Below are positions 1 to 64,000 of a stretch of DNA of 64,000 bases, in pieces. The position numbers and the translations under genes were made by a program. Where the stretch lies: contig NZ_QLSX01000001.1 in the NCBI RefSeq assembly GCF_003268885.1, positions 248,001-312,000 on the forward strand, read 5' to 3'. Numbering within the stretch: position 1 is the stretch's first letter; each line of letters begins with the position of its first letter. The notes beneath the pieces were generated by a model. It was not told the origin of the DNA. It worked only from the letters and a program-made list of their open reading frames with translations, and searched no databases. The stretch comes from Onishia taeanensis (GTDB lineage Bacteria > Pseudomonadota > Gammaproteobacteria > Pseudomonadales > Halomonadaceae).

Positions 1-1759
1 CCTGTTTCATGCGTTTCTTACCCGCTTTCTGCTTCTCGAGCAGTTTCTTCTTGCGGGATGCGTCGCCGCCATAGCACTTGGCGGTCACGTTCTTGCGCAG
101 TGCCTTGACCGTCGAACGGGCCACGACCTGTCCGCCGATCGCCGCCTGAATCGCAACGTCGAACATCTGGCGCGGGATCAGCTCTTTCATCTTTTCGACC
201 AGCAGGCGACCACGGGAATGAGCATGATCACGGTGGATGATCACCGCAAGGGCATCGACTCGATCGCCGTTGATCAGCACGTCCAGGCGAACCAGCTTGG
301 CGGCCTCGAAGCGCTCGAAGCTGTAATCAAGTGACGCATAGCCCTTGGTGATCGACTTCAGACGGTCGAAGAAGTCCATCACCACCTCGGACATGGGCAG
401 TTCGTAGGTCAGCTGAATCTGACTGCCCAGGAACTGCATGTCGAGCTGGGTGCCGCGGCGCTGCTCACATTCGGTGATGACGTTACCGACGAATTCCTGG
501 GGCACCAGAATGCTGGCCCGCACCACCGGCTCACGCATCTCGTCGACGTTGGCCATATCCGGCAGCTTGGAGGGGTTGGAGACGTAGTTGACCTCGCCGT
601 TATCCATCGCCAGTTCGTAGACCACCGTGGGCGCCGTGGTCAGCAGGTCGAGATTGTATTCCCGCTCCAGGCGCTCCTGGATGATCTCCATGTGCAGGGT
701 GCCGAGGAAGCCGACACGAAAGCCGAAGCCCAGAGCGTCAGAGTTCTCGGGCTCATAGCCCAGGGATGCATCATTGAGTGCCAGTTTTTCGAGGGCATCG
801 CGGAAGTCCTCGTAGTCATCGGCGCTGACCGGGAACATGCCCGCATAGACCTGCGGCTTGACCTTCTGGAAGCCTGGCAGGCGCGGCACATCCGGCGTCT
901 TGGTGTGGGTGATGGTGTCACCCACCGGAGCGCCATGAATATCCTTGATGCCGGCGACCACAAAACCGACCTCACCGGCCCGTAGGATGCCGGTTTCCTT
1001 GCGCAGCGGCGTGAAGATACCCACCTCGCCGACCGGCCAATCGCGGCCTGTCGAGGTCATGCGGATCTTTTCGCCCTTCTTCAGGGTGCCGTCGAAGACC
1101 CGCACCAGCGAGACCACGCCCAGATAGTTGTCGAACCAGGAGTCGACGATCAGCGCCTGCAGCGGTGCGTCCCGGTCTCCCTTGGGTGCCGGAATGTCGC
1201 GCACCAGACGCTCGAGCAGGCCTTCCATGCCCATGCCGCTCTTGGCTGAAACCTGACAGGCATCGGTGGCGTCCAGGCCGATGATCTCTTCGATCTCCTT
1301 GCTCACCTTGTCCGGGTCGGCCTGGGGCAAGTCCATCTTGTTGAGTACCGGCAACACCTCGAGACCCTGCTCCACGGCGGTGTAGCAGTTAGCCACGGAC
1401 TGCGCCTCGACCCCCTGACCGGCATCGACCACCAGCAGTGCGCCCTCACAGGCGTAGAGCGAACGGGAGACTTCATAGGAGAAATCGACGTGCCCCGGGG
1501 TATCGATGAAGTTGAGCTGGTAAGTCTTACCATCTTCAGCCTGGTAATCCAGGGTGACCGACTGTGCCTTGATGGTGATGCCACGCTCGCGCTCGATATC
1601 CATCGAGTCGAGCACCTGCTCCTTGAGCTCGCGATCGGTCAGGCCGCCGCAGATCTGGATGATGCGATCCGAGAGGGTCGACTTGCCATGATCGATGTGG
1701 GCGATGATCGAGAAGTTACGGATCAAGCTCAGGTCTTTGCTCGTTGCGTTGTTGCTCAT
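1..1759 (-). CDS. lepA: Elongation factor 4 (LepA), 3' end cut by window edge
   Basis: Ribosome-associated translational GTPase that can back-translocate or remodel elongating ribosomes; it acts in the cytoplasm or at the inner membrane. The start at 1759 gives [16 protein letters not shown] followed by the G1 loop AHIDHGKST at residues 20-28. The other end of the visible protein reads [19 protein letters not shown], typical of the basic LepA C-terminus. About 586 codons are present and the family is close to 600 residues, so only the last dozen or two are missing beyond base 1. It lies 185 bp downstream of mucD on the same strand, the position it often has beside the sigma-E locus. Confidence 0.96.
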
Positions 1760-1905
1760 GCACAGTCATCCGGTTCTTGGTACGCATCCCGGCGACCATC
1801 GGGCAAGGCCCGATGGGTGGGGCGTCTTGAAAAAGAATGCCGGCATTGTACCGGCAAGGGCTCGACAGGAACAGCGACGCCGCCGGGAAGGTCCTTCCAA
1901 CGAAC

Positions 1906-1929
1906 GACGGGGCCCGCAGGCCCCGTCGA
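1906..1929 (-). terminator. Hairpin after mucD, probable weak terminator
   Basis: A perfect 10-bp stem (1906-1915 with 1920-1929, loop CGCA) sits 16 bp beyond the mucD stop. On the minus strand it is followed by TTCGTTGG, a poor U-tract, so termination may be partial and some readthrough into lepA is likely. A second perfect 9-bp hairpin (1796-1816) lies in the leader of lepA. Confidence 0.4.
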
Positions 1930-1944
1930 TGGTGTCGAGTGAGG

Positions 1945-3366
1945 TTACTCGTCGGCCTCGAGCCGCAGCGCGACATACAGGGAGCGGCCCTCACGATAGA
2001 GGCGCACCGGCACGGCGCGGCCAGCTTCCAGAGAGTCGATGACCGACATCAGCTGTTTCGGCGAGGAAATGGCCTGATGATCGACAGACACCAGCACATC
2101 TCCCGGGCGAATGCCCGCCTGCTGAGCGACGCCACCGGGTTCGACCGATTCGACACCTACGCCGCCGTCGATACCCAGGCGCTCGAGGATCTGATCATCG
2201 AGAGCGCTGACGGTCAGTCCCAGACGCGTCTGGCTGTTGCTGGACTGGCTAGAGGCCTGATCGCCATTTGGCGCATCCGGCCAGTCACCGACGGTGACCG
2301 TGATCTCACGCTGGCGGCCATCGCGCATCACGTCAAGGTCAACGTCGTCGCCCGGGCGCACCCGTCCAATCAGTCGCGGCAAGGTGCTGGAGCGGTCGAC
2401 GTCCTGACCGTTGACACCCACGATCACGTCGCCGGCTTCCAGGCCATCGCGAGCGGCAGGACCCTCGGGGTCGAGATCAGCGATCAGCGCCCCATTCTGG
2501 CCATCCAGACCGAAAGACTCGGCCAGGTCCTGCGAGACCGGCTGGATCACCACGCCCAACCAGCCGCGGCTGACACGCCCTTCGCTCTTGAGCTGGTCGG
2601 CGACGTCCATGGCGACGGTGATCGGAATCGCGAACGAGAGGCCCATGTAGCCACCGTTACGGGTAAAGATCTGCGAGTTGATGCCCACGACCTCACCATC
2701 GAGATTGAACAGCGGCCCGCCGGAGTTACCCGGGTTGATGGCCACGTCGGTCTGGATGAAGGGCACGTAGGCGTCGGACGGCAACGTGCGGTTGATGGCA
2801 CTGACGATGCCAGCGGTCACCGAGTGATCGAAACCGAAGGGCGAGCCGATGGCCGCGACCCACTCACCCACCTCAAGGGTATCGGAGTTACCGATCTCGA
2901 GCGTCGGCAGGTTGTCGGCATCGACCTTGAGGAGGGCCACGTCGGTCTTGGTATCAGCCCCGACCAGCTCGGCCTTGAGCTCCCGGCGGTCATTGAGACG
3001 CACCAGGATCTCATCGGCATCCTTGACCACATGCGCGTTGGTCATGATGTAGCCGTCTTCGCTGATCACGAAGCCCGACCCCAACGACTGACGCTCGTGT
3101 TCCTGCTTCTGGCCACCACCCGGCATGGGCAGCTGGTCGCCGAAGAAGCGCCGGAATATCTCGGGAATATCCTCACCGCCGGGGCCGTGATAGGAGAAAC
3201 CGCCCGAGGAGACGGTGCGCGTCGTCGAGATATTGACCACACCCGGGGCGGCCTGATCGACCAGCTCGGTGAAGTCAGGTAATTCCCGAGCCTGGGCCGA
3301 GGCACAGGCCAGAGACAGCATTAACAGCAAGGCAAACACGAAAGAATGGCGAAGTGTGCGTTCCAT
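1945..3366 (-). CDS. mucD: Periplasmic serine endoprotease, DegP/MucD family
   Basis: HtrA-type protease and chaperone that degrades misfolded envelope proteins and tempers sigma-E activation. The chosen start (473 residues) has AGGAG five bases upstream and begins with a signal peptide (MERTLRHSF, a hydrophobic run, cleavage near AQA at 24-26). The catalytic triad is visible as His112 (TNAHVV), Asp142 (KTDVALLK) and Ser215 (NPGNSGGPL). Two PDZ domains follow, the first with GWLGV and the second with the RPGDVLVSV region. A longer in-frame start at 3453 would bury the signal peptide behind 29 residues and has no ribosome site. It is last of the rpoE-rseABC-mucD run, as in the Pseudomonas algU-mucABCD locus. 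Confidence 0.95.
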   Translation of the reverse strand: MERTLRHSFVFALLLMLSLACASAQARELPDFTELVDQAAPGVVNISTTRTVSSGGFSYHGPGGEDIPEIFRRFFGDQLPMPGGGQKQEHERQSLGSGFVISEDGYIMTNAHVVKDADEILVRLNDRRELKAELVGADTKTDVALLKVDADNLPTLEIGNSDTLEVGEWVAAIGSPFGFDHSVTAGIVSAINRTLPSDAYVPFIQTDVAINPGNSGGPLFNLDGEVVGINSQIFTRNGGYMGLSFAIPITVAMDVADQLKSEGRVSRGWLGVVIQPVSQDLAESFGLDGQNGALIADLDPEGPAARDGLEAGDVIVGVNGQDVDRSSTLPRLIGRVRPGDDVDLDVMRDGRQREITVTVGDWPDAPNGDQASSQSSNSQTRLGLTVSALDDQILERLGIDGGVGVESVEPGGVAQQAGIRPGDVLVSVDHQAISSPKQLMSVIDSLEAGRAVPVRLYREGRSLYVALRLEADE

Positions 3367-3471
3367 AATCACTCCTGCAACAGCATGGAAAGGCAATGCG
3401 TGGATCGGCAATGGTGAGTGCCAGCGACCCCGCTTCGGCGGAGTCTCGGCCATTCCTATGAACTATCCCTA

Positions 3472-3486
3472 ATATAATCGTTATAT
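3472..3486. promoter_or_regulatory. AT-rich palindrome between rseC and mucD
   Basis: ATATAA-TCG-TTATAT forms an inverted repeat in an otherwise GC-rich operon, about 105 bp upstream of the mucD start. It contains a perfect TATAAT on the plus strand and TATATT on the minus strand. No well-spaced -35 box was found on the minus strand. It could be an internal mucD promoter or an operator. Confidence 0.25.
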
Positions 3487-3506
3487 GTTGTTGGCTTAGC
3501 CGGTGC

Positions 3507-3971
3507 TCACGGCGGCGAAGGGTCGAGTAGCACCGGTCGATAGACGGGAGATTGGTACCTACCCCACAGGGCCAGGCCGAGCACGCCGCAGGCAAGCCCG
3601 GCGAGAAAGATCACCGGCACCAGCGGGTGGCCGGGCTTAAGCCAAGCCTCGGCCGCGCCACCGGCCAGCAATGACGTCGCCAACGGCAGGCCATAGATCG
3701 CCAGGGCGCCTTCCAGGAAACGCCGAGCCGGCAGGCCAATACGTACTGTCTGCCCTACCGAAAGCTCAGATGAGGTCGCGATGGTGAACTGCCGGGGACG
3801 AACTTTGCGCTTGGTGGCCAGCAGGCCTGTGCCGCAGCCCTGTCGGGAAGCACAGCCCGCACAGCCGCTCTGGGTGAGCACGCTGACACGGACACCTTCC
3901 GGCAGGAGAGCATCGACCCGTGCCGTGGCGTCGAGCCAGTGTCCCGAGTTCATGCCAACGCTGAGGCTCAT
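3507..3971 (-). CDS. rseC: RseC/MucC-type inner-membrane protein (SoxR-reducing RseC family)
   Basis: 154-residue protein of the RseC/MucC family, a minor modulator of the sigma-E response, also linked to SoxR reduction. The N-terminal part carries the family cysteine cluster CAGCASRQGC (CxxCx5C) near residues 36-46, a likely metal or redox site. Two hydrophobic segments follow (about 85-105 and 117-138), giving an inner-membrane hairpin. The start codon overlaps the end of rseB by 4 bases (ATGA), so translation is coupled. The identification rests on this cysteine and transmembrane layout and on its position between rseB and mucD. Confidence 0.9.
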   Translation of the reverse strand: MSLSVGMNSGHWLDATARVDALLPEGVRVSVLTQSGCAGCASRQGCGTGLLATKRKVRPRQFTIATSSELSVGQTVRIGLPARRFLEGALAIYGLPLATSLLAGGAAEAWLKPGHPLVPVIFLAGLACGVLGLALWGRYQSPVYRPVLLDPSPP

Positions 3972-5038
3972 GGCGCTTCCTCTGGGGTCAATTCGTCGTT
4001 CGAAGCCTCGCCGCTGCGCGCTTGGCTACTGCTCTCGGCACCGGTAAGGCTCACCTGCTCGACCACCCTGATCAGAACGTCAGGCGGCAACTCCCCCATT
4101 GCCACCACCTGCATGGGCTGGCCGCCCAAGACCATATGCCGGACCGCCGCGTAAGAGATGCCAAGGCGGTGCAGGCCAGGAGCTAGGGCAGGACGCTCGG
4201 GGTCGAGAGGCTCGACGAACATGCTGAGGCTGGAGAGGCCATCGCTGTAGAGGCGGTGATGCACCGCATCGGCATGACGGGCATCGGCCGTGGCCACCGG
4301 CTGAGGGACGAACCCGGGCGGTAGCCAACCGGGCTGCCAGGCATCGTTGGGCGGGGTGCGCACCCGGTCCATTTCGATCCGACCCTCAAACACCGATGGA
4401 TGTTCGATGTCGGTGATCTGGAAGGTTTCGAGTACCCGCCCTTGGGTGTCGAGCAACATCTGCTTGAGGGGCAGCGCCGTCATCTTGTCGAGCCACAGAC
4501 GCTGCCCGAAGCGCATATCATCGAGCGGCTCGATATCCAGACGAACGGCGGCACGGCCGGCAATTCGCTCCTCGCCGCCAAGGCTCAGACGATAGTGGTC
4601 ACCAAGTTTGGCCATGATCGCCTGTGGCGAGGCCGGCGCCTTGGCGTCGCCTGACGCCCAGCCGCCGCGACCGATTCGGCCACGGCGCTCGAATATAACG
4701 GGGTCGCCATCCAGAAAGCGCGCCACCTCATGCTCGACGCCGTCACGGATATTATGGGTCAGGGCCAGCGTCCGCACACCGTCGCTGCCGATGCGCACGG
4801 CACGCGCCTTGAACTCATAGCAGTGGTTGGCCCAGAGACTGCGGTCGAACCATTCACTGGCCGTGGTCGGCGCTGACTGCTCCAGCAGTCGCTGGCAGTC
4901 ATACCCATCGGCTGCCTCATCGGCCGCCAGGGCCGACGTCATCGGCCAAGCCATTGCCAGCAAGGCCGAGAACGTCAACACGTGGGAAAGCGATCGCCGG
5001 CGAACGAGATCTCGGCTCATGACAGGGGGTACCAGCAT
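3968..5038 (-). CDS. rseB: Sigma-E regulatory protein RseB/MucB
   Basis: Periplasmic negative regulator that binds the periplasmic domain of RseA and shields it from site-1 cleavage. The protein has a signal peptide (hydrophobic stretch then ALAADEA near residue 33), followed by the MucB/RseB two-domain fold, with the N-terminal lipid-sensing domain containing CYEFKA and the smaller C-terminal domain. The ATG at 5038 overlaps the rseA stop (TGATG). A TTG one codon earlier and an ATG at 5017 are alternative starts; none has a strong ribosome site, so translational coupling probably decides. Confidence 0.92.
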   Translation of the reverse strand: MLVPPVMSRDLVRRRSLSHVLTFSALLAMAWPMTSALAADEAADGYDCQRLLEQSAPTTASEWFDRSLWANHCYEFKARAVRIGSDGVRTLALTHNIRDGVEHEVARFLDGDPVIFERRGRIGRGGWASGDAKAPASPQAIMAKLGDHYRLSLGGEERIAGRAAVRLDIEPLDDMRFGQRLWLDKMTALPLKQMLLDTQGRVLETFQITDIEHPSVFEGRIEMDRVRTPPNDAWQPGWLPPGFVPQPVATADARHADAVHHRLYSDGLSSLSMFVEPLDPERPALAPGLHRLGISYAAVRHMVLGGQPMQVVAMGELPPDVLIRVVEQVSLTGAESSSQARSGEASNDELTPEEAP

Positions 5039-5724
5039 CAACGCAGGCCCAGCGACTCTTGGCCTGAAGCCCTCAGCAGCGGCATCCAGGCATCGCCGCT
5101 GCGATATGCCGCGCCTTCCGCATGGCGGTCGAGGTAGGACTGCAGCAAGCGGGCCTGCTGCTGATCGCCGCGCTGCGACTGACGAACGCTGGGCGCCATC
5201 ATCATCGGTGATTCGACGGTGGCTCCGACATTCATCAAGCCACGGTCGGCCGCGGACGACTGAAACAGCGGCAGGTCGACCAAGGACGGTCGCTGTATCT
5301 GATTAGAGACGCCACTGCCCCCGCTCGGCGCGCTGACCAGGCCAGACTGCCCCGGCTGGGCACGCTCGTCGGACGAGTTATAGAACTGTACGCCGGTAAT
5401 CACCATCAACGAGACCGCGGCCGCGGCAGCGGCACTGCCGGCAAAGGATCCAGCACGGGAAAACAGGCTGCGCGACAGCGCAACAGGCACTTCCATTTCC
5501 GGTGACGGCTCATCGGCGAGCCTCGCCATGATGCCTGCCGACAGATCGGTGGACACGTCGATGTCCCGGTCACGCTGCATCAGGCTGCGAGCCAGATGGT
5601 AGCGGCGCCAGGTCTCGGCGACCTCAGGAGACTCGTCCAGCGTCTTGAGCACCCGAGGAAGTTCGAGATCGTCTGCCTCGCTGTCCATCAAGGCAGACAA
5701 TGACTCCTGTGAATTCTGATTCAT
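5038..5724 (-). CDS. rseA: Anti-sigma-E factor RseA/MucA
   Basis: Single-pass inner-membrane anti-sigma factor that holds RpoE until regulated proteolysis. The N-terminal cytoplasmic domain begins MNQNSQESLSALMDSEADDLE, the typical RseA_N opening. A hydrophobic Ala/Val-rich segment near residues 95-115 (AAAAAAVSLMVITGV) is the membrane span, and the rest is a Gln/Ser-rich periplasmic part. GAGGG lies 8 bases before the ATG at 5724; a GTG one codon earlier is also open. The gap to rpoE is 217 bp, longer than the usual tight spacing, and holds a sigma-E-like promoter. Confidence 0.93.
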   Translation of the reverse strand: MNQNSQESLSALMDSEADDLELPRVLKTLDESPEVAETWRRYHLARSLMQRDRDIDVSTDLSAGIMARLADEPSPEMEVPVALSRSLFSRAGSFAGSAAAAAAVSLMVITGVQFYNSSDERAQPGQSGLVSAPSGGSGVSNQIQRPSLVDLPLFQSSAADRGLMNVGATVESPMMMAPSVRQSQRGDQQQARLLQSYLDRHAEGAAYRSGDAWMPLLRASGQESLGLR

Positions 5725-5885
5725 CACTTACACCCTCACACTTTAAGGCGTGTCGCCCTTAGATCAGTTGTCGACTCGAGTGGTGACAACGTGCCTTTAC
5801 GACCTGCCTACCCGGATGAGCAAGACGGTTATCGTCAGACCATCTCTTCTCAGGCATTGCCACCGCAATACATTCGACCCATGCA

Positions 5886-5912
5886 TGTGACGCCACAAGG
5901 CGACAACAGTTC
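5886..5912 (-). promoter_or_regulatory. Sigma-E-like promoter in the rpoE-rseA gap
   Basis: On the minus strand GAACTG (5912-5907), 16 bases, then TCACA (5890-5886). This agrees with the sigma-E/AlgU consensus GAACTT-N16-TCnnA at most positions and with its fixed spacing. It would start a transcript for rseA and the genes below it independently of rpoE. Pattern match only. Confidence 0.4.
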
Positions 5913-5941
5913 AGCCTCGGGGTCAAAAATGCTGGCATCGA

Positions 5942-6547
5942 TTATTCATGCACCATGTCCTGCGTCCTGGCGGTCACCACCAGCGGCTGGATATGGCGAT
6001 CGACGGCCTCACGCGCACGGAAGATACGTGAACGCACCGTGCCAACCGGGCAGTCCATGATGTGGGCAATGTCTTCATAGGACAGGCCATCGAATTCACG
6101 CAGGGTAATCGCCGTGCGCAGATCCTCTGGCAGGTTCTCGATCGCCTCGAAGACCGCCGCTTCCAGCTGGTCACGTGCGATGGACGCTTCCGGTGACTCG
6201 ATATCGGACAGCCGACCGCTCTGATCGATGATCTCGGCATCGACAATGTCCATATCACTGCCCGGAGGACGTCGCCCGCGGGATACCAGGTGATTCTTGG
6301 CGGTATTGATGGCGATACGATATAGCCAGGTGTAGAAGGCGCTATCGGCACGAAATTTACCTAGCGCTCGGTAGGCCTTAATGAAAGCCTCCTGCGCCAC
6401 ATCCTGGACCTCGGCGTGGTCATGCACGTAACGGCCGATCAGGCCAATGATCTTGTGCTGATACTTCTTTACTAGCAGGTCGAAGGCCCTGGTATCTCCC
6501 CGCTGAGCTCGTTCAACGAGCTGCTGATCGGTTTCCCGGGTATCCAT
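5942..6547 (-). CDS. rpoE: RNA polymerase sigma factor RpoE (AlgU)
   Basis: ECF sigma factor of 201 residues that directs the envelope-stress regulon. Region 2 (about 20-90) contains DVAQEAFIKAYRAL and FYTWLYRIAINTAKNHL. Region 4 (about 130-185) contains LPEDLRTAITLREFDGLSY and CPVGTVRSRIFRAREA, the helix-turn-helix that reads the -35 element. The sequence is close to AlgU of Pseudomonas. It is the first gene of the minus-strand locus that also encodes its regulators RseA, RseB and RseC and the effector protease MucD. Confidence 0.97.
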   Translation of the reverse strand: MDTRETDQQLVERAQRGDTRAFDLLVKKYQHKIIGLIGRYVHDHAEVQDVAQEAFIKAYRALGKFRADSAFYTWLYRIAINTAKNHLVSRGRRPPGSDMDIVDAEIIDQSGRLSDIESPEASIARDQLEAAVFEAIENLPEDLRTAITLREFDGLSYEDIAHIMDCPVGTVRSRIFRAREAVDRHIQPLVVTARTQDMVHE

Positions 6548-6887
6548 TCAGCCCCCCTTTATGCAGGCAGGGCGTACAATCGACGCGCCGAGGGGCAGCC
6601 CCACGGGGAGGCACCGTCCGAGGGCCGAACTCTCGGTGAACGCTGGAGGCAAACAAGCAGTCATAACGTCTATGTGGAAACCTGGTGGCATTCGATGATG
6701 ATTATCCGTCAGTGTTCCTGTTTATTGGCATTCCATCAAGCACACAGCATGCCAGCGGTAACGAACCGCTGGGACAGCAGTCACCGGCAACGAGTTCCCT
6801 GTCGCCGTTGATTTTCACTAGGCCCGCGGGCGATAGTAGATGTCTATTCATCATTTTCACGCGCGTATTCACGTCACAGGTAGCGGC
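6548..6887. other. Divergent intergenic region between rpoE and the DAHP synthase
   Basis: About 340 bp with no convincing gene. It must hold the promoters of both flanking transcription units. On the minus strand it contains the sigma-E-like site at 6691-6718; on the plus strand I found no clear sigma-70 pair or TyrR-box palindrome. Confidence 0.5.
6691..6718 (-). promoter_or_regulatory. Sigma-E-like autoregulatory promoter of rpoE
   Basis: Minus-strand GGAACAC (6718-6712), exactly 16 bases, then TCGAA (6695-6691). This resembles the sigma-E consensus GGAACTT-N16-TCnAA and lies 144 bp upstream of the rpoE start. Autoregulation from such a promoter is the rule for rpoE/algU genes. The two T positions of the -35 box are not matched. 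Confidence 0.45.
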
Positions 6888-7961
6888 ATGTCACAACAGC
6901 AGGTCAACAACCTCAACGTCCTGGCCCAGGATGTCCTGATCACCCCCGAGACGCTCAAGCAGGAAATCCCCCTGACCGACGCCGCCGAACGCACGGTCAT
7001 CGATGGCCGCGAGACCATCCAGCGCATTCTGGATGGCAGCGATCCCCGACTGCTGGTCGTCGTCGGCCCCTGCTCCATCCATGACGTGGACGCGGCGCTC
7101 GATTACGCCCGCCGTCTGCGTCGCTTGGCTGATGAGGTCAAGGACAGCCTGTACATCGTGATGCGGGTCTACTTCGAGAAGCCGCGCACCACCGTCGGCT
7201 GGAAAGGCCTGATTAACGACCCGCACCTCAACGGCTCCTTCGAGATCGAGGAAGGCCTGCACATTGCGCGCCGGCTGCTAGTGGAGCTCGCCGAGATGGG
7301 CCTGCCGTTAGCCACCGAGGCCCTCGATCCGATCTCCCCGCAGTATCTTCAAGACTGCATCAGCTGGTCGGCGATTGGCGCCCGCACCACCGAGTCCCAG
7401 ACCCACCGCGAGATGGCCTCCGGCCTCTCCTGCCCGGTAGGCTTCAAGAACGGCACCGATGGCAGCCTCGACGTGGCGGTCAACGCCCTGCAGTCGGTGG
7501 CGCACCCGCACAACTTCCTCGGCATCGACCAGGCCGGCCAGGTCGCGATCATTCGCACCCGCGGCAACGCCTATGGCCATGTCGTGCTGCGCGGCGGCAA
7601 CGGTAAGCCCAACTATGACAGCGTCAGTGTGGCGCTTGCCGAGAAGGAACTGGAAAAGGAAGGCATCAAGCCGAACATCATGATCGACTGTTCGCATGCC
7701 AACTCCAACAAGGATCCGGCGCTACAGTCACTAGTGATGGAAAACGTCACCAATCAGATCCTCGAGGGCAACCGTTCGATCATTGGCCTGATGGTCGAAT
7801 CTCATATCGGCTGGGGTAGCCAAAAGATCAAGGGCGACAAAGCAGACCTGACCTACGGCGTCTCGATTACCGATGCCTGCATCGACTGGGACACCACCGT
7901 TTCCACCTTCACCGCCATGAACGAAAAGCTGACACCGGTACTGGCCAAGCGTCGTGACTAG
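6888..7961 (+). CDS. aroF: 3-deoxy-7-phosphoheptulonate synthase (DAHP synthase, AroF-like class I)
   Basis: Condenses phosphoenolpyruvate and erythrose 4-phosphate, the first step of the shikimate pathway. The 357-residue product carries family motifs GPCSIHD, RVYFEKPRTTVGWKGL, GARTTESQTHREMASGLS, VGFKNGTDG and the C-terminal DACIDW. LPLATEALDP and DCSHANSNKD match the tyrosine-sensitive AroF type better than AroG, so tyrosine feedback is likely but inferred. The start at 6888 has AGGTAG just upstream; an in-frame ATG at 6840 has no ribosome site. A strong hairpin terminator follows the stop. Confidence 0.95.
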   Translation: MSQQQVNNLNVLAQDVLITPETLKQEIPLTDAAERTVIDGRETIQRILDGSDPRLLVVVGPCSIHDVDAALDYARRLRRLADEVKDSLYIVMRVYFEKPRTTVGWKGLINDPHLNGSFEIEEGLHIARRLLVELAEMGLPLATEALDPISPQYLQDCISWSAIGARTTESQTHREMASGLSCPVGFKNGTDGSLDVAVNALQSVAHPHNFLGIDQAGQVAIIRTRGNAYGHVVLRGGNGKPNYDSVSVALAEKELEKEGIKPNIMIDCSHANSNKDPALQSLVMENVTNQILEGNRSIIGLMVESHIGWGSQKIKGDKADLTYGVSITDACIDWDTTVSTFTAMNEKLTPVLAKRRD

Positions 7962-8008
7962 TGCTGTCCGATGCGCATCCAGCATTTGCCGGCATCGGCT
8001 TTGATATG

Positions 8009-8038
8009 AAAACGCCCGCGATCATCGCGGGCGTTTTT
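8009..8038 (+). terminator. Rho-independent terminator after the DAHP synthase
   Basis: CGCCCGCGA (8013-8021) pairs with TCGCGGGCG (8025-8033), flanked by AAAA and TTTTT, so it can act on both strands. It separates the plus-strand DAHP synthase from the convergent dinG. Confidence 0.88.
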
Positions 8039-8173
8039 CATTACCTGGCTACGTCTGCCGTTTATTTCCCACTTGGCCTCCTGGCCATGGAACCCGTTGG
8101 GGCCCCTATCCCTGACAAGCGACCTTTTCCAAACTCAGCTTCCAAACTCAGCAAGCGCCACTGCCGAGACGCC

Positions 8174-10315
8174 TCAGCCGCCCTGCACCACGCCATCGAT
8201 CTCGCGGGTAAAAGGCGGCAGACCGTCGAGCAGCGCCTGGCCATAGCGGCGCGTCAGCACCCGCCGGTCGAGAAGCGTAATGCGACCGCGATCGTCTTCC
8301 TTGCGAATCAGTCGACCACAGGCCTGCACCAGTTTGATCGAGGCATCCGGCACGGTGATGCGCATGAAGGGATTGCCGCCACGGCTCTCGATCCATTCGG
8401 CCAGGGTCGCGCCCACCGGATCGTCGGGGACCGCGAAGGGCAGACGAGTGATCACCACATGGGTCAGGTACTTTCCAGGTAGGTCGATGCCCTCGGCAAA
8501 GCTCGCCAGGCCGAAGATGATGCTGCCCTCCCCCGCGTCGACCCGGGCGCGATGGCGCTCGATCAGCTCGCGCTTGGGCAGTCGATCCTGGGCCAGCACC
8601 CGCTCGCGATAGGCTCGCGGCAGCGCCTTCTCGACGGCGCGCAGCTGGGCCCGCGACGAGAACAGCATCAGCACGGCTTCGTCGTCCCCTAGCCCCTGCA
8701 CGAAGTCGACGATGGCACGCTCGTGACCCTCACGATCGCCAGGATCTACCGCTTCGCGGGGAACGCTCAGCACCGCCCGGGAATAATCGAAGGGACTCGG
8801 CAGACGCTGATAGCGGTAGCGGTTGGCGAGCCCTGCACGCTCCTGAAGGCGCTCGAAACGCCCCAGGGCGGTGAGGGTCGCCGAGGTCACTACTGCGCCA
8901 TGACAGCTGCCCCACAGGGTGCGTGCCAGGGTATTGGCCGCCGAGACCGGGCTGGCCGCAAAGACCAGCTCCGGCTCGCCGCTGACCTGTTCGAAGCTCA
9001 GCCAGCGGGCCCGCGGTGGCTCCTGGGTGTCATCGACCTCGCTGAAGGCCAGCCACAGGGCGTGGGCCTCGAGGGCGCGGCCATGCAACAGGGCGATCAG
9101 CGGCAGCCAGGGCTCGGCCTGCTCACGGGGCAGCCCGGTGGATTTCTCCGGATCGAGGCTCTCGCGCAGGATATCGGCCATGGTCTCGAGATTGCGCAAC
9201 AGCTCGGCGAAGACCGTCACCAGGGCACCGGCCTGCTCGCGCAGCGCCTCGGGGGCGCGACCCATGTCGAAACGCAGCTGGCGAGTCTCTTCACCAGCGC
9301 CATTGGGCAGTTCGGCGAGCTGATGGCCAAGCGCGAAGACCTCGCCCAGACGTGGCTCAAGCGCGGCAATCGCCTCAGGGAAGCCGCCCAGCAGGCGCGC
9401 CAGGGTCGGTTGAACGCCGAGCGCGGTATTGAGCTCTGTCAGCGATTTCTTGAGCGTGCGCAGCCAGCGCAGGGCGCCGTTGACGGCGAAGCGATGGGTG
9501 AAGTGGCCGATTGCCTTGTCGGGCAGATGATGCCCTTCGTCGAAGACGTAGATGCAATCGGAGGGGCTTGGCAGCACCGCGCCCCCGCCCAATGCCAGGT
9601 CGGCGAGCACCAGGTCGTGGTTGGCGACGATGATGTCGGCGCTGTCCAGGTAGCGTCGGGCGCGGAAGAAGGCGCAGGCGCTGAAGTGGTCGCAGCGCCG
9701 GTTGGTGCACTGACGGTGGTCGGTGGTCAGGCGCCGCCACTGAGGGTCGGCGATGGCCACCGGCCAGCTGTCGCGGTCCCCTTCCCAGCGGCCGTTGCCG
9801 TAGGACTCGGCCAACTCCTTGACCAGCGCATGAAAGTCGTCGCCGTCGCGGGACTCCATCGCCTGCTCGAACAGCGACAGGGTGGGGTTGTCCTCGACGC
9901 CATCCAGCGCCTGTTCGAGCTTGGCGACACAGATATAGCGACCGCGCCCTTTGGCCAGGGCATAGTCGAAGTCGAGACCGCTGTGCTTTTTGAGGGCCGG
10001 TAAGTCCTGATGAAGCACCTGCTCCTGCAGCGCCACGGTGGCGGTGGAGACCACCAGCCGCTTGCCGCGCGCCTTGGCCACTGGAAGCGCCGCCAACAGG
10101 TAGGCCAGGGTCTTGCCGGTACCGGTGCCAGCCTCGAGCACGCAGACGTGCTCATTGGAGGTCCGCTTGCCGGCATCATCGGCCTGAATCCCCGCCAGAG
10201 TGCGGGCGATCTCGGCGATCATCAGCCGCTGACCGTAGCGCGGCGTCAGCTCGAGGCCCTCGAGAACCCGCCGGTAGGCGGTCTGGATGTCGCCCTTGAG
10301 CGCCTCGTCCAGCAT
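8174..10315 (-). CDS. dinG: ATP-dependent DNA helicase DinG
   Basis: XPD-like superfamily 2 5'-3' helicase that unwinds R-loops and recombination or replication intermediates. The 713-residue protein has Walker A EAGTGTGKT (about 61-69), a DEGHH Walker B, and the iron-sulfur cluster cysteines (YICVAK, then QCTNRRCDHFSAC around 200-213) expected of DinG. The C-terminal helicase motifs include FGLASFAEGIDLPG and QACGRLIRKEDDRG. It follows rhlB on the same strand after 29 bp, so the two are probably cotranscribed. Length and all motifs are intact. Confidence 0.94.
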   Translation of the reverse strand: MLDEALKGDIQTAYRRVLEGLELTPRYGQRLMIAEIARTLAGIQADDAGKRTSNEHVCVLEAGTGTGKTLAYLLAALPVAKARGKRLVVSTATVALQEQVLHQDLPALKKHSGLDFDYALAKGRGRYICVAKLEQALDGVEDNPTLSLFEQAMESRDGDDFHALVKELAESYGNGRWEGDRDSWPVAIADPQWRRLTTDHRQCTNRRCDHFSACAFFRARRYLDSADIIVANHDLVLADLALGGGAVLPSPSDCIYVFDEGHHLPDKAIGHFTHRFAVNGALRWLRTLKKSLTELNTALGVQPTLARLLGGFPEAIAALEPRLGEVFALGHQLAELPNGAGEETRQLRFDMGRAPEALREQAGALVTVFAELLRNLETMADILRESLDPEKSTGLPREQAEPWLPLIALLHGRALEAHALWLAFSEVDDTQEPPRARWLSFEQVSGEPELVFAASPVSAANTLARTLWGSCHGAVVTSATLTALGRFERLQERAGLANRYRYQRLPSPFDYSRAVLSVPREAVDPGDREGHERAIVDFVQGLGDDEAVLMLFSSRAQLRAVEKALPRAYRERVLAQDRLPKRELIERHRARVDAGEGSIIFGLASFAEGIDLPGKYLTHVVITRLPFAVPDDPVGATLAEWIESRGGNPFMRITVPDASIKLVQACGRLIRKEDDRGRITLLDRRVLTRRYGQALLDGLPPFTREIDGVVQGG

Positions 10316-10344
10316 CGTCGATATCGTCCTTACGGCCTTCGCCG

Positions 10345-11619
10345 TTACAGCGTGCCTTCCGGCGGGTGCTCGCAGGGCAGTTTGTCGTTGATGTAGCGCT
10401 CGATCTCGGGCAGCGAGAAGGCGTCTTCCTCACCCACGAAACTGATCGACACGCCCTTGGCGCCGGCGCGACCGGTGCGGCCGATGCGGTGCACGTAGTC
10501 TTCTGGATCTTCCGGCAGGGTGTAGTTGATCACGTGGCTGACGTCTTCAATGTGAATGCCGCGACCGGCCACATCTGTCGCCACCAGCACCCGCACATCG
10601 CCTTCGCGGAAGCGCTCGAGGGTCTCGATGCGCTTGGTCTGCGGCACGTCACCGGAGAGCATCGCCACGTTGACGCCAGCTTCACGCAGCAGGTCGTCGA
10701 GCTTGCGCACCAGATCACGACGGTTGCAGAACACCATCACCCGCTCGAGGCTGTCGTCCTTCAGCAGGTTGATCAGCAGGCGTGACTTGTCCTCGTCGCT
10801 GACCAGGTAGACGTGCTGGTCGATGTCGGCCGCGTTGTCGACGGTGACCTCGATCTCCACATGCGCCGGGTCCTGAGTCCACTGGCTCGCCAGATTGAGG
10901 ATATCCGGGGTGAAGGTCGCCGAGAACAGGAAGGTCTGACGCTCTTCCTTCTTGGGGGTGTGGCGAATGATCCGCTTGACGTCGGGAATGAACCCCATCG
11001 ACAGCATGCGATCCGCCTCGTCGAGCACCAGCACCTCGACCTGGGTGAGGTCGACATCACGCTTCTCATGGAAGTCGAGCAGCCGGCCTGGAGTCGCCAC
11101 CAGCACATCGACCTTCTTGGCCAGCTGATCGCGCTGCTCCTGGTAGTCCATGCCACCGACGACACTGGCCACATTCAGCTTGGTAAACCGCGCCAGAGCC
11201 TTGGCATCCTTTTCGATCTGCAGCGCCAGCTCACGGGTCGGTGCGATGATCAGGGCGCGCGGTGCTCCGGGCTTCTGACCGTCGGGCGTCTCTTCCTCGA
11301 GGAAGTAGGCCATCATCGAGATCAAAAAGGCGGCGGTCTTGCCGGTGCCGGTCTGCGCCTTGCCGACCACGTCGCCGCCCAGCAGGGTCTGGGCCAACGC
11401 CTCGGCCTGAATGGGCGTGCAGTACTCGAAGCCCAGCGCATGGATGGCGCGCATCAGCGGCAGGGGCAGGTCGAAGTCGTGGAAACGCCACTTGCCCGCG
11501 ACGGCAGGCACCTGGAACTGGCGAATGTCCCAGTTGGACTGTGACTTGCGCGGTTTGCGGCGCCGACGCTTCGGCTTGCGGGTCTGCGCCGGGGCGGGAT
11601 TCTGTTCCGACTCGCTCAT
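10345..11619 (-). CDS. rhlB: ATP-dependent RNA helicase RhlB (DEAD-box)
   Basis: DEAD-box RNA helicase; in gammaproteobacteria RhlB works with RNase E in the RNA degradosome. The protein begins with a basic tail (about 1-30, with [12 protein letters not shown]), then has the Q motif (FEYCTPIQ), motif [29 protein letters not shown], the SAT motif, and C-terminal [11 protein letters not shown] and [10 protein letters not shown]. The 424-residue length is usual. The basic extension is at the N-terminus rather than the C-terminus as in E. coli RhlB, a common pseudomonad-like arrangement. RNase E itself is encoded at 40767-44042. Confidence 0.92.
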
Positions 11620-11847
11620 AGGCTGTGCTTAGGTCCCAATAACAGTGGATGTGATGCACTGACGCCAGGGTCAGGCCAGTTCCGGGTGAGGTATTGTACC
11701 AGCCCTTGACCGTCTCGGCTTGTCCGGGTGACATCTTGGCCAAGCAGGATGCCCCTTTGGCCGACGTTCGACGAAGCCAAGCTCGACGGCGCGATAGGCG
11801 ATGACGCGCCAGGATGGTGAACGTGGATCTGCTGGCCGCTGCCGATG

Positions 11848-11886
11848 GCGCCCGGTGATTGCTGTTGATAGCGCCCGGTGATTGCT
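11848..11886 (+). repeat. Two 16-bp direct repeats upstream of the small protein-xthA pair
   Basis: GCGCCCGGTGATTGCT occurs at 11848-11863 and 11871-11886, 23 bp apart start to start. The second copy runs into the -10-like TAGAAT. Regular spacing near two helical turns would suit a repressor or activator site, or it may be a simple local duplication. Confidence 0.7.
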
Positions 11887-11891
11887 AGAAT
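11865..11891 (+). promoter_or_regulatory. Candidate promoter for the small protein-xthA operon
   Basis: TTGATA (11865-11870), 15 bp, then TAGAAT (11886-11891) preceded by TGC, which makes an extended -10. The spacer is short, and the extended -10 would compensate. It lies 30 bp upstream of the start at 11921. Confidence 0.35.
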
Positions 11892-11920
11892 GGCCGTCGC
11901 TCAGGAAAGGACACGATGTC

Positions 11921-12166
11921 ATGACACGCAGAAAGAAGACTCGCTCGCTGGCCGACAAGGTCACGATTCGCACCGGCCGGCGCAAGGATTACAAGCAGTG
12001 GCGCCACGACCATCCCGATGAGGTCGCTCCGTCGCGCCGCTTCACCGCCAAGAAGCAGGACCAGCGCAAGCAGCAGGCCGCCCGCAAGCTTGAGCGCATG
12101 CAGCGGGCGCAGTCGATCGAAATTCATCCGGACAAACACTCCCGACCCGACGGCGAGGACAAATAA
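11921..12166 (+). CDS. Small basic hypothetical protein upstream of xthA
   Basis: 81-residue protein, strongly basic ([14 protein letters not shown] at the start, then a run with many Lys, Arg and Gln to about residue 65) and predicted soluble, with no signal peptide or membrane segment. AGGAAAGG lies 10 bases before the ATG. Its TAA overlaps the ATG of xthA (TAATG), so the two are translationally coupled. I do not recognise the family. The charge pattern would suit nucleic-acid or ribosome binding, and coupling to a DNA-repair nuclease hints at a DNA-related role, but both are inference. An in-frame ATG at 11882 is a less likely start. Confidence 0.7.
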
Positions 12167-12981
12167 TGCGGCTGGTGTCGTTCAACATCAACGGGGTGCG
12201 GGCACGCCCGCACCAGCTCGAAGCCCTGGTTGCGTCCCACGCGCCGGACGTGATCGGGCTGCAGGAAACCAAGGTTCAGGACAGCGAGTTCCCCCGTGCG
12301 GCCCTGGAGGCGCTGGGTTACCACGTCTATTTCCATGGCCAGAAAGGCCACTATGGCGTGGCCCTGATGTGCCGCCAGGAGCCCGAAGAAGTCCATTACG
12401 GTTTCCCCGACGATGACGACGACGCCCAGCGGCGCATGATCGGCGTACGGCTGCGACTGGCCGATGGTGAAAGCCTTACCGTGTGGAACGGCTACTTCCC
12501 CCAGGGCGAGAATGTCGAACACCCCACCAAGTTTCCCTACAAGGAACGCTTCTACGCGCAGCTCTCGCGGCTGCTCGAGGAAGACTGCCAGCCGGACGAG
12601 CGCATCGCCATCATGGGCGACTTCAATATCTCGCCTGAGGATCGCGACATCGGCATTGGTGAATCCAACCGCAAGCGCTGGCTGCGCGAAGGCAAGACCA
12701 GCTTCCAGCCCGTCGAGCGCGGCTGGCTGACCCGGGTCAAGGACTGGGGCCTGACCGACAGCTATCGCCTGGTGCATCCGACCCGGGACGATCACTTCAG
12801 CTGGTTCGACTACCGCTCCAAGGGCTTCGATCGCGAGCCCAAGCGCGGCCTGCGCATCGACCACATCCTGGTCAGCCGCCCGCTGATCGACAAGGTCACC
12901 GATGCCGACATCGACTATGACCTGCGCGGCATGGAAAAGCCGTCAGATCACGCCCCGGTGTGGACCGAACTGGCGCTCTAG
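12166..12981 (+). CDS. xthA: Exodeoxyribonuclease III (AP endonuclease)
   Basis: Base-excision-repair nuclease that cuts at abasic sites and removes 3' blocking groups. The 271-residue protein shows the exonuclease III fold motifs: [10 protein letters not shown] at the start, GLQETK (metal-binding Glu), [23 protein letters not shown] (catalytic Asp and Asn), and the C-terminal GLRIDHIL and PSDHAPV with the catalytic His. Length is normal. The start overlaps the stop of the preceding small gene. Confidence 0.95.
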
Positions 12982-13053
12982 CGCTGATTGCCGCCCCGCC
13001 CTGGCTCGTCGTCTCGGCGAGCCATGACCCGCCTCTCAAGCTCTCCTGCTAGG

Positions 13054-14220
13054 CTACTGCGTTGCCACCGGATGCTGATCGAGGTAGCTCAGCCAGGCGC
13101 TGGCCTGCTCGCTACCCAGGGACTGCGCCCGTGACAGCGCCTCGCGAGCGGGCGCATCCTTTCCCCACCTCGCCGCCAGCTGGCCGATATATAGCCAGTC
13201 CTCAGCCTCGCCGCTCTGCTCGGCGACCCGTCGCCAGGCCTCAAGAGCCGAGGGGCGAACCCGCGCCTGCTGATAAGCCGTTGCTAACAGCCGCCGATGC
13301 GCCAGGCTGTCGCCAAGCCGGCCTTGCTCAAGCGCGGCCTTCAGCAGCTCAGCGGCACGCGCCGGAGTGCCGGCCGCCAGATGTAGCCGAATGCGTCGCT
13401 CAAGTGCGGCTTCGCCTTCGAGCACACCCTGGCGCCAGCCGGCTTCCCAGAGCGCGGCGGCGTGAGCGTGCTGCCCCAACCGCTGAGCGAGCCCGGCGGC
13501 CCGCCGCCATGTATCGGGGTTCTCCGGTGCGCGGGCCAACAGCCGCTCGAGCATGCGCAGTGCCTTGTCATCCTCGCCGGACTGCTGATAGATGCTGGCG
13601 GCCAGCATCAGGTGTGCGTCGCTCGGCGAGTCATCGCGCGCCAACCCTGCAGAGACCGAACCCTTCGCCGCCTCCCAGCGCTCTAGTCGCGCCTGCGCGC
13701 CGGCGAGTTGCCAGTAATCTGCGACGTCGCCCGGATGCTCGCCAAGCCAGTCTGACAGCAGGTCTGCCCCCCTAGCCTGCTGTCCGCCGCCAAGGCGCAG
13801 ACTCGCCTCCCGGTGCTGCCAGTGCGCCCGCATGTCCGTGCCGATGCCGCGCACCGCTCGGGCCTTAGCGATGTGCTCGGCGGCTTCGACATAGGCTTTG
13901 CGGTGAACGGCGGCCTCGGAGGCCAACTGCAGATAGAGTGCCCGCGCCCAGCGATCGGCGGCGTTGCCGCCCGCCAGGCGCTCGGCCTGGGACAGCGCGC
14001 GCGCCTCAAGCGCCCTGATATCGCCAGAGCCGTCGGCCGCCTCGAGGTCCTGCTCGATCGACTCAATATCCCGCAGGATGCCGCCGGGCAGCGCCGGTGC
14101 GGCAAGGCAGGGGGCCGCGACCGCAATGGCCGTGAACAGCAGCGCTGCCAGCACGCGACGCATGGCAGACGCCGACGTTGTCATAGGCATGAACATGGAC
14201 ATGAGCACCGGCATGTACAT
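13054..14220 (-). CDS. Tetratricopeptide repeat protein of the TonB2 operon
   Basis: Exported TPR protein, last gene of the TonB2 operon. After a short leader comes a signal peptide (MRRVLAALLFTAIAVAAP...CLAAPA), then degenerate TPR-type helical repeats, for example DAHLMLAASIYQQSGEDDKA and NPDTWRRAAGLAQRLGQHAH. Equivalent operons in Vibrio and Shewanella also end with a TPR gene; the precise role there is unclear, presumably periplasmic scaffolding. The ATG at 14220 overlaps the tonB stop (TGATG). Internal ATGs closer to the signal peptide are possible starts. Confidence 0.82.
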   Translation of the reverse strand: MYMPVLMSMFMPMTTSASAMRRVLAALLFTAIAVAAPCLAAPALPGGILRDIESIEQDLEAADGSGDIRALEARALSQAERLAGGNAADRWARALYLQLASEAAVHRKAYVEAAEHIAKARAVRGIGTDMRAHWQHREASLRLGGGQQARGADLLSDWLGEHPGDVADYWQLAGAQARLERWEAAKGSVSAGLARDDSPSDAHLMLAASIYQQSGEDDKALRMLERLLARAPENPDTWRRAAGLAQRLGQHAHAAALWEAGWRQGVLEGEAALERRIRLHLAAGTPARAAELLKAALEQGRLGDSLAHRRLLATAYQQARVRPSALEAWRRVAEQSGEAEDWLYIGQLAARWGKDAPAREALSRAQSLGSEQASAWLSYLDQHPVATQ

Positions 14221-15005
14221 CACCTCAGCTGGAATTCCAGGCGTTGACGAACCCGCCGCGACGAGCCGGCCGCAGGAAATTCCCAGCCGGCAATGGCGCG
14301 GGCGGCGGCTCGGTCGAAGACGCGAGCGGGGTCGGCCTCGACTACCGTGATCGAATCCCGTTCGACCTCGCCATCGGGGCGGATGGTGAAGGCCACCACC
14401 ACATGCCCTTCCAGGCCGCGGCGCCGTGCCCGCGACGGATACTCAGGCGGCACCCGGCGCGTCGGTCGCGGTGCGGCGCTGACCGCTTGCTGGCCGGCCG
14501 CCTCCGCCTCTTCACTGCTTGCACCACCCCCGCTGGCCGCTGCCGTCTTGGCCTCCTCGACGGGCTTGGCGGCGTCTTCTGGCGGCGCGGTTGACTCGAC
14601 CGGCTCGGGGGCGGGCTCGGGTTTATGTTCCGGCGTGGGCTCCGGTGTCGGCTCTGGCGTCGGCGCCGGTTCAGGGAGCTGCTCTTCCAGGGGGGGAAGG
14701 GTCATATCGGCAGGCACCGACGCTTGAGGCATTGCTGGCAGCTCGGGCTCAGGGAGCTCGATCGAGCTTTCCACCTGAGGAGACGGCGCAGGGGCCGGAG
14801 GCGGCGGCGCTGTCGCTGGAGCCTGCGGCGCTGGGCGCGGTGCGGCGCTGGCTGACGGCTGACTCGGCGCCTCGACCATGGCCATCGGCACGGAAGGCAT
14901 ATCAAGCGTTGGCGTATCGTCCGGCGGAGCCACCAGCAGCGCCAGCAGGGCGAAGAGCCCACCGACCAGCATGACGCCCCCCAGAAAGGCGACGAGGTGT
15001 CGCAT
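14220..15005 (-). CDS. tonB: TonB family energy-transducing protein (TonB2-type)
   Basis: Links the inner-membrane proton channel to outer-membrane TonB-dependent receptors. The 261-residue protein has an N-terminal membrane anchor (about 5-25), a long Pro/Ala/Glu-rich periplasm-spanning region including repeated PEPT units around 110-135, and a C-terminal TonB domain (about 180-261) starting RVPPEYPSRARRRGLEGHVV with GWEFPAAG near the end. Its start overlaps the exbD stop (TGATG). Gene order with ExbB2, ExbD2 and a TtpC-like protein marks it as a TonB2-type system, usually for iron or vitamin uptake. Confidence 0.92.
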   Translation of the reverse strand: MRHLVAFLGGVMLVGGLFALLALLVAPPDDTPTLDMPSVPMAMVEAPSQPSASAAPRPAPQAPATAPPPPAPAPSPQVESSIELPEPELPAMPQASVPADMTLPPLEEQLPEPAPTPEPTPEPTPEHKPEPAPEPVESTAPPEDAAKPVEEAKTAAASGGGASSEEAEAAGQQAVSAAPRPTRRVPPEYPSRARRRGLEGHVVVAFTIRPDGEVERDSITVVEADPARVFDRAAARAIAGWEFPAAGSSRRVRQRLEFQLR

Positions 15006-15412
15006 CAGGAGGCCTCTCGACTGGCCGCTACTGCCATATTTTCGACGCCGGCCTCGCGCAGGCTATCCATGACCTCGATCAACAGGCCGGTGGTGGCGTC
15101 ACGATCGGCCTGGATCACTACCGCCCCCTCATCGGTCACAAGGCCAGATACGGTGTCGCCCAGGCGGTGCAGATCCACCGGCTGGCCGTCGACCCAGACC
15201 GCCCCCTCGGCGGTGATGGCCACCATCACCTGGGCATCCGGTCGCGGTGTGGCGGCACTCGATTCGGGGCGCTGTATCTCGACACCGCTCTCCTTGATGA
15301 AGGACGTGGTGACGATGAAGAAGATCAGCATGATGAAGACCACGTCGAGCATGGGGGTCAGGTTGACCTCGCCCTCGCTGCCATGGTCGCCCTCCAGGCG
15401 ACGCCTACGCAT
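15005..15412 (-). CDS. exbD: Biopolymer transport protein ExbD (ExbD2)
   Basis: Proton-channel subunit of the TonB2 system. The 135-residue protein begins with a short basic cytoplasmic segment, then EVNLTPMLDVVFIMLIFFIV, in which the Asp of MLDVV is the conserved proton-carrying residue of the single membrane helix. A periplasmic domain follows. It overlaps the exbB stop by 8 bases and the tonB start by one base. It is distinct from the second ExbD gene at 49549-49977. Confidence 0.93.
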   Translation of the reverse strand: MRRRRLEGDHGSEGEVNLTPMLDVVFIMLIFFIVTTSFIKESGVEIQRPESSAATPRPDAQVMVAITAEGAVWVDGQPVDLHRLGDTVSGLVTDEGAVVIQADRDATTGLLIEVMDSLREAGVENMAVAASREAS

Positions 15413-15938
15413 GGGAGTCCTCCGTGGCGCGAGCCATCCGATCGTGGAGTTTCTGGTCTTCGCGACGAATGATGTGTTCCAGACGGGTAGTGAACAGAAG
15501 CCCCACCACCGCCACCGCCATGCCGACCAGGGTCGGCAGCGTGGCGCGAGCGACGCCGTCGGACATCGCTCGCGCCTGATTGACCTCGCTGAGCGAGAGG
15601 CTATCGAAGACGCTGATCATGCCGGTCACCGTCCCCAGCAGCCCCAGCAGCGGGCAGACCGTCACCAGCCACTTGAGCCAGGGCAAGGGGCGACGCAGCC
15701 GTGCGATCAGCTCGCGGGTCCAGGCCTCGCGCAGGGTAAGGGCGCTCCAGCTGAGATGATCGTCCCGCGCCACCCAGCGCTGAATCAGCGCCCGCCGTGC
15801 CCGCCGGTAGGTCAGGCGGAAATACCACCAGCGCTCCAGCGCCAGGCTGAACAGCACCACGGCTACCAGGGCGATCGCCACCAGCACCGGCCCGCCGGCG
15901 CGAAACAGCCAGCTCAGCGGCTCAAGCCAGGTTGGCAT
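15405..15938 (-). CDS. exbB: MotA/TolQ/ExbB proton channel protein (ExbB2)
   Basis: 177-residue ExbB-type channel subunit with three membrane helices: one near 15-35 and two in the C-terminal half containing CPLLGLLGTVTGMISVF and LPTLVGMAVAVVGLLF. The LLGTVTGM stretch is the family signature lining the proton path with ExbD. It lacks the extra N-terminal helices of longer ExbB proteins, as usual for TonB2 operons. It overlaps the end of the TtpC-like gene by 17 bases. Confidence 0.93.
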   Translation of the reverse strand: MPTWLEPLSWLFRAGGPVLVAIALVAVVLFSLALERWWYFRLTYRRARRALIQRWVARDDHLSWSALTLREAWTRELIARLRRPLPWLKWLVTVCPLLGLLGTVTGMISVFDSLSLSEVNQARAMSDGVARATLPTLVGMAVAVVGLLFTTRLEHIIRREDQKLHDRMARATEDSHA

Positions 15939-17331
15939 GGGTCGCGGATCCTTTCTTGTTCATTTCAGCCGGGCTCGCAGCGGCCGGCGCGAGGCGCTCG
16001 GCAAGGGCGGCACTGGCGCGGCCTTCGATCACCCCGACCAGCGCACGACTGCGGCTTGAGAGCGCCGTATGAGCAAACAGCAGCGGCACCGCAGTGATCA
16101 GGCCCAGCACCGTGGTCACCAGCGCCTGGCTGATGCCGCCGGCCATCATCTGCGGATCCCCGGTGCCGAAGACCGTGATCGCCTGAAAGGTGCCGATCAT
16201 GCCAGTCACCGTGCCCAGCAGGCCAAGCAGCGGGGCCACCGCTGCCAGCAGCTTGACCAGCGGCTGACCGCGTTCAAGCCGCGGCTGCTCGGCGAGCAGT
16301 GCCTCATCGAGGCGGGCCTCGAGGGCCTCTGGGGCATGATCACGGGACAGCGAGGCCAGGCGCCGAATCACTCGGCCCAGCGGATTGTCATCGTCGGGAC
16401 GGCCAAGGTCCCTGAGCTGGCGACGCACGGCCAGACTGACCCAGACCAGGTAAGCGTACTGAACGATCGCTGCCAAGAGCCCCAGCGCCCCCAGAGTCAC
16501 GACCACGTAGCCGACCACGCCGCCCTGTTGGAAACGTTCGAGCAGGCTCGGCTGCTGGGCAAGCACCTCCATTACCTGGCCCTGGGACGGGTCCATCACC
16601 ACACGATCCCCACGGCCGGCCTGGAAGTTCTTGAGCGTTTCTGCAGCGGCCCCGGGCGTGTGAGCGCTCGCCGACAGCTGCCCGTCGGGGCCGGGACGAT
16701 GCAGCAGTTGACCGTCGCTGAAGGCCAGCATGTCACCGACACGAATCACCTCCCGCGGCCGGCGTTCACCGCTCGCATCGGCCACCAGTGCGGTAACGCG
16801 CTGGGCCTGGGCGCTTGCCACGGTCAGCGACATCAGGCTGTCGGCCAGGGCCTCGAGATGCTCAAGACGTGGCAAGGCATCCTTGCCCAGTCGCGGCGGC
16901 AGGCGGGTATCGCCCAAGGTCAAGAAGCTGTCGGCGAGGTCATCACGCAGTGCGCTGGTCTGGCTCGCCAGCGTGCCGGCAATGGCATCCAGTTCGCCCC
17001 CCGCCTGACCACGTCGCTCGGCCAGCGCCTCGCGCCGGGCATCGAGTTCCGTCTGGCGAGCATCGAGACGTTCGCGACGCACCCGGGCCTCTTCCAGTTG
17101 CGACGTGACCTCGGCCAGGCGCGCCGACAGGGCATCGCGATCCTCGATCAGCGCCGACAGACGTGCCCGGTCGCGCGCCTCGGCGGCTTCGCGCTCCGCC
17201 TTGAGCGTCTGGATGGGCGAGGCCGAAAAGCCCTTCTGAGCCTGGTCCTGGGCCAGAACGTTCTGGACTAGAACGATCTGCATCAGGCCGAGAGAAACGG
17301 CGGCAACGGTCATGCGCAGGAGTCGCTTCAT
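15922..17331 (-). CDS. TtpC-like MotA/TolQ/ExbB protein with periplasmic coiled coil
   Basis: 469-residue fourth component of TonB2 systems (TtpC in Vibrio). It starts with a signal peptide (to about LAQDQAQ, 26-32), then a long coiled coil (about 40-130, heptads rich in Glu, Arg, Ala and Leu such as ARLAEVTSQLEEARVRRERL), a small beta domain, then a membrane helix (about 265-290) and an ExbB-like channel domain with APLLGLLGTVTGMIGTFQAI. It is required with ExbB2 and ExbD2 for TonB2 function in vibrios; that role is assumed here by family and context. It overlaps the upstream DUF3450 stop by 4 bases. Confidence 0.9.
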   Translation of the reverse strand: MKRLLRMTVAAVSLGLMQIVLVQNVLAQDQAQKGFSASPIQTLKAEREAAEARDRARLSALIEDRDALSARLAEVTSQLEEARVRRERLDARQTELDARREALAERRGQAGGELDAIAGTLASQTSALRDDLADSFLTLGDTRLPPRLGKDALPRLEHLEALADSLMSLTVASAQAQRVTALVADASGERRPREVIRVGDMLAFSDGQLLHRPGPDGQLSASAHTPGAAAETLKNFQAGRGDRVVMDPSQGQVMEVLAQQPSLLERFQQGGVVGYVVVTLGALGLLAAIVQYAYLVWVSLAVRRQLRDLGRPDDDNPLGRVIRRLASLSRDHAPEALEARLDEALLAEQPRLERGQPLVKLLAAVAPLLGLLGTVTGMIGTFQAITVFGTGDPQMMAGGISQALVTTVLGLITAVPLLFAHTALSSRSRALVGVIEGRASAALAERLAPAAASPAEMNKKGSATHANLA

Positions 17332-18254
17332 GCGTCACCCTCCTTCCCTGAGCGCTGATTCACGGCTGTCGAGGACGTTGACATGCGCGGGGCATCACTG
17401 ACGGCCTGGGATATCGGCAGCGTCAGCAGTTCCGGTGCACGCTGATCGCGGGCAATCCGCAGCCCCTTGTCGAGCTCGGCCCGCTCGGCCCCATTGAGGG
17501 GCTGCCACTCTCCTGCCGCGGCCTTCCACACGCCGCCCTCTCGGCCATCAGGTGTCAGATAGTAGAGCCCGGCACGGCCGATACGCAGGAAATCGACCTC
17601 TCGCGACAACGATTCGTCTGCTCCCGCCTGTGAAGAGTCAGTTGGGGCATCATTCGCCCGGGCCTGCATCGAAGCGACATCCACAAGACCTCGCCAGGCA
17701 TCCAGCTCACGACCGTAATCGAGCTCGCGCCGCCAAGCGGCCAGCACGCGATCGAGCGCCTCGGCGTGGCTCACCTCACCGTCGGCCAGTTGGGCCTCGA
17801 GGCTGTCCACCCGAGCCAGTCGCTCTTTCTTCAGGAACGGCAGATCCGCCTCGATCCACTGGCGCAGGCGTTCTACCAGGTCGCGAAGCATGCCCGGCAG
17901 CGCCTCGCGAGTGTCGCCAAAGGCGTCCAGAGCCGCTTCGCGCTCATCAAGCGTCGATGCTTGCTGATCGAGGCGCGGTGCCAGCTCGCGGTTATAGGCG
18001 GTTAACTGACGCAGCTCTGCTTGGCGCTCGCGTAATGCCTCGATATCGGCGCGAGTGGCGTCGTCGGCGGCATCGATGCGGGCTTGTAGCGCGGCCTGGG
18101 CTTCCTCGGCCGCCAGGGCCTCTTTGCTTAAGGTCTCTGCACTTAAGTTCTCTGCGCTCATGGCCTCATCGGCAGAAACCTGCGCGACCGGCGCGGCCAG
18201 GGCAAGCGACAGGGCCAGCCCTGCCTGCCATCGATTCAAGGTGTGTCGCACCAT
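17328..18254 (-). CDS. DUF3450 periplasmic protein, first gene of the TonB2 operon
   Basis: 308-residue exported protein. The start at 18254 has AGGAG just upstream and gives a signal peptide (MVRHTLNRWQAGLALSLALA...ending near QVSADEA). A coiled-coil region (about 45-130, for example RQAELRQLTAYNRELAPRLDQ) is followed by a conserved alpha/beta part with RIGRAGLYYLTPDG, the typical DUF3450 segment. DUF3450 proteins accompany TtpC-ExbB-ExbD-TonB operons in marine gammaproteobacteria; their molecular function is not known. A longer ORF from 18311 runs over the Fur-like site and is unlikely. Confidence 0.88.
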   Translation of the reverse strand: MVRHTLNRWQAGLALSLALAAPVAQVSADEAMSAENLSAETLSKEALAAEEAQAALQARIDAADDATRADIEALRERQAELRQLTAYNRELAPRLDQQASTLDEREAALDAFGDTREALPGMLRDLVERLRQWIEADLPFLKKERLARVDSLEAQLADGEVSHAEALDRVLAAWRRELDYGRELDAWRGLVDVASMQARANDAPTDSSQAGADESLSREVDFLRIGRAGLYYLTPDGREGGVWKAAAGEWQPLNGAERAELDKGLRIARDQRAPELLTLPISQAVSDAPRMSTSSTAVNQRSGKEGDA

Positions 18255-18303
18255 GTTCTCCTGCAAAGGGGTCGCAACAAGTGAATGACACGCTACCTCA
18301 AAC

Positions 18304-18322
18304 AATAACAATTATCAATAAC
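18304..18322 (-). promoter_or_regulatory. Fur-box-like operator upstream of the TonB2 operon
   Basis: On the minus strand GTTATTGATAATTGTTATT matches the classical 19-bp Fur box (GATAATGATAATCATTATC) at 14 of 19 positions by eye. It is centred about 60 bp upstream of the DUF3450 start, in a local AT-rich island. It suggests iron-repressed expression of the whole TonB2 operon, consistent with the function of such systems. Confidence 0.6.
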
Positions 18323-18384
18323 AGCCATAGCCTGAGCACTCGCTCTCAGGGCCGCGCAACAGGCCACCACATCGATAGAGCATA

Positions 18385-18417
18385 CAAAAAAACCGGCCTC
18401 CCCGAAGGAAGGCCGGT
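18385..18417 (-). terminator. Rho-independent terminator of the etfBA operon
   Basis: Minus-strand stem ACCGGCCT (18417-18410) with AGGCCGGT (18399-18392), a 10-base loop, then a run of seven or more T (18392-18386). It lies beyond the repeated etfA tails and before the TonB2 promoter. Confidence 0.9.
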
Positions 18418-18450
18418 CGCAGACGATCACGCCGCCATAGCGGCTTAGAG

Positions 18451-18716
18451 CTTGCTTTCGAGTGCCGGCAGCACTTCGAACGGGTCACCAACCAGGCCGC
18501 TGACTATCGAGAGCGCGACCTGGAAGATCCCGATCTTGCTACAGTTTGCTTTCGAGTTCCGGCAACACCTCGAAAAGGTCTCCAACCAGGCCGCTGACTA
18601 TCGAGAGCGCAACCTGGAAGATCCCGATCTTGCTACAGTTTGCTTTCGAGTTCCGGCAACACTTCGAAAAGGTCGCCGACCAGGCCGTAATCAGCCACCT
18701 GGAAGATCGGCGCTTC
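18451..18716 (-). repeat. Three tandem 94-bp copies of the etfA 3' end
   Basis: Units begin at 18451, 18545 and 18639 (period 94). The third, highest-coordinate unit is the functional end of etfA. The two beyond the etfA stop each repeat the codons for GD-L/P-FEVLP-E/A-LESKL plus a stop, but 94 is not a multiple of three, so each sits in another frame. Units at 18451 and 18545 are about 90% identical and share a 9-bp insertion (SIVSG in place of DYG in translation) absent from the live copy. The lowest unit ends TAA, the other two TAG. They appear to be non-translated remnants between the gene and its terminator. Confidence 0.92.
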
Positions 18717-19571
18717 CTCGTCCTGGTTGATGGCGACAATCACCTTGGAGTCCTTCATCCCCGCCAGGTGCTGGATGGCACCACTGATGCCCACGGCGAT
18801 ATACAGATCCGGAGCAACGATCTTGCCGGTCTGGCCGACCTGCATGTCGTTGTGCGCATAGCCGGCGTCCACTGCTGCACGCGAGGCACCGATGGCCGCG
18901 CCCAGCTTGTCGGCGATACCGTCGAGCAGCTTGAAGTTTTCGCCGTTGCCCATGCCGCGGCCACCGGAGATGACCACCTTGGCGGCGCCGAGTTCGGGCC
19001 GATCACTCTGGGCCAGTTCTTCCTTGAGGAAGCTCGACTGGGTGTTGTCCACCACCTTGTCGACTGACTCGATGCCGGCACTGCCGTCGGCCGCCACGGC
19101 ATCAAAGGCAGTGGAGCGCACGGTCATCACCTTGAGGGCGTCATCGCTCTTGACGGTAGCAATGGCGTTGCCGGCGTAGATCGGGCGGCAGAAGGTGTCG
19201 ACTCCCTCGACGGCAATGACATCGGAAAGCTGGGAGACATCCTTCAGCGCGGCGAGGCGCGGCATGACGTTCTTGCCGGTGGTCGAGGCGCTGGAAAGCA
19301 CATGGCTGTAGTCATCGGCCAGTTCGACCAGCAGCGCGCCCAATGGCTCGGCCAACTGGTGGGCGTAAACGGCGTTATCCGCCACCCGCACTCGGCTGAC
19401 ACCATTGAGCTTGGCCGCGGCCTCGGCAATGGCGCTGACGCCTTCACCGGCCACCAGCACGTCGATATCGCCACCGCCGGCCTTGGCAATCTCCTGCGCT
19501 GCGGCTACCACATGGGCGGTAGTGCCGGCGAGCTGTCCGTCGTGATGGTCGGCGAGTACCAGAATGCTCAT
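18633..19571 (-). CDS. etfA: Electron transfer flavoprotein alpha subunit
   Basis: FAD-binding large subunit of ETF, which carries electrons from acyl-CoA and related dehydrogenases to ETF-ubiquinone oxidoreductase. The 312-residue protein opens with [13 protein letters not shown] and has the C-terminal FAD-binding domain: [56 protein letters not shown] and the closing [16 protein letters not shown]. The ATG overlaps the etfB stop (ATGA). Downstream, two further degenerate copies of its last 30 codons follow. Confidence 0.97.
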
Positions 19572-20320
19572 GAGATCACCTTGGCTTCGTTCTTGAGTTT
19601 GTCCACGAGCTCATCCACCGAGCCCACCTTGACGCCGCCCTTGCGCTCGGCCGGCGCCTCGACCTTGATCAGGCTGACCTTGCTGCCGGTGGCCACGCCG
19701 TAGTCTTCTGGCGTTTTGACGTCCAGCGGCTTCTTCTTGGCCTTCATGATATCCGGCAGCTTGGCGTAGCGCGGGTCGTTGAGGCGCAGGTCGGTGGTGA
19801 CGATCGCCGGCAGCGACAGCTCGACGGTCTGCAGGCCGCCATCAATCTCGCGGGTCACCGCGACCTTCTCGCCCTGGACATCCACCTCGGAGGCGAAGGT
19901 GCCCTGGGGCATGCCGGCCAGCGCCGCCAGCATCTGGCCAGTCTGGTTGTTGTCGGTGTCGATGGCCTGCTTGCCGAGAATCACAAGCCCTGGCTGCTCT
20001 TCGTCGATCACACCCTTGAGCAGCTTGGCCACCGCGAGCGACTCGACCTTGTCATCGGTCTGCACGTGGATGGCGCGGTCAGCACCCAGCGCCATGGCCG
20101 TGCGCAGCTGTTCCTGAGCCGCCTTGGGCCCTACGGTCACGGCGACCACTTCGCTAGCCACGCCCTTTTCCTTGAGGCGGACCGCTTCTTCCACGGCGAT
20201 CTCGCAGAAGGGGTTCATCGCCATCTTGACGTTGGTGAGATCGACGTCGGAGTGATCCGGCTTGACGCGGATCTTGACGTTGTAATCGATGACGCGTTTG
20301 ACCGCGACCAATACTTTCAT
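19568..20320 (-). CDS. etfB: Electron transfer flavoprotein beta subunit
   Basis: AMP-binding small subunit of ETF, 250 residues. It shows [20 protein letters not shown] at the start, [17 protein letters not shown], the ETF-beta signature [20 protein letters not shown] and the closing lysine-rich tail. AGGA lies close to the ATG. It is the first gene of the etfBA operon, divergent from the ETF-ubiquinone oxidoreductase gene, so all three proteins of the electron branch are encoded together. Confidence 0.97.
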
Positions 20321-20812
20321 GGTGTCCTCGCTTTACGCTGGGGCCTCGCTGAGGCGTTACTCGGGGATGGCACGATCATGCATCGGCCGCCCCGTTATCA
20401 CCGATGGGCAGGTCGTTATATTCATTCGTTAAGTGCATGATCAACCGACAGATCCCGGGCAGGTGGGTAATCTGCCACAGGGCCAGTTTCGCCACAATAT
20501 TGACGGCATAAATGGCCTTGAAAGGGCCATAATTCCATCCATTGCTAGTCGGCAGCATCGTCGTCAAAAGCCACCGTAAAAGGAGGTGACAGAAGCGGCT
20601 TTCGTCGCTCGTCGAGCCCCGTGCTGCAACGCTTTCCTATCAGTATGCTTACCATGGACGAGACATGGAAGCAAACGACCGTTTAAAATTATATACTCTC
20701 GGCCAAGTCGGCTACCCGAGCGGGCTCTAATACCGCACAATAGTCATTATAAATCTGGCGCAATTCGCACGGGCATTGCCAGGCCGCGGCATCGAACAAG
20801 AGGAGAGATCAA
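20321..20812. other. Divergent intergenic region between etfBA and the ETF-QO gene
   Basis: About 490 bp, locally AT-rich around 20680-20700 (TTTAAAATTATATACT). No credible gene is seen in it. It holds a PsrA-like palindrome at 20672-20685 and a -10-like TATACT at 20693-20698 for the plus strand. Confidence 0.5.
20672..20685. promoter_or_regulatory. PsrA-like palindromic operator
   Basis: CAAAC-GACC-GTTTA fits the Pseudomonas PsrA recognition pattern (G/C)AAAC(N2-4)GTTT(G/C) at all positions but the last. PsrA is a fatty-acid-responsive TetR repressor, and the etf genes are known PsrA targets in Pseudomonas aeruginosa. The site overlaps the likely promoter region of the ETF-QO gene. Confidence 0.45.
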
Positions 20813-22480
20813 GTGGAAGAGCAAGAACGCGAATACATGGATTTCGACGTGGTCATCGTCGGCGCCGGCCCTTCCGGCCTGGCGGCGGCCTGCCGTTTGA
20901 TGCAGCAGGCGAACGAGGCCGAGCAGGAACTCTCGGTGTGCGTCGTGGAGAAAGGCTCTGAAGTCGGCGCTCATATCCTCTCGGGGGCGGTCTTCGAACC
21001 CCGCGCGCTGGCCGAACTTTTCCCCGACTGGGAAAGCCGCGGCGCTCCGCTGACCACGCCGGCCATTCGCGACGAACTCTATCTGCTCAAGGATGCCGAC
21101 AAGGCCCAGCGACTGCCCAACGCCCTGGTGCCGAAGTCCATGCATAACACCGGCGGCGACCAGACGCGCTATGTCATAAGCGCCGGCAACCTGTGCCGCT
21201 GGCTGGGCGAGCAGGCTGAGGAGCTCGGCGTCGAGATCTTCCCGGGCTTTGCCGCTCAGGAAACCCTGCATGACGAGGACGGCACCGTGCGCGGCATTCT
21301 GGTCGGCGACATGGGCCTGGGCGCCGATGGCGAGCCCAAGGACGGCCACATGCCGGGCATGGAGCTGCGGGCCAAGTACACCCTGTTCGCCGAGGGCGCG
21401 CGCGGCCACCTGGGCAAGCGCCTGATCGACACGTTCGACCTGGACGCCGGCAAGGACCCCCAGCACTACGGCATCGGTCTCAAGGAGCTGTGGGATGTGC
21501 CCGCCGAGCAGCACGAGCCGGGGCTGGTGCTGCATGGCTCTGGCTGGCCGCTGGACAAGGACACTCACGGCGGCTGGTTTCTCTACCATGCCGAGAACCA
21601 GCAGGTAGTGGTCGGACTGATCATGGATCTTTCCTACCAGAACCCCTACCTGTCGCCCTTCGACGAGTTTCAGCGCATGAAGCACCACCCGGTGCTCAAG
21701 CAGTATCTGGAGGGCGGCAAGCGCGTGGCCTACGGCGCCCGTGCCATCGCCAAGGGCGGCCTCAACTGCCTGCCCAAGATGACCTTTCCGGGCGGGCTCT
21801 TGATCGGCTGTGATGCCGGCACCCTGAATTTTGCCAAGATCAAGGGCCTGCACACCGCCATGAAGTCCGGTCTGGTGGCCGCCGAGAGCGTCTTCGAGGC
21901 CTTGAAGGCCGGTGATGACGGCGGCAGTGACCTCCGCACCTTTACCGAGAAATGGGAAGCCAGCTGGGCCTACCAGGAGCTCAAGGAGAGCGCGAGCTTC
22001 GGTCCGGCGATCCACAAGTACGGCACCGTGGGTGGCGGCGCCTACAACTTCCTCGACCAGCTCCTGGGCGGCAAGCTGCCCAACGTCCACGACACCACCG
22101 CCGATTACGCGGCCCTCAAGAAGGCCAGCGAGTGCGAGAAGATCGAGTACCCCAAGCCAGATGGCAAGCTGTCCTTCGACAAGCCTTCCTCGGTGTTCCT
22201 CTCCAACACCAACCACGAGGAAGACCAGCCCTGCCACCTGCGCCTCACCGACCCCGAGGTGCCGGTAAGGGTCAACCTGCCGGAGTATGCCGAACCGGCA
22301 ACCCGCTACTGCCCGGCCGGTGTCTACGAAATCGTCGAAGACGAGGCCGGCACGCCCAAGTTCCAGATCAACTTCCAGAACTGCGTGCACTGCAAGACCT
22401 GCGATATCAAGGACCCGTCCCAGAACATCACCTGGGTGGCGCCGGAAGGCGGGGGGGGGCCCAACTACCCCAACATGTAA
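20813..22480 (+). CDS. etfD: Electron transfer flavoprotein-ubiquinone oxidoreductase
   Basis: Membrane-associated FAD and 4Fe-4S enzyme that passes electrons from reduced ETF to ubiquinone. The 555-residue protein has the dinucleotide-binding motif VVIVGAGPSGLAAACRL (about 12-28), GSEVGAHILSGAVFEPRAL, the quinone-pocket region GAHILSG to GGLNCLPKMTFPGG, and a C-terminal ferredoxin-like domain with CPAGVY and CVHCKTCDIKDPSQ supplying the four cluster cysteines. The start is GTG with GAGGAG upstream; an ATG eight codons later (MDFDVVIVG) is the alternative. A run of nine G at 22451-22459 lies within the last codons. Confidence 0.95.
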   Translation: MEEQEREYMDFDVVIVGAGPSGLAAACRLMQQANEAEQELSVCVVEKGSEVGAHILSGAVFEPRALAELFPDWESRGAPLTTPAIRDELYLLKDADKAQRLPNALVPKSMHNTGGDQTRYVISAGNLCRWLGEQAEELGVEIFPGFAAQETLHDEDGTVRGILVGDMGLGADGEPKDGHMPGMELRAKYTLFAEGARGHLGKRLIDTFDLDAGKDPQHYGIGLKELWDVPAEQHEPGLVLHGSGWPLDKDTHGGWFLYHAENQQVVVGLIMDLSYQNPYLSPFDEFQRMKHHPVLKQYLEGGKRVAYGARAIAKGGLNCLPKMTFPGGLLIGCDAGTLNFAKIKGLHTAMKSGLVAAESVFEALKAGDDGGSDLRTFTEKWEASWAYQELKESASFGPAIHKYGTVGGGAYNFLDQLLGGKLPNVHDTTADYAALKKASECEKIEYPKPDGKLSFDKPSSVFLSNTNHEEDQPCHLRLTDPEVPVRVNLPEYAEPATRYCPAGVYEIVEDEAGTPKFQINFQNCVHCKTCDIKDPSQNITWVAPEGGGGPNYPNM

Positions 22481-22549
22481 GGGAAAGTCTGATTCATTGC
22501 TGCGCTCGCGACATGAAGCAGTTCTTTCCCTAATGTGAGATGACGCAAT

Positions 22550-22585
22550 AAAAACGCCCCGCAGGCCACTGGCCTGCGGGGCGTT
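22550..22585 (-). terminator. Terminator between the ETF-QO gene and the sulfurtransferase gene
   Basis: A perfect stem AACGCCCCGCAGGCCA with TGGCCTGCGGGGCGTT. The T-tract is on the minus strand (GTTTTTATTG), so it chiefly ends the convergent minus-strand unit; the plus-strand side has only GTTGTCGTT. Confidence 0.85.
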
Positions 22586-22624
22586 GTCGTTGAAGGGAGC
22601 TCGGCTCGCCTATCACTATCTGAG

Positions 22625-23467
22625 TCAGCCATCCCCGGTCGCGACAGGGCGGCCTGGATCGCGAATCCAATCGCTCCAGGAGCCGGCATAGAGGCGCGGC
22701 AGCGGACGACCGGCGATGGCGTAGGTGAGGATGTTGTGACAGGCGGTAACGCCGGAGCCGCAGTAGGCGATCATGCCGTCGGCAGCCTGAGCATCGACGT
22801 CAGCCAGCTCGGCGTTAAGCTTTGCCGCTGGCTTGAAGCGCCCGTCGGCGGTCAGGTTGTCGGCACTGGGTCGGCAGCGCGCGCCGGGAATATGACCAGC
22901 CACCGGGTCGATGGGCTCGACCTCGCCGTGAAAGCGCGGCAGGCCCCGAGCATCCACCAGCGCCGAGCGCCCCGGCGTGATGTCGGCGGCGGTCACCAGG
23001 GTGCTGTCATCAAAGTTCGGCCGCCAGTCACTCGAGGCAGGCGTGGCCACCTCGCCGGCCTCGAGCGCCCCGCCACTGGCCTGCCAGGCCGGCAGACCGC
23101 CGTCGAGCACGCGCACTTCGGCATGGCCCGCCCAGCAGGCCAGCATCCACCAGGCTCTGGCTGCGGCGAGCTGGCCGCCCATATCGTCATAGACCACCAC
23201 CGGCACATCCGGCGTAATCCCCAACCGCTGGATCACTGCAGTAAAGGCCTCATGGCTCGGCAGGGGATGGCGGCCGCCCTCGCCTGCCGGCGCCGACAGA
23301 TCGTGTTCCAGGGCCAGATGCTGGCTGCCTGGCAGGTGGCCGTCCCGCCACAGGGCTCGCCCGGCGTCAGCGTCATCGAGCCGGGCACGACAATCAAGCA
23401 ACAGCGGTGGACGTGATGACGCCTGGGCAGCGGCAAGGGAAGCGCTATCGATCAGCGGTTGGTTCAT
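22625..23467 (-). CDS. sseA: Sulfurtransferase, 3-mercaptopyruvate sulfurtransferase type
   Basis: Two-domain rhodanese of 280 residues. The N-terminal inactive domain contains LLDCRARL and YDDMGGQLAAARAWWML; the C-terminal domain has DARGLPRFHGEVEP, GHIPGA and the active-site loop CGSGVTA. The loop CGSGVTA rather than CRKGVT points to 3-mercaptopyruvate as sulfur donor. It lies after the UvrD-like helicase on the same strand with about 50 bp between, and is the last gene of the long minus-strand series before the terminator at 22550. Confidence 0.9.
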   Translation of the reverse strand: MNQPLIDSASLAAAQASSRPPLLLDCRARLDDADAGRALWRDGHLPGSQHLALEHDLSAPAGEGGRHPLPSHEAFTAVIQRLGITPDVPVVVYDDMGGQLAAARAWWMLACWAGHAEVRVLDGGLPAWQASGGALEAGEVATPASSDWRPNFDDSTLVTAADITPGRSALVDARGLPRFHGEVEPIDPVAGHIPGARCRPSADNLTADGRFKPAAKLNAELADVDAQAADGMIAYCGSGVTACHNILTYAIAGRPLPRLYAGSWSDWIRDPGRPVATGDG

Positions 23468-23516
23468 GCAATGTCTCTCCTGACGTGCTCCTGACGTTCA
23501 TGAGATGAGTCGCGGC

Positions 23517-25772
23517 CTACTCGGCGATCGGCGTCGCTGACAGCGGCTCGATGGGGGCACGGCTGGCGATCAGCCGGCGCTTACCGGCCTGAGCGAAGCG
23601 TACCTCGATGACAGGGTCTCGCGGGTCGCCCTCGACAAGGTCCACCTCGCCCTCACCGAACACCGCATGCCGCAGACGCTGGCCGACGCTGAAAAAGAAA
23701 CCGGACGCCGATTCACTCGGGCTGTCGGCCTGGGGGGCAGACGGCTCGGTCCTGACCGTCACCGGAATCGAACGCCCTTGAGCAGTCAGATACCGCTCGG
23801 CCAGGGCCGGCTGCTCCACCGCCAGCGGCACCGGCGACTCGGCGACACCCTCGCCAGATCCAGCGTCCTGCGCATCGCCCTCGTTCAGCGCCTCGGCGAG
23901 GCGCTGGCAGTCCTGCCAGGCGGTCTCGGCGATGAAGCGGCTGGGGCGATGCTCGCCGCCGTCATGCAGCATCAGCAAGCGCTCTCGGGCGCGCGTGATG
24001 GCGACATAGAAGAGCCGGCGCTCTTCCTCGAGACGCTCATCGCTAAGCGGATTCTCGCGGCTGTAGTGGGGAAAATCTTCCTCGTTGGTTCCCCACAGGG
24101 CCACCAGTGGCCATTCAAGGCCCTTGGCGCCATGCACGGTGGTGATCAGCACGCCATCCTCGCGGCTCTCGACCGGTTCGCGCAGCAGGGCAATGAAAGC
24201 GTCGGGATCATGGGCTAGCTCGCCGGCCTGTTCAATCAGCACGTCGAGCAGGCGCACGTCCTCCTCGCCCTTCTCGCGGCGCGCCGCAGCGCGCTTCAAG
24301 ACCTTCTCGGCGTCCAGCCGCTCGACCACATGGGTGAGCAGCTTGGCCGGCGGCCAGGCAGCCAGACGCGGCAGCTCGCAGAGCAGCTCCCAGCGACGCT
24401 TGAGGTTGCGACGCTGCAGGGGCTTCAGGCTTTGCAGCAGCGGGTCCTGGCGATCCGGCCAGCACTGGGTCTCGGCCAGACGCAGCGCCAGGGCACCGAG
24501 CCGTTCCCGGGCCACGAAAGGCGTGGGCTGGGCAAGCAGTAACTCGAGGTGTCCGGGGTCCCTGAGCAGTTCGGGTTGGCGGGCCAGCATCAGATAGCCG
24601 GCCAGGGCCTGGACCAGCGGCAGGCGGAATACGAAGCGGTCGTCCCGGGACAGCCGGAAGGGAATGCCTGCCCGCAGCAGGGTCAGCTGCACCGACACCG
24701 ACAGCGCCCAACTGCGCACCAGCACACAGCTCTCCGAGAGCATCCGCCCCTGGCGCTGCCAGCCGACGAGCGCCTCGGCGAGCCGCTGCCCGCCCTGCGC
24801 CACCTGCAGCGTGGTGAACGGATTCTCGGGAATGGCCAGGCACAGCTGATCCGGACGACGCCGATTGGCAGCGATGGCGTGGTTGGCGGCCAGCGCCAGG
24901 GCATGGCCGTGGCGGAAAGTGGTCGAGAGCGGATAGTCCCGCGCCTCACCGAAGATGGCAGTGAAGTCGTCGAGCATGGTATCGGGGCGGGCCCCGCGCC
25001 ATTCATAGATGCACTGGTTGGCATCGCCCACCGCCATCACCGCCGCCGTCTCACCGGCCAGCAGGGCCAGCAGCCGCTGCTGGGCGGCATTGATGTCCTG
25101 ATACTCGTCGATGATGACTTCGTCGAGGAAGCCCTGCACCCGCGCCTTGAGCGCTGGCTCCCGCTCGAGTGCCTTGAGCGGGCGATACAGCAGATCGGCG
25201 TAGGTCATCTGGTGATGGTCGGCGAGCAGGGTCTCGACGGTATCGAAGGCCTCGACGAAGTGGCCGGTGTCGGCGCCGTAATCGAGACGCTCATGCAGCT
25301 CGCTGGGATCGGCAAGTTCGGCCTTGACCAGTTCGCAGAAATGGCCGAATGCCTCCAGGCGGTCGGGCTCCAGGGCATCCTCGAGCCGCGTCTGGTCACC
25401 GGCCAGCGTCTGCTGCACGGCCTGGCGCAACAGGCGCTCGCGCTGCCAGTCGGCGGCCAGCAACTGGCGCGGCGCCAGCGCCCCCCAGCGCGTCAGGCTC
25501 TGGGTCAGACGGTGGCCCAGCGAGTGAAAGGTGCGCACATCGGGCAGCGGCGTGCCGGCCGGCGCCCGAGCCACCAGCTTGGCGGTAAAATCCTCACGGG
25601 CGGCGCGATTGAACATCAGCACCAGCATGCGCCTGGGCGGCACGCCCGTGGCGAGCAGATGCAGCACCCGAGCCACCAGCGTAGTGGTCTTGCCGGCGCC
25701 GGCCACGGCGGCCACCCGAGCATGCCCGCCGGGGTGACCGACCACCGCCTGCTGCTCAGAGGTCAGCCTCAC
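23517..25772 (-). CDS. UvrD/Rep-family ATP-dependent DNA helicase
   Basis: Superfamily 1A helicase of 751 residues. Motif I is VAAVAGAGKTTTL (about 18-30); further motifs are DVRTFHSLGH, VIIDEYQDINAAQQ (Walker B), VGDANQCIYEWRGA, STTFRHGHALA, VHGAKGLEWP and EERRLFYVAITRARERL. The C-terminal 100 residues form a separate module (FFFSVGQRLRHAVFGEGEVDL), the type of SH3-like RNA-polymerase-contact tail seen in UvrD/PcrA. It is shorter and more divergent than the main UvrD, so it is probably a second, accessory helicase. The GTG start overlaps the DUF1285 stop. Confidence 0.85.
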   Translation of the reverse strand: MRLTSEQQAVVGHPGGHARVAAVAGAGKTTTLVARVLHLLATGVPPRRMLVLMFNRAAREDFTAKLVARAPAGTPLPDVRTFHSLGHRLTQSLTRWGALAPRQLLAADWQRERLLRQAVQQTLAGDQTRLEDALEPDRLEAFGHFCELVKAELADPSELHERLDYGADTGHFVEAFDTVETLLADHHQMTYADLLYRPLKALEREPALKARVQGFLDEVIIDEYQDINAAQQRLLALLAGETAAVMAVGDANQCIYEWRGARPDTMLDDFTAIFGEARDYPLSTTFRHGHALALAANHAIAANRRRPDQLCLAIPENPFTTLQVAQGGQRLAEALVGWQRQGRMLSESCVLVRSWALSVSVQLTLLRAGIPFRLSRDDRFVFRLPLVQALAGYLMLARQPELLRDPGHLELLLAQPTPFVARERLGALALRLAETQCWPDRQDPLLQSLKPLQRRNLKRRWELLCELPRLAAWPPAKLLTHVVERLDAEKVLKRAAARREKGEEDVRLLDVLIEQAGELAHDPDAFIALLREPVESREDGVLITTVHGAKGLEWPLVALWGTNEEDFPHYSRENPLSDERLEEERRLFYVAITRARERLLMLHDGGEHRPSRFIAETAWQDCQRLAEALNEGDAQDAGSGEGVAESPVPLAVEQPALAERYLTAQGRSIPVTVRTEPSAPQADSPSESASGFFFSVGQRLRHAVFGEGEVDLVEGDPRDPVIEVRFAQAGKRRLIASRAPIEPLSATPIAE

Positions 25773-26329
25773 GGGCCCTCCTCGGCAAACCGACCCAGCG
25801 GCTGCCAGATGCCGGCACTCTCGATGCCAAGCTCCTGCTGGAGAGCGCCACCGTCGACGACCGTGTGGCTCTCGGCCTGCTCGACCAGCCGATAATAGAC
25901 ATTGCGGTGCAGCCGCGCCGACAGACCGAAACGCACCGGCACCGAGGGGATATCCCGGTCCAGCCTCAAGCGATGATCGCTATCCAGCGTCAGCCGGTCG
26001 CCGACGTTGGTGGTCAGGGTCCAGATGCCGTCATGGTGGTCGGCATCGACGATCAGGAAGGCGCAGTCCTCGACCTTGATTCGCCACTTTTCGACCGGCG
26101 TCAGCAGGTAGTGCGCCCCATCGTCCTCACGGCGTAAAATGGTCGAGAGCAGTCGCACCAACCGGCCACGGACAATCGGCTCGCCCTCGTGCCACCAGCG
26201 GCCGTCGGCACGGATGCATAGGTCCATCTCGCCCGACAGCGGCGGGTGCCAGTCCTCGAGCGGCGGAATCGCTCCATCGCCCTCGATGTGTCCCAGCAGG
26301 GGCTCTAGCGGCGGGTGATCGATCGGCAT
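25769..26329 (-). CDS. DUF1285 family protein
   Basis: 186-residue cytoplasmic protein of the DUF1285 family, recognised from the run DLCIRADGRWWHEGEPIVR, then LVRLLSTILRRE and KWRIKVEDCAFLIVDAD. No signal peptide or membrane segment is visible. Its function is unknown. It sits between tatD and the helicase gene, overlapping the latter by 4 bases, so it is part of the same transcription unit. Confidence 0.85.
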   Translation of the reverse strand: MPIDHPPLEPLLGHIEGDGAIPPLEDWHPPLSGEMDLCIRADGRWWHEGEPIVRGRLVRLLSTILRREDDGAHYLLTPVEKWRIKVEDCAFLIVDADHHDGIWTLTTNVGDRLTLDSDHRLRLDRDIPSVPVRFGLSARLHRNVYYRLVEQAESHTVVDGGALQQELGIESAGIWQPLGRFAEEGP

Positions 26330-26359
26330 CGGATGTTCTCCTCGACGGCGGCGACGGGC

Positions 26360-27187
26360 TCAGATCAACCCGGATTGGGCCAGGGACTCTCTGAGGTCGT
26401 CAGGCGCCTCCGGCACGGCGGCACGGAAGAGTCGATAGAAATTGGCGGTGGTCTGCATGGCCACTTCGTCGACGCTGATGCCGCGCTCCTCGGCGATGCA
26501 TTCCGCCACCTCGACGACCCACTGTGGCTCGTTGGGTTTGCCACGGTGCGGGACCGGCGCCAGGTAGGGACTATCGGTCTCGATCAGCAGGCGATCAAGC
26601 GGCACCTTGCGTGCCAGCTCGCGCACCGTCTTGGCATTGCGGAAGGTGACGATGCCGGACAGCGAGATGAAGAAACCGTGGCGAACCGCCTCACGCGCCA
26701 TGTCCAGGTCCTCGGTGAAACAGTGCAGCACGCCGCCGATGTTGGGGTCAGTGTGCTCACGGATCAGCGCCAGGGTGTCCTCGCGGGCCTCGCGGGTGTG
26801 GATGATCACTGGCAGCTCGAGCTCGGTGGCGGCCATCAGATGGCGGCGAAAGCGCTCGTACTGCACCTCGCGAGACACACCATCGTAATGATAGTCGAGG
26901 CCAGTCTCGCCGATGGCGACCGCTTCATGACGCTCGGCGCACGCCGTGATGGACGCCACCGTCGGCTCGTCGGCCACCTCGTGCAGCGGATGCACGCCGG
27001 CGGAGATCACCACGTCGTCATGCGCGCGGGCGATCTCGGCGAGCCCGGGCACGTCTTCGAGGGTCACGGCGATGGCCAGGAACTGGCGCACATCGCGTGC
27101 TCGAGCGGCATCGAGGGCAGCATTCAGGTCGCCGTCATGGGCGCTCAGGTCGAGACGATCGAGATGGCAGTGGGAATCGACAAACAT
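26360..27187 (-). CDS. ycfH: TatD-family metal-dependent deoxyribonuclease (YcfH-like)
   Basis: Amidohydrolase-fold nuclease of 275 residues. Metal ligands are visible as DSHCHLD at the N-terminus, GETGLDYHYD, IHTREA, HCFTE and ETDSPYLAP near the C-terminus. Its place after holB and pilZ is the common gammaproteobacterial arrangement holB-pilZ-tatD. Members act as 3'-5' DNases or D-tyrosyl-tRNA-type hydrolases; the substrate here is not evident. Confidence 0.93.
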   Translation of the reverse strand: MFVDSHCHLDRLDLSAHDGDLNAALDAARARDVRQFLAIAVTLEDVPGLAEIARAHDDVVISAGVHPLHEVADEPTVASITACAERHEAVAIGETGLDYHYDGVSREVQYERFRRHLMAATELELPVIIHTREAREDTLALIREHTDPNIGGVLHCFTEDLDMAREAVRHGFFISLSGIVTFRNAKTVRELARKVPLDRLLIETDSPYLAPVPHRGKPNEPQWVVEVAECIAEERGISVDEVAMQTTANFYRLFRAAVPEAPDDLRESLAQSGLI

Positions 27188-27228
27188 GGGTCACTCGGTC
27201 AGCGAAAAAGAGGGAAAACGAGAGAGCG

Positions 27229-27564
27229 TCACAGGGTATAGGTGGGAGCGCCCTTATCGAGCTGGCCGGCCAGCAGCGTCTCGATGCGGTCGCGCACGCC
27301 CTGGTCCTCGGCACGAAAATGCAGGCCAATGCCGGGTACCCGCCGCCCGGTTACGCCGGGCGGCGAAACCCAGACTACCTGCCCAGTCACCGGGTAGCGC
27401 TCGTCATCGCCGGGCAGGGTCAGCAACAGCAGGATTTCCTGGTCGAGCGTATAACGCTCACGGGTCGGCACGAAGATGCCGCCCCGCTCCAGCGAGGGCA
27501 TGTAGGCCGACAGCAGGGTCGGCAGATCCTGAATCGTCAGTGACAGCGCTTTCTGACCGGCCAT
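27229..27564 (-). CDS. pilZ: PilZ domain protein, type IV pilus type
   Basis: 111-residue single PilZ domain. The typical stretch AYMPSLERGGIFVPT and VTGQVVWVSPPG is present, but no RxxxR motif precedes it, as in the founding PilZ of type IV pili, which does not bind c-di-GMP. Located between holB and tatD as in Pseudomonas, where PilZ is needed for pilus assembly. Whether pili are made cannot be judged from this window. Confidence 0.9.
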   Translation of the reverse strand: MAGQKALSLTIQDLPTLLSAYMPSLERGGIFVPTRERYTLDQEILLLLTLPGDDERYPVTGQVVWVSPPGVTGRRVPGIGLHFRAEDQGVRDRIETLLAGQLDKGAPTYTL

Positions 27565-27602
27565 GATGATTCCTCGTGGTGAAAAGAACGACGAGAGTGG
27601 CG

Positions 27603-29275
<1,673 letters not shown>

Positions 29276-30283
29276 TCAGCGGTTGAGAATATAACGCCGC
29301 ACGGCGGCATTGTGCTCGCGCAGGGTACGCGAGAAGTGATGGGTGCCGTCGCCCTTTGCCACGAAATACAGCGTATTGCCTGGCGCCGGATCCACCGCCG
29401 CCTCGAGGGCCGCTCGACCCGGCATGGCGATTGGCGTCGGCGGCAGGCCATCGATCACGTAGGTGTTGTAGGGCGTGGCCTCACGCAGGTCGGCCCGGGT
29501 GATGTTGCCGGCATAGTCCTCGCCCATACCGTAGATCACGGTGGGGTCGGTCTGCAGGCGCATGCCGCGCTCCATGCGACGCGCAAAGACCCCGGCGATG
29601 GCGCGGCGCTCCTGGCTGGCCCCGGTTTCCCGCTCGATCAGCGAGGCCATGATCAACGCCTCGTAGGGGCTGTCGATGGGTAACTGGCGATCCTTGTCGC
29701 GCCCTTCCCAGACCTCATCGAGAATGGCCTCCATACGTTCATGGGCTTGGCGCAGGATTTCCATATCCGTGACGCCCTTGTGATAGCGGTAGGTATCGGG
29801 GAAGAACCAGCCTTCGGGATGCTCGCCTTCGCGATCCAGCGCGGCCATGATCTCGGCATCGCTCATGCCCTGTGTCTCATGAACCAGCTTCTCGGCCTCA
29901 TTCAGACGCGCGCGCATTTCAGCGAAGGTCCAGCCTTCAGGAATCGTCAGCGGGTAGGTCACCACTTGGTCGCTGCCCAGCAGGGCCAGCGCCTCACGGC
30001 CAGTCATGCCCGGCTCGAGCCGATACTCGCCAACCTTGAGACTGGGAACCGACGACGGGTCGAGGCGAGTCAGCAAGCGAAAGGCCCAAGGGTCTTCAAG
30101 AATACCGCGACTGGCCAGGTCCAGCACAACCTGATGGAAACCGGCCCCGGCAGGCACTTCGTAGAGGGTCGGCTCACTGATGTTGATCGGCACGACCAGC
30201 CGGCTTTCCCAATAACGATAACCGCCGATCGCCAACGCAGCCGTAACGGCTAGCAGGGCCAGCAGAATTTTTCCCACTCGCAT
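29276..30283 (-). CDS. mltG: Endolytic murein transglycosylase MltG
   Basis: Inner-membrane YceG-family lytic transglycosylase thought to end nascent glycan strands. The 335-residue protein has one N-terminal membrane helix (about 6-22, LLALLAVTAALAIGG), then the YceG domain with YPLTIPEGWTFAEMRARL, the catalytic-region EGWFFPDTYRY and ASLIERETG (the Glu is the catalytic acid), and PYNTYVIDGLPPTPIAMPG. Situated between pabC and tmk, its usual neighbours. Confidence 0.95.
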   Translation of the reverse strand: MRVGKILLALLAVTAALAIGGYRYWESRLVVPINISEPTLYEVPAGAGFHQVVLDLASRGILEDPWAFRLLTRLDPSSVPSLKVGEYRLEPGMTGREALALLGSDQVVTYPLTIPEGWTFAEMRARLNEAEKLVHETQGMSDAEIMAALDREGEHPEGWFFPDTYRYHKGVTDMEILRQAHERMEAILDEVWEGRDKDRQLPIDSPYEALIMASLIERETGASQERRAIAGVFARRMERGMRLQTDPTVIYGMGEDYAGNITRADLREATPYNTYVIDGLPPTPIAMPGRAALEAAVDPAPGNTLYFVAKGDGTHHFSRTLREHNAAVRRYILNR

Positions 30284-30316
30284 GATGTCTCCTCAAGGAA
30301 CCGCCGCCAGCCGGGA

Positions 30317-31120
30317 TCAGGTCAGCGACGGATAGCCCAGCAGGCGCTGGGCGTCGTTCTGCAATCGGCGATGCGTCTCGCCAATCGTCCAGGTGATGAG
30401 CGCATGGCCATCGCTGTCATCGAGCCGGGTCACCGGCCACAGGCCTTGCAGGGAGTTACCAAGCCACAGAGCCTCGGCCTGCTCAAGACGCGCAGGCATC
30501 GCCTCGACTTCTGCGATCGAGCGCTCGTCGAGCAGTGCCTGACGCAGGGTGCCGGCGACGCCGCAGCGGTCGAGCCGCGGAGTTTCCAGGCGTCCGTTGC
30601 GCTGCCAGAAGAGGTTCATGCAGGTGGCCTCGATGATCTGCCCGTCGCTGTCGCAGAGCAGTCCCTCGGCGACGTCGGGATCCGACCACTCACCGCGGGC
30701 CAGCACGTTCTCCAGGCGGTTGAGGTGCTTGAGCCCGGCAAGCCGCGGCTGAATACCCAGCCGCAAGGCGCAGTGCCGAACCCGCACACCCTCACGCCAG
30801 CGTGCCTCGGCGGGAGCAAAAGGCAGGTGCTGAACCAGCAGGCGCGGCTCGGGATCAGCCGGCGCCAGATAGCCCCGCCCGCCGCTGCCACGCGTCACGA
30901 TCAGCTTGAGCACACTCAGTCCGGCCGGCGCCCGAGCAGGCAACTGATCCAGCTCGTCACGCTGGGGGGCAGGAAAGCCCAGCCGCTCACAGCCACGCGT
31001 GAGGCGCGCCAGATGCGCGTCCCACAGCCGGGGGGTGCCGTCTCGTACCAGCACCGTTTCGAAGACGCCATCGCCGTAGGCCAGACCGCGGTCGTTCAGC
31101 GGCAGCGCTGCCTCACTCAT
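30317..31120 (-). CDS. pabC: Aminodeoxychorismate lyase
   Basis: PLP-dependent fold-type IV enzyme releasing pyruvate from aminodeoxychorismate to make p-aminobenzoate for folate. The 267-residue protein has RGLAYGDGVFETVLVR at the start, the PLP lysine region LKHLNRLENVLAR, EATCMNLFW, and GVAGTLRQALLD. Its position between fabF and mltG matches E. coli. The stop is 33 bp from mltG. Confidence 0.93.
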   Translation of the reverse strand: MSEAALPLNDRGLAYGDGVFETVLVRDGTPRLWDAHLARLTRGCERLGFPAPQRDELDQLPARAPAGLSVLKLIVTRGSGGRGYLAPADPEPRLLVQHLPFAPAEARWREGVRVRHCALRLGIQPRLAGLKHLNRLENVLARGEWSDPDVAEGLLCDSDGQIIEATCMNLFWQRNGRLETPRLDRCGVAGTLRQALLDERSIAEVEAMPARLEQAEALWLGNSLQGLWPVTRLDDSDGHALITWTIGETHRRLQNDAQRLLGYPSLT

Positions 31121-31127
31121 CGTTTAC

Positions 31128-32366
31128 TCAGACCCGGGTAAAGATCAGCGAACCGTTGGTGCCGCCGAAGCCGAAGGAGTTCGACAGCGTGGTGTCGATC
31201 TTCATCTCGCGGGCGGTATGCGGCACGTAATCCAGATCGCAGCCTTCCTGGGGGTTGTCCAGGTTGATGGTGGGAGGCGCCACCTGATCCCGGATCGCCA
31301 GCACACAGAACACCGCCTCGACGGCACCGGCGGCGCCCAGCAGGTGACCAATCATCGACTTGGTGGAGCTGACGGCCACGGACTTGGCGCCCTCGCCCAT
31401 CACCTTCTCAACGGCCCGGCTCTCGGCCAGATCGCCGGCTGGCGTGGAGGTGCCATGGGCGTTGATGTAGTCGATGCTGGCGGGGTCGATGCCGGCATCG
31501 TGGACGGCGTTGCGCATCGACATGGCGGCACCGCTACCGTCTTCCGGCGGCGCCGTCATGTGGTAAGCATCGTCGCTCATGCCAAAGCCAGAGAGCTCGG
31601 CATAGATGGTCGCCCCGCGCGCCTTGGCATGCTCGTATTCCTCGAGCACCATGACGCCGGCACCATCGGACAACACGAAGCCATCGCGGTCCCGGTCCCA
31701 GGGCCGGCTGGCCGACTCGGGATCGTCATTGCGGGTCGACAGCGCCCGCGCCGCCGAGAAGCCGCCCAGACCCAGCGGCGTAGTGGCCATCTCCGCCCCG
31801 CCACAGACCATGACGTCGGCATCGCCGTAGGCGATGGTGCGCGCGCTGTACCCAATGTTGTGGGTACCGGTGGTGCAGGCGGTGGTAATGGCGATGTTAG
31901 GACCACGGAAACCGTGCTGTATCGCCAGGTTGCCGGAGATCATGTTGATGATCGAGCCGGGTACGAAGAACGGCGAGATGCGGCGCGCACCGCCCTTGTT
32001 AAGAGCGTTATGGTTATGCTCGATCATCGGCAGCCCGCCGATGCCGGAGCCAATCGCCACACCGATCCGGTGAGCGTTGTCTTCGGTGCACTCCAGGCCC
32101 GCGTCGCTGATGGCCTGTCCGCCGGCGGCAATGCCGTACTGAATGAACAGGTCCATCTTGCGCGCGTCCTTGGGGTTCAGATAAGGACTGATATCGAAGT
32201 CCTTCACCGACCCACCGAAGCGCGTGTTGAACCCGCTGGTATCGAAATGTTCGATGGCGGAAATACCGCTTTTGCCGGCGACAATGTTCGCCCAACTTTC
32301 ATCGACGGTGTTTCCTACGGGCGTTACCAGACCAAGCCCAGTCACCACGACCCTTCTACGAGGCAT
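31128..32366 (-). CDS. fabF: Beta-ketoacyl-ACP synthase II
   Basis: Condensing enzyme that elongates acyl-ACP. The 412-residue protein opens [17 protein letters not shown]; the active-site cysteine is in [14 protein letters not shown] (about 163), and the two histidines in [11 protein letters not shown] and [13 protein letters not shown] complete the Cys-His-His triad. The C-terminal [15 protein letters not shown] is typical. A strong terminator separates it from the upstream acpP, so its expression depends on readthrough or its own promoter in the 230-bp gap. Confidence 0.97.
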
Positions 32367-32497
32367 CAGCTTCCCTCCAGACTATTCAGGTGGCATGCCG
32401 CAGCATACCGACGTTGCGGGAATTATACCTGAACTCCCCGGGGGTGTGTCTCCACCTGGGGGCTCCCACTCCGGCCGGCATATCGGCGTATCGCACC

Positions 32498-32541
32498 AAA
32501 AAAAACGGGAGCCACCCATCGATAGTCAGGGTGACTCCCGT
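32498..32541 (-). terminator. Terminator between acpP and fabF
   Basis: Minus-strand stem ACGGGAGTCACCC with GGGTGGCTCCCGT (one mismatch), loop of about 11 bases, followed by eight T. It lies 56 bp after the acpP stop and should end most acpP transcripts, which suits the very high level of ACP needed relative to FabF. Confidence 0.9.
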
Positions 32542-32596
32542 GTCAGGTCACGTATGTGAACCTGGCGACCATTGAGGTCGCGATCTCAACGCCCGC

Positions 32597-32830
32597 TTAC
32601 TGGTGGGTGTTGACGTAGTCGATCGCTTCCTGAACGGTGGTGATCTTCTCGGCTTCTTCGTCGGGAATTTCGGTATCGAATTCCTCTTCGAGCGCCATCA
32701 CCAGCTCGACGGTATCAAGAGAATCGGCACCGAGATCTTCGGTAAAGGAAGAGGTGTTCTGGATATCTTCTTCCTTGACGTTCAGGCGCTCGGCCACAAC
32801 CTTCTTCACGCGCTCTTCGATGGTGCTCAT
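32597..32830 (-). CDS. acpP: Acyl carrier protein
   Basis: 77-residue acidic carrier of fatty-acid synthesis. The phosphopantetheine attachment serine is in [20 protein letters not shown] (Ser about 37). It begins [22 protein letters not shown] lies upstream of the ATG. A 129-bp gap to fabG and a terminator downstream suggest it also has a strong promoter of its own. Confidence 0.98.
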
Positions 32831-32959
32831 TAGTTACTCACTCCAGTCGTTCAAGATAGCCGTTAACTTACAGCCGGATAGAATCCGCAAGCCCAAAAAA
32901 GCTGCGGAGTAGTGTATAGACCGCTAGGGGCCTTCGCAACATGAGAGTCGGCCAAGCCG

Positions 32960-33700
32960 TCAGCGCATGTTCATGCCGCCGTTGACCTGCAGTGTTTCGC
33001 CGGTGATATAGCCGGCGGCGTCACTGGTCAAGAAGCCCACGGCCGCAGCAATTTCCTCGGGCTGACCGAGACGAGTCAGCGGAATCTGTGACATCAGGGC
33101 ATCTTTCTGCGCCTGCGGCAGCGATTCCGTCATGTCGGTGGCGATGAAGCCAGGTGCCACATTGTTAACGGTGATGTTGCGCGAAGCAACCTCACGCGCC
33201 AGCGCACGGGAGAAGCCTTCCATGCCAGCCTTGGCCGCAGCATAGTTGCTCTGCCCCAGATTGCCCATGGTCGCGACTACCGAACTGATGCTGACGATAC
33301 GCCCAAAGCGCGCCTTGGTCATGCCGCGAACGCATGCCTTGGTGACGCGATAGAGGGACTTCAGATTGGTGTCGATGACATCATCCCACTCGTCTTCCTT
33401 CATGCGCATCAGCAGGTTGTCGCGGGTGATCCCGGCGTTGTTGACCAGAATGGTCGGCGCGCCGAACTCATCGCCGACCGACTTGAGCAGCGCATCGATG
33501 CTGCTCTGGTCAGTAACGTCGAGCCTGCGGCCGGCACCCTCTATGCCCTGCTCCTTGAGATAGGCATCGATGGCCTCGGCGCCACGATCGCTGGTGGCCG
33601 TACCGATGACGACACGGCCCTGCCGGCCTAGTTCAAGGGCGATCGCACGACCGATGCCACGACTGGCACCCGTCACCAGGGCAATTCTAGATTCACTCAT
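32960..33700 (-). CDS. fabG: 3-oxoacyl-ACP reductase
   Basis: NADPH-dependent short-chain dehydrogenase of the elongation cycle. The 246-residue protein has the nucleotide-binding motif TGASRGIGRAIA (about 10-21), VNNAGITRDNLLMRMK, the catalytic Ser in SISSVVATMGNLGQ, and the YxxxK pair in NYAAAKAGMEG. It ends LQVNGGMNM(R). All catalytic residues are present. Confidence 0.97.
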   Translation of the reverse strand: MSESRIALVTGASRGIGRAIALELGRQGRVVIGTATSDRGAEAIDAYLKEQGIEGAGRRLDVTDQSSIDALLKSVGDEFGAPTILVNNAGITRDNLLMRMKEDEWDDVIDTNLKSLYRVTKACVRGMTKARFGRIVSISSVVATMGNLGQSNYAAAKAGMEGFSRALAREVASRNITVNNVAPGFIATDMTESLPQAQKDALMSQIPLTRLGQPEEIAAAVGFLTSDAAGYITGETLQVNGGMNMR

Positions 33701-33748
33701 AATTCAATCCGCATTATTGCTGTCGTCTTGTAGCGACATGCCTCCACC

Positions 33749-34702
33749 TTATTCGGTAGCGGCACTGCGCGCCAGTTCGAGTGCGCTTTCCAGGCTGTCC
33801 GGATCGTTAACGGCCAGCCCCTTGACGGAGCGATTGATGCGCTTGCCAAGGCCGGTCAACACCTTGCCGGGCCCGCACTCGATGAATACTTCGGCGCCCT
33901 GCCCCGCCATCTTCTCGATGCAGGAGGTCCAGCGTACCGGCTGATAGAGCTGCTCGACCAGCCGGGTGCGCAGGGTGTCGACATCGGCATGAGCCTGGGC
34001 ATCGACGTTCTGCACCACCGTATAGCGCGGAGGACGCATCTCGATGTCGCTCATGGCGCTCGACAGTCGGTCGGCAGCCGGGCGCATCAGGTCACAGTGC
34101 GAAGGCACCGACACCGGCAGCGGCAGCGCACGCTTGGCGCCCGCCTGCTGGCAGAGTGTGATAGCGCGCTCGACGGCAGCCTTGCCGCCGGCAATCACGA
34201 CTTGGCCCGGCGCATTGTAGTTGACTGCGGCCACCACCTCACCTTGAGCCGCCTCGCGACAGGCCTGCTCCACGGCGCCATCATCGAGCCCGAGGATCGC
34301 GGCCATGCCACCGGTACCCGCGGGCACGGCTTCCTGCATGGCCTCACCACGCAGCCTGACCAGGCGCACCCCTTCGGCGAAGGGCAGCACGCCTGCACAG
34401 ACCATGGCACTGTACTCGCCAAGGCTGTGTCCGGCCATGGTGCCAGGGCGCGGGCCTTCCAGCTCCTGCCAGACACGCCAGATGGCAACGCTTGCCGTCA
34501 GCAGCGCCGGCTGGGTGCAGGCAGTAGCGTCCAGGTTTTCGGCAGGTCCTTCCTGGACAACATGCCAAAGATCATAGCCCAGGGCGTCGGAGGCCTCTTC
34601 GAAGGTGGTTCGTACCACGCTGTATCGTTCAGCCAGCTCCCGCATCATGCCTACTTGCTGGGAGCCCTGCCCCGGGAACACGAGGGCCAGGGATTGCGTC
34701 AT
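33749..34702 (-). CDS. fabD: Malonyl-CoA-ACP transacylase
   Basis: Transfers malonyl from CoA to ACP. The chosen start gives 317 residues, close to the usual 309, and has AAGGTG six bases upstream; the longer ORF from 34741 adds 13 residues unlike the family. Motifs: LVFPGQGSQQVGMM near the N-terminus, the nucleophile in GHSLGEYSAM (Ser about 94), and GPGKVLTGLGKRI at the C-terminus. Confidence 0.96.
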   Translation of the reverse strand: MTQSLALVFPGQGSQQVGMMRELAERYSVVRTTFEEASDALGYDLWHVVQEGPAENLDATACTQPALLTASVAIWRVWQELEGPRPGTMAGHSLGEYSAMVCAGVLPFAEGVRLVRLRGEAMQEAVPAGTGGMAAILGLDDGAVEQACREAAQGEVVAAVNYNAPGQVVIAGGKAAVERAITLCQQAGAKRALPLPVSVPSHCDLMRPAADRLSSAMSDIEMRPPRYTVVQNVDAQAHADVDTLRTRLVEQLYQPVRWTSCIEKMAGQGAEVFIECGPGKVLTGLGKRINRSVKGLAVNDPDSLESALELARSAATE

Positions 34703-34722
34703 GACTTTCACCTTTACGTCTT

Positions 34723-35805
34723 CTATTCGTTGGTCTGACAACGGGCATCCATCCCGCTATCGCCTCGACCGCACGCGACCGACGCGATAACAGGGCGCCT
34801 TTCACCGAGTTCATGAGCCAGCTGTGACGGCAAGTCTTCTCTGACTTCCTTGATGGCACGTGAAATGGCATGGGCAAAGCCAATGGCATCGGCACTGCCA
34901 TGACTCTTGACCACGATGCCGTCCAGCCCAAGCAGACTGGCGCCGTTATAGCGCACCGGGTCCAGCTCGCCACGCAGACGGCGCAGCGCAGGACGCGCCA
35001 GAAGCCCCACCAGCCGACTGCCCCAATGTGCTTCGAAGGTCTGCTGAACACGCTGAATAAGCATTTTCGCCAACCCTTCACTTGCCTTGAGCACGGCATT
35101 GCCAACGAAACCGTCGCACACTACCACATCTACAAGGCCAGAGTAGATACCATCGCCTTCGATAAACCCACGGTAATCCAGTTGAGCAAAATCGCGTAAG
35201 CGTGCATCCGCCTCACGAACGCTGGCGGTACCCTTGGTTCCTTCGATTCCCACATTGAGCAGCGCGACCCGCGGCTTTTTCAGGCCATCAATCCGTCGCG
35301 CCATGACCTCGCCCATCAACGCGAAGTCGACCAGCCGCTCGGCGTCGGCCTCGACGTTGGCCCCCAGGTCCAACAGATAGCAATGCCCCTTGCCCCGGGT
35401 CGGCACGGCCGTACTGATCGCCGGGCGTGGAATACCCGCCACCGTTCCCAACGCGCGACGCGCCAGCGCCATCAAGGCCCCCGTATTGCCGGCCGACACC
35501 GCTGCCTGAGCTTCACCGGAGGCCACACAGTCGAGCATCATCGAAAGGCTCGAATCCTTGGATCCGCGCAGAACACTCGAGGGTTTGGCGTCTTCGGCGA
35601 CAACAGCAGGGGAATGGTGCAGGGTCAGGCGGGAAAGCGAGGATGCATCGCATCGCGACAGGTGCGCGAGCGCTTCATCGAGGGCGGGCTGCTGGCCGAA
35701 CAGGCTCAGGTGCAGCTGAGGATGGGCCTGAAGAGCCCGAACGGCGGCTGACACGGTGGCACGGGGACCTAAGTCCCCGCCCATCGCGTCGATGGCGATT
35801 CTCAC
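34723..35805 (-). CDS. plsX: Phosphate acyltransferase PlsX
   Basis: Makes acyl-phosphate from acyl-ACP for phospholipid synthesis. The 360-residue protein starts (GTG) [13 protein letters not shown] and has [43 protein letters not shown] and [18 protein letters not shown]. The last 25-30 residues extend past the typical end. The gene lies between rpmF and fabD, its standard place, 36 bp after the rpmF stop. Confidence 0.96.
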
Positions 35806-35841
35806 GTCAATACGCAGAGCGTCGCCAGCCGAAGCACTGAC

Positions 35842-36012
35842 TTACGCTTCGACGACCTGACGACCACGGTAGAAACCGTCTGCAGCCACATGGTGGCGAC
35901 GGTGAGTGGTGCCGGTTTCCTTGTCCTGAGACAGGGTCGGGGCGGTCAGTGAGTCGTGGGCACGACGCATGCCGCGCTTGGAACGGGTCTTACGGCTCTT
36001 TTGAACTGCCAT
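35842..36012 (-). CDS. rpmF: Ribosomal protein bL32
   Basis: 56-residue ribosomal protein of the large subunit. It begins [20 protein letters not shown], continues with [20 protein letters not shown] and ends GRQVVEA. It has no zinc cysteines, as in other gammaproteobacterial L32. It lies between yceD and plsX, the widely conserved yceD-rpmF-plsX order. Confidence 0.97.
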
Positions 36013-36044
36013 GGGGTTTCACTCCAGAGTGCATCGATGATCTA

Positions 36045-36572
36045 TCAGGATTTGCCTTTCAAGGTGCGCAGCACATCGAAAGGACTATCAGCAGGCGTTG
36101 CCGAGGCCTCGGACGCGTCGCCGCTGCTCAGCTGGTCTGATGAAACGCCACACTGCGCTTCATCGTGGTAAATCACCTGCGGCAGACTGAGGATCAATTC
36201 ATCCTCGATCACCGTCAGGAGATTCAGCTGTTCGTCTTCCACCACTACCGGCTCATGTGTGCTCGGCAAATCGGCGGCAAGCGCATCGCTGCTGACCACA
36301 CCCAACAGGAAATGGCTACTGACGTGGGTCGGCATTGGCTCCAGGCAGCGCCGGCAAGGCAACTGCACATCGGCTTCCAGCCGACCCTCAATCACTCGAC
36401 GCCCTTGAGTGTCGATGGCGAAGTCCAGCCAGACTTGGCAATCGCCCTGCTGGGGTCCGGCATCTTGAGCTAGGCGCGCGAATTCATCGAGTGCCACAAG
36501 GCCTTCGATATGTTCGGCGTTGGCGGCGAGCCGATGGGGCTCAACCTTCAAGGGGAGTCGTGTGGTCAACAT
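36045..36572 (-). CDS. yceD: YceD/DUF177 family 23S rRNA accumulation protein
   Basis: 175-residue protein of the YceD family, which affects 23S rRNA accumulation in E. coli and plants. The start at 36572 is chosen because similarity begins at MLTTRLPLKVEPHRLA; upstream codons (ORF to 36773) overlap maf on the other strand and do not resemble the family. The conserved segment LQLPCRRCLEPM-type (here VQLPCRRCLEPMPTH) and the DEQLNLLTVIEDELILSLP stretch are present. First gene of the fatty-acid series and divergent from maf. Confidence 0.93.
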   Translation of the reverse strand: MLTTRLPLKVEPHRLAANAEHIEGLVALDEFARLAQDAGPQQGDCQVWLDFAIDTQGRRVIEGRLEADVQLPCRRCLEPMPTHVSSHFLLGVVSSDALAADLPSTHEPVVVEDEQLNLLTVIEDELILSLPQVIYHDEAQCGVSSDQLSSGDASEASATPADSPFDVLRTLKGKS

Positions 36573-36699
36573 AGGCGCGCAATGATAGGCACTCCCCCGC
36601 CGGGTGTCAAAGCATCCTGGCAAGGCTGTATGCTTCCGGGTTCGAAGGGCACGCTTGACTGCCTCGATACGTTCATTTACTTGCCCCTCTGGAGACCGC

Positions 36700-37308
36700 A
36701 TGACACGCCTGGTTCTCGCTTCAAGCTCCCCCTGGCGCCGCCAATTGCTCGAGCGCCTGGGCCTACCCTTCACCTGGGCAAGCCCCGAGATCGATGAAAC
36801 GTCTCACCCCGGAGAAACACCCGTGGCCCTGGTACATCGCCTGGCGCTGAGCAAGGCCAGCCGCCTGGCCGACACCTTCTCCCACCACCTGGTCATCGGT
36901 TCCGATCAGGTAGCGGTGTTCGACGGCGAGATACTCGGCAAGCCTGGCAGCGAAGCCGCCGCTCGCGCCCAACTGCTGCGCTTTTCAGGCCAGCGTGTGC
37001 GCTTCCTGACCGGCCTTGCACTGCTCGATACTGCCGGCGCCCGCCACTGGCTCGCCCACGACACCTATGACGTGGTGTTTCGTCGCCTCGAGGAAGACGA
37101 GATCGCCCGCTACATTGCCCGCGAGCAGCCGCTGGACTGCGCCGGGAGTTTTCGCATGGAAGGCCTGGGCATCACCCTCTTCGAGCGTCTAGAAGGCGAT
37201 GACCCCAACAGCTTGATCGGCCTGCCGTTGATCCGCCTCTGCGCCATGCTGAGAGAGGCAGGCCTCGATCCACTAGGCGCCGAGGCGACCGCCCAACGCC
37301 CTCAATAG
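36700..37308 (+). CDS. yceF: Maf-type nucleotide pyrophosphatase, YceF subgroup
   Basis: House-cleaning nucleotide pyrophosphatase. The 202-residue protein begins MTRLVLASSSPWRRQLLERL and contains SDQVAVFDG and QPLDCAGSFRMEGLG, the variant seen in YceF, which in E. coli hydrolyses 7-methyl-GTP. GGAG lies directly upstream of the ATG at 36700. It is divergent from yceD-rpmF-plsX, the same neighbours as in E. coli. The C-terminus overlaps the end of the convergent peptidase gene by 7 bases. Confidence 0.93.
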   Translation: MTRLVLASSSPWRRQLLERLGLPFTWASPEIDETSHPGETPVALVHRLALSKASRLADTFSHHLVIGSDQVAVFDGEILGKPGSEAAARAQLLRFSGQRVRFLTGLALLDTAGARHWLAHDTYDVVFRRLEEDEIARYIAREQPLDCAGSFRMEGLGITLFERLEGDDPNSLIGLPLIRLCAMLREAGLDPLGAEATAQRPQ

Positions 37309-38384
37309 GCCTGATAGCGCAGCGGTGACTGGGCCTGAGGCAGCCCCATCCATTCGGCGGCCACCCGCCCGAAGCGCCGAGTCAGGCGGTCGAAGGGGTC
37401 GAGCCCAGGGGTGTAGTCCTTGAGGCGTGGCGCTTCCAGACGCGCCCGAGCTACCCCATCCAGCGTGTCCAGCCGATCCACCAACCCAAGATTGACGGCC
37501 TGCTCACCGGTCCACACCAACCCTGAAAACAGCTCAGGGTCATCGGACAGCCGCTCTCCGCGGCCGGCCTTGACGTCATCGATGAACTGGCGATGGGTGG
37601 TATCGAGCACTTCCTGCCAAAACGCCCGCTGGCGAGGCGAAATGCCCTTGAAGGGATCAAGGAACGCCTTGTTATCGCCGGCAGTGAAGACCCGGCGCTC
37701 TATCCCCAGACGGTCGATGGCTTTCTCAAGGCCGAAGCCGGAGAAGATCACCCCGATAGAGCCCACCAGGCTTGCCGGCGCAGCGACGATCTGATCGGCC
37801 GCCGCCGCAATATAGTAGGCGCCGCTGGCACCGATATCTTCGACCACCGCAATGATCGGTTTGTCGCCCTGATCCCTCAATCGCATGATCTCTTCATAGA
37901 TACGCTGCGACTGCACGGGGCTGCCGCCGGGGCTGTTGATATGCAACACCACCGCCGTTGCTCCTGGTGCCTCCCAGGCGCGCCTGAGCCCCTCGATGAT
38001 GCGCTCGGCATTGGCCGGCGACTGGCTATCGATCACGCCTTGGACCTCGACGACACCCAGATGCTGCCCCGCCATCACCGACGGCTGCGCGGCCCTGTAG
38101 AAGCTATAGAAGGTCGTCGCGATCATGGTCAGGATCAGCGCGGCAAACAGGAACCGAAAGAACAGCTTCCAGCGACGTGAACGCCGCTGCTCAGTCAGCA
38201 CGCCACCGACCCAGCGATCCATCATCTCGAGCTGGGCAAGGCGCTGGCGTTCGCGCAGGGTCTCGGCATCCTCGTCGCTCGCGGGCCCGGCACCTTTGGC
38301 GGCTTGCTGCTCGGCACGCCGCGCTTCTTCCCGGCTTAGCTCCGGCCCCTGGGTCCATCGATCCTGCGGTTTATCGTCACTCAT
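37302..38384 (-). CDS. sppA: S49-family signal peptide peptidase (SppA-like)
   Basis: Inner-membrane serine protease of 360 residues. A cytoplasmic, charged N-terminus (about 1-75) is followed by one membrane helix (about 78-98, FLFAALILTMIATTFYSF). The S49 domain shows LHINSPGGSPVQSQ, the nucleophile in DIGASGAYYIAAAAD and the general-base lysine in AGDNKAFLDPF. It is a short, single-domain form. The ATG at 38384 has AGGA at a fair distance; an ATG two codons upstream is possible. Likely substrates are cleaved signal peptides or membrane proteins. Confidence 0.9.
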   Translation of the reverse strand: MSDDKPQDRWTQGPELSREEARRAEQQAAKGAGPASDEDAETLRERQRLAQLEMMDRWVGGVLTEQRRSRRWKLFFRFLFAALILTMIATTFYSFYRAAQPSVMAGQHLGVVEVQGVIDSQSPANAERIIEGLRRAWEAPGATAVVLHINSPGGSPVQSQRIYEEIMRLRDQGDKPIIAVVEDIGASGAYYIAAAADQIVAAPASLVGSIGVIFSGFGLEKAIDRLGIERRVFTAGDNKAFLDPFKGISPRQRAFWQEVLDTTHRQFIDDVKAGRGERLSDDPELFSGLVWTGEQAVNLGLVDRLDTLDGVARARLEAPRLKDYTPGLDPFDRLTRRFGRVAAEWMGLPQAQSPLRYQAY

Positions 38385-38494
38385 GGGCATCCTGCTCAAG
38401 ATCAAAAATGGCTTGGTGACACCATATTGGCATTTCTACCTCGGCGTCATCGCGACACTCACCGTGCAACGATAATGACAGCAGCCGCGCCAGT

Positions 38495-39145
38495 TCAGCC
38501 GTGAAGCCAGTCGATTAGCTCGGGAAAATTGTCGGCGGTAAAGGTGGGCCGGCTGGCGGCCAGTCGCTCGCGATCATGCACGCCGTAGGTCATAGCGACC
38601 CGATCCATCGACAGCGCCCGCGCCATCTCCAGATCATACTCAGTATCGCCCACCATCACGGCTTCGTCCGCCGACACCCCGAACTCGTCAAGGAGCTCTT
38701 CGAGCATGCGCGGATGCGGCTTGGAGCGCGTCTCGTCGGCAGTGCGGCTGGCATCGAACCAGGCCCCGCTGCCGTTTTCGGCAAACACCCGATCCAGCCC
38801 CCGCCGACTCTTGCCGGTGGCTACCGCCAATCGCATGTCGGCACGCTCACGAAGCCTTGCCACCCCGGCCTCGACTCCCGGGAAAAACGCCAGCGGCTCA
38901 GCCTCGGCGGCCACGAAATGATGCGCATAACGTTCACGCAGCCGTTCGGCCTGCTCAGCGCCGATGCCCGGGCACATCCGCGCGATGGCCTCCGGCAGAC
39001 CAAGGCCAATGATGTCGCTTACGGCCTCTCCGGGCAGCTCGCCCCACCCCGCATCACGCGCGGCGGCCTGCATGCAGGCCACGATCCGCGCCTCGGAGTC
39101 CATCAGCGTGCCGTCCCAATCGAAGATCACCAGTCGATAACGCAT
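38495..39145 (-). CDS. HAD-superfamily hydrolase, phosphoglycolate-phosphatase-like
   Basis: 216-residue HAD-IA phosphatase. Motif I is FDWDGTLMDSEARI (nucleophile Asp about 9), motif II lies in LAVATGKSRRGL, the lysine in SKPHPRMLEELL, and motif IV in VMVGDTEYDLEMA. The cap domain is small. It is adjacent to rluC as in Pseudomonas. The substrate cannot be told from sequence; phosphoglycolate or another sugar phosphate is plausible. Confidence 0.88.
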   Translation of the reverse strand: MRYRLVIFDWDGTLMDSEARIVACMQAAARDAGWGELPGEAVSDIIGLGLPEAIARMCPGIGAEQAERLRERYAHHFVAAEAEPLAFFPGVEAGVARLRERADMRLAVATGKSRRGLDRVFAENGSGAWFDASRTADETRSKPHPRMLEELLDEFGVSADEAVMVGDTEYDLEMARALSMDRVAMTYGVHDRERLAASRPTFTADNFPELIDWLHG

Positions 39146-39224
39146 AACTCTCCAATTTCCGGCTCGCCCATTTGCCCGCTTGCCGGTTTATTCGCCTGCT
39201 GGCTTGCAGCTCAATTTTCCTGAC

Positions 39225-40172
39225 TCAGGACTGCTGGCGTGCCCGCGCGAGCACCGCAGTCAGTTCATCGCCCAGCGGCGCCTTGACGTGCACCGGCCGG
39301 CCGCTATCAGGCTCGGGGAAGGTCAGAGCCGCGGCATGCAGGAAGAGACGGTTGAGCCCGAACTTGGCAGCCAGCGCCTCGCCGCTACGGGTGCCGTACT
39401 TGTCATCACCGAGCAGCGGATGCCCGGCATGGGTAGCATGGACGCGGATCTGGTGGGTACGCCCGGTGACCGGCTCGGCCTCGATCAAGGTGGCATTGGC
39501 GAAGGTCTCGCGCACCCCGAAACGGGTTCTGGACACCTTTCCCGCCGGGTCGACCCGCACCCGGCGCTCGCCATTGCCGGCCTCGAAGCGATCCAGGCGC
39601 GCGCTGACATAGTCGCGCCGTGCCGGCCAGCGGCCGGCCACCAACGCCAGGTACTGTTTATCCATCTTGCGCCCCTTGAGCGACTCGTTGAGGGACAGCA
39701 GTGCAGGACGCGACTTGGCCAGTAGCAGGCAGCCCGAGGTATCCCGGTCCAGCCGATGCACCAGTTCCAGAAAGTCCAGGTCCTCGCGCACCTGGCGCAG
39801 GGCCTCGATCAGGCCAATCTTGACGCCGCTGCCGCCGTGAACGGCGAGCCCCGAGGGCTTGTTGATCACCAGCCAGCCCGGCCCCTCGACCAGCACGCTG
39901 CCGGCCAGCAGGTTGCGCAGGTTGTTGCTGACCTCGCGCACCGCCTCTTCCGGTGCCAACCGCAGTGGCGGCACCCGCACCAGGTCGTTGAGCTCGAGCC
40001 GATAGTCGACCTTGACCCGCTTCTTGTTGACCCGCACCTCACCCTTGCGCACGATCCGATAGATCAACGCCTTGGGCGCTCCCTTCAATCGGGTGCGCAG
40101 AAAGTTGTCGATGCGCTGCCCTACCTGGCCCTCGGTGACCTCAATCCACTGTACTTCTCGCCCCTCGGCCAT
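39225..40172 (-). CDS. rluC: 23S rRNA pseudouridine synthase RluC
   Basis: Isomerises specific uridines of 23S rRNA (955, 2504 and 2580 in E. coli). The 315-residue protein has an N-terminal S4 domain (QRIDNFLRTRLKGAPKALIYR, then VRVNKKRVKVDYRLELNDLV) and the RluA-type catalytic domain with VHRLDRDTSGCLLLAK (catalytic Asp) and GRTHQIRVHATHAGHPLLGD. It is divergent from rne, a conserved pairing in gammaproteobacteria. Confidence 0.95.
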   Translation of the reverse strand: MAEGREVQWIEVTEGQVGQRIDNFLRTRLKGAPKALIYRIVRKGEVRVNKKRVKVDYRLELNDLVRVPPLRLAPEEAVREVSNNLRNLLAGSVLVEGPGWLVINKPSGLAVHGGSGVKIGLIEALRQVREDLDFLELVHRLDRDTSGCLLLAKSRPALLSLNESLKGRKMDKQYLALVAGRWPARRDYVSARLDRFEAGNGERRVRVDPAGKVSRTRFGVRETFANATLIEAEPVTGRTHQIRVHATHAGHPLLGDDKYGTRSGEALAAKFGLNRLFLHAAALTFPEPDSGRPVHVKAPLGDELTAVLARARQQS

Positions 40173-40766
40173 TCGTTACTCCGTCTCACCTGGTCATGTC
40201 TTGCGCTCGATAGATCGGCCCATTCTACCGCACCGACGCCCTCACTGCGCCAATTGCTGCTATTGGGCATTGCTGTTATATTTCCAGTTCGCTCAAATGG
40301 GGCCAATAGCGCCCCACAATGGCGCCTGCACGTCAGACACGCAGGCCGGGGCCAGGAATCAGGCCGCCACGACGACTGCCCGAAGCAGGGTCGCGGCGCC
40401 ACTGTAAGAAGAAAGCGAAACTTGAACGCCACGCCCGGACCCCGGGCCGTTCCCAAGACGGGACGACCCGCAGGCCACGGGAATACTCAACAGCGAGCCG
40501 GAGGCCGGCGTTGGCGAATCGATGTATGCCAGGTGTCTGGCGGTAGACCGCGGGGCCGGCAGGGCGTGATGCCCGCCGAAACATGTCCCGCCACCGCCGC
40601 GTACTCAACATGATCACGCTCGAACAGTCATGGGATCTACCCACTGCCCGAGCCGGGCGCACAAGCATCCGCGACATGCGCTGAGCACAAGCACGCAGCA
40701 CCCAGAGGTTCGCCTTCGTCGACCGCTTACGGGCGCCATCCGGTGCGCGCCAGCAAGCGAGACAAC
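40173..40766 (+). promoter_or_regulatory. Long rne leader and rluC-rne divergent promoter region
   Basis: Nearly 600 bp with no convincing gene separates rluC from rne. From the promoter at 40254-40281 the rne mRNA would have a leader of about 480 nt. It contains GC-rich hairpins, for example GCCCGG-ACC-CCGGGC at 40433-40447. RNase E genes of enterobacteria and pseudomonads carry structured leaders through which the enzyme cleaves its own mRNA; this region is a candidate of that kind. Confidence 0.5.
40254..40281 (+). promoter_or_regulatory. Candidate sigma-70 promoter of rne
   Basis: TTGCTG (40254-40259), 16 bp, then TTATAT (40276-40281), with TG two bases upstream of the -10. It lies about 485 bp before the rne start. 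Confidence 0.45.
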
Positions 40767-43700
40767 ATGAAACGGATGCTCATCAACGCGACCCAGCCAG
40801 AAGAGCTGCGGGTCGCTCTGGTCGATGGACAACGCCTTTACGACCTGGACATCGAATCCGGTGCCAGAGAACAGAAAAAAGCCAATATCTATCGCGGCAA
40901 GATCACTCGCGTAGAACCCTCCCTCGAAGCCGCCTTCGTCGATTTCGGCGCCGACCGCCACGGTTTCCTGCCGCTGAAGGAAATCTCCCGCGAGTACTTC
41001 GTCAAGGAGCCCAGCGGGCGCCCCAACATCAAGGAAGTGCTCAAGGAAGGCCAGGAAGTCATCGTCCAGGTCGATAAAGAAGAGCGCGGCAACAAGGGCG
41101 CCGCCCTGACCACCTTCATCAGCCTGGCCGGTCGTTTTCTGGTCCTGATGCCTAACAACCCGCGGGCCGGCGGCATTTCTCGCCGCATCGAAGGCGAAGA
41201 GCGTGCGCAGCTCAAGGACGCCATGGGACAGCTCACGCTGCCCGACAAGATGGGCGTGATCGTGCGCACGGCAGGGATCGGCCGCTCCTCCGAAGAGCTG
41301 CAGTGGGACCTGGACTACCTTGCCCAAGTGTGGGAATCCATCACCGAAGAAGCCGGTAAGCGTCCCGCTCCCTTCCTGATCTATCGCGAATCCAACGTCA
41401 TCATCCGTGCCATGCGCGACTACCTGCGCAACGACATCGGCGAGGTATTGATCGACAGCCCCGAGGTGCATGAAGAAGCGCTGGCCTTCATCCGGCAGGT
41501 CATGCCCTCCTACCAGCAGAAGATCAAGCTGTACGCCGACGAAGTACCGCTGTTCTCGCGCTTCCAGATCGAATCCCAGATCGAGACCGCCTACCAGCGG
41601 GAAGTCAAACTGCCCTCTGGCGGCTCGATCGTCATCGATCACACCGAAGCCCTGGTCTCCATCGACATCAACTCGGCGCGCGCCACCCGCGGCAGCGATA
41701 TCGAGGAAACTGCGCTGCAGACCAACAGCGAGGCGGCCGACGAGATTGCCCGCCAGCTGCGCCTGCGCGATATCGGCGGTCTGGTGGTCATCGACTTCAT
41801 CGATATGAGCCCCGCACGCAACCAGCGTGAGGTCGAGAATCGCATGCGCGACGCCCTCAAGCTCGACCGCGCCCGCGTGCAGATCGGCCGTATCTCGCGC
41901 TTTGGCCTGATGGAAATGTCGCGCCAGCGCCTGCGCCCCTCGCTTGGCGAGACCAGCGGCGTGGTCTGCCCGCGCTGCGACGGTCAGGGCACCATCCGCG
42001 ACGTGCGCTCGCTGTCGCTTTCCGTCATGCGCCTGCTCGAAGAAGAGGCGATGAAGGAACGCAGCGCCCAGATTCGTGCCATCCTGCCGGTGCCGGTGGC
42101 CACTTATCTGCTCAATGAGAAGCGTGCAGTGCTCGCCGAGATCGAGCGCCGACAGGGCGTGCGCCTGCTGGTGCTGCCCAACCCGGAAATGGACACCCCT
42201 CACTACGACGTACAGCGCCTGCGCGATGACCACGTCGATGAGGATGAGTCGGTCAAATCCAGCTATGAGCTGCCCACCGACAGCGAAGTTGGCAAGGAAC
42301 CGGATGCGAGCATCGCCAAGCCGGTGCAGCGCGCCGAAGCCGCGGTCAAGAGCGTGATTCACACCGCCCCTGCCCCTGCCTCGCTGCAGGAAGAGCCTGC
42401 TGCCCCCGAGGCCAAGGCACCGGCCGCCGCCCCCCAGGCGCCGGCAGTTGACGAAAGCGGTGTAATCTCTCGCCTGTTCAAGGGCCTCGGCAAGCTGCTG
42501 GGCAGCGGTGAAGCCTCTCCCGCCTCGACAGGCAATCAAGCCGGCAGCGGCAAGCAGCAGGAAGAACAGCGCCAGACAAGCAATCGCAACGAGGATCGAG
42601 ACAGCGAGTCTCGCCAGAACGGCAACAACCGTGGCGGCCGAGGCGGACGTGGAGGCAACAACCGCCGCGGCCGTGACGACAACCGCAACCAGGGCAACAA
42701 GAAGCCGGACAACCGCGGCGACGGCAACAGCGATAACCGTGACGCCAAGCCAGAGGGTCGCAGCGACGGCAACCGCCAGGGCGGCAATCGGGGCCGGGGA
42801 CGCCAGGACGACGAGCGTCGCCAGCAGAAGCCCTCGACCAAGAGTCAGGGTGACAAGGGCCAGAACGACAAGCCCCAGACCGATAAGCCCCAGAGCGATA
42901 AAGCGCAAGGCGACAAGAAGTCGAGCCAGGGCGAGCGCAAGGACAAGCCTCAGCAGGCCGACAACAAGAAGCCGCAGTCCACTGACAAGTCCAATCAGGG
43001 AGAGCAGCCGGCCAAGGAAACCGCCAAGAGCGACGGCAAGCCTAAGCGCACTCGCAACAACCCGCGCAACCGGACCCGCAAGCAGGCCCTGAATCCTCAG
43101 GCCGAAGCCGAGCAGAAGCGTCTGCAGGCAGAGGCGCAACAGGCGGATTCCGAAGCGCCGAAGGACGAGGCCCAACAGGCCGAGACTGCCAAGCAGGAAG
43201 CCCCGAAGCCGCAAACCCAGAAGACTGATGACGAGCCCCAGCAGGCGTCTGCGAAAGAGCAGGCGCCGAAAGCCAAGCAGCCCAAAGCGGAAGAACTGAA
43301 GGCTGAAGAGGCCAAGGCTGAAGAGCCGAAGGCAGAGGCTCCGACACAGACGCAAGAGCAGACCAAGCAGGAAACGCCGCAGGCTGAAGAGCCCCAGCAA
43401 GCGACTCCGAAGCAGCAAGCGCCGAAAGCCAAGCAGCCTAAGCCTAAAGAAGCCAAGTCTGAAGAGCCGAAGGCAGCAGCCCCTAAGCAAGCACAGCCTG
43501 AGGTAGAGGCACCGGCACAAGAGGCATCCGAGCAGGAAGCGCCTAAGGCCGAGCAGCCGCAAGAAGTGCCTGAGTCTGAAGCACCTAAGCCTGAAGCGCC
43601 CAAGGCAGAGACTTCGGCACAAGAGGTTCCGGTACAAGAGGCAGGCGCGCAGCAAGCCCCGAAGGCCGAGCAGCCGCAAGAAGCGCCTGAGCCTGAAGCG

Positions 43701-44042
43701 CCTGAGCCTGAAGCGTCCAAGGCAGAGGCACCGGCACAAGAGGCATCCAAGCAGGAAGCCCCAAAGGCCGAGCAGACGCAGGAAGCGCCTGAGTCTGAAA
43801 CCGCTACGCCTCAAACGTCCAAGGCAGAGGCACCGGCACAAGAGGCATCCAAGCAGGAAGCCCCAAAGGCCGAGCAGACACAGGAAGCGCCTGAGTCTGA
43901 AACCGCTACGCCTGAAACGCCCAAGGCTCCAAAGCAAGAGGAGTCTAAGCCCAAGGCGCGTCGCCGTCGCCGCGCTCATAACGACCCGCGCGAGATCCGT
44001 CGTCGTGAGCAGCAAGGCAAGTCCGACGACGGCCAGTCCTGA
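40767..44042 (+). CDS. rne: Ribonuclease E
   Basis: Endoribonuclease that starts mRNA decay and processes rRNA and tRNA; scaffold of the degradosome. The start [20 protein letters not shown] at 40767 is the family start (1091 residues). The catalytic half has the S1 domain (about 35-120), [13 protein letters not shown], the catalytic Asp segment [13 protein letters not shown] and IDFIDM, and the zinc-link CPRCDG (Cys401 and Cys404). The C-terminal half from about 520 is disordered: an Arg/Gly/Asn-rich RNA-binding stretch (about 610-690), a Lys/Gln/Asp stretch, then an acidic Ala-Pro-Glu-Gln region with 34-residue repeats, ending with the [12 protein letters not shown] motif seen in pseudomonads. 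Confidence 0.96.
43716..43919 (+). repeat. Two 102-bp in-frame repeats in the rne tail
   Basis: Units at 43716-43817 and 43818-43919 are nearly identical (34 codons each, with motifs [20 protein letters not shown]). A more diverged copy of about 117 bp precedes them from 43599. The repeats encode part of the disordered acidic tail of RNase E and are prone to length change. Confidence 0.9.
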
Positions 44043-44088
44043 TCGGCAGGCCCGGGGCAACCCGGGCCACCGCTGAAAGGCGGCAACC

Positions 44089-44123
44089 AAAAACGCCCGC
44101 AGGCTAAGCCTGCGGGCGTTTTT
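44089..44123. terminator. Bidirectional terminator between rne and murB
   Basis: ACGCCCGCAGGCT pairs with AGCCTGCGGGCGT, flanked by A5 and T5 tracts, so it works on both strands. It ends rne (plus) and the comEC-to-murB unit (minus). Confidence 0.92.
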
Positions 44124-44179
44124 CATGGGCGCCTATTCGACCCTCAGAGCGGCCTATTCGAGCGACCTACTTGACCTGT

Positions 44180-45202
44180 CTACGCCGTGATACCGACCTG
44201 CCTCGGCTCGCGCTCGAGCGCCACACCAAAGCGTTCCAACACTCGCGAGGCGATGCTGTCGGCGAAGCGCAAAAGCCCCTCGGCATCGCCACCGCCATGA
44301 TGGACCAGCACCAAAGCCTGGCGATCATGCACGCCGAAGGCGCCCTCGCGATGGCCCTTGAGCCCGCACTGATCGATCAGCCAGCCAGCCGCCAACTTGT
44401 AACGGTCGCCGGGCTGGGGGAAATGCGGCATCTCGGGATAGCGCTCAAGCAGTGTATGCGCCAGGTCAGCTTCGACCACCGGGTTCTTGAAGAAACTACC
44501 GGCATTGGCGAGCGCCGAGGGGTCTGGCAGCTTTTCACGGCGCAGGGCGCAGACCGCCTCGGCGACCTCAAGGGGCGTCGGTGTCGGCCCGACACGGCTC
44601 GCCAGGTCACCATAGCCCAGGCGAGCTGCCGCCTGCGTGGAAAGGCAAAGCTCGAGGCGCGTGATCACCACCTGGCCATCGAGGGCGCGCTTGAAGAGGC
44701 TATCCCGGTAGCCAAAGGCGCAGTCGGCAGCATCGAGCACCTGCTCGCGACCGTCGGCAAGATGCACCAGATGTACCCGCTCCAGCACCTCCGCGAGCTC
44801 GACGCCGTAGGCGCCGATATTCTGAATCGGGGCGGCACCACACTGACCGGGAATCAGCGCCAGGTTCTCGATACCCCATAGGCCCTGCCCGGCCAAGGTC
44901 ATGACCAGCTCATGCCAGTTCATGCCGGCATCGACGTGCACCCTCACCCGCCTGTCATCCAGCGTCTCGCAGCGATAGTCGGCAAACTCAGGGTGAACCA
45001 CCAGCCCCGGCAACCAACCGCCGAGGATCAGGTTACTGCCGCCTCCAAGCACGGTGACCGGCCAGCCGGCCGCGCGGGCCTCATGAAGCACCGCGACGAG
45101 CTCCTCCGGCGTCGAGGGCGCCACGAAGCGCTCGGCCACGCAGGGTAACCCCAGGGTGTTGGCGCCGCTAAGATCGTGATGCGGATGCCAGACGAGGCTC
45201 AC
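44180..45202 (-). CDS. murB: UDP-N-acetylenolpyruvoylglucosamine reductase
   Basis: FAD enzyme that makes UDP-MurNAc. The 340-residue protein (GTG start) has VTVLGGGSNLILGGWLPGLV, WGIENLALIPGQCGAAPIQN, IGAYG, the RDSLFK segment and FKNPVV. It is a type I MurB of the longer, E. coli-like form. The start overlaps the end of the phosphatase gene (GTGA). It is last of a nine-gene envelope series running from comEC. Confidence 0.95.
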   Translation of the reverse strand: MSLVWHPHHDLSGANTLGLPCVAERFVAPSTPEELVAVLHEARAAGWPVTVLGGGSNLILGGWLPGLVVHPEFADYRCETLDDRRVRVHVDAGMNWHELVMTLAGQGLWGIENLALIPGQCGAAPIQNIGAYGVELAEVLERVHLVHLADGREQVLDAADCAFGYRDSLFKRALDGQVVITRLELCLSTQAAARLGYGDLASRVGPTPTPLEVAEAVCALRREKLPDPSALANAGSFFKNPVVEADLAHTLLERYPEMPHFPQPGDRYKLAAGWLIDQCGLKGHREGAFGVHDRQALVLVHHGGGDAEGLLRFADSIASRVLERFGVALEREPRQVGITA

Positions 45203-45675
45203 GATGTCGAGTCCAGCCGCTTGCGCAGGACCCCGATGAGCCCATCGGCGGCGGCCTCGACCAGATCCAGCACTTCGCCGAAGCCGTCTTCACCGCCGTA
45301 GTAGGGGTCCGGCACCGCTGCTCCTTCACGACCGGCAAAATCGAGAAAGAGTCCGACGTGGGCGTCACAGTCGCTGGGACGCATCGCCAATAAATCGGCC
45401 AAATTGTCATGATCCATGGCCAACAGGTAATCGAAGCGCTCGAAGTCGGCGCGCTCGAGCTGGCGCGCCCGCAGGCCGCTAAGATCGATACCCCGGGTGG
45501 CAGCGGCTGCGGTGGCGCGGCGATCCGGCGCCTTGCCCACATGCCAGTCGCCGGTCCCACAGGAATCGATAGTCACGCTCTCGGCAAGGCCTGCCGCCTC
45601 GAGCTTGTGGCGCAGCATGCCCTCGGCGGTCGGCGAGCGGCAGATGTTGCCGAGGCAGACGAACAGCACGCGCAT
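45199..45675 (-). CDS. Low-molecular-weight protein tyrosine phosphatase
   Basis: 158-residue phosphatase. The P-loop VCLGNICRSP (CX5R, Cys about 7) is at the N-terminus and the general-acid DPYYGGEDGF lies near residue 125. AGGAG lies 7 bases before the ATG; the longer ORF upstream runs back through kdsB in another frame and is a shadow. Wzb/Etp-like enzymes act on tyrosine kinases of capsule export, but here the gene sits between kdsB and murB, a common pseudomonad order with no kinase beside it. Confidence 0.92.
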   Translation of the reverse strand: MRVLFVCLGNICRSPTAEGMLRHKLEAAGLAESVTIDSCGTGDWHVGKAPDRRATAAAATRGIDLSGLRARQLERADFERFDYLLAMDHDNLADLLAMRPSDCDAHVGLFLDFAGREGAAVPDPYYGGEDGFGEVLDLVEAAADGLIGVLRKRLDSTS

Positions 45676-45676
45676 C

Positions 45677-46540
45677 TCAGCGCTCCTTTTTCTTTGGTGA
45701 AATGTCTTCTGGTGAGACGTTTTCTGATGGAATGTTTTCTGGTTGAGTGCCGGCAGACTGGGCGGCGGTGTGCGCGAACAGGGCGCGCACCCGCTCAAGG
45801 TCGGCCTGGGTATCGACGCCGGCGGGATGCGGCTCGCCGGCCAGGGCGACCTGGATACGGTGCCCGTTCTGCAGGGCGCGCAGTTGCTCGAGCTGTTCCA
45901 GCTGTTCCAGCGGCGCCGGGGCCCAGTGGCGATAGGCGGCCAGGAAGCTGGCGCGGTAGGCATAAAGGCCGATGTGGCGCAGCCAGGCATCCTGTGCAAG
46001 CAGTTCCGGCCGGCTGGCGAAGGCCTCCCGATCCCACGTTTCCCGATCCCAAGGGATAGGCGCGCGAGAGAAATACAGGGCGCGGCCGGCGAAGTCTCGC
46101 ACCACCTTGACCACATTGGGGTTGAACAGCATCTCGACGTCGCTGATCGACTCGCCCAGGGTCGCGATGGACGCATCAGCGTCCTCCTCGAGTCGCGCGG
46201 CCACCTGGTCGATCAGGGCCGGCGGCAACAGCGGCTCATCCCCCTGGACGTTGACCAGGATGGCATCCTCGGCGAGCCCCAATCGTTCAGCGACTTCGGC
46301 GAGCCGGTCGGTGCCGGAAGGATGGTCGGCGGCGGTCATCACCACCTCGGCGCCGGCCTCCTCGGCTACCTCGCTAATGCGCGGGTCATCGGTGGCCACC
46401 ACCACACGGCTTGCCTGGCTGGCCAGGGCCTGGCGCCAGACCCGGACCACCATAGGCTCACCGGCGATGTCGAGCAACGGCTTGCCAGGCAGCCGGCTGG
46501 AGGCAAAGCGAGCCGGGATCACGGCGACGAAGTCGCTCAT
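45677..46540 (-). CDS. kdsB: 3-deoxy-manno-octulosonate cytidylyltransferase
   Basis: Activates KDO as CMP-KDO for lipopolysaccharide core. The 287-residue protein has [51 protein letters not shown] and [12 protein letters not shown]. The family is about 250 residues; here about 35 extra residues follow LERVRALFA, made of an Ala/Gln/Thr stretch and a pentapeptide repeat [15 protein letters not shown], then KKKER. The extension is encoded by AT-rich 15-bp tandem repeats and is unlikely to be catalytic. Its start overlaps the Trm112 stop. Confidence 0.93.
45696..45740 (-). repeat. 15-bp tandem repeats at the 3' end of kdsB
   Basis: Three consecutive 15-bp units (45696-45710, 45711-45725, 45726-45740; plus-strand reading GGTGAAATGTCTTCT and variants), with a decayed fourth. 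They encode the pentapeptide repeat at the KdsB tail and are lower in GC than the surroundings. Confidence 0.85.
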
Positions 46541-46761
46541 GCCTGCCCCCCTGCCTCACCACGATTCGGAGCCGCCTTGCCGAGCTTCTCGTCGACGTCC
46601 ATGACCCGAGCTTCCTCGGCCAGCATGACCGGAATGTCGTCGCGGACCGGGTACGCCAGGCCATCGAAGTGGCACTTGAGCTCTGCGTGTTCACGGTCGT
46701 ACTTGAGCTTGCCCTGGCACTGTGGACAGACCAGCATGGCCAGCAATTCCTTATCCATCAT
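46537..46761 (-). CDS. ycaR: Trm112 family protein (YcaR-like)
   Basis: 74-residue zinc-ribbon protein. It begins [19 protein letters not shown] with a CxxC pair, then [25 protein letters not shown] precedes the first ATG; the start overlaps the lpxK stop. Bacterial Trm112-like proteins are small partners or remnants of methyltransferase activators; the role here is unknown. The lpxK-ycaR-kdsB order is the same as in E. coli. Confidence 0.92.
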
Positions 46762-47816
46762 TGTCTTTCCCCTTGCGCGACGCGCGTCAGCGCATCGAGT
46801 TGCGTGGCAAACCATTCGATAAAGCCGGCCGACGGACGGGCTTCCACGTCCAGCGCCCAGCAGCGCGCATCGGCGAAGCCACGGCACTTGACGGCATCCT
46901 TGGCGGTCATCACCACCGGCGCTTCATCGTCAAAGCGCAGATCCTGCGACGTGAAACGATGATGATCAGGCTTGGGATGCGGCGCCACCTTTAATCCCAG
47001 CCCCTCGAGGGTCGCGAAAAAGCGCGGCGGGTTGCCGATGCCGGCCAAGCCATGCACGTCGCAGGCGAAAGGCAACGGCGACAGCGGCAGGCGCTGATCG
47101 TCGCTGAGCCGTCGCCAGGCAACCGGATCAAGGGTCATGCTGAAGCGCTGCTCGGCTCCTTCGGCCCCCGCCACGTCACCGGGATCGGCACCGTTGACCA
47201 CCAGCGCATCGACGCTCTCAAGCCTTGCGAGCGGCTCGCGCAGCGGCCCCGCCGGCAGGCAGCGGCCATTGCCAAAGCCACGTTGTCCGTCGACCACCAC
47301 CAGTTCCAGGTCACGCCCCAGCGCCAGATGCTGCAGGCCATCATCACTGATCAGGATATCGCAGCCCTCGTCGAGCAGCCTCTCGGCGCCGCGGGCGCGC
47401 TTGGGGTCGACCACGACCGGCACGCCGGTCTGGGCCGCCAGCATCAGCGGCTCATCGCCGCAGACATCGACCGCTGTCGAGGCGGTGACGCGCAGCGGGT
47501 AGTCGGCGCTCTCGCCGCCATAGCCGCGCGACAGAATGCCCGGACAATAGCCCTGCTCGGCGAGATACCGCGCCAGCCAGGCCACCAGCGGCGACTTGCC
47601 GGTCCCACCCAGCGTCAGGTTGCCGACCACCACCACCGGCACGCCGGGATGATGGACCGGCCGTTTGCCGGACTGAAAATCGGCCAGACGACGAACCACC
47701 TGGCGGCGATAAAGAGCCTCCAACGGCCGCAGCAGGCCAAGCCAGGCAGCATCGCCGTACCAGGCGGCCAGCAGCGCCTCGCCGAGACGTTCGCTGACCC
47801 GGCTCCACACCGTCAT
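46758..47816 (-). CDS. lpxK: Tetraacyldisaccharide 4'-kinase
   Basis: Inner-membrane kinase of lipid A synthesis. The 352-residue protein has an N-terminal membrane-associated helix, then the P-loop GNLTLGGTGKSPLV (about 64-77), YLAEQGYCPGILSRGYGG, GDEPLMLA, and SDDGLQHLALGRDLELVVVD. It follows msbA with a 4-base overlap and precedes ycaR and kdsB, the standard lipid A group. Confidence 0.95.
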   Translation of the reverse strand: MTVWSRVSERLGEALLAAWYGDAAWLGLLRPLEALYRRQVVRRLADFQSGKRPVHHPGVPVVVVGNLTLGGTGKSPLVAWLARYLAEQGYCPGILSRGYGGESADYPLRVTASTAVDVCGDEPLMLAAQTGVPVVVDPKRARGAERLLDEGCDILISDDGLQHLALGRDLELVVVDGQRGFGNGRCLPAGPLREPLARLESVDALVVNGADPGDVAGAEGAEQRFSMTLDPVAWRRLSDDQRLPLSPLPFACDVHGLAGIGNPPRFFATLEGLGLKVAPHPKPDHHRFTSQDLRFDDEAPVVMTAKDAVKCRGFADARCWALDVEARPSAGFIEWFATQLDALTRVAQGERQ

Positions 47817-49552
47817 GGCGTTTCCTGAAACTGCAGCTGATGCAGGGCGGCATAGGCGCCCTCGCGGGCGAGCAGCTCGGCATGGCTGCCCTGCTCGACG
47901 ATCTCGCCCTGCTCCATCACCAGAATGCGATCGGCGCGCTCGATGGTCGAGAGCCGGTGCGCAATGACGAAGGTGGTCCGACCACGACAGACCTCTTCCA
48001 GGGCTTTCTGGATATAGCGCTCGGACTCGCTATCCAGCGCCGAGGTGGCCTCATCGAGAATCAGCAGCGGCGCATCCTTGAAGATCGCCCGTGCAATCGC
48101 CAGCCGCTGGCGCTGGCCGCCGGACAGCATGACGCCGTTGTCGCCCACCGGGGTGTCGTAGCCTTTCGGCAGTTCCATGATGAAATCATGGGCGAAGGCG
48201 GCACGAGCGGCGGCTTCAACGGCGTCCTGATCAGGATCATCGACGCCATAGGCGATGTTCTGGCCGATCGTGGTATTGAACAAGGTGACCTGCTGGGACA
48301 CCAGCGCAATCTGACGACGCAGCGGTGACAGCTTGAAATCATCCAGTGCCACCCCATCGAGAGTGATAGCGCCCTCGCAGGGCCGATAGAAACGCGGCAG
48401 CAGGTTGACCAGGGTGGACTTACCACTGCCGGAGCGACCGACGATGGCGATCATCTGGCCCGGCGCGACATCGAGATCGATGCCTTTCAGTACCTCGTTC
48501 TGGCCCTCGGCGTAGGCAAAACGCACGCCCTCGAAGAGAACCCTCCCCGTCAGGCGGCCCGGCTCGGTGGTTCCCTGGTCGGGTTCGGCCGGCTCCGCGA
48601 TCAGGCCAAACAGCTCGCCAGACGCGGCGATGCCCTTCTGGATGACGCTATTGACGTCGGTGAGCTGGCGCACGGGCTTGGCCATCAGCGAGGCCGCGGT
48701 GATGAAGGCCACGAACTCGCCCGGCGTCATGTCATCGAGCAGGGCCGGCGACATGGCCAGCCAGACAAGCCCCGCCAGGGCCAGTGCAACCAATAGCTGA
48801 ATGACCGGCGTGCTGATGCCCTTGGTCAACGCCTCCTTCATGCTCTGGCGGCGGTTGTCATCGCTGGCCTTGGCGAAGCGACGCTTCTCATAGGCCTCAG
48901 CGCCATGGGTACGGACCACGCGATAACCCGACAGCGCCTCGGAGGCCACGTGGGTCACATCACCCATGGAGCGCTGTATGCGCCGGGACAGGCGCCGAAA
49001 GCGTTTGCTGGCATAGCTGACGACCAGCCCGATCAGCGGCGTGACCGCCATGAACACCAGGGTCAACATCGCATTGGTCCACAGCAGGTACCCCAGCAGA
49101 CCGAGCACGAAGAGCCCCTCGCGCAGGATCACGGTGATGGCGTTACTGGCCGCCCCGGTGACCTGTTCAACGTGGTAGGTCACTCGTGAGACCAACTGAC
49201 CGCTGGAATGCTCATCGAAGAAGCGCCCCGGCAGGTGCAGCATGTGATTGAAGACATCGCAGCGCAGGGCGTGCACCACGTTGCGCGCCACCTGGCTCAT
49301 GAAGTAGGTGCCAAGAAAGGTCCCCAGCCCACGGGCTGCGAACATGCCCACCACGAACATCGGCAGGAAAAGGCGGAAGGCCGCATCCGGGTTCTGAATA
49401 CCATCGATCAGGCGCTTCATCATCTCCGCCAGGGCCGTGCTGGACGCGGCGTAAATGGCATAGCCGAACACGGCCAGCATGAAAGAACGCCAATAGGGCC
49501 TGACATAGTCGAGCAGGCGCTTGTAGAGAGCCCATCCTGAGTCGTAGGTCAC
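47813..49552 (-). CDS. msbA: Lipid A export ATP-binding/permease MsbA
   Basis: ABC half-transporter that flips lipid A-core across the inner membrane. The 579-residue protein (GTG start) has six membrane helices (about 20-330) and a C-terminal ATPase with Walker A AIVGRSGSGKSTLV, signature LSGGQRQRLAIARAIF, Walker B LLILDEATSALD and the H-loop VIAHRLSTIE. It overlaps both the exbD stop and the lpxK start, so the group is translationally coupled. Confidence 0.96.
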   Translation of the reverse strand: MTYDSGWALYKRLLDYVRPYWRSFMLAVFGYAIYAASSTALAEMMKRLIDGIQNPDAAFRLFLPMFVVGMFAARGLGTFLGTYFMSQVARNVVHALRCDVFNHMLHLPGRFFDEHSSGQLVSRVTYHVEQVTGAASNAITVILREGLFVLGLLGYLLWTNAMLTLVFMAVTPLIGLVVSYASKRFRRLSRRIQRSMGDVTHVASEALSGYRVVRTHGAEAYEKRRFAKASDDNRRQSMKEALTKGISTPVIQLLVALALAGLVWLAMSPALLDDMTPGEFVAFITAASLMAKPVRQLTDVNSVIQKGIAASGELFGLIAEPAEPDQGTTEPGRLTGRVLFEGVRFAYAEGQNEVLKGIDLDVAPGQMIAIVGRSGSGKSTLVNLLPRFYRPCEGAITLDGVALDDFKLSPLRRQIALVSQQVTLFNTTIGQNIAYGVDDPDQDAVEAAARAAFAHDFIMELPKGYDTPVGDNGVMLSGGQRQRLAIARAIFKDAPLLILDEATSALDSESERYIQKALEEVCRGRTTFVIAHRLSTIERADRILVMEQGEIVEQGSHAELLAREGAYAALHQLQFQETP

Positions 49553-49977
49553 GGTGTCTCCGCTTGATTGGTACTGTCGTTTGCTTCGCGAGTCGCGATG
49601 CGCACACGGGTGATGTCCAGGGCAGCAGCCTGATCGAGAGCGGCCACCACTCGGCGGTGGGCGACCCGCCCATCGGCCTCGATCACGAGCCCATGGTCGC
49701 GGGCAGCATCGGCCTGGGCGGCCAGTGCCGCCGCCAGGTCACGCTGATCGACGGATGTCTCTCCGAGCCGATAGTCGCCGGCAGCACTGATCGAAAGCAC
49801 CACCGGCGCGGTATCGGCCGGCGCCGCACTAGCGCTTTCGGGAAGTTCGAGTTCCAGAGCCTGGCGGGTCTCGAAGGTGGTCGAGACCATAAAGAAGATC
49901 AACAGCAGAAACACCACATCGATCAGGGGCGTCAGGTTGATCTCCACCGGCTCCCGGTGACGGCGCGGAAACTTCAT
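49549..49977 (-). CDS. exbD: ExbD/TolR-family proton channel subunit, msbA-associated
   Basis: 142-residue ExbD/TolR-type protein: basic cytoplasmic N-terminus (FPRRHREPVEINLTPL), one membrane helix with the proton-carrying Asp (LIDVVFLLLIFFMV), and a periplasmic domain. It is the second ExbD in the window. Its coupling to msbA and lpxK is common in pseudomonads and relatives; energy coupling for an envelope process is likely, but the partner is not known. Confidence 0.92.
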   Translation of the reverse strand: MKFPRRHREPVEINLTPLIDVVFLLLIFFMVSTTFETRQALELELPESASAAPADTAPVVLSISAAGDYRLGETSVDQRDLAAALAAQADAARDHGLVIEADGRVAHRRVVAALDQAAALDITRVRIATREANDSTNQAETP

Positions 49978-50636
49978 GCGCCGCGAACTCCCTGACCCAA
50001 GGCCTCGTCACGCTCGGTGAGGGTCAACTCGCCCGGGTAGTGGGCCAGGAACTCCACCAGCTGGCTGGCCTGCTGCTCCATGCGCACGGTGATGTCCTCG
50101 ACCCGGCGCTGGAAGAAACGGTGAAACATCAGCGCCGGTATCGCCACCGTCAGGCCCGCGGCGGTGGTCATCAATGCCTGGGAAATCCCGCCGGCAAGCT
50201 CTGCGGTGCGCCCGGCCCCCTGGGCACTGACCAGCACCGAGAACACCTCGATCATCCCGACCACGGTACCCAGCAGGCCAATCAGCGGCGTGATCGCGGC
50301 GATGGTACCCAACGGGCTCAGGAAGCGCTCCATGTCATGGATCACTGCGACGGCCGCCTCCTGCAGCCGGGCACGCACCTGATCATGGCCGAGCCGAGCA
50401 TTGCGAAGCCCGGCGGCCAGCACGCCACCCAGCGGTGAGTGGCTTTCCAGCCAGTAAAGATTGACCTGCCCCTGAGCGACCAGGGCGCAGACCTCTCCGC
50501 CCAGCCCTGCCGGGGCGATGCGAGCAGCGCGCAAGGTCCACAGCCGCTCGATGATGATCACGGTAGCGACCAAGGAACAGCCCAGCAGCGGCAACATCAA
50601 CCAACCACCGACCTCCAGTGCGCCGAGCATATCCAT
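49974..50636 (-). CDS. exbB: MotA/TolQ/ExbB proton channel protein, msbA-associated
   Basis: 220-residue ExbB/TolQ-type channel subunit with three membrane helices: LMLPLLGCSLVATVIII (about 13-30), and two later ones including ITPLIGLLGTVVGMIEVF and GLTVAIPALMF. GGGAG precedes the ATG at 50636; a TTG upstream is less likely. It overlaps exbD by 4 bases and lies 50 bp after comEC. Confidence 0.92.
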   Translation of the reverse strand: MDMLGALEVGGWLMLPLLGCSLVATVIIIERLWTLRAARIAPAGLGGEVCALVAQGQVNLYWLESHSPLGGVLAAGLRNARLGHDQVRARLQEAAVAVIHDMERFLSPLGTIAAITPLIGLLGTVVGMIEVFSVLVSAQGAGRTAELAGGISQALMTTAAGLTVAIPALMFHRFFQRRVEDITVRMEQQASQLVEFLAHYPGELTLTERDEALGQGVRGA

Positions 50637-50686
50637 ATCAGAGTCTCCCAAATGCCATGACCGCCGGGGACGCCATCGACGGTCAT

Positions 50687-53095
50687 CTAGGGGCGAGATT
50701 CTACCCCATGGCAGCCGCCATCGACACCGCGTCGCCAGCTCGGTTGGCGCTCGGCGGTCACCACTGGCGCCTCGCCCGGGGTCAGCGTGACCGTCACCGC
50801 CCCGTCAAGCGCGGTATTCCAAAGGCAACTGCCCCGTCGGCGAAAGCGTCGCACCACCTCCGCGGCCGGGTGACCGAAACGGTTGTCACGCCCGGCACTG
50901 AAGATGACCTGGCGAGGATCCGTCGCCGTCGCGAAGGCCGCTCCCGAACTGGTGCGGCTGCCATGGTGCCCGGCGACCAGCACATCGATACGCTCGGGCA
51001 GAGCGGACAGCAGGCGACGTTCCACCGCCCGCCCGGCATCACCGGTGATCAATATCGCCTGTTCGCCGAGACGCACCAGCAGCACACAGGAGCGATCGTT
51101 GGCAGAAAGCGCATCGAGAGGCCCGGCCGGCGGCCAGAGTACCCGGAAGTCAACATCGCCGCTGCTCCAGCGCTGGCCGGCGACGCAGGGGCGGGAGTCG
51201 TGCCCGATGGCCTCCCCACTAGGCGCCAGCCACTCGCCCACCCGGTGATCGGCAAGCGCCGGCACGCCGCCCGCATGGTCCTGATCGCCGTGACTCACGA
51301 TGACCCGCGAGAACGCCTGCCCAGGGGGCCAGAGTCCGGCTAGCGGCATGAAGCCAGAGCTGAAACGCGGCCCGGTGTCGTACAAGAGCCGCGTTGTCTG
51401 AATGCCGTTATCAGCATCGCCATCACGGCCACCCTGTGTACCGTCATTCACGCTGTCGTCGGCACGGGGCCGAATACTGGTGCGAATATCAGTACTGCGA
51501 GAGTCAGTCGTCAGTTCAATCGCCTGACCCTGGCCCACATCATAGACCTGCATCCGCAGACTCCCTTGGGCAGGCAGCGGCGCCTCAAGGGTGACAGGCA
51601 CGGCAACCATCAGCAGTGAAACCGCCACTCGCAGTGACCGTGTCACACTCGGCAGCCCCCAGGCCAGGGCGACACCGGCGAGACACAGCGCCACCGGCAG
51701 ACGTTGCCAGGCTGGCAGCGAAAGCAAGGGCGTGACCGCCACGGCGTCGCTCAAGCCGGCATGCAGCAGCGTCGTCAACGCCTCGAAAAGCAGCCAGCAG
51801 ACATGGGCCAGGGGCGGCACCCCACTTAGCACCCAGACCAGCAGACCCAGCGGCACCATCAGCATGCTGACCCATGGGACTGCCAGCAGATTGATGATGG
51901 CCGACCCCGGCGCCAGCCGTCCGAAGGCGATCACCACTGCGGCGGCCATAAGCGGGGCCAGCAGTAGCTGGGTGCGAACCAGCGCCCAGGCCCAGCCCTT
52001 GAGGCCTTGGGGCCGGGAACGCCCCTGCCAGATCAGGATGAGCCAGGCCACGGCCAGAAAGGACAGCCACAGCCCCGGTCGCCAGAGCGACAGGGGGTCG
52101 ACCAGCACGACCATCGAAAACGCCAGCCACCAGGCCTGCCAGGGTCCGGGCGCGTGACGCCCGCAGGCGACCCAGAGGCCAACCAGGGTCATGATCAAGG
52201 CACGAAGCGCAGGCGGCTCGAGACCCGCCAGCCAGGCATAACCGCCGGCCGCCGCGCCGGCCAGCACCCAGGGCCAGACCGCCATGCGCCAGCGTCCGGG
52301 CGTCACCCAGCGGGCCAGACCGCGCATCAGCCATAAAACGCAGGTCGCGACCAGTCCCACATGCAGCCCCGATACCACCACCAGGTGCGTGGTGCCACTG
52401 GCATTCAAGAGCGCCCAGTCATCATCATTGAGTCGCTCACCGGCTCCCAGCGTCAGGGCCGCCAGCCAGCGGCGACCAAGACCTTCGGGATAATGGCTAT
52501 CGAGAAAGGTCAGAGCCGCCTGACGAGGTGAAAAAGGCGCGCCGGCCAAGCGCTCGGCCGGCGGTGAGTGCCGCACATAGCCGGTTGCTCCCAGCCCCTC
52601 GCGCCACAGCCAGGCGCGATAGTCGAAGGTGCCGGGGTTGGCGAAACCCGACGGCGGACGCAGCCGCACCGTCAGGCGCCAGCGCTCACCCACCGCCATG
52701 GCGGGGCCGTCGTAAACCGACAGTCGCACCCGCTCGAGGGCGTCACAGCTTGCAAGGCCAGGTTCCAGAGTATGGCAATCATCTACGGCAAAGCGCAGCC
52801 GGCTCGCCGGTTGACCGGCCTGATAGGCGAGGACGCGCCCCTCGAGCCGGAGCTCTTGCCCGACCAGGCCTCGGGGCAGTTCGGCGTCCCGCGTCAGCAG
52901 CAGCGAGCCACCGACCAGGGTGGCGGTGACGAACAGCACCAGGTGAGGCCACTGCCGGGGCAACCGCGCAAGAATCAGCAGCCCCGCCACGCCCCAGACC
53001 GCCAAGAGCCCGTCCGGTGTTTGGATGGCGAGCCCGGCCCCCACCATGGCGGCGATCGCCAACGGCATGCCAAGCCCACTGCGCATGGTACGCAT
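50687..53095 (-). CDS. comEC: DNA internalization-related competence protein ComEC/Rec2
   Basis: Inner-membrane DNA uptake channel of naturally competent bacteria. The protein (about 802 residues from 53095) has an N-terminal membrane region, an OB-like soluble part, the Competence domain with many helices (LTLGAGERLNDDDWALLNASG, HLVVVSGLHVGLVA), and a C-terminal metallo-beta-lactamase domain with VSHGDQDHAGG and VLVAGHHGSRTS. ORF 53161 offers 22 more residues without membrane character. No ribosome site is convincing for either start. It heads the exbB-to-murB unit. Confidence 0.9.
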   Translation of the reverse strand: MRTMRSGLGMPLAIAAMVGAGLAIQTPDGLLAVWGVAGLLILARLPRQWPHLVLFVTATLVGGSLLLTRDAELPRGLVGQELRLEGRVLAYQAGQPASRLRFAVDDCHTLEPGLASCDALERVRLSVYDGPAMAVGERWRLTVRLRPPSGFANPGTFDYRAWLWREGLGATGYVRHSPPAERLAGAPFSPRQAALTFLDSHYPEGLGRRWLAALTLGAGERLNDDDWALLNASGTTHLVVVSGLHVGLVATCVLWLMRGLARWVTPGRWRMAVWPWVLAGAAAGGYAWLAGLEPPALRALIMTLVGLWVACGRHAPGPWQAWWLAFSMVVLVDPLSLWRPGLWLSFLAVAWLILIWQGRSRPQGLKGWAWALVRTQLLLAPLMAAAVVIAFGRLAPGSAIINLLAVPWVSMLMVPLGLLVWVLSGVPPLAHVCWLLFEALTTLLHAGLSDAVAVTPLLSLPAWQRLPVALCLAGVALAWGLPSVTRSLRVAVSLLMVAVPVTLEAPLPAQGSLRMQVYDVGQGQAIELTTDSRSTDIRTSIRPRADDSVNDGTQGGRDGDADNGIQTTRLLYDTGPRFSSGFMPLAGLWPPGQAFSRVIVSHGDQDHAGGVPALADHRVGEWLAPSGEAIGHDSRPCVAGQRWSSGDVDFRVLWPPAGPLDALSANDRSCVLLVRLGEQAILITGDAGRAVERRLLSALPERIDVLVAGHHGSRTSSGAAFATATDPRQVIFSAGRDNRFGHPAAEVVRRFRRRGSCLWNTALDGAVTVTLTPGEAPVVTAERQPSWRRGVDGGCHGVESRP

Positions 53096-53224
53096 GACAG
53101 TCTTCGGCCCTCCCTGGCCCTGTCTCACCCTCGAACCGGCCGAAGCCGTGGCGAGGGGCATGGCTTGTATGGATAATGGCTGCGGATCGTGTAATCCGTA
53201 CCACCCATCGCCTGCGAGCCTGCC

Positions 53225-53782
53225 ATGCCGCGCCGCTTCCTACAGCGCTACATGCCCCATCCCGATGCCCTCAAGGGTAATCGCTCGCTGCGCTTCATGC
53301 GCCATTTGATCGGCGATGCCTCGCTGTGGATGCTGTCGCGCCGCGCGGTGGCCAATGCCTTCATGGTCGGCGTGTTCTGCGCCCTGCTGCCGATCCCCTT
53401 TCAGATGGTCCTGGCCGCTGGCGGAGCCTGCCTGCTGCGCTGCAACCTGCCGCTCTCGATCGGGCTGGTATGGATCACCAACCCCTTGACCATGCCGATC
53501 ATCTTCTACGGCAACTATCGTCTAGGCGCCTGGTTGCTTGCCACTCCGCCAAGAGCGGCACCCGATACCCTGTCGACGCAGTGGGTAGCCGAACAGCTTG
53601 TCGACATCCTGCCGGCCCTGGCGCTGGGCTCGCTGGTCGCGGCGGTGGTCGCCGGCCTCGCCGCCAACGCCGGCATCCGGTTGATCTGGCGCTGGCAGGT
53701 CTCACGCAGCTGGCAGCGACGCCGAAAGCAGCGCCGCCTGAGGGCCGCACTGACCGGCAAAGGCCGCAACGATGACTGCTGA
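53225..53782 (+). CDS. DUF2062 family membrane protein
   Basis: 185-residue inner-membrane protein of the DUF2062 family. An amphipathic N-terminus (MPRRFLQRYMPHPDALKGN) leads to helices around 43-70, with FMVGVFCALLPIPFQMVLAA and the conserved ITNPLTMPIIFYGNYRLG, then a last helix (about 130-155) and a basic tail. The function is unknown. It is divergent from comEC and convergent with lolD. Confidence 0.88.
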   Translation: MPRRFLQRYMPHPDALKGNRSLRFMRHLIGDASLWMLSRRAVANAFMVGVFCALLPIPFQMVLAAGGACLLRCNLPLSIGLVWITNPLTMPIIFYGNYRLGAWLLATPPRAAPDTLSTQWVAEQLVDILPALALGSLVAAVVAGLAANAGIRLIWRWQVSRSWQRRRKQRRLRAALTGKGRNDDC

Positions 53783-53963
53783 TCAGTTGATCAGCTGGTC
53801 AAGGCTGTGCGCGTCGATTCGTCACTGATCAGCCGATCGCTTTAGCCGCTGCTTCCTCTGGCGATGCTGAGGCCTGGGTGTTGGATAGCCACGTTAGCCA
53901 TCAAAGGGTAGTTATCCAAGCTTGGCTATCCAGGCCCAGCTATCTACGCATCGCGATCCAACC

Positions 53964-54674
53964 TCAGCCGTCTACGCTCAACTGGCCGTTATCCAGCTTC
54001 ATCACCCGATCCTGATGGGCGGCGAGACCGGTATCATGCGTCACCACCACAAAGGCACAGGCGGTCGTCTTGGCGAGCTCGTCCATCATCGCAAGGATGC
54101 TAGCGGCGGTGGTCTTGTCGAGATTGCCAGTGGGCTCATCCATGAGCACCAGGCTGGGATCAGTGATCAATGCACGGGCGATCGCCACCCGCTGACGCTC
54201 ACCACCGGAGAGCTCACCGGGCTTGTGATCGCTTCGCTTGGCCATGCCGACGTGCTCGAGAATCTGTGCGGCACGCTCGCAGGCCTGCTTACGCGACTGA
54301 CCGCGCACGATCAGCGGCAGTGCGGCGTTTTCCAGGGCAGTGAGCTCGGCTAACAAATGGTGGAACTGGTAGACGAAGCCGATATGGCGGTTACGAAAGC
54401 GCCCAAGCTGGCTTTCGCCCAGCTCGGCCAGTGACTGCCCCGCCACCTTGACGGTGCCAGCGCTGGGCCGGTCCAGACCACCCAGCAGGTTAAGCAGGGT
54501 CGTTTTGCCCGAACCGGAGCTGCCAACCACGGCCACCCGCTCACCGGCGCGCACCTCAAGATCCAGATTCTCGAGCACCGTCACATCCTGGGGCCCTTCA
54601 TGATAGGTCCGCGTCAGTCCCTGGCACTCAAGCAGCACCTGGCCAGCCTTGGGGGAGGCGTGCTCCTCGGTCAT
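53964..54674 (-). CDS. lolD: Lipoprotein-releasing ABC transporter ATPase LolD
   Basis: ATPase that drives release of outer-membrane lipoproteins to LolA. The 236-residue protein has Walker A VVGSSGSGKTTLLN (about 43-56), the LolD segment FVYQFHHLLAELTALEN, signature LSGGERQRVAIARAL, Walker B LVLMDEPTGNLD. The start at 54674 has AGGAG six bases upstream; the longer ORF reaches into lolC. The permease gene is directly upstream. Confidence 0.95.
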   Translation of the reverse strand: MTEEHASPKAGQVLLECQGLTRTYHEGPQDVTVLENLDLEVRAGERVAVVGSSGSGKTTLLNLLGGLDRPSAGTVKVAGQSLAELGESQLGRFRNRHIGFVYQFHHLLAELTALENAALPLIVRGQSRKQACERAAQILEHVGMAKRSDHKPGELSGGERQRVAIARALITDPSLVLMDEPTGNLDKTTAASILAMMDELAKTTACAFVVVTHDTGLAAHQDRVMKLDNGQLSVDG

Positions 54675-54700
54675 GATTGTCTCCTTACTCATCGAGGGCC

Positions 54701-55942
54701 TCATTCGTAGCGCAGCACATCAGCCGGCTGGATGCGCGAGGCGCGCCAGGCCGGATACAGGGTAGACAGGAAGGTCAACCCGAAGGCCGCCGAGATAATC
54801 ACGCCCACATCGGACCATTCCAGGCGAGACGGTAGGTAGCTGATGAAGTAGACGTTGGCGTCCAGGAAATGGATGCCAGTGGCCGCCTCGAACCAGGCGA
54901 TCAGGTCGGCAATCGTCAGCGCCAGTGTCACCCCGACGCCCAGACCAATCAGGATACCGATGATACCAATCGCCAGCCCCTGGACGATGAAGATGCCCAT
55001 GATCGAGCCGGGCGTCGCGCCGATGGTGCGCAGAATGGCGATATCCGCCTTCTTGTCGGTGACCACCATGACCAGGGTCGACACGATATTGAAGGCAGCG
55101 ACGGCGACGATCACGGCCAACAGCAGACCGATCATGCGCTTCTCCATCTGGATCGCCTGGAAGAGGTTGCCGTGGGTCTGGGTCCAGTCGATGCCGCGAT
55201 AGCCTGGCCCCAGTTCATCGATGATCTTGCGGGTCTCGCCATGGGCAGCGAAGAGGTCATCGAACTCCAGGCGCAGCCCTCCGACGGCATCGCCCATCCT
55301 CGCCAGGGTCTGCATGTCGGCGATATGGGCATAGGCCAGGCTGGCGTCCAGGTCGGCGCCGACGCTGAAGATCCCGCTCACGGTGAAGCGCTTCAGGCGC
55401 GGGAAGACCCCGCCCGGGGTGATCGAGGCCTCGGGTACCAGCAGGGTGACGCGGTCGCCCACTCCGACGCCCAGCCGCCTGGCCAGTAGCTCACCGAGCA
55501 CCACCTTCCATTCCCCGGGCTTCAGGTCGTTGAGGCTACCCTGAACCATGTTCTCATCGATGATCGACACCTTGGCCTCGGCATCCGGGTCGATGCCATT
55601 GACCATGGCGCCTTCATTGCGCCCGCCGATCGAGAACATGCCCTGCTGCTGCACATAGGGCGCGGCGCCGATCACCCGCTCGCGCTGCATCAGGTGCTCA
55701 GCCAGCGGCTGCCAGTCGGTCATCCCTGACGGCGCCTCGATGCGGGTGTGGGGCACCATGCCCAGCACCCGGGATCGCAGTTCGTGATCGAAGCCGTTCA
55801 TCACCGACAGCACCAGGATCAGCACGGCGACACCGAGCATCAACCCAAGCATCGAGGTCAGGGAAATGAAGGAAATAAAGTGATTGCGTCGCTTGGCGCG
55901 CACGTAGCGCAGCCCAAGCATAAATGGCAGACGGTCGAGCAT
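54701..55942 (-). CDS. lolC: Lipoprotein-releasing ABC transporter permease (LolC/LolF type)
   Basis: Four-helix MacB/FtsX-type permease of 413 residues: one helix near 25-45, a large periplasmic domain, and three helices in the C-terminal third. The start MLDRLPFMLGLRYVRAKRRN and the closing WRASRIQPADVLRYE are typical. The loop VPEASITPGGVFPRL matches the LolA-contacting Hook region of LolC. Only this permease gene is present; no lolE follows lolD, so it may serve both roles as a LolF homodimer. Confidence 0.92.
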   Translation of the reverse strand: MLDRLPFMLGLRYVRAKRRNHFISFISLTSMLGLMLGVAVLILVLSVMNGFDHELRSRVLGMVPHTRIEAPSGMTDWQPLAEHLMQRERVIGAAPYVQQQGMFSIGGRNEGAMVNGIDPDAEAKVSIIDENMVQGSLNDLKPGEWKVVLGELLARRLGVGVGDRVTLLVPEASITPGGVFPRLKRFTVSGIFSVGADLDASLAYAHIADMQTLARMGDAVGGLRLEFDDLFAAHGETRKIIDELGPGYRGIDWTQTHGNLFQAIQMEKRMIGLLLAVIVAVAAFNIVSTLVMVVTDKKADIAILRTIGATPGSIMGIFIVQGLAIGIIGILIGLGVGVTLALTIADLIAWFEAATGIHFLDANVYFISYLPSRLEWSDVGVIISAAFGLTFLSTLYPAWRASRIQPADVLRYE

Positions 55943-56042
55943 CGCGATCGGTTCCTTGTCAGCGGGCGCTCATGGTACGGTTTTTTGCCTGGCGACGCAT
56001 GTGCGCCACGAGGAGCAAGGCGATTATCCTGCGTCGGATCCC

Positions 56043-56071
56043 TTGCATCCCGGCGGCGCCCACCCTACATT
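56043..56071 (+). promoter_or_regulatory. Candidate promoter of aguAB
   Basis: TTGCAT (56043-56048), 17 bp, then TACATT (56066-56071), 52 bp before the aguA ATG. Matches to consensus are moderate. Confidence 0.28.
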
Positions 56072-56122
56072 GCGCCGTCCCCGGGGCAAGGCCCCGATGA
56101 GCATACCCGTGAGAAGACTGCG

Positions 56123-57223
56123 ATGGCTAACCGCTTGTTCCCCGAATGGCATCAACAAGATGCCGTGCAACTGACCTGGCCGGGTGCCGACAGCGACTGG
56201 GCCCCCATGCTGTCGCGGATCGAAGCCACGCTCGAGCGTATGGTCGTGGCCATCGCCCGCTACCAGCGCGTGCTGATCAGTGTCGCCGATATCGACACCC
56301 ACAGGCGCCTGGCGGCCACCTTTGCCCATCTCGGTGTCCCCGCGCACAGACTTGTGTTCTGCGTGGTGCCAAGCGATGACAGCTGGGCGCGGGACCACGG
56401 GCCGATCGCAGTCGAGCGTGATGGCAGGCTCACCCTGCTCGACTACTGCTTCACCGGCTGGGGCGGCAAGTTTCCCGCCGCGCGTGACGATGCCCTGAAT
56501 CGTGCACTGGCCGATCAGGGCGTCTTCGCCGCACCGCTTGAATCCCGCGAGCTGATTCTTGAAGGCGGCGCCATCGAGAGCGATGGCGAAGGCACGCTTT
56601 TGACCACCGAAGCCTGCCTGCTCAATGAAAACCGCAACCCTGAACTGGACCGGGCAGCCATCGAGGCCCGGCTCGCCGAGGACTTCGGCGTGACCCGGGT
56701 GCTGTGGCTCGCACACGGCCATCTGGAGGGCGATGACACCGACAGCCATGTCGATACCCTGGCGCGCTTCTGCGACCCGCAGACCATCGCCTTTGTGCGC
56801 TGTGATGACCCCGAGGATGCGCACTATGCCGCGCTTTGCGCCATGGAAGATGAACTCAGGGCGCTGCGCCAGGCCGACGGTACGCCCTACCGGCTGATCC
56901 CGCTGCCCTGGCCACGGCCCTGCTTCGATCCAGAGGACGGCCACCGCCTGCCGGCCACCTACGCCAACTTTCTGATCATCAACGGCGCCGTGCTGGTGCC
57001 GACCTATGGCGATGCCACAGACAGCATCGCGCTTAGCGCATTGGCCACCGCCTTCCCCGACCGCGATCTGGTGCCCATCGACTGTCGTGAGGTGATCCGT
57101 CAGCACGGCAGCCTGCATTGCCTGACCATGCAGCTGCCTGAGGGCAGCCTGACCGCCTCTCACCTTGCCAGCGACGCTAGCCACGACGCTGACAACCATT
57201 CAGCCGCCGACGCTCAGGAGTGA
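56123..57223 (+). CDS. aguA: Agmatine deiminase
   Basis: Converts agmatine to N-carbamoylputrescine. The 366-residue protein starts MANRLFPEWHQQDAVQLTWP and has the guanidine-group-modifying fold motifs: DDSWARDHGPIAVE, GGKFPAARDDALN, LEGGAIESDGEGTLLTTEACLLNENRN, GHLEGDDTDSHVDTLARF and the catalytic cysteine in HGSLHCLTMQLP near the C-terminus. It is followed 4 bp later by aguB, forming the two-step agmatine-to-putrescine route. Confidence 0.95.
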   Translation: MANRLFPEWHQQDAVQLTWPGADSDWAPMLSRIEATLERMVVAIARYQRVLISVADIDTHRRLAATFAHLGVPAHRLVFCVVPSDDSWARDHGPIAVERDGRLTLLDYCFTGWGGKFPAARDDALNRALADQGVFAAPLESRELILEGGAIESDGEGTLLTTEACLLNENRNPELDRAAIEARLAEDFGVTRVLWLAHGHLEGDDTDSHVDTLARFCDPQTIAFVRCDDPEDAHYAALCAMEDELRALRQADGTPYRLIPLPWPRPCFDPEDGHRLPATYANFLIINGAVLVPTYGDATDSIALSALATAFPDRDLVPIDCREVIRQHGSLHCLTMQLPEGSLTASHLASDASHDADNHSAADAQE

Positions 57224-57227
57224 TCGC

Positions 57228-58142
57228 ATGTCCCAGACCTTAACCGTTGGCCTGGTCCAGCAGCGCGCCTGGCCCGACAAGGCACAAAGCCTCGATGAGA
57301 CCGAAGCGGGTGTCCGCGAGCTCGCAGCCCGGGGCGCCGAGCTGGTGCTGCTCCAGGAGCTGCATGCCAGCCACTATTTCTGTCAGTACGAGGACCCGGC
57401 GGTATTCGATCTGGCCGAGCCGCTGGACGGCCCCACCGGCAGCCGGCTGGCGGCGCTGGCCGCCGAGCTCGATATCGTGCTGGTCGGTTCGCTGTTCGAG
57501 CGCCGAGCCGCCGGGCTCTATCACAATACCGCAGTGGTCTATGACCGGGCGCAGGGCGCCGTCGGCCACTACCGCAAAATGCATATTCCCGACGATCCCG
57601 GGTTTTACGAGAAATTCTACTTCACCCCCGGAGACGCCGAGGGTGTCACCGCCGGGGACACGCTGGGCGGTTTTGCGCCCATCGACACCTCGGTCGGTCG
57701 CCTGGGTCTGCTGGTGTGCTGGGATCAGTGGTACCCGGAGGCGGCCCGCCTGATGGCCCTGGCCGGCGCCGAACTGCTGCTCTATCCCACCGCCATCGGC
57801 TGGACGCCCGCCGACGAGGCCGACGAGAAAGCCCGCCAGAAGGACGCCTGGACGCTCATCCAGCGCGCCCATGGCGTCGCCAACGGCCTGCCGGTGTTGG
57901 TCGCCAATCGCGTTGGCCACGAACCCGACCACAGCGGCGCCAGCGACGGCATCGACTTCTGGGGCGGCAGCTTCGTTTGCGGCCCTCAGGGCGAGCTGCT
58001 GGCCCATGCCGGCGAAGACAGCCAGCGCCTGCTGGTCGAAGTCGACATGAGCCGCGCCGAAGACACGCGACGCATCTGGCCCTTCCTGCGCGATCGGCGC
58101 ATCGATGCCTACGGCGATCTGAGCCGACGCTTCAGGGACTGA
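57228..58142 (+). CDS. aguB: N-carbamoylputrescine amidase
   Basis: Nitrilase-family enzyme that hydrolyses N-carbamoylputrescine to putrescine. The 304-residue protein has the Glu-Lys-Cys triad in VLLQELHASHYF, YRKMHIPDDPGF and LLVCWDQWYPEAARL. AGGAG lies upstream of the ATG, right after the aguA stop. The ORF upstream extension (57165) overlaps aguA and is not used. Confidence 0.95.
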   Translation: MSQTLTVGLVQQRAWPDKAQSLDETEAGVRELAARGAELVLLQELHASHYFCQYEDPAVFDLAEPLDGPTGSRLAALAAELDIVLVGSLFERRAAGLYHNTAVVYDRAQGAVGHYRKMHIPDDPGFYEKFYFTPGDAEGVTAGDTLGGFAPIDTSVGRLGLLVCWDQWYPEAARLMALAGAELLLYPTAIGWTPADEADEKARQKDAWTLIQRAHGVANGLPVLVANRVGHEPDHSGASDGIDFWGGSFVCGPQGELLAHAGEDSQRLLVEVDMSRAEDTRRIWPFLRDRRIDAYGDLSRRFRD

Positions 58143-58201
58143 ACCAGCCCCGTGCTGCCCACCTGAGCCTTCCCTCCCGGTCTGGCCCTGCGCCGCCCAC
58201 A

Positions 58202-58240
58202 CCAAGAACCCCCGCCAGGATGCCTGACGGGGGTTCTTGG
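58202..58240. terminator. Strong hairpin between aguB and the Nudix-ThiE gene
   Basis: An 18-bp inverted repeat with one mismatch (CCAAGAACCCCCGCCAGG with CCTGACGGGGGTTCTTGG) and a three-base loop. No long T-tract follows. It lies between convergent genes and should stop transcription from both sides. Confidence 0.75.
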
Positions 58241-58292
58241 TACTGACTATCGTGCCGGGCCGCGGCGCTGCGGCCCTTAAACGCGTAAGCGC

Positions 58293-59240
58293 TTACTTCC
58301 AGAAATCGCGTATGGAGGCGATCCCCTGGGCACCTACGGCACGCGCATGGTTGGCATCGAAGCGGGTCATGCCACCCAGTGCGAAGACCGGCATGGCAGC
58401 GGTCTCCACCAGCTGCTGGAAGTCGTGCCAGCCAAGCGGCGCCGCATCCGGGTGGGTCGGCGTGGTGCGCAACGGCGACAGCGTCACGAAATCACAGCCG
58501 ATTCGGCCGGCCTGCTCAAGCTGCTCACTGTTGTGGGTCGAGGCAGACTGCCACTTGCCCTGGGCCAGCGGGCGGCGCTCGAGACTCATCAGCCGCTCGC
58601 TGGTCAGGTGAATGCCGTCGGCGTCCACCTCATCAAGAAGCTCGGGTTCACCATTGAGCTGCAGGCGAGCACCATGCTTCCGGCACAGCGCCAGAGCGCC
58701 CTCGGCGCGAGCCAGATAGGCATCGCGATCCAGTTGCTTGGCACGCAACTGCACTAGACGCACCTTATCTTCGACCAGCGCCCGCTCGAGCTTGGTGAAG
58801 AAGACCTCATCGTCGTCCTCCTCCGCGGTGATCAGACACTCGGTAGGCAGGATCACCGCCCGCAGGATCGGCAGGTTGGCCGCCGGGAAGGGATAGCTGA
58901 ACAGGTCATTCTTGTCGACCCAGCGCACGGCCTGACCCTCACGACCGAACGGCTCGCCGGAAAAGGCATGCACCTGCCACACGTCCAGCAGGATATGCTT
59001 GTCGGGATACTCATGATTGACCCGGATCAGCGGCTGGGCGCGCTGAATCTCGACGCCGAGCTCTTCGTGCAGCTCACGCTTCAGGGCCTCGAAGCCGGTT
59101 TCATAGGGCGCCAGCTTGCCGCCGGGAAATTCCCATAGGCCGCCCTGATCGACGTTGGAGGGGCGCCGGGCGATCAACACCTGGGTCGTATCCTCGCTGA
59201 CGATGGCGGCGGCAGCCACATGTACCCTTCTCTTGACCAT
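58293..59240 (-). CDS. Nudix hydrolase fused to a ThiE/TenI-like domain
   Basis: 315-residue fusion. The N-terminal MutT-type domain has GGLWEFPGGKLAPYETGFEA and the Nudix box ending RELHEELG (about 38-60). The C-terminal half (from about 140) is a thiamin-phosphate-synthase-like barrel with VRLVQLRAKQLDRDAYLARA, HLTSERLM, ASTHNSEQLEQAGRIG and FVTLSPLRTTPTHPDA. The same fusion lies beside argJ-secA in Pseudomonas. The first part probably cleans 8-oxo-dGTP; the role of the second is uncertain, as it may lack full ThiE activity. Confidence 0.9.
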   Translation of the reverse strand: MVKRRVHVAAAAIVSEDTTQVLIARRPSNVDQGGLWEFPGGKLAPYETGFEALKRELHEELGVEIQRAQPLIRVNHEYPDKHILLDVWQVHAFSGEPFGREGQAVRWVDKNDLFSYPFPAANLPILRAVILPTECLITAEEDDDEVFFTKLERALVEDKVRLVQLRAKQLDRDAYLARAEGALALCRKHGARLQLNGEPELLDEVDADGIHLTSERLMSLERRPLAQGKWQSASTHNSEQLEQAGRIGCDFVTLSPLRTTPTHPDAAPLGWHDFQQLVETAAMPVFALGGMTRFDANHARAVGAQGIASIRDFWK

Positions 59241-59321
59241 TGTGTGTATTACCTTTCAAACATGAATAACGCGCGACCCGCAGTGCGCCCTGAGGGGCAT
59301 CGCGGCAACAGCAGGCCAGGC

Positions 59322-60545
59322 CTAGCTGCGGTAGTCGGCGTTGATGGAGACATAGTCGTGGGACAGATCAGAGGTCCAGACAGTGGCCTGGGCCTCTCCG
59401 CGTCCCAATCGAATGCGGATGGGAATCTCCTCGCCCGCCATCACGGCGCTGCCGGCGGCCTCCGTATAGCCGTCGGCACGTCCGCCCTGCTCGACCAGTC
59501 GCACGTCGCCCAAGTCGATCACCACTCGGTCGACATCGAAGTCAGCGACCGGGGCACGCCCCACCGCGGCCAGAATGCGACCCCAGTTGGCATCCGAGGC
59601 ATAGAGCGCGGTCTTGACCAGCGGGGAATGCGCCACCGTGAAGGCCACGTCCAGGGCCTCCTGACGCGAGGTGGCCTCCTCGACCTCGAGGGTAACGAAC
59701 TTGGTCGCCCCCTCACCGTCGCGGATGACCGCCTGAGCAAGTTCGATCAGCACCTCATCGAGGGCGGCGCGGAACGCCTCGAGCGCTTCGTCGCTCTCGA
59801 GCGTCGCACCCTGCCCGGTAGCCACCAGCATGCAGGCATCGTTGGTGGAGGTATCACTGTCCACGGTGATGCAGTTGAAGGAGCGGCTGACGCCGTCGCG
59901 CAACAAGGCTTCAAGCCGCCGCTGGGGAATGGCGGCGTCGGTCGCCACGAACCCGAGCATGGTGGCCATGTTGGGCTGGATCATCCCCGACCCTTTGCTG
60001 ATGCCGGCGAGGGTCACCGTCTCGCCCTCGATGGTGAGCGTACGGGTCGCGCCCTTGGGCCGGGTATCGGTGGTCAGAATACCCTCGGCTGCATCCTCCC
60101 AGCCATCCTCGCGAAGCGCCTCGAGAGCCTGGGGCAATGCTCCCAGCAGTCGCTCCATGGGCATGGGCTCGCCGATCACACCGGTTGAGAACGGCAACAC
60201 CGCCTCGCCCTCGACGCCGGCCAGCCGTGCGAGCTCGTCGCAGCTGGCCTTCGCATCACGCATGCCGGCGGCACCGGTCCCGGCATTGGCATTGCCGGTA
60301 TTGATCACGAAGTAGCGCGGGGCCAGGCCCCGCTCGCAGCGTGCCGCCAGGTGACGCTTGGCCACCTGAACCGGCGCCGCACAGAATGCATTGCGGGTAA
60401 AGGTGCCGGCGACGCTGGCGCCCTCCGGCACCTCGATCACGACCAGGTCGCGACGCCCCGGTTTCTTGATACCCGCACTGGTGGTGCCAAGACGCAGGCC
60501 CTTGATCACCGGCATCTGCGGAAAGACCGTTTCACCCACTGCCAT
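59322..60545 (-). CDS. argJ: Bifunctional glutamate N-acetyltransferase/amino-acid acetyltransferase
   Basis: Transfers the acetyl group of N-acetylornithine to glutamate, and can make N-acetylglutamate from acetyl-CoA. The 407-residue precursor is cleaved at the conserved ATMLGF site (Ala-Thr bond, in QPNMATMLGFVATDA, about residue 190) to give alpha and beta chains. Other motifs: INTGNANAGTG, VLPFSTGVIGE, GISKGSGMIQPNM and the C-terminal DLSHDYVSINADYRS. It lies between secA and the Nudix-ThiE gene, the same order as in Pseudomonas. Confidence 0.96.
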   Translation of the reverse strand: MAVGETVFPQMPVIKGLRLGTTSAGIKKPGRRDLVVIEVPEGASVAGTFTRNAFCAAPVQVAKRHLAARCERGLAPRYFVINTGNANAGTGAAGMRDAKASCDELARLAGVEGEAVLPFSTGVIGEPMPMERLLGALPQALEALREDGWEDAAEGILTTDTRPKGATRTLTIEGETVTLAGISKGSGMIQPNMATMLGFVATDAAIPQRRLEALLRDGVSRSFNCITVDSDTSTNDACMLVATGQGATLESDEALEAFRAALDEVLIELAQAVIRDGEGATKFVTLEVEEATSRQEALDVAFTVAHSPLVKTALYASDANWGRILAAVGRAPVADFDVDRVVIDLGDVRLVEQGGRADGYTEAAGSAVMAGEEIPIRIRLGRGEAQATVWTSDLSHDYVSINADYRS

Positions 60546-60593
60546 GCATTTACTCCCTCGTTCGTTGTCCGCCGGCGACGACGCCGGCAGCGA

Positions 60594-63335
60594 TCAATTA
60601 AGCGTGCCGTGACACTGCTTGTACTTCTTGCCGGACCCGCAGGGGCAAGGCTCGTTGCGCCCCACCTTGGGCCCCTCGCGACGCACCGGACGACCATCGC
60701 CACCCTCGGTAGCCGGCTGATCGGCAGGCGCCTCAGCGGCGCTCGCCGCGGCTTCGTCATGGCGGCTGGCGGCGCCGGCCTGCTCACGAGCCAGCGTCTC
60801 ACGGCGCTGCTGTTCGAGCTCCTCGACCTCTTCCTGGCGACGCACCTGGACGTGGCTCAGGATGCGCGTGATATCGGCCTTGATGTTGGCGAGCAGCCCT
60901 TGGAACAGCTCGAACGCTTCGCGCTTGTATTCCTGCTTGGGATTCTTCTGGGCGTAGCCGCGCAGATGGATACCGCGACGCAGGTGATCCATCGACTGGA
61001 GATGCTCCTTCCAGCGAGTATCCAGCACCTGCAACATCACCTGCTTCTCGAAGCGGCGCATCAGGGGCTCACCGACCGCGGCCACCTTTTCCTCATACAG
61101 CTTGCGGTGCGCCTCATGCAGACGCTCGCGCAGCTGCTCTTCGCTGAGGCGGGCATCCTCGGCGGACCATTGGGTCACCGGGGTATCGAGGTTGAACTCG
61201 GCCTTGAGGTGGGCCTCTAGCCCGGTCAGGTCCCACTGCTCGGGCAGACTCTGGGGCGGCACGAAGTCGCTGATCGCTTCGTCCAGCACCTCGTCGCGAA
61301 TGCCCAGCACGTTCTCGGAGACCTCTTCGGCCTCGAGGATGTCGTTGCGCTGCTCGTAAATCACGCGACGCTGGTCGTTGGCCACGTCGTCGTATTCAAG
61401 CAGCTGCTTGCGGATATCGAAGTTGCGACCCTCGACCTTCTTCTGGGCACGCTCGACGGCGTTGGAGACCATCTTGTGCTCGATGGCCTCACCCCGTTCG
61501 AGCCCCAGCGCCTGCATCAATCGTTGTACCCGATCGGAACCGAACAGACGCATCAGGTTGTCTTCCAGCGACAGGAAGAAGCGCGTCGAACCCGGGTCCC
61601 CCTGACGGCCGGAGCGGCCGCGAAGCTGGTTGTCGATGCGCCGTGACTCGTGGCGTTCGGAGCCGACCACATGCAGGCCACCGGCGGCCAGCACGGCATC
61701 ATGACGTTCCTGCCAGGCGGCCTTGATGGCCGCGATCTTAGCCTCGTCGGGGCTCTCGAGCTCGGCGACTTCAGCTTCCCAACTGCCGCCGAGCATGATG
61801 TCGGTACCGCGACCGGCCATGTTGGTGGCGATGGTCACCGCGCCGGGGCGACCGGCCTGGGCAATGATCTGCGCCTCGCTCTGGTGCTGTTTGGCGTTGA
61901 GCACGTTGAAGTTCATGCCGGCCTTGCGCATCAGATCGGCCAGATACTCCGAGGTTTCGATCGAGGCAGTACCCACCAACACCGGACGACCGGCCTCGGT
62001 TTCGGCCTGAACATCCTTGATGATCGCTTCGAACTTCTCCTCGCCGGTGAGATAGACCAGATCGTTAAGATCGCGACGAATCAGCGGGCGGTTGGTGGGA
62101 ATCACCATCACATCCAGGCTGTAGATCTGGCGGAACTCGAAGGCCTCGGTATCGGCGGTCCCGGTCATGCCGGAAAGCTTCTCGTAGAGGCGGAAGTAGT
62201 TCTGGAACGTGGTCGAGGCCAGCGTCTGGCTCTCGCGCTGAACGGTGACGCCTTCCTTAGCCTCGACCGCCTGGTGCAGCCCCTCGGACCAGCGACGGCC
62301 AGGCATGCTGCGCCCAGTGTGCTCATCGACGATCACCACCTGGCCGTCGTCGATGATGTAGTCGACGTCGCGCTGGTAGAGATGCCGCGCACGCAGCGCC
62401 GAATGCATGTGCTGAAGCAGGTTGAGGTTCTGGGCGGCGTAGAGGGATTCATCCTCACCGAGCAGCTCTTCGCCGCGCAGCAGCGCTTCCACCTTGTGGT
62501 GGCCTTCCTCGGTAATATCGACCTGCTTCTGCTTCTCATCGAGCACGAAGTCGCCATCCGGCGGCACATCATCGTCTTCGCTCTGCTCGCCTCGCACCAG
62601 GTCAGTCGACAGGCGGTTGATCACCTTGTAGAGCTCGGTGTTTTCTTCCACCGGGCCGGAGATGATCAGCGGCGTGCGCGCCTCATCGATAAGGATGGAG
62701 TCGACCTCATCGACGATGGCGTAGTGAAGCCCGCGCTGAACCTTGTCCTCGAGGGAGAAGGCCATGTTATCGCGCAGGTAGTCGAAGCCGTACTCGTTGT
62801 TGGTGCCGTAGGTAATATCGCAGGCATAGGACTGGCGCTTTTCATCGGAATTCTGGCCGGAATAGATCGACCCCACCGTCAAATCCAGGCGTTCGTAGAG
62901 CGGACGCATCCACTCGGCGTCACGGCGCGCCAGATAGTCGTTGACCGTGACCACGTGCACGCCCTTGGCGGGCAGCGCATTCAGGTACACGGCAAGGGTG
63001 GCCACCAGCGTCTTGCCCTCGCCGGTCTTCATCTCGGCAATACGCCCGGTGTTCAGCGCCAGGCCGCCGATCATCTGCACATCGAAATGGCGCATGCCCA
63101 TGACGCGTTTGCTGGCCTCACGCACCACGGCGAAGGCCTCGGGCAGCAGCGCGTCGAGTGACTCTCCCGCCGCCAGACGCTCGCGAAACTCACTGGTCTT
63201 GGCCCGGAGGCTGGCATCGTCGAGGGCCTCGAACTCCGCCTCCATGGCATTGATCTTGGCAACGACCTTGCCAAAGCGTTTGACCTCGCGGTCGTTCTTG
63301 GAGCCGACCACTTTGCGCAATAAATTATTAATCAT
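60594..63335 (-). CDS. secA: Preprotein translocase ATPase SecA
   Basis: Motor that drives preproteins through SecYEG. The chosen start [20 protein letters not shown] gives 913 residues, the usual length; an upstream ORF start at 63425 adds 30 unrelated residues. Walker A is [17 protein letters not shown], with [35 protein letters not shown], and [13 protein letters not shown] in the second nucleotide-binding domain. The C-terminal zinc tail [14 protein letters not shown] is intact, so SecB binding is expected. A small exported ORF is 91 nt upstream on the same strand. Confidence 0.97.
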
Positions 63336-63426
63336 GAAACGTCCGTTCTCTACCAAGCATCCGAATACGGGCCCGAGCACCTTGGCCAGGCACTGGCGCC
63401 CACTATCCGCCCAGCGGGCGGGCATA

Positions 63427-63771
63427 TCAGACGGTTTGGCAAGGGGGGCCGCGACGGGTCAGCACATCATGGGCGGCGGCGGGAACCCGCACCACCTTGC
63501 GTGGCAGCGGGCGATTCGGCAACTGAAGGCGCCAGCGACGAAGCGGCCGCCAGCGGCGTTGGCTCGCCTGACGGCGGCTTTCAGCGCGGATGACCGCCGG
63601 CGCTAGCCAACAGATATGCACCACCCGCTCGATCAGGCGCACGCCGTCAGCCTGTACCAGGCCCGCCGGCAACAGGCAGCCCACCAGCAAGCCTGCCAGC
63701 CACCAGCGCGTGCGACGGCGCGAGGCCGTATCGGCAGGCCGACTTGGGCTAGCGTTAGTAGAGCCGTTCAT
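63427..63771 (-). CDS. Small exported protein upstream of secA, possible SecM-like arrest peptide
   Basis: 114-residue ORF. After a polar N-terminus ([20 protein letters not shown]) it has a hydrophobic signal-like segment ([21 protein letters not shown], about 24-44, cleavage after VQA likely). The rest is Arg-rich, with no recognised domain. It ends [11 protein letters not shown], so RRGPP lies four residues before the stop. SecM of E. coli has RAGP four residues before its stop and also precedes secA, and other arrest peptides end in RAPP-type motifs. The similarity is in layout and motif only; the Trp/Ile pattern of enterobacterial SecM is absent. A plain hypothetical exported protein is the alternative. 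Confidence 0.6.
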
Positions 63772-63792
63772 GCTGTTGGAGGTCTCGCGGGC

Positions 63793-63824
63793 ATGATAGA
63801 TTGCCGGTTATCGTTTGGCGTCAA
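63793..63824 (-). promoter_or_regulatory. Candidate promoter elements of the small ORF-secA unit
   Basis: Minus-strand TTGACG (63824-63819) and TATCAT (63798-63793), each a good match to consensus, but the spacer is 20 bp, longer than the usual 16-18. They lie in the 64-bp gap between the divergent dciA-like gene and the small ORF. Confidence 0.25.
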
Positions 63825-63835
63825 AAGTGCAGCCC

Positions 63836-64000
63836 ATGAGTATAAAGGTTAAGCGTTTCCGCGCCCAGCCCGTCACGTCGCTGCTCGGCGGCCGCGGTGA
63901 GCTCGGCGGCCTGATGCGCATGGCCGGCCTGATCGACCGGGCCCAGCAGGAACTGCGCGAGCATCTTCCCGAGGAAGTCCGCGAGCACGTGTTCGTGGGC
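63836..64000 (+). CDS. dciA: DciA/DUF721 family protein, start only
   Basis: First 55 codons of a plus-strand gene cut by the window end. The product begins MSIKVKRFRAQPVTSLLGGR and continues LMRMAGLIDRAQQELREHLP, the pattern of DUF721/DciA proteins, which help load the replicative helicase DnaB. A DUF721 gene beside secA is usual in gammaproteobacteria. There is no clear ribosome site before the ATG at 63836. Confidence 0.7.
   Translation, partial: MSIKVKRFRAQPVTSLLGGRGELGGLMRMAGLIDRAQQELREHLPEEVREHVFVG

Follow-up and report, generated by a model that had tools for sequence, protein, structure and literature searches.

A conserved leader upstream of secA in the Halomonadaceae, very probably a secretion-monitoring arrest peptide

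Introduction

Halomonas-type bacteria are used in biotechnology. The genome of one member of their family, Onishia taeanensis, carries a small open reading frame directly before secA, and the question it raises is whether this leader merely precedes the gene or controls it. The window analysed here is a stretch of 64,000 nucleotides (assembly GCF_003268885.1, contig NZ_QLSX01000001.1, positions 248,001 to 312,000), in which a preliminary description, made from the letters alone, had read the leader as a possible SecM-like secretion monitor. That reading is supported: the RRGPP sequence near the C-terminus is kept among homologues, the reading frame is intact, and the ribosome site of secA is predicted to pair with upstream RNA. 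We consider it highly likely that the leader's product is an arrest peptide which monitors secretion and controls secA, SecM-like in its action and separate in its origin. Very probably, it jams its own ribosome, senses protein export and switches secA on. Such export sensors are known, and the Halomonadaceae version has probably been described already. What is added here is a predicted RNA switch with positive and negative controls, a fixed spacer, a conserved IRAESRR block, a natural RGPP-to-RAPP exchange and an apparently single origin.

The leader and its locus

The leader ORF occupies positions 63427–63771 on the minus strand and encodes 114 amino acids between an ATG start and a TGA stop. 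A gap of 91 nt (63336–63426) separates its stop from the start of secA (60594–63335, with Pfam SecA domains), on the same strand. Minus-strand gene order is lpxC, leader, secA, argJ and a NUDIX/thiamine-phosphate-synthase gene (domains assigned by Pfam), with dciA between lpxC and the leader on the opposite strand. The hydrophobic, signal-like segment covers residues 23–42 (63646–63705), and its best 16 residues (24–39) have a mean hydropathy of 2.1. The protein ends in RRGPP-CQTV, so that RGPP forms residues 107–110 and is followed by four residues, and the proposed arrest core, DVLTRRGPP, spans residues 102–110 (63442–63468). No Pfam or NCBIfam family scored above its cut-off for the window's leader protein.

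The coordinates, the signal-like N-terminus, the 91 nt gap, the lack of a recognisable domain and the place of Arg-Gly-Pro-Pro four residues before the stop had all been given in the preliminary description, and are confirmed by the ORF, hydropathy and family searches. Its motif comparison holds in part: RGPP matches RAPP at three of four positions, as claimed, but matches RAGP at two rather than three.

A scan of the leader–secA gap gave no terminator-like site. Promoter scanning returned nothing before the leader ORF and a single promoter-like site, at 63352–63324, that overlaps the secA start; a simple −35/−10 pattern occurred in none of 146 stretches upstream of the leader. The DNA directly 5′ of the leader, between it and the divergent dciA (63772–63838 in the window), is conserved across the window and 146 homologous loci, with consensus elements before the ATG that resemble AATCTA-CATG, GGAG and CGACAGC. 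This DNA possibly comprises a promoter and a ribosome site.

Conservation across the Halomonadaceae

A first search found leader matches in 31 of 37 sampled family genomes, with no in-frame stop inside the leader in the homologues it listed; the nearest named records were from Onishia and Halomonas, followed by Modicisalibacter and Kushneria. The homologues checked also show the ORF to be intact in close relatives. A profile built from 27 homologues (alignment A1) matched 257 of 275 Halomonadaceae genomes, the 18 misses being 16 genomes of four genera (g3, g5, g22 and g24) and two incomplete genomes. Across the order, 19 of 390 sampled genomes matched, and 18 of these belong to the Halomonadaceae. 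The nineteenth match is weak (40 residues, E 6.5e-5) and was taken as spurious.

The locus was read in 170 cases (146 distinct), which came from 145 of the 257 carrier genomes, mostly the better-scoring ones, and from 12 named records; the other 112 carriers were left out. R[AG]PP stands near the C-terminus and secA stands beside the leader in all 170, a motif count that is conditional because loci were selected for their homology to the leader ORF. Among the 146 distinct homologues the motif reads RRGPP in 115, QRGPP in 24, PRGPP in three, CRGPP in two and PRAPP in two, which gives a core of RGPP in 144 and RAPP in two. An Asp lies five residues before the motif Arg in 141 of the 146, followed by Val in 133 and Leu in 124.

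Selection and spacer length

Within seven genera, each of the leader's five regions had a dN/dS far below 1, and constraint was distributed unevenly among them. The ratio was 0.02–0.08 in the signal core, 0.03–0.10 in the block that contains IRAESRR (residues 61–67, 63571–63591) and 0–0.20 in the last ten residues, compared with 0.16–0.49 in the spacer. Purifying selection is therefore strong on the signal, the IRAESRR block and the last ten residues, and much less so on the spacer, in six of the seven genera. The exception is genus g2, where the last ten residues (0.20) show no extra constraint relative to the spacer (0.16). The expectation that RRGPP would be conserved while the middle diverges is thus borne out, both by the motif counts and by the higher dN/dS of the spacer. 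Taken with the 257 carrier genomes and the motif in all 170 loci, the low dN/dS of the last ten residues makes chance an inadequate explanation of the ORF.

Seven residues are invariant in the 27-row alignment: L29, C32, L33 and P35 in the signal segment, and R107, P109 and P110 in the motif. Such invariance at residues 29–35 (63667–63687) is unusual for a plain signal sequence. An LVGC in this segment resembles a lipobox, but a hydrophobic stretch comes after it.

The divergent spacer is nevertheless held to length. The distance from the signal core to the end of the motif is 84.1 residues (sd 1.7, n = 146), compared with 30.5 (sd 3.7, n = 146) from the N-terminus to the signal core and 6.5 (sd 3.3, n = 145, with the fused locus L096 dropped) for the tail after the motif. 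The longest segment, divergent in sequence, is therefore the least variable in length. A conserved distance from motif to stop, which the preliminary description had put forward as a test, does not hold: it ranges from 2 to 16 residues, L096 again left out. IRAESRR sits 42–48 residues before P109, which would place it just outside the ribosomal tunnel when the ribosome is at the predicted stall site.

Distribution and origin

When 57 SecA N-termini were placed in a tree, rooted at its midpoint only, a branch with support of 100/99 set all 31 carriers apart from the rest, which is consistent with a single gain of the leader. From non-carriers of the order, 126 stretches upstream of secA were collected (six within the Halomonadaceae) and 124 scanned, two being too short. 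R[AG]PP occurs near an ORF end in two of the 124 (L248 and L285), neither with a hydrophobic segment. When a hydrophobic segment was required, one RAPP-like match was left, an HGSP in an ORF overlapping secA (L051). Among these 124 stretches there was no further secA leader that combines RGPP with a hydrophobic segment.

What precedes secA in most non-carriers is a different gene. An M23-peptidase signature lies before secA in 89 of the 124 stretches. A full-length orthologue of this M23 gene (E 4e-68 or better) was found in 13 of 38 genomes; it was absent from all 23 carriers examined, and also from two incomplete non-carriers. Since the M23 gene mostly stands before secA in non-carriers and is missing in the carriers examined, the leader occupies its place. 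Descent of the leader from a remnant of the lost M23 gene was considered and is not supported (profile probability 0.7%).

Relation to known arrest peptides

Fujiwara et al. (2024, PMC10987492) define the RQH family of arrest peptides and name a member group, uA_RQH_Pseudomonadales, that precedes secA in some of the GTDB Pseudomonadales. The member put to the test carries R109GPP and arrested translation in both PURE systems, with an arrest fraction above 0.9 (PMC10987492). For another RQH member, located before secDF2, the same paper showed that it induces its gene by way of a stem-loop. GTDB has moved most of the Oceanospirillales into the Pseudomonadales, with the Halomonadaceae among the merged families (PMC7498684). 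The leader and the published group share a uORF before secA, an N-terminal localisation signal, a C-terminal RGPP and the same GTDB order, and the R109GPP position recurs in three leader homologues (L019, L020 and L021). The Halomonadaceae leader is very probably uA_RQH_Pseudomonadales, because the family belongs to GTDB Pseudomonadales, because R109GPP is found among the homologues, and because no other such leader appeared in the 124 stretches; the identity is drawn from these features, the main text of PMC10987492 naming no species. There is possibly no difference between the two. In the literature searched, no paper naming an arrest peptide or SecM arrest in Halomonas was found.

The RQH class comprises small uORFs of unassigned function upstream of secA, secDF or yidC, which have an N-terminal localisation signal, a C-terminal RAPP-like sequence conserved among homologues and more than 30 residues from signal to arrest site. 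The leader fits this class: it is such a uORF, its signal is recognised by hydropathy and conservation, its RAPP-like sequence is kept in all loci read, and about 67 residues lie between residue 42 and P109. In section 12 of PMC10987492, spacer length is reported to vary widely in most secA and secDF leaders, a variation that is not seen here.

The resemblance to E. coli SecM is one of design. Both are small, signal-bearing leaders directly before secA on the same strand, and in the window's leader an arrest-type motif lies four residues from the stop, as RAGP does in SecM (residues 163–166 of 170). The leader differs in having RGPP rather than RAGP, in its body and length, and in a tail whose length varies across the family. 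None of 27 leader homologues matched the SecM families (PF06558 and PF10818) at E ≤ 1, while E. coli SecM matched PF06558 at 4e-58, and comparison of the leader with the SecM profile gave a probability of 0.1%. Homology to SecM is therefore not supported. The preliminary description had called the leader a convergent or overlooked sensor: 'convergent' fits, because there is no detectable homology to SecM, but 'overlooked' is probably untrue.

ApdA and ApdP, RAPP arrest peptides upstream of secDF, have a core of the same kind, which in the genus g7 homologues of the leader is RAPP itself, and are set apart by their target gene and lineages. MifM differs in its arrest sequence and target gene (YidC2); it additionally makes contacts at and beyond the tunnel exit (PMC6037786). 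When placed in ApcA, ApdP or SecM, RGPP can bring about arrest, in general with the greatest robustness, and proteomes avoid the sequence (PMC12992588).

Predicted pairing of the secA start with the stall-site codons

According to RQH toeprints, the P site is occupied by the third residue of the motif (PMC10987492); by analogy, a ribosome on the leader would be expected to stop when P109 occupies the P site and P110 the A site. The footprint of such a ribosome was assumed to extend from −30 to +14 relative to the P-site codon, which in the window covers 63433–63477. After thinning to below 85% similarity, 90 loci were folded; each folded segment began 30 nt before the P-site codon and ended 45 nt into secA. 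The measure was the fraction of the start region of secA (−20 to +5; 63331–63355 in the window, with GGAC at 63341–63344) that is paired with nucleotides under a ribosome stalled at RGP/P.

Mean pairing was 0.294. When the upstream part was replaced by dinucleotide shuffles (40 of them) it was 0.078, and the real sequence scored higher in 72 of the 90 loci. Replacing the upstream arm with that of a different species lowered it to 0.155; a locus's own arm paired better in 66 of 90 (p 5e-8, too optimistic, as are the other pairing p values, because the loci are related) and outscored every one of the 15 foreign arms at 15 loci of the 90. The partners of the start region are most frequent between −24 and +17, counted from the P-site codon. 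The window's locus scores 0.61 against 0.05 in shuffles, and the E. coli secM–secA region, used as a positive control, scores 0.49 by the same measure. The last codons of 58 M23–secA control loci showed no excess (0.075 against 0.063 shuffled; higher in 24 of 58, p 0.81).

The excess is found in 15 of 20 genera, in g17 by a hair, and is absent in g6, g8, g13, g16 and g18. In g19, nine predicted pairs link the codons around DVLN to the Shine-Dalgarno stretch of secA; in other loci, GGACC is the partner of the Gly-Pro codons (GGU-CC). The start region has a predicted openness of 0.41 without and 0.49 with a stalled ribosome (shuffles 0.45 and 0.46), a change on stalling that is modest on average. 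Covariation within single genera is slight, with two-sided change in five of 20 predicted pairs, one of them in the start-region helix, and in four of 43 pairs of a second set. These predictions, which hold for 15 of the 20 genera, suggest that the secA start region is sequestered by the stall-site codons and freed by a stalled ribosome; folding to see whether the ribosome site is sequestered was a test that the preliminary description had suggested. The stability of the whole fold was dropped as evidence, since the window's region is not significantly more stable than its shuffles (z −0.35 and +0.62).

Proposed mechanism and alternatives

We infer three steps: that the ribosome stalls, that export frees it, and that secA is induced. 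The first is drawn from published results for this motif in what is very probably the same family. The signal-like N-terminus would target the growing peptide to the Sec machinery. Once the P-site tRNA carries R107-G108-P109 and the Pro-tRNA for P110 has entered the A site, no peptide bond would form and the ribosome would stall. Where Sec activity is sufficient, a pull on the chain would free the stall and the ribosome would terminate, after which the mRNA could refold, its secA start region pairing with the codons around RGPP, and little SecA would be made. Where export is slow, the stalled ribosome would cover this arm, the secA start would remain open, and more SecA would be made.

A narrower version of this mechanism is conceivable but doubtful. 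The leader might be a two-site, ruler-type monitor that arose once at the place of the M23 gene, in which RGPP acts together with IRAESRR, whose distances to the signal and to the arrest site are nearly fixed. The stall would then be released only if, at a single defined chain length, IRAESRR engaged SecA, the translocon or the surface of the ribosome, in contrast to the length-tolerant SecM. It is unlikely that the leader stalls and is freed by an event that does not involve SecA, such as insertion of its N-terminal segment into the membrane by YidC or SecDF, with secA following another signal. The fixed spacer is indeed more like that of the YidC monitors of PMC10987492 than that of most secA leaders, but against this stand the target gene, which is secA itself, and the length of the spacer, which exceeds the MifM median of 54 given in PMC10987492 (taken from another landmark).

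The conserved signal segment and IRAESRR would also suit a small exported protein with a function of its own, the RGPP and the secA pairing being incidental or a matter of simple translational coupling, given that any ribosome crossing the arm would briefly open the helix. This is very improbable, as R[AG]PP is retained although the stretches between the conserved blocks change freely, and as the pairing has its centre at the predicted stall site and is absent from M23–secA loci. That the ORF is untranslated, and the stretch only a structured leader of secA, agrees with the structure predicted for the intergenic and leader RNA, but selection on codons in every region and a frame free of internal stops in the first-search homologues make it most implausible of all.

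Natural variation at the proposed arrest core

If a secretion-monitoring arrest peptide is the right reading, most of a large salt-loving family has its own secA-linked arrest peptide, apparently of single origin and without SecM homology. Feedback on secA would then clearly have arisen by convergence, with RGPP exchanged for RAPP in nature, and the 146 distinct natural variants would reveal which parts of a monitor are constrained: the arrest core, the block outside the tunnel, the spacer length and the RNA switch.

Among the loci read, the RAPP core occurs in genus g7 (L026 and L027), where PRAPP replaces RRGPP and the preceding DVL residues are lost. At one locus of genus g12 (L096, genome G072), the RGPP leader has no stop and continues in frame into secA, while leaders of its relatives in the genus stop normally. 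Codon choice at the motif is also skewed. At the A-site Pro codon (P110, 63442–63444 in the window, and its homologues), CCG is avoided (12% compared with 50% in secA) and CCT favoured (40% compared with 9%), a bias that could come from pairing or from tRNA choice. The motif Gly codon is GGT in 60 of 144 homologues (0.42, compared with 0.21 in secA), a trend that genus g11 reverses (6 of 27, compared with 0.49 in secA).
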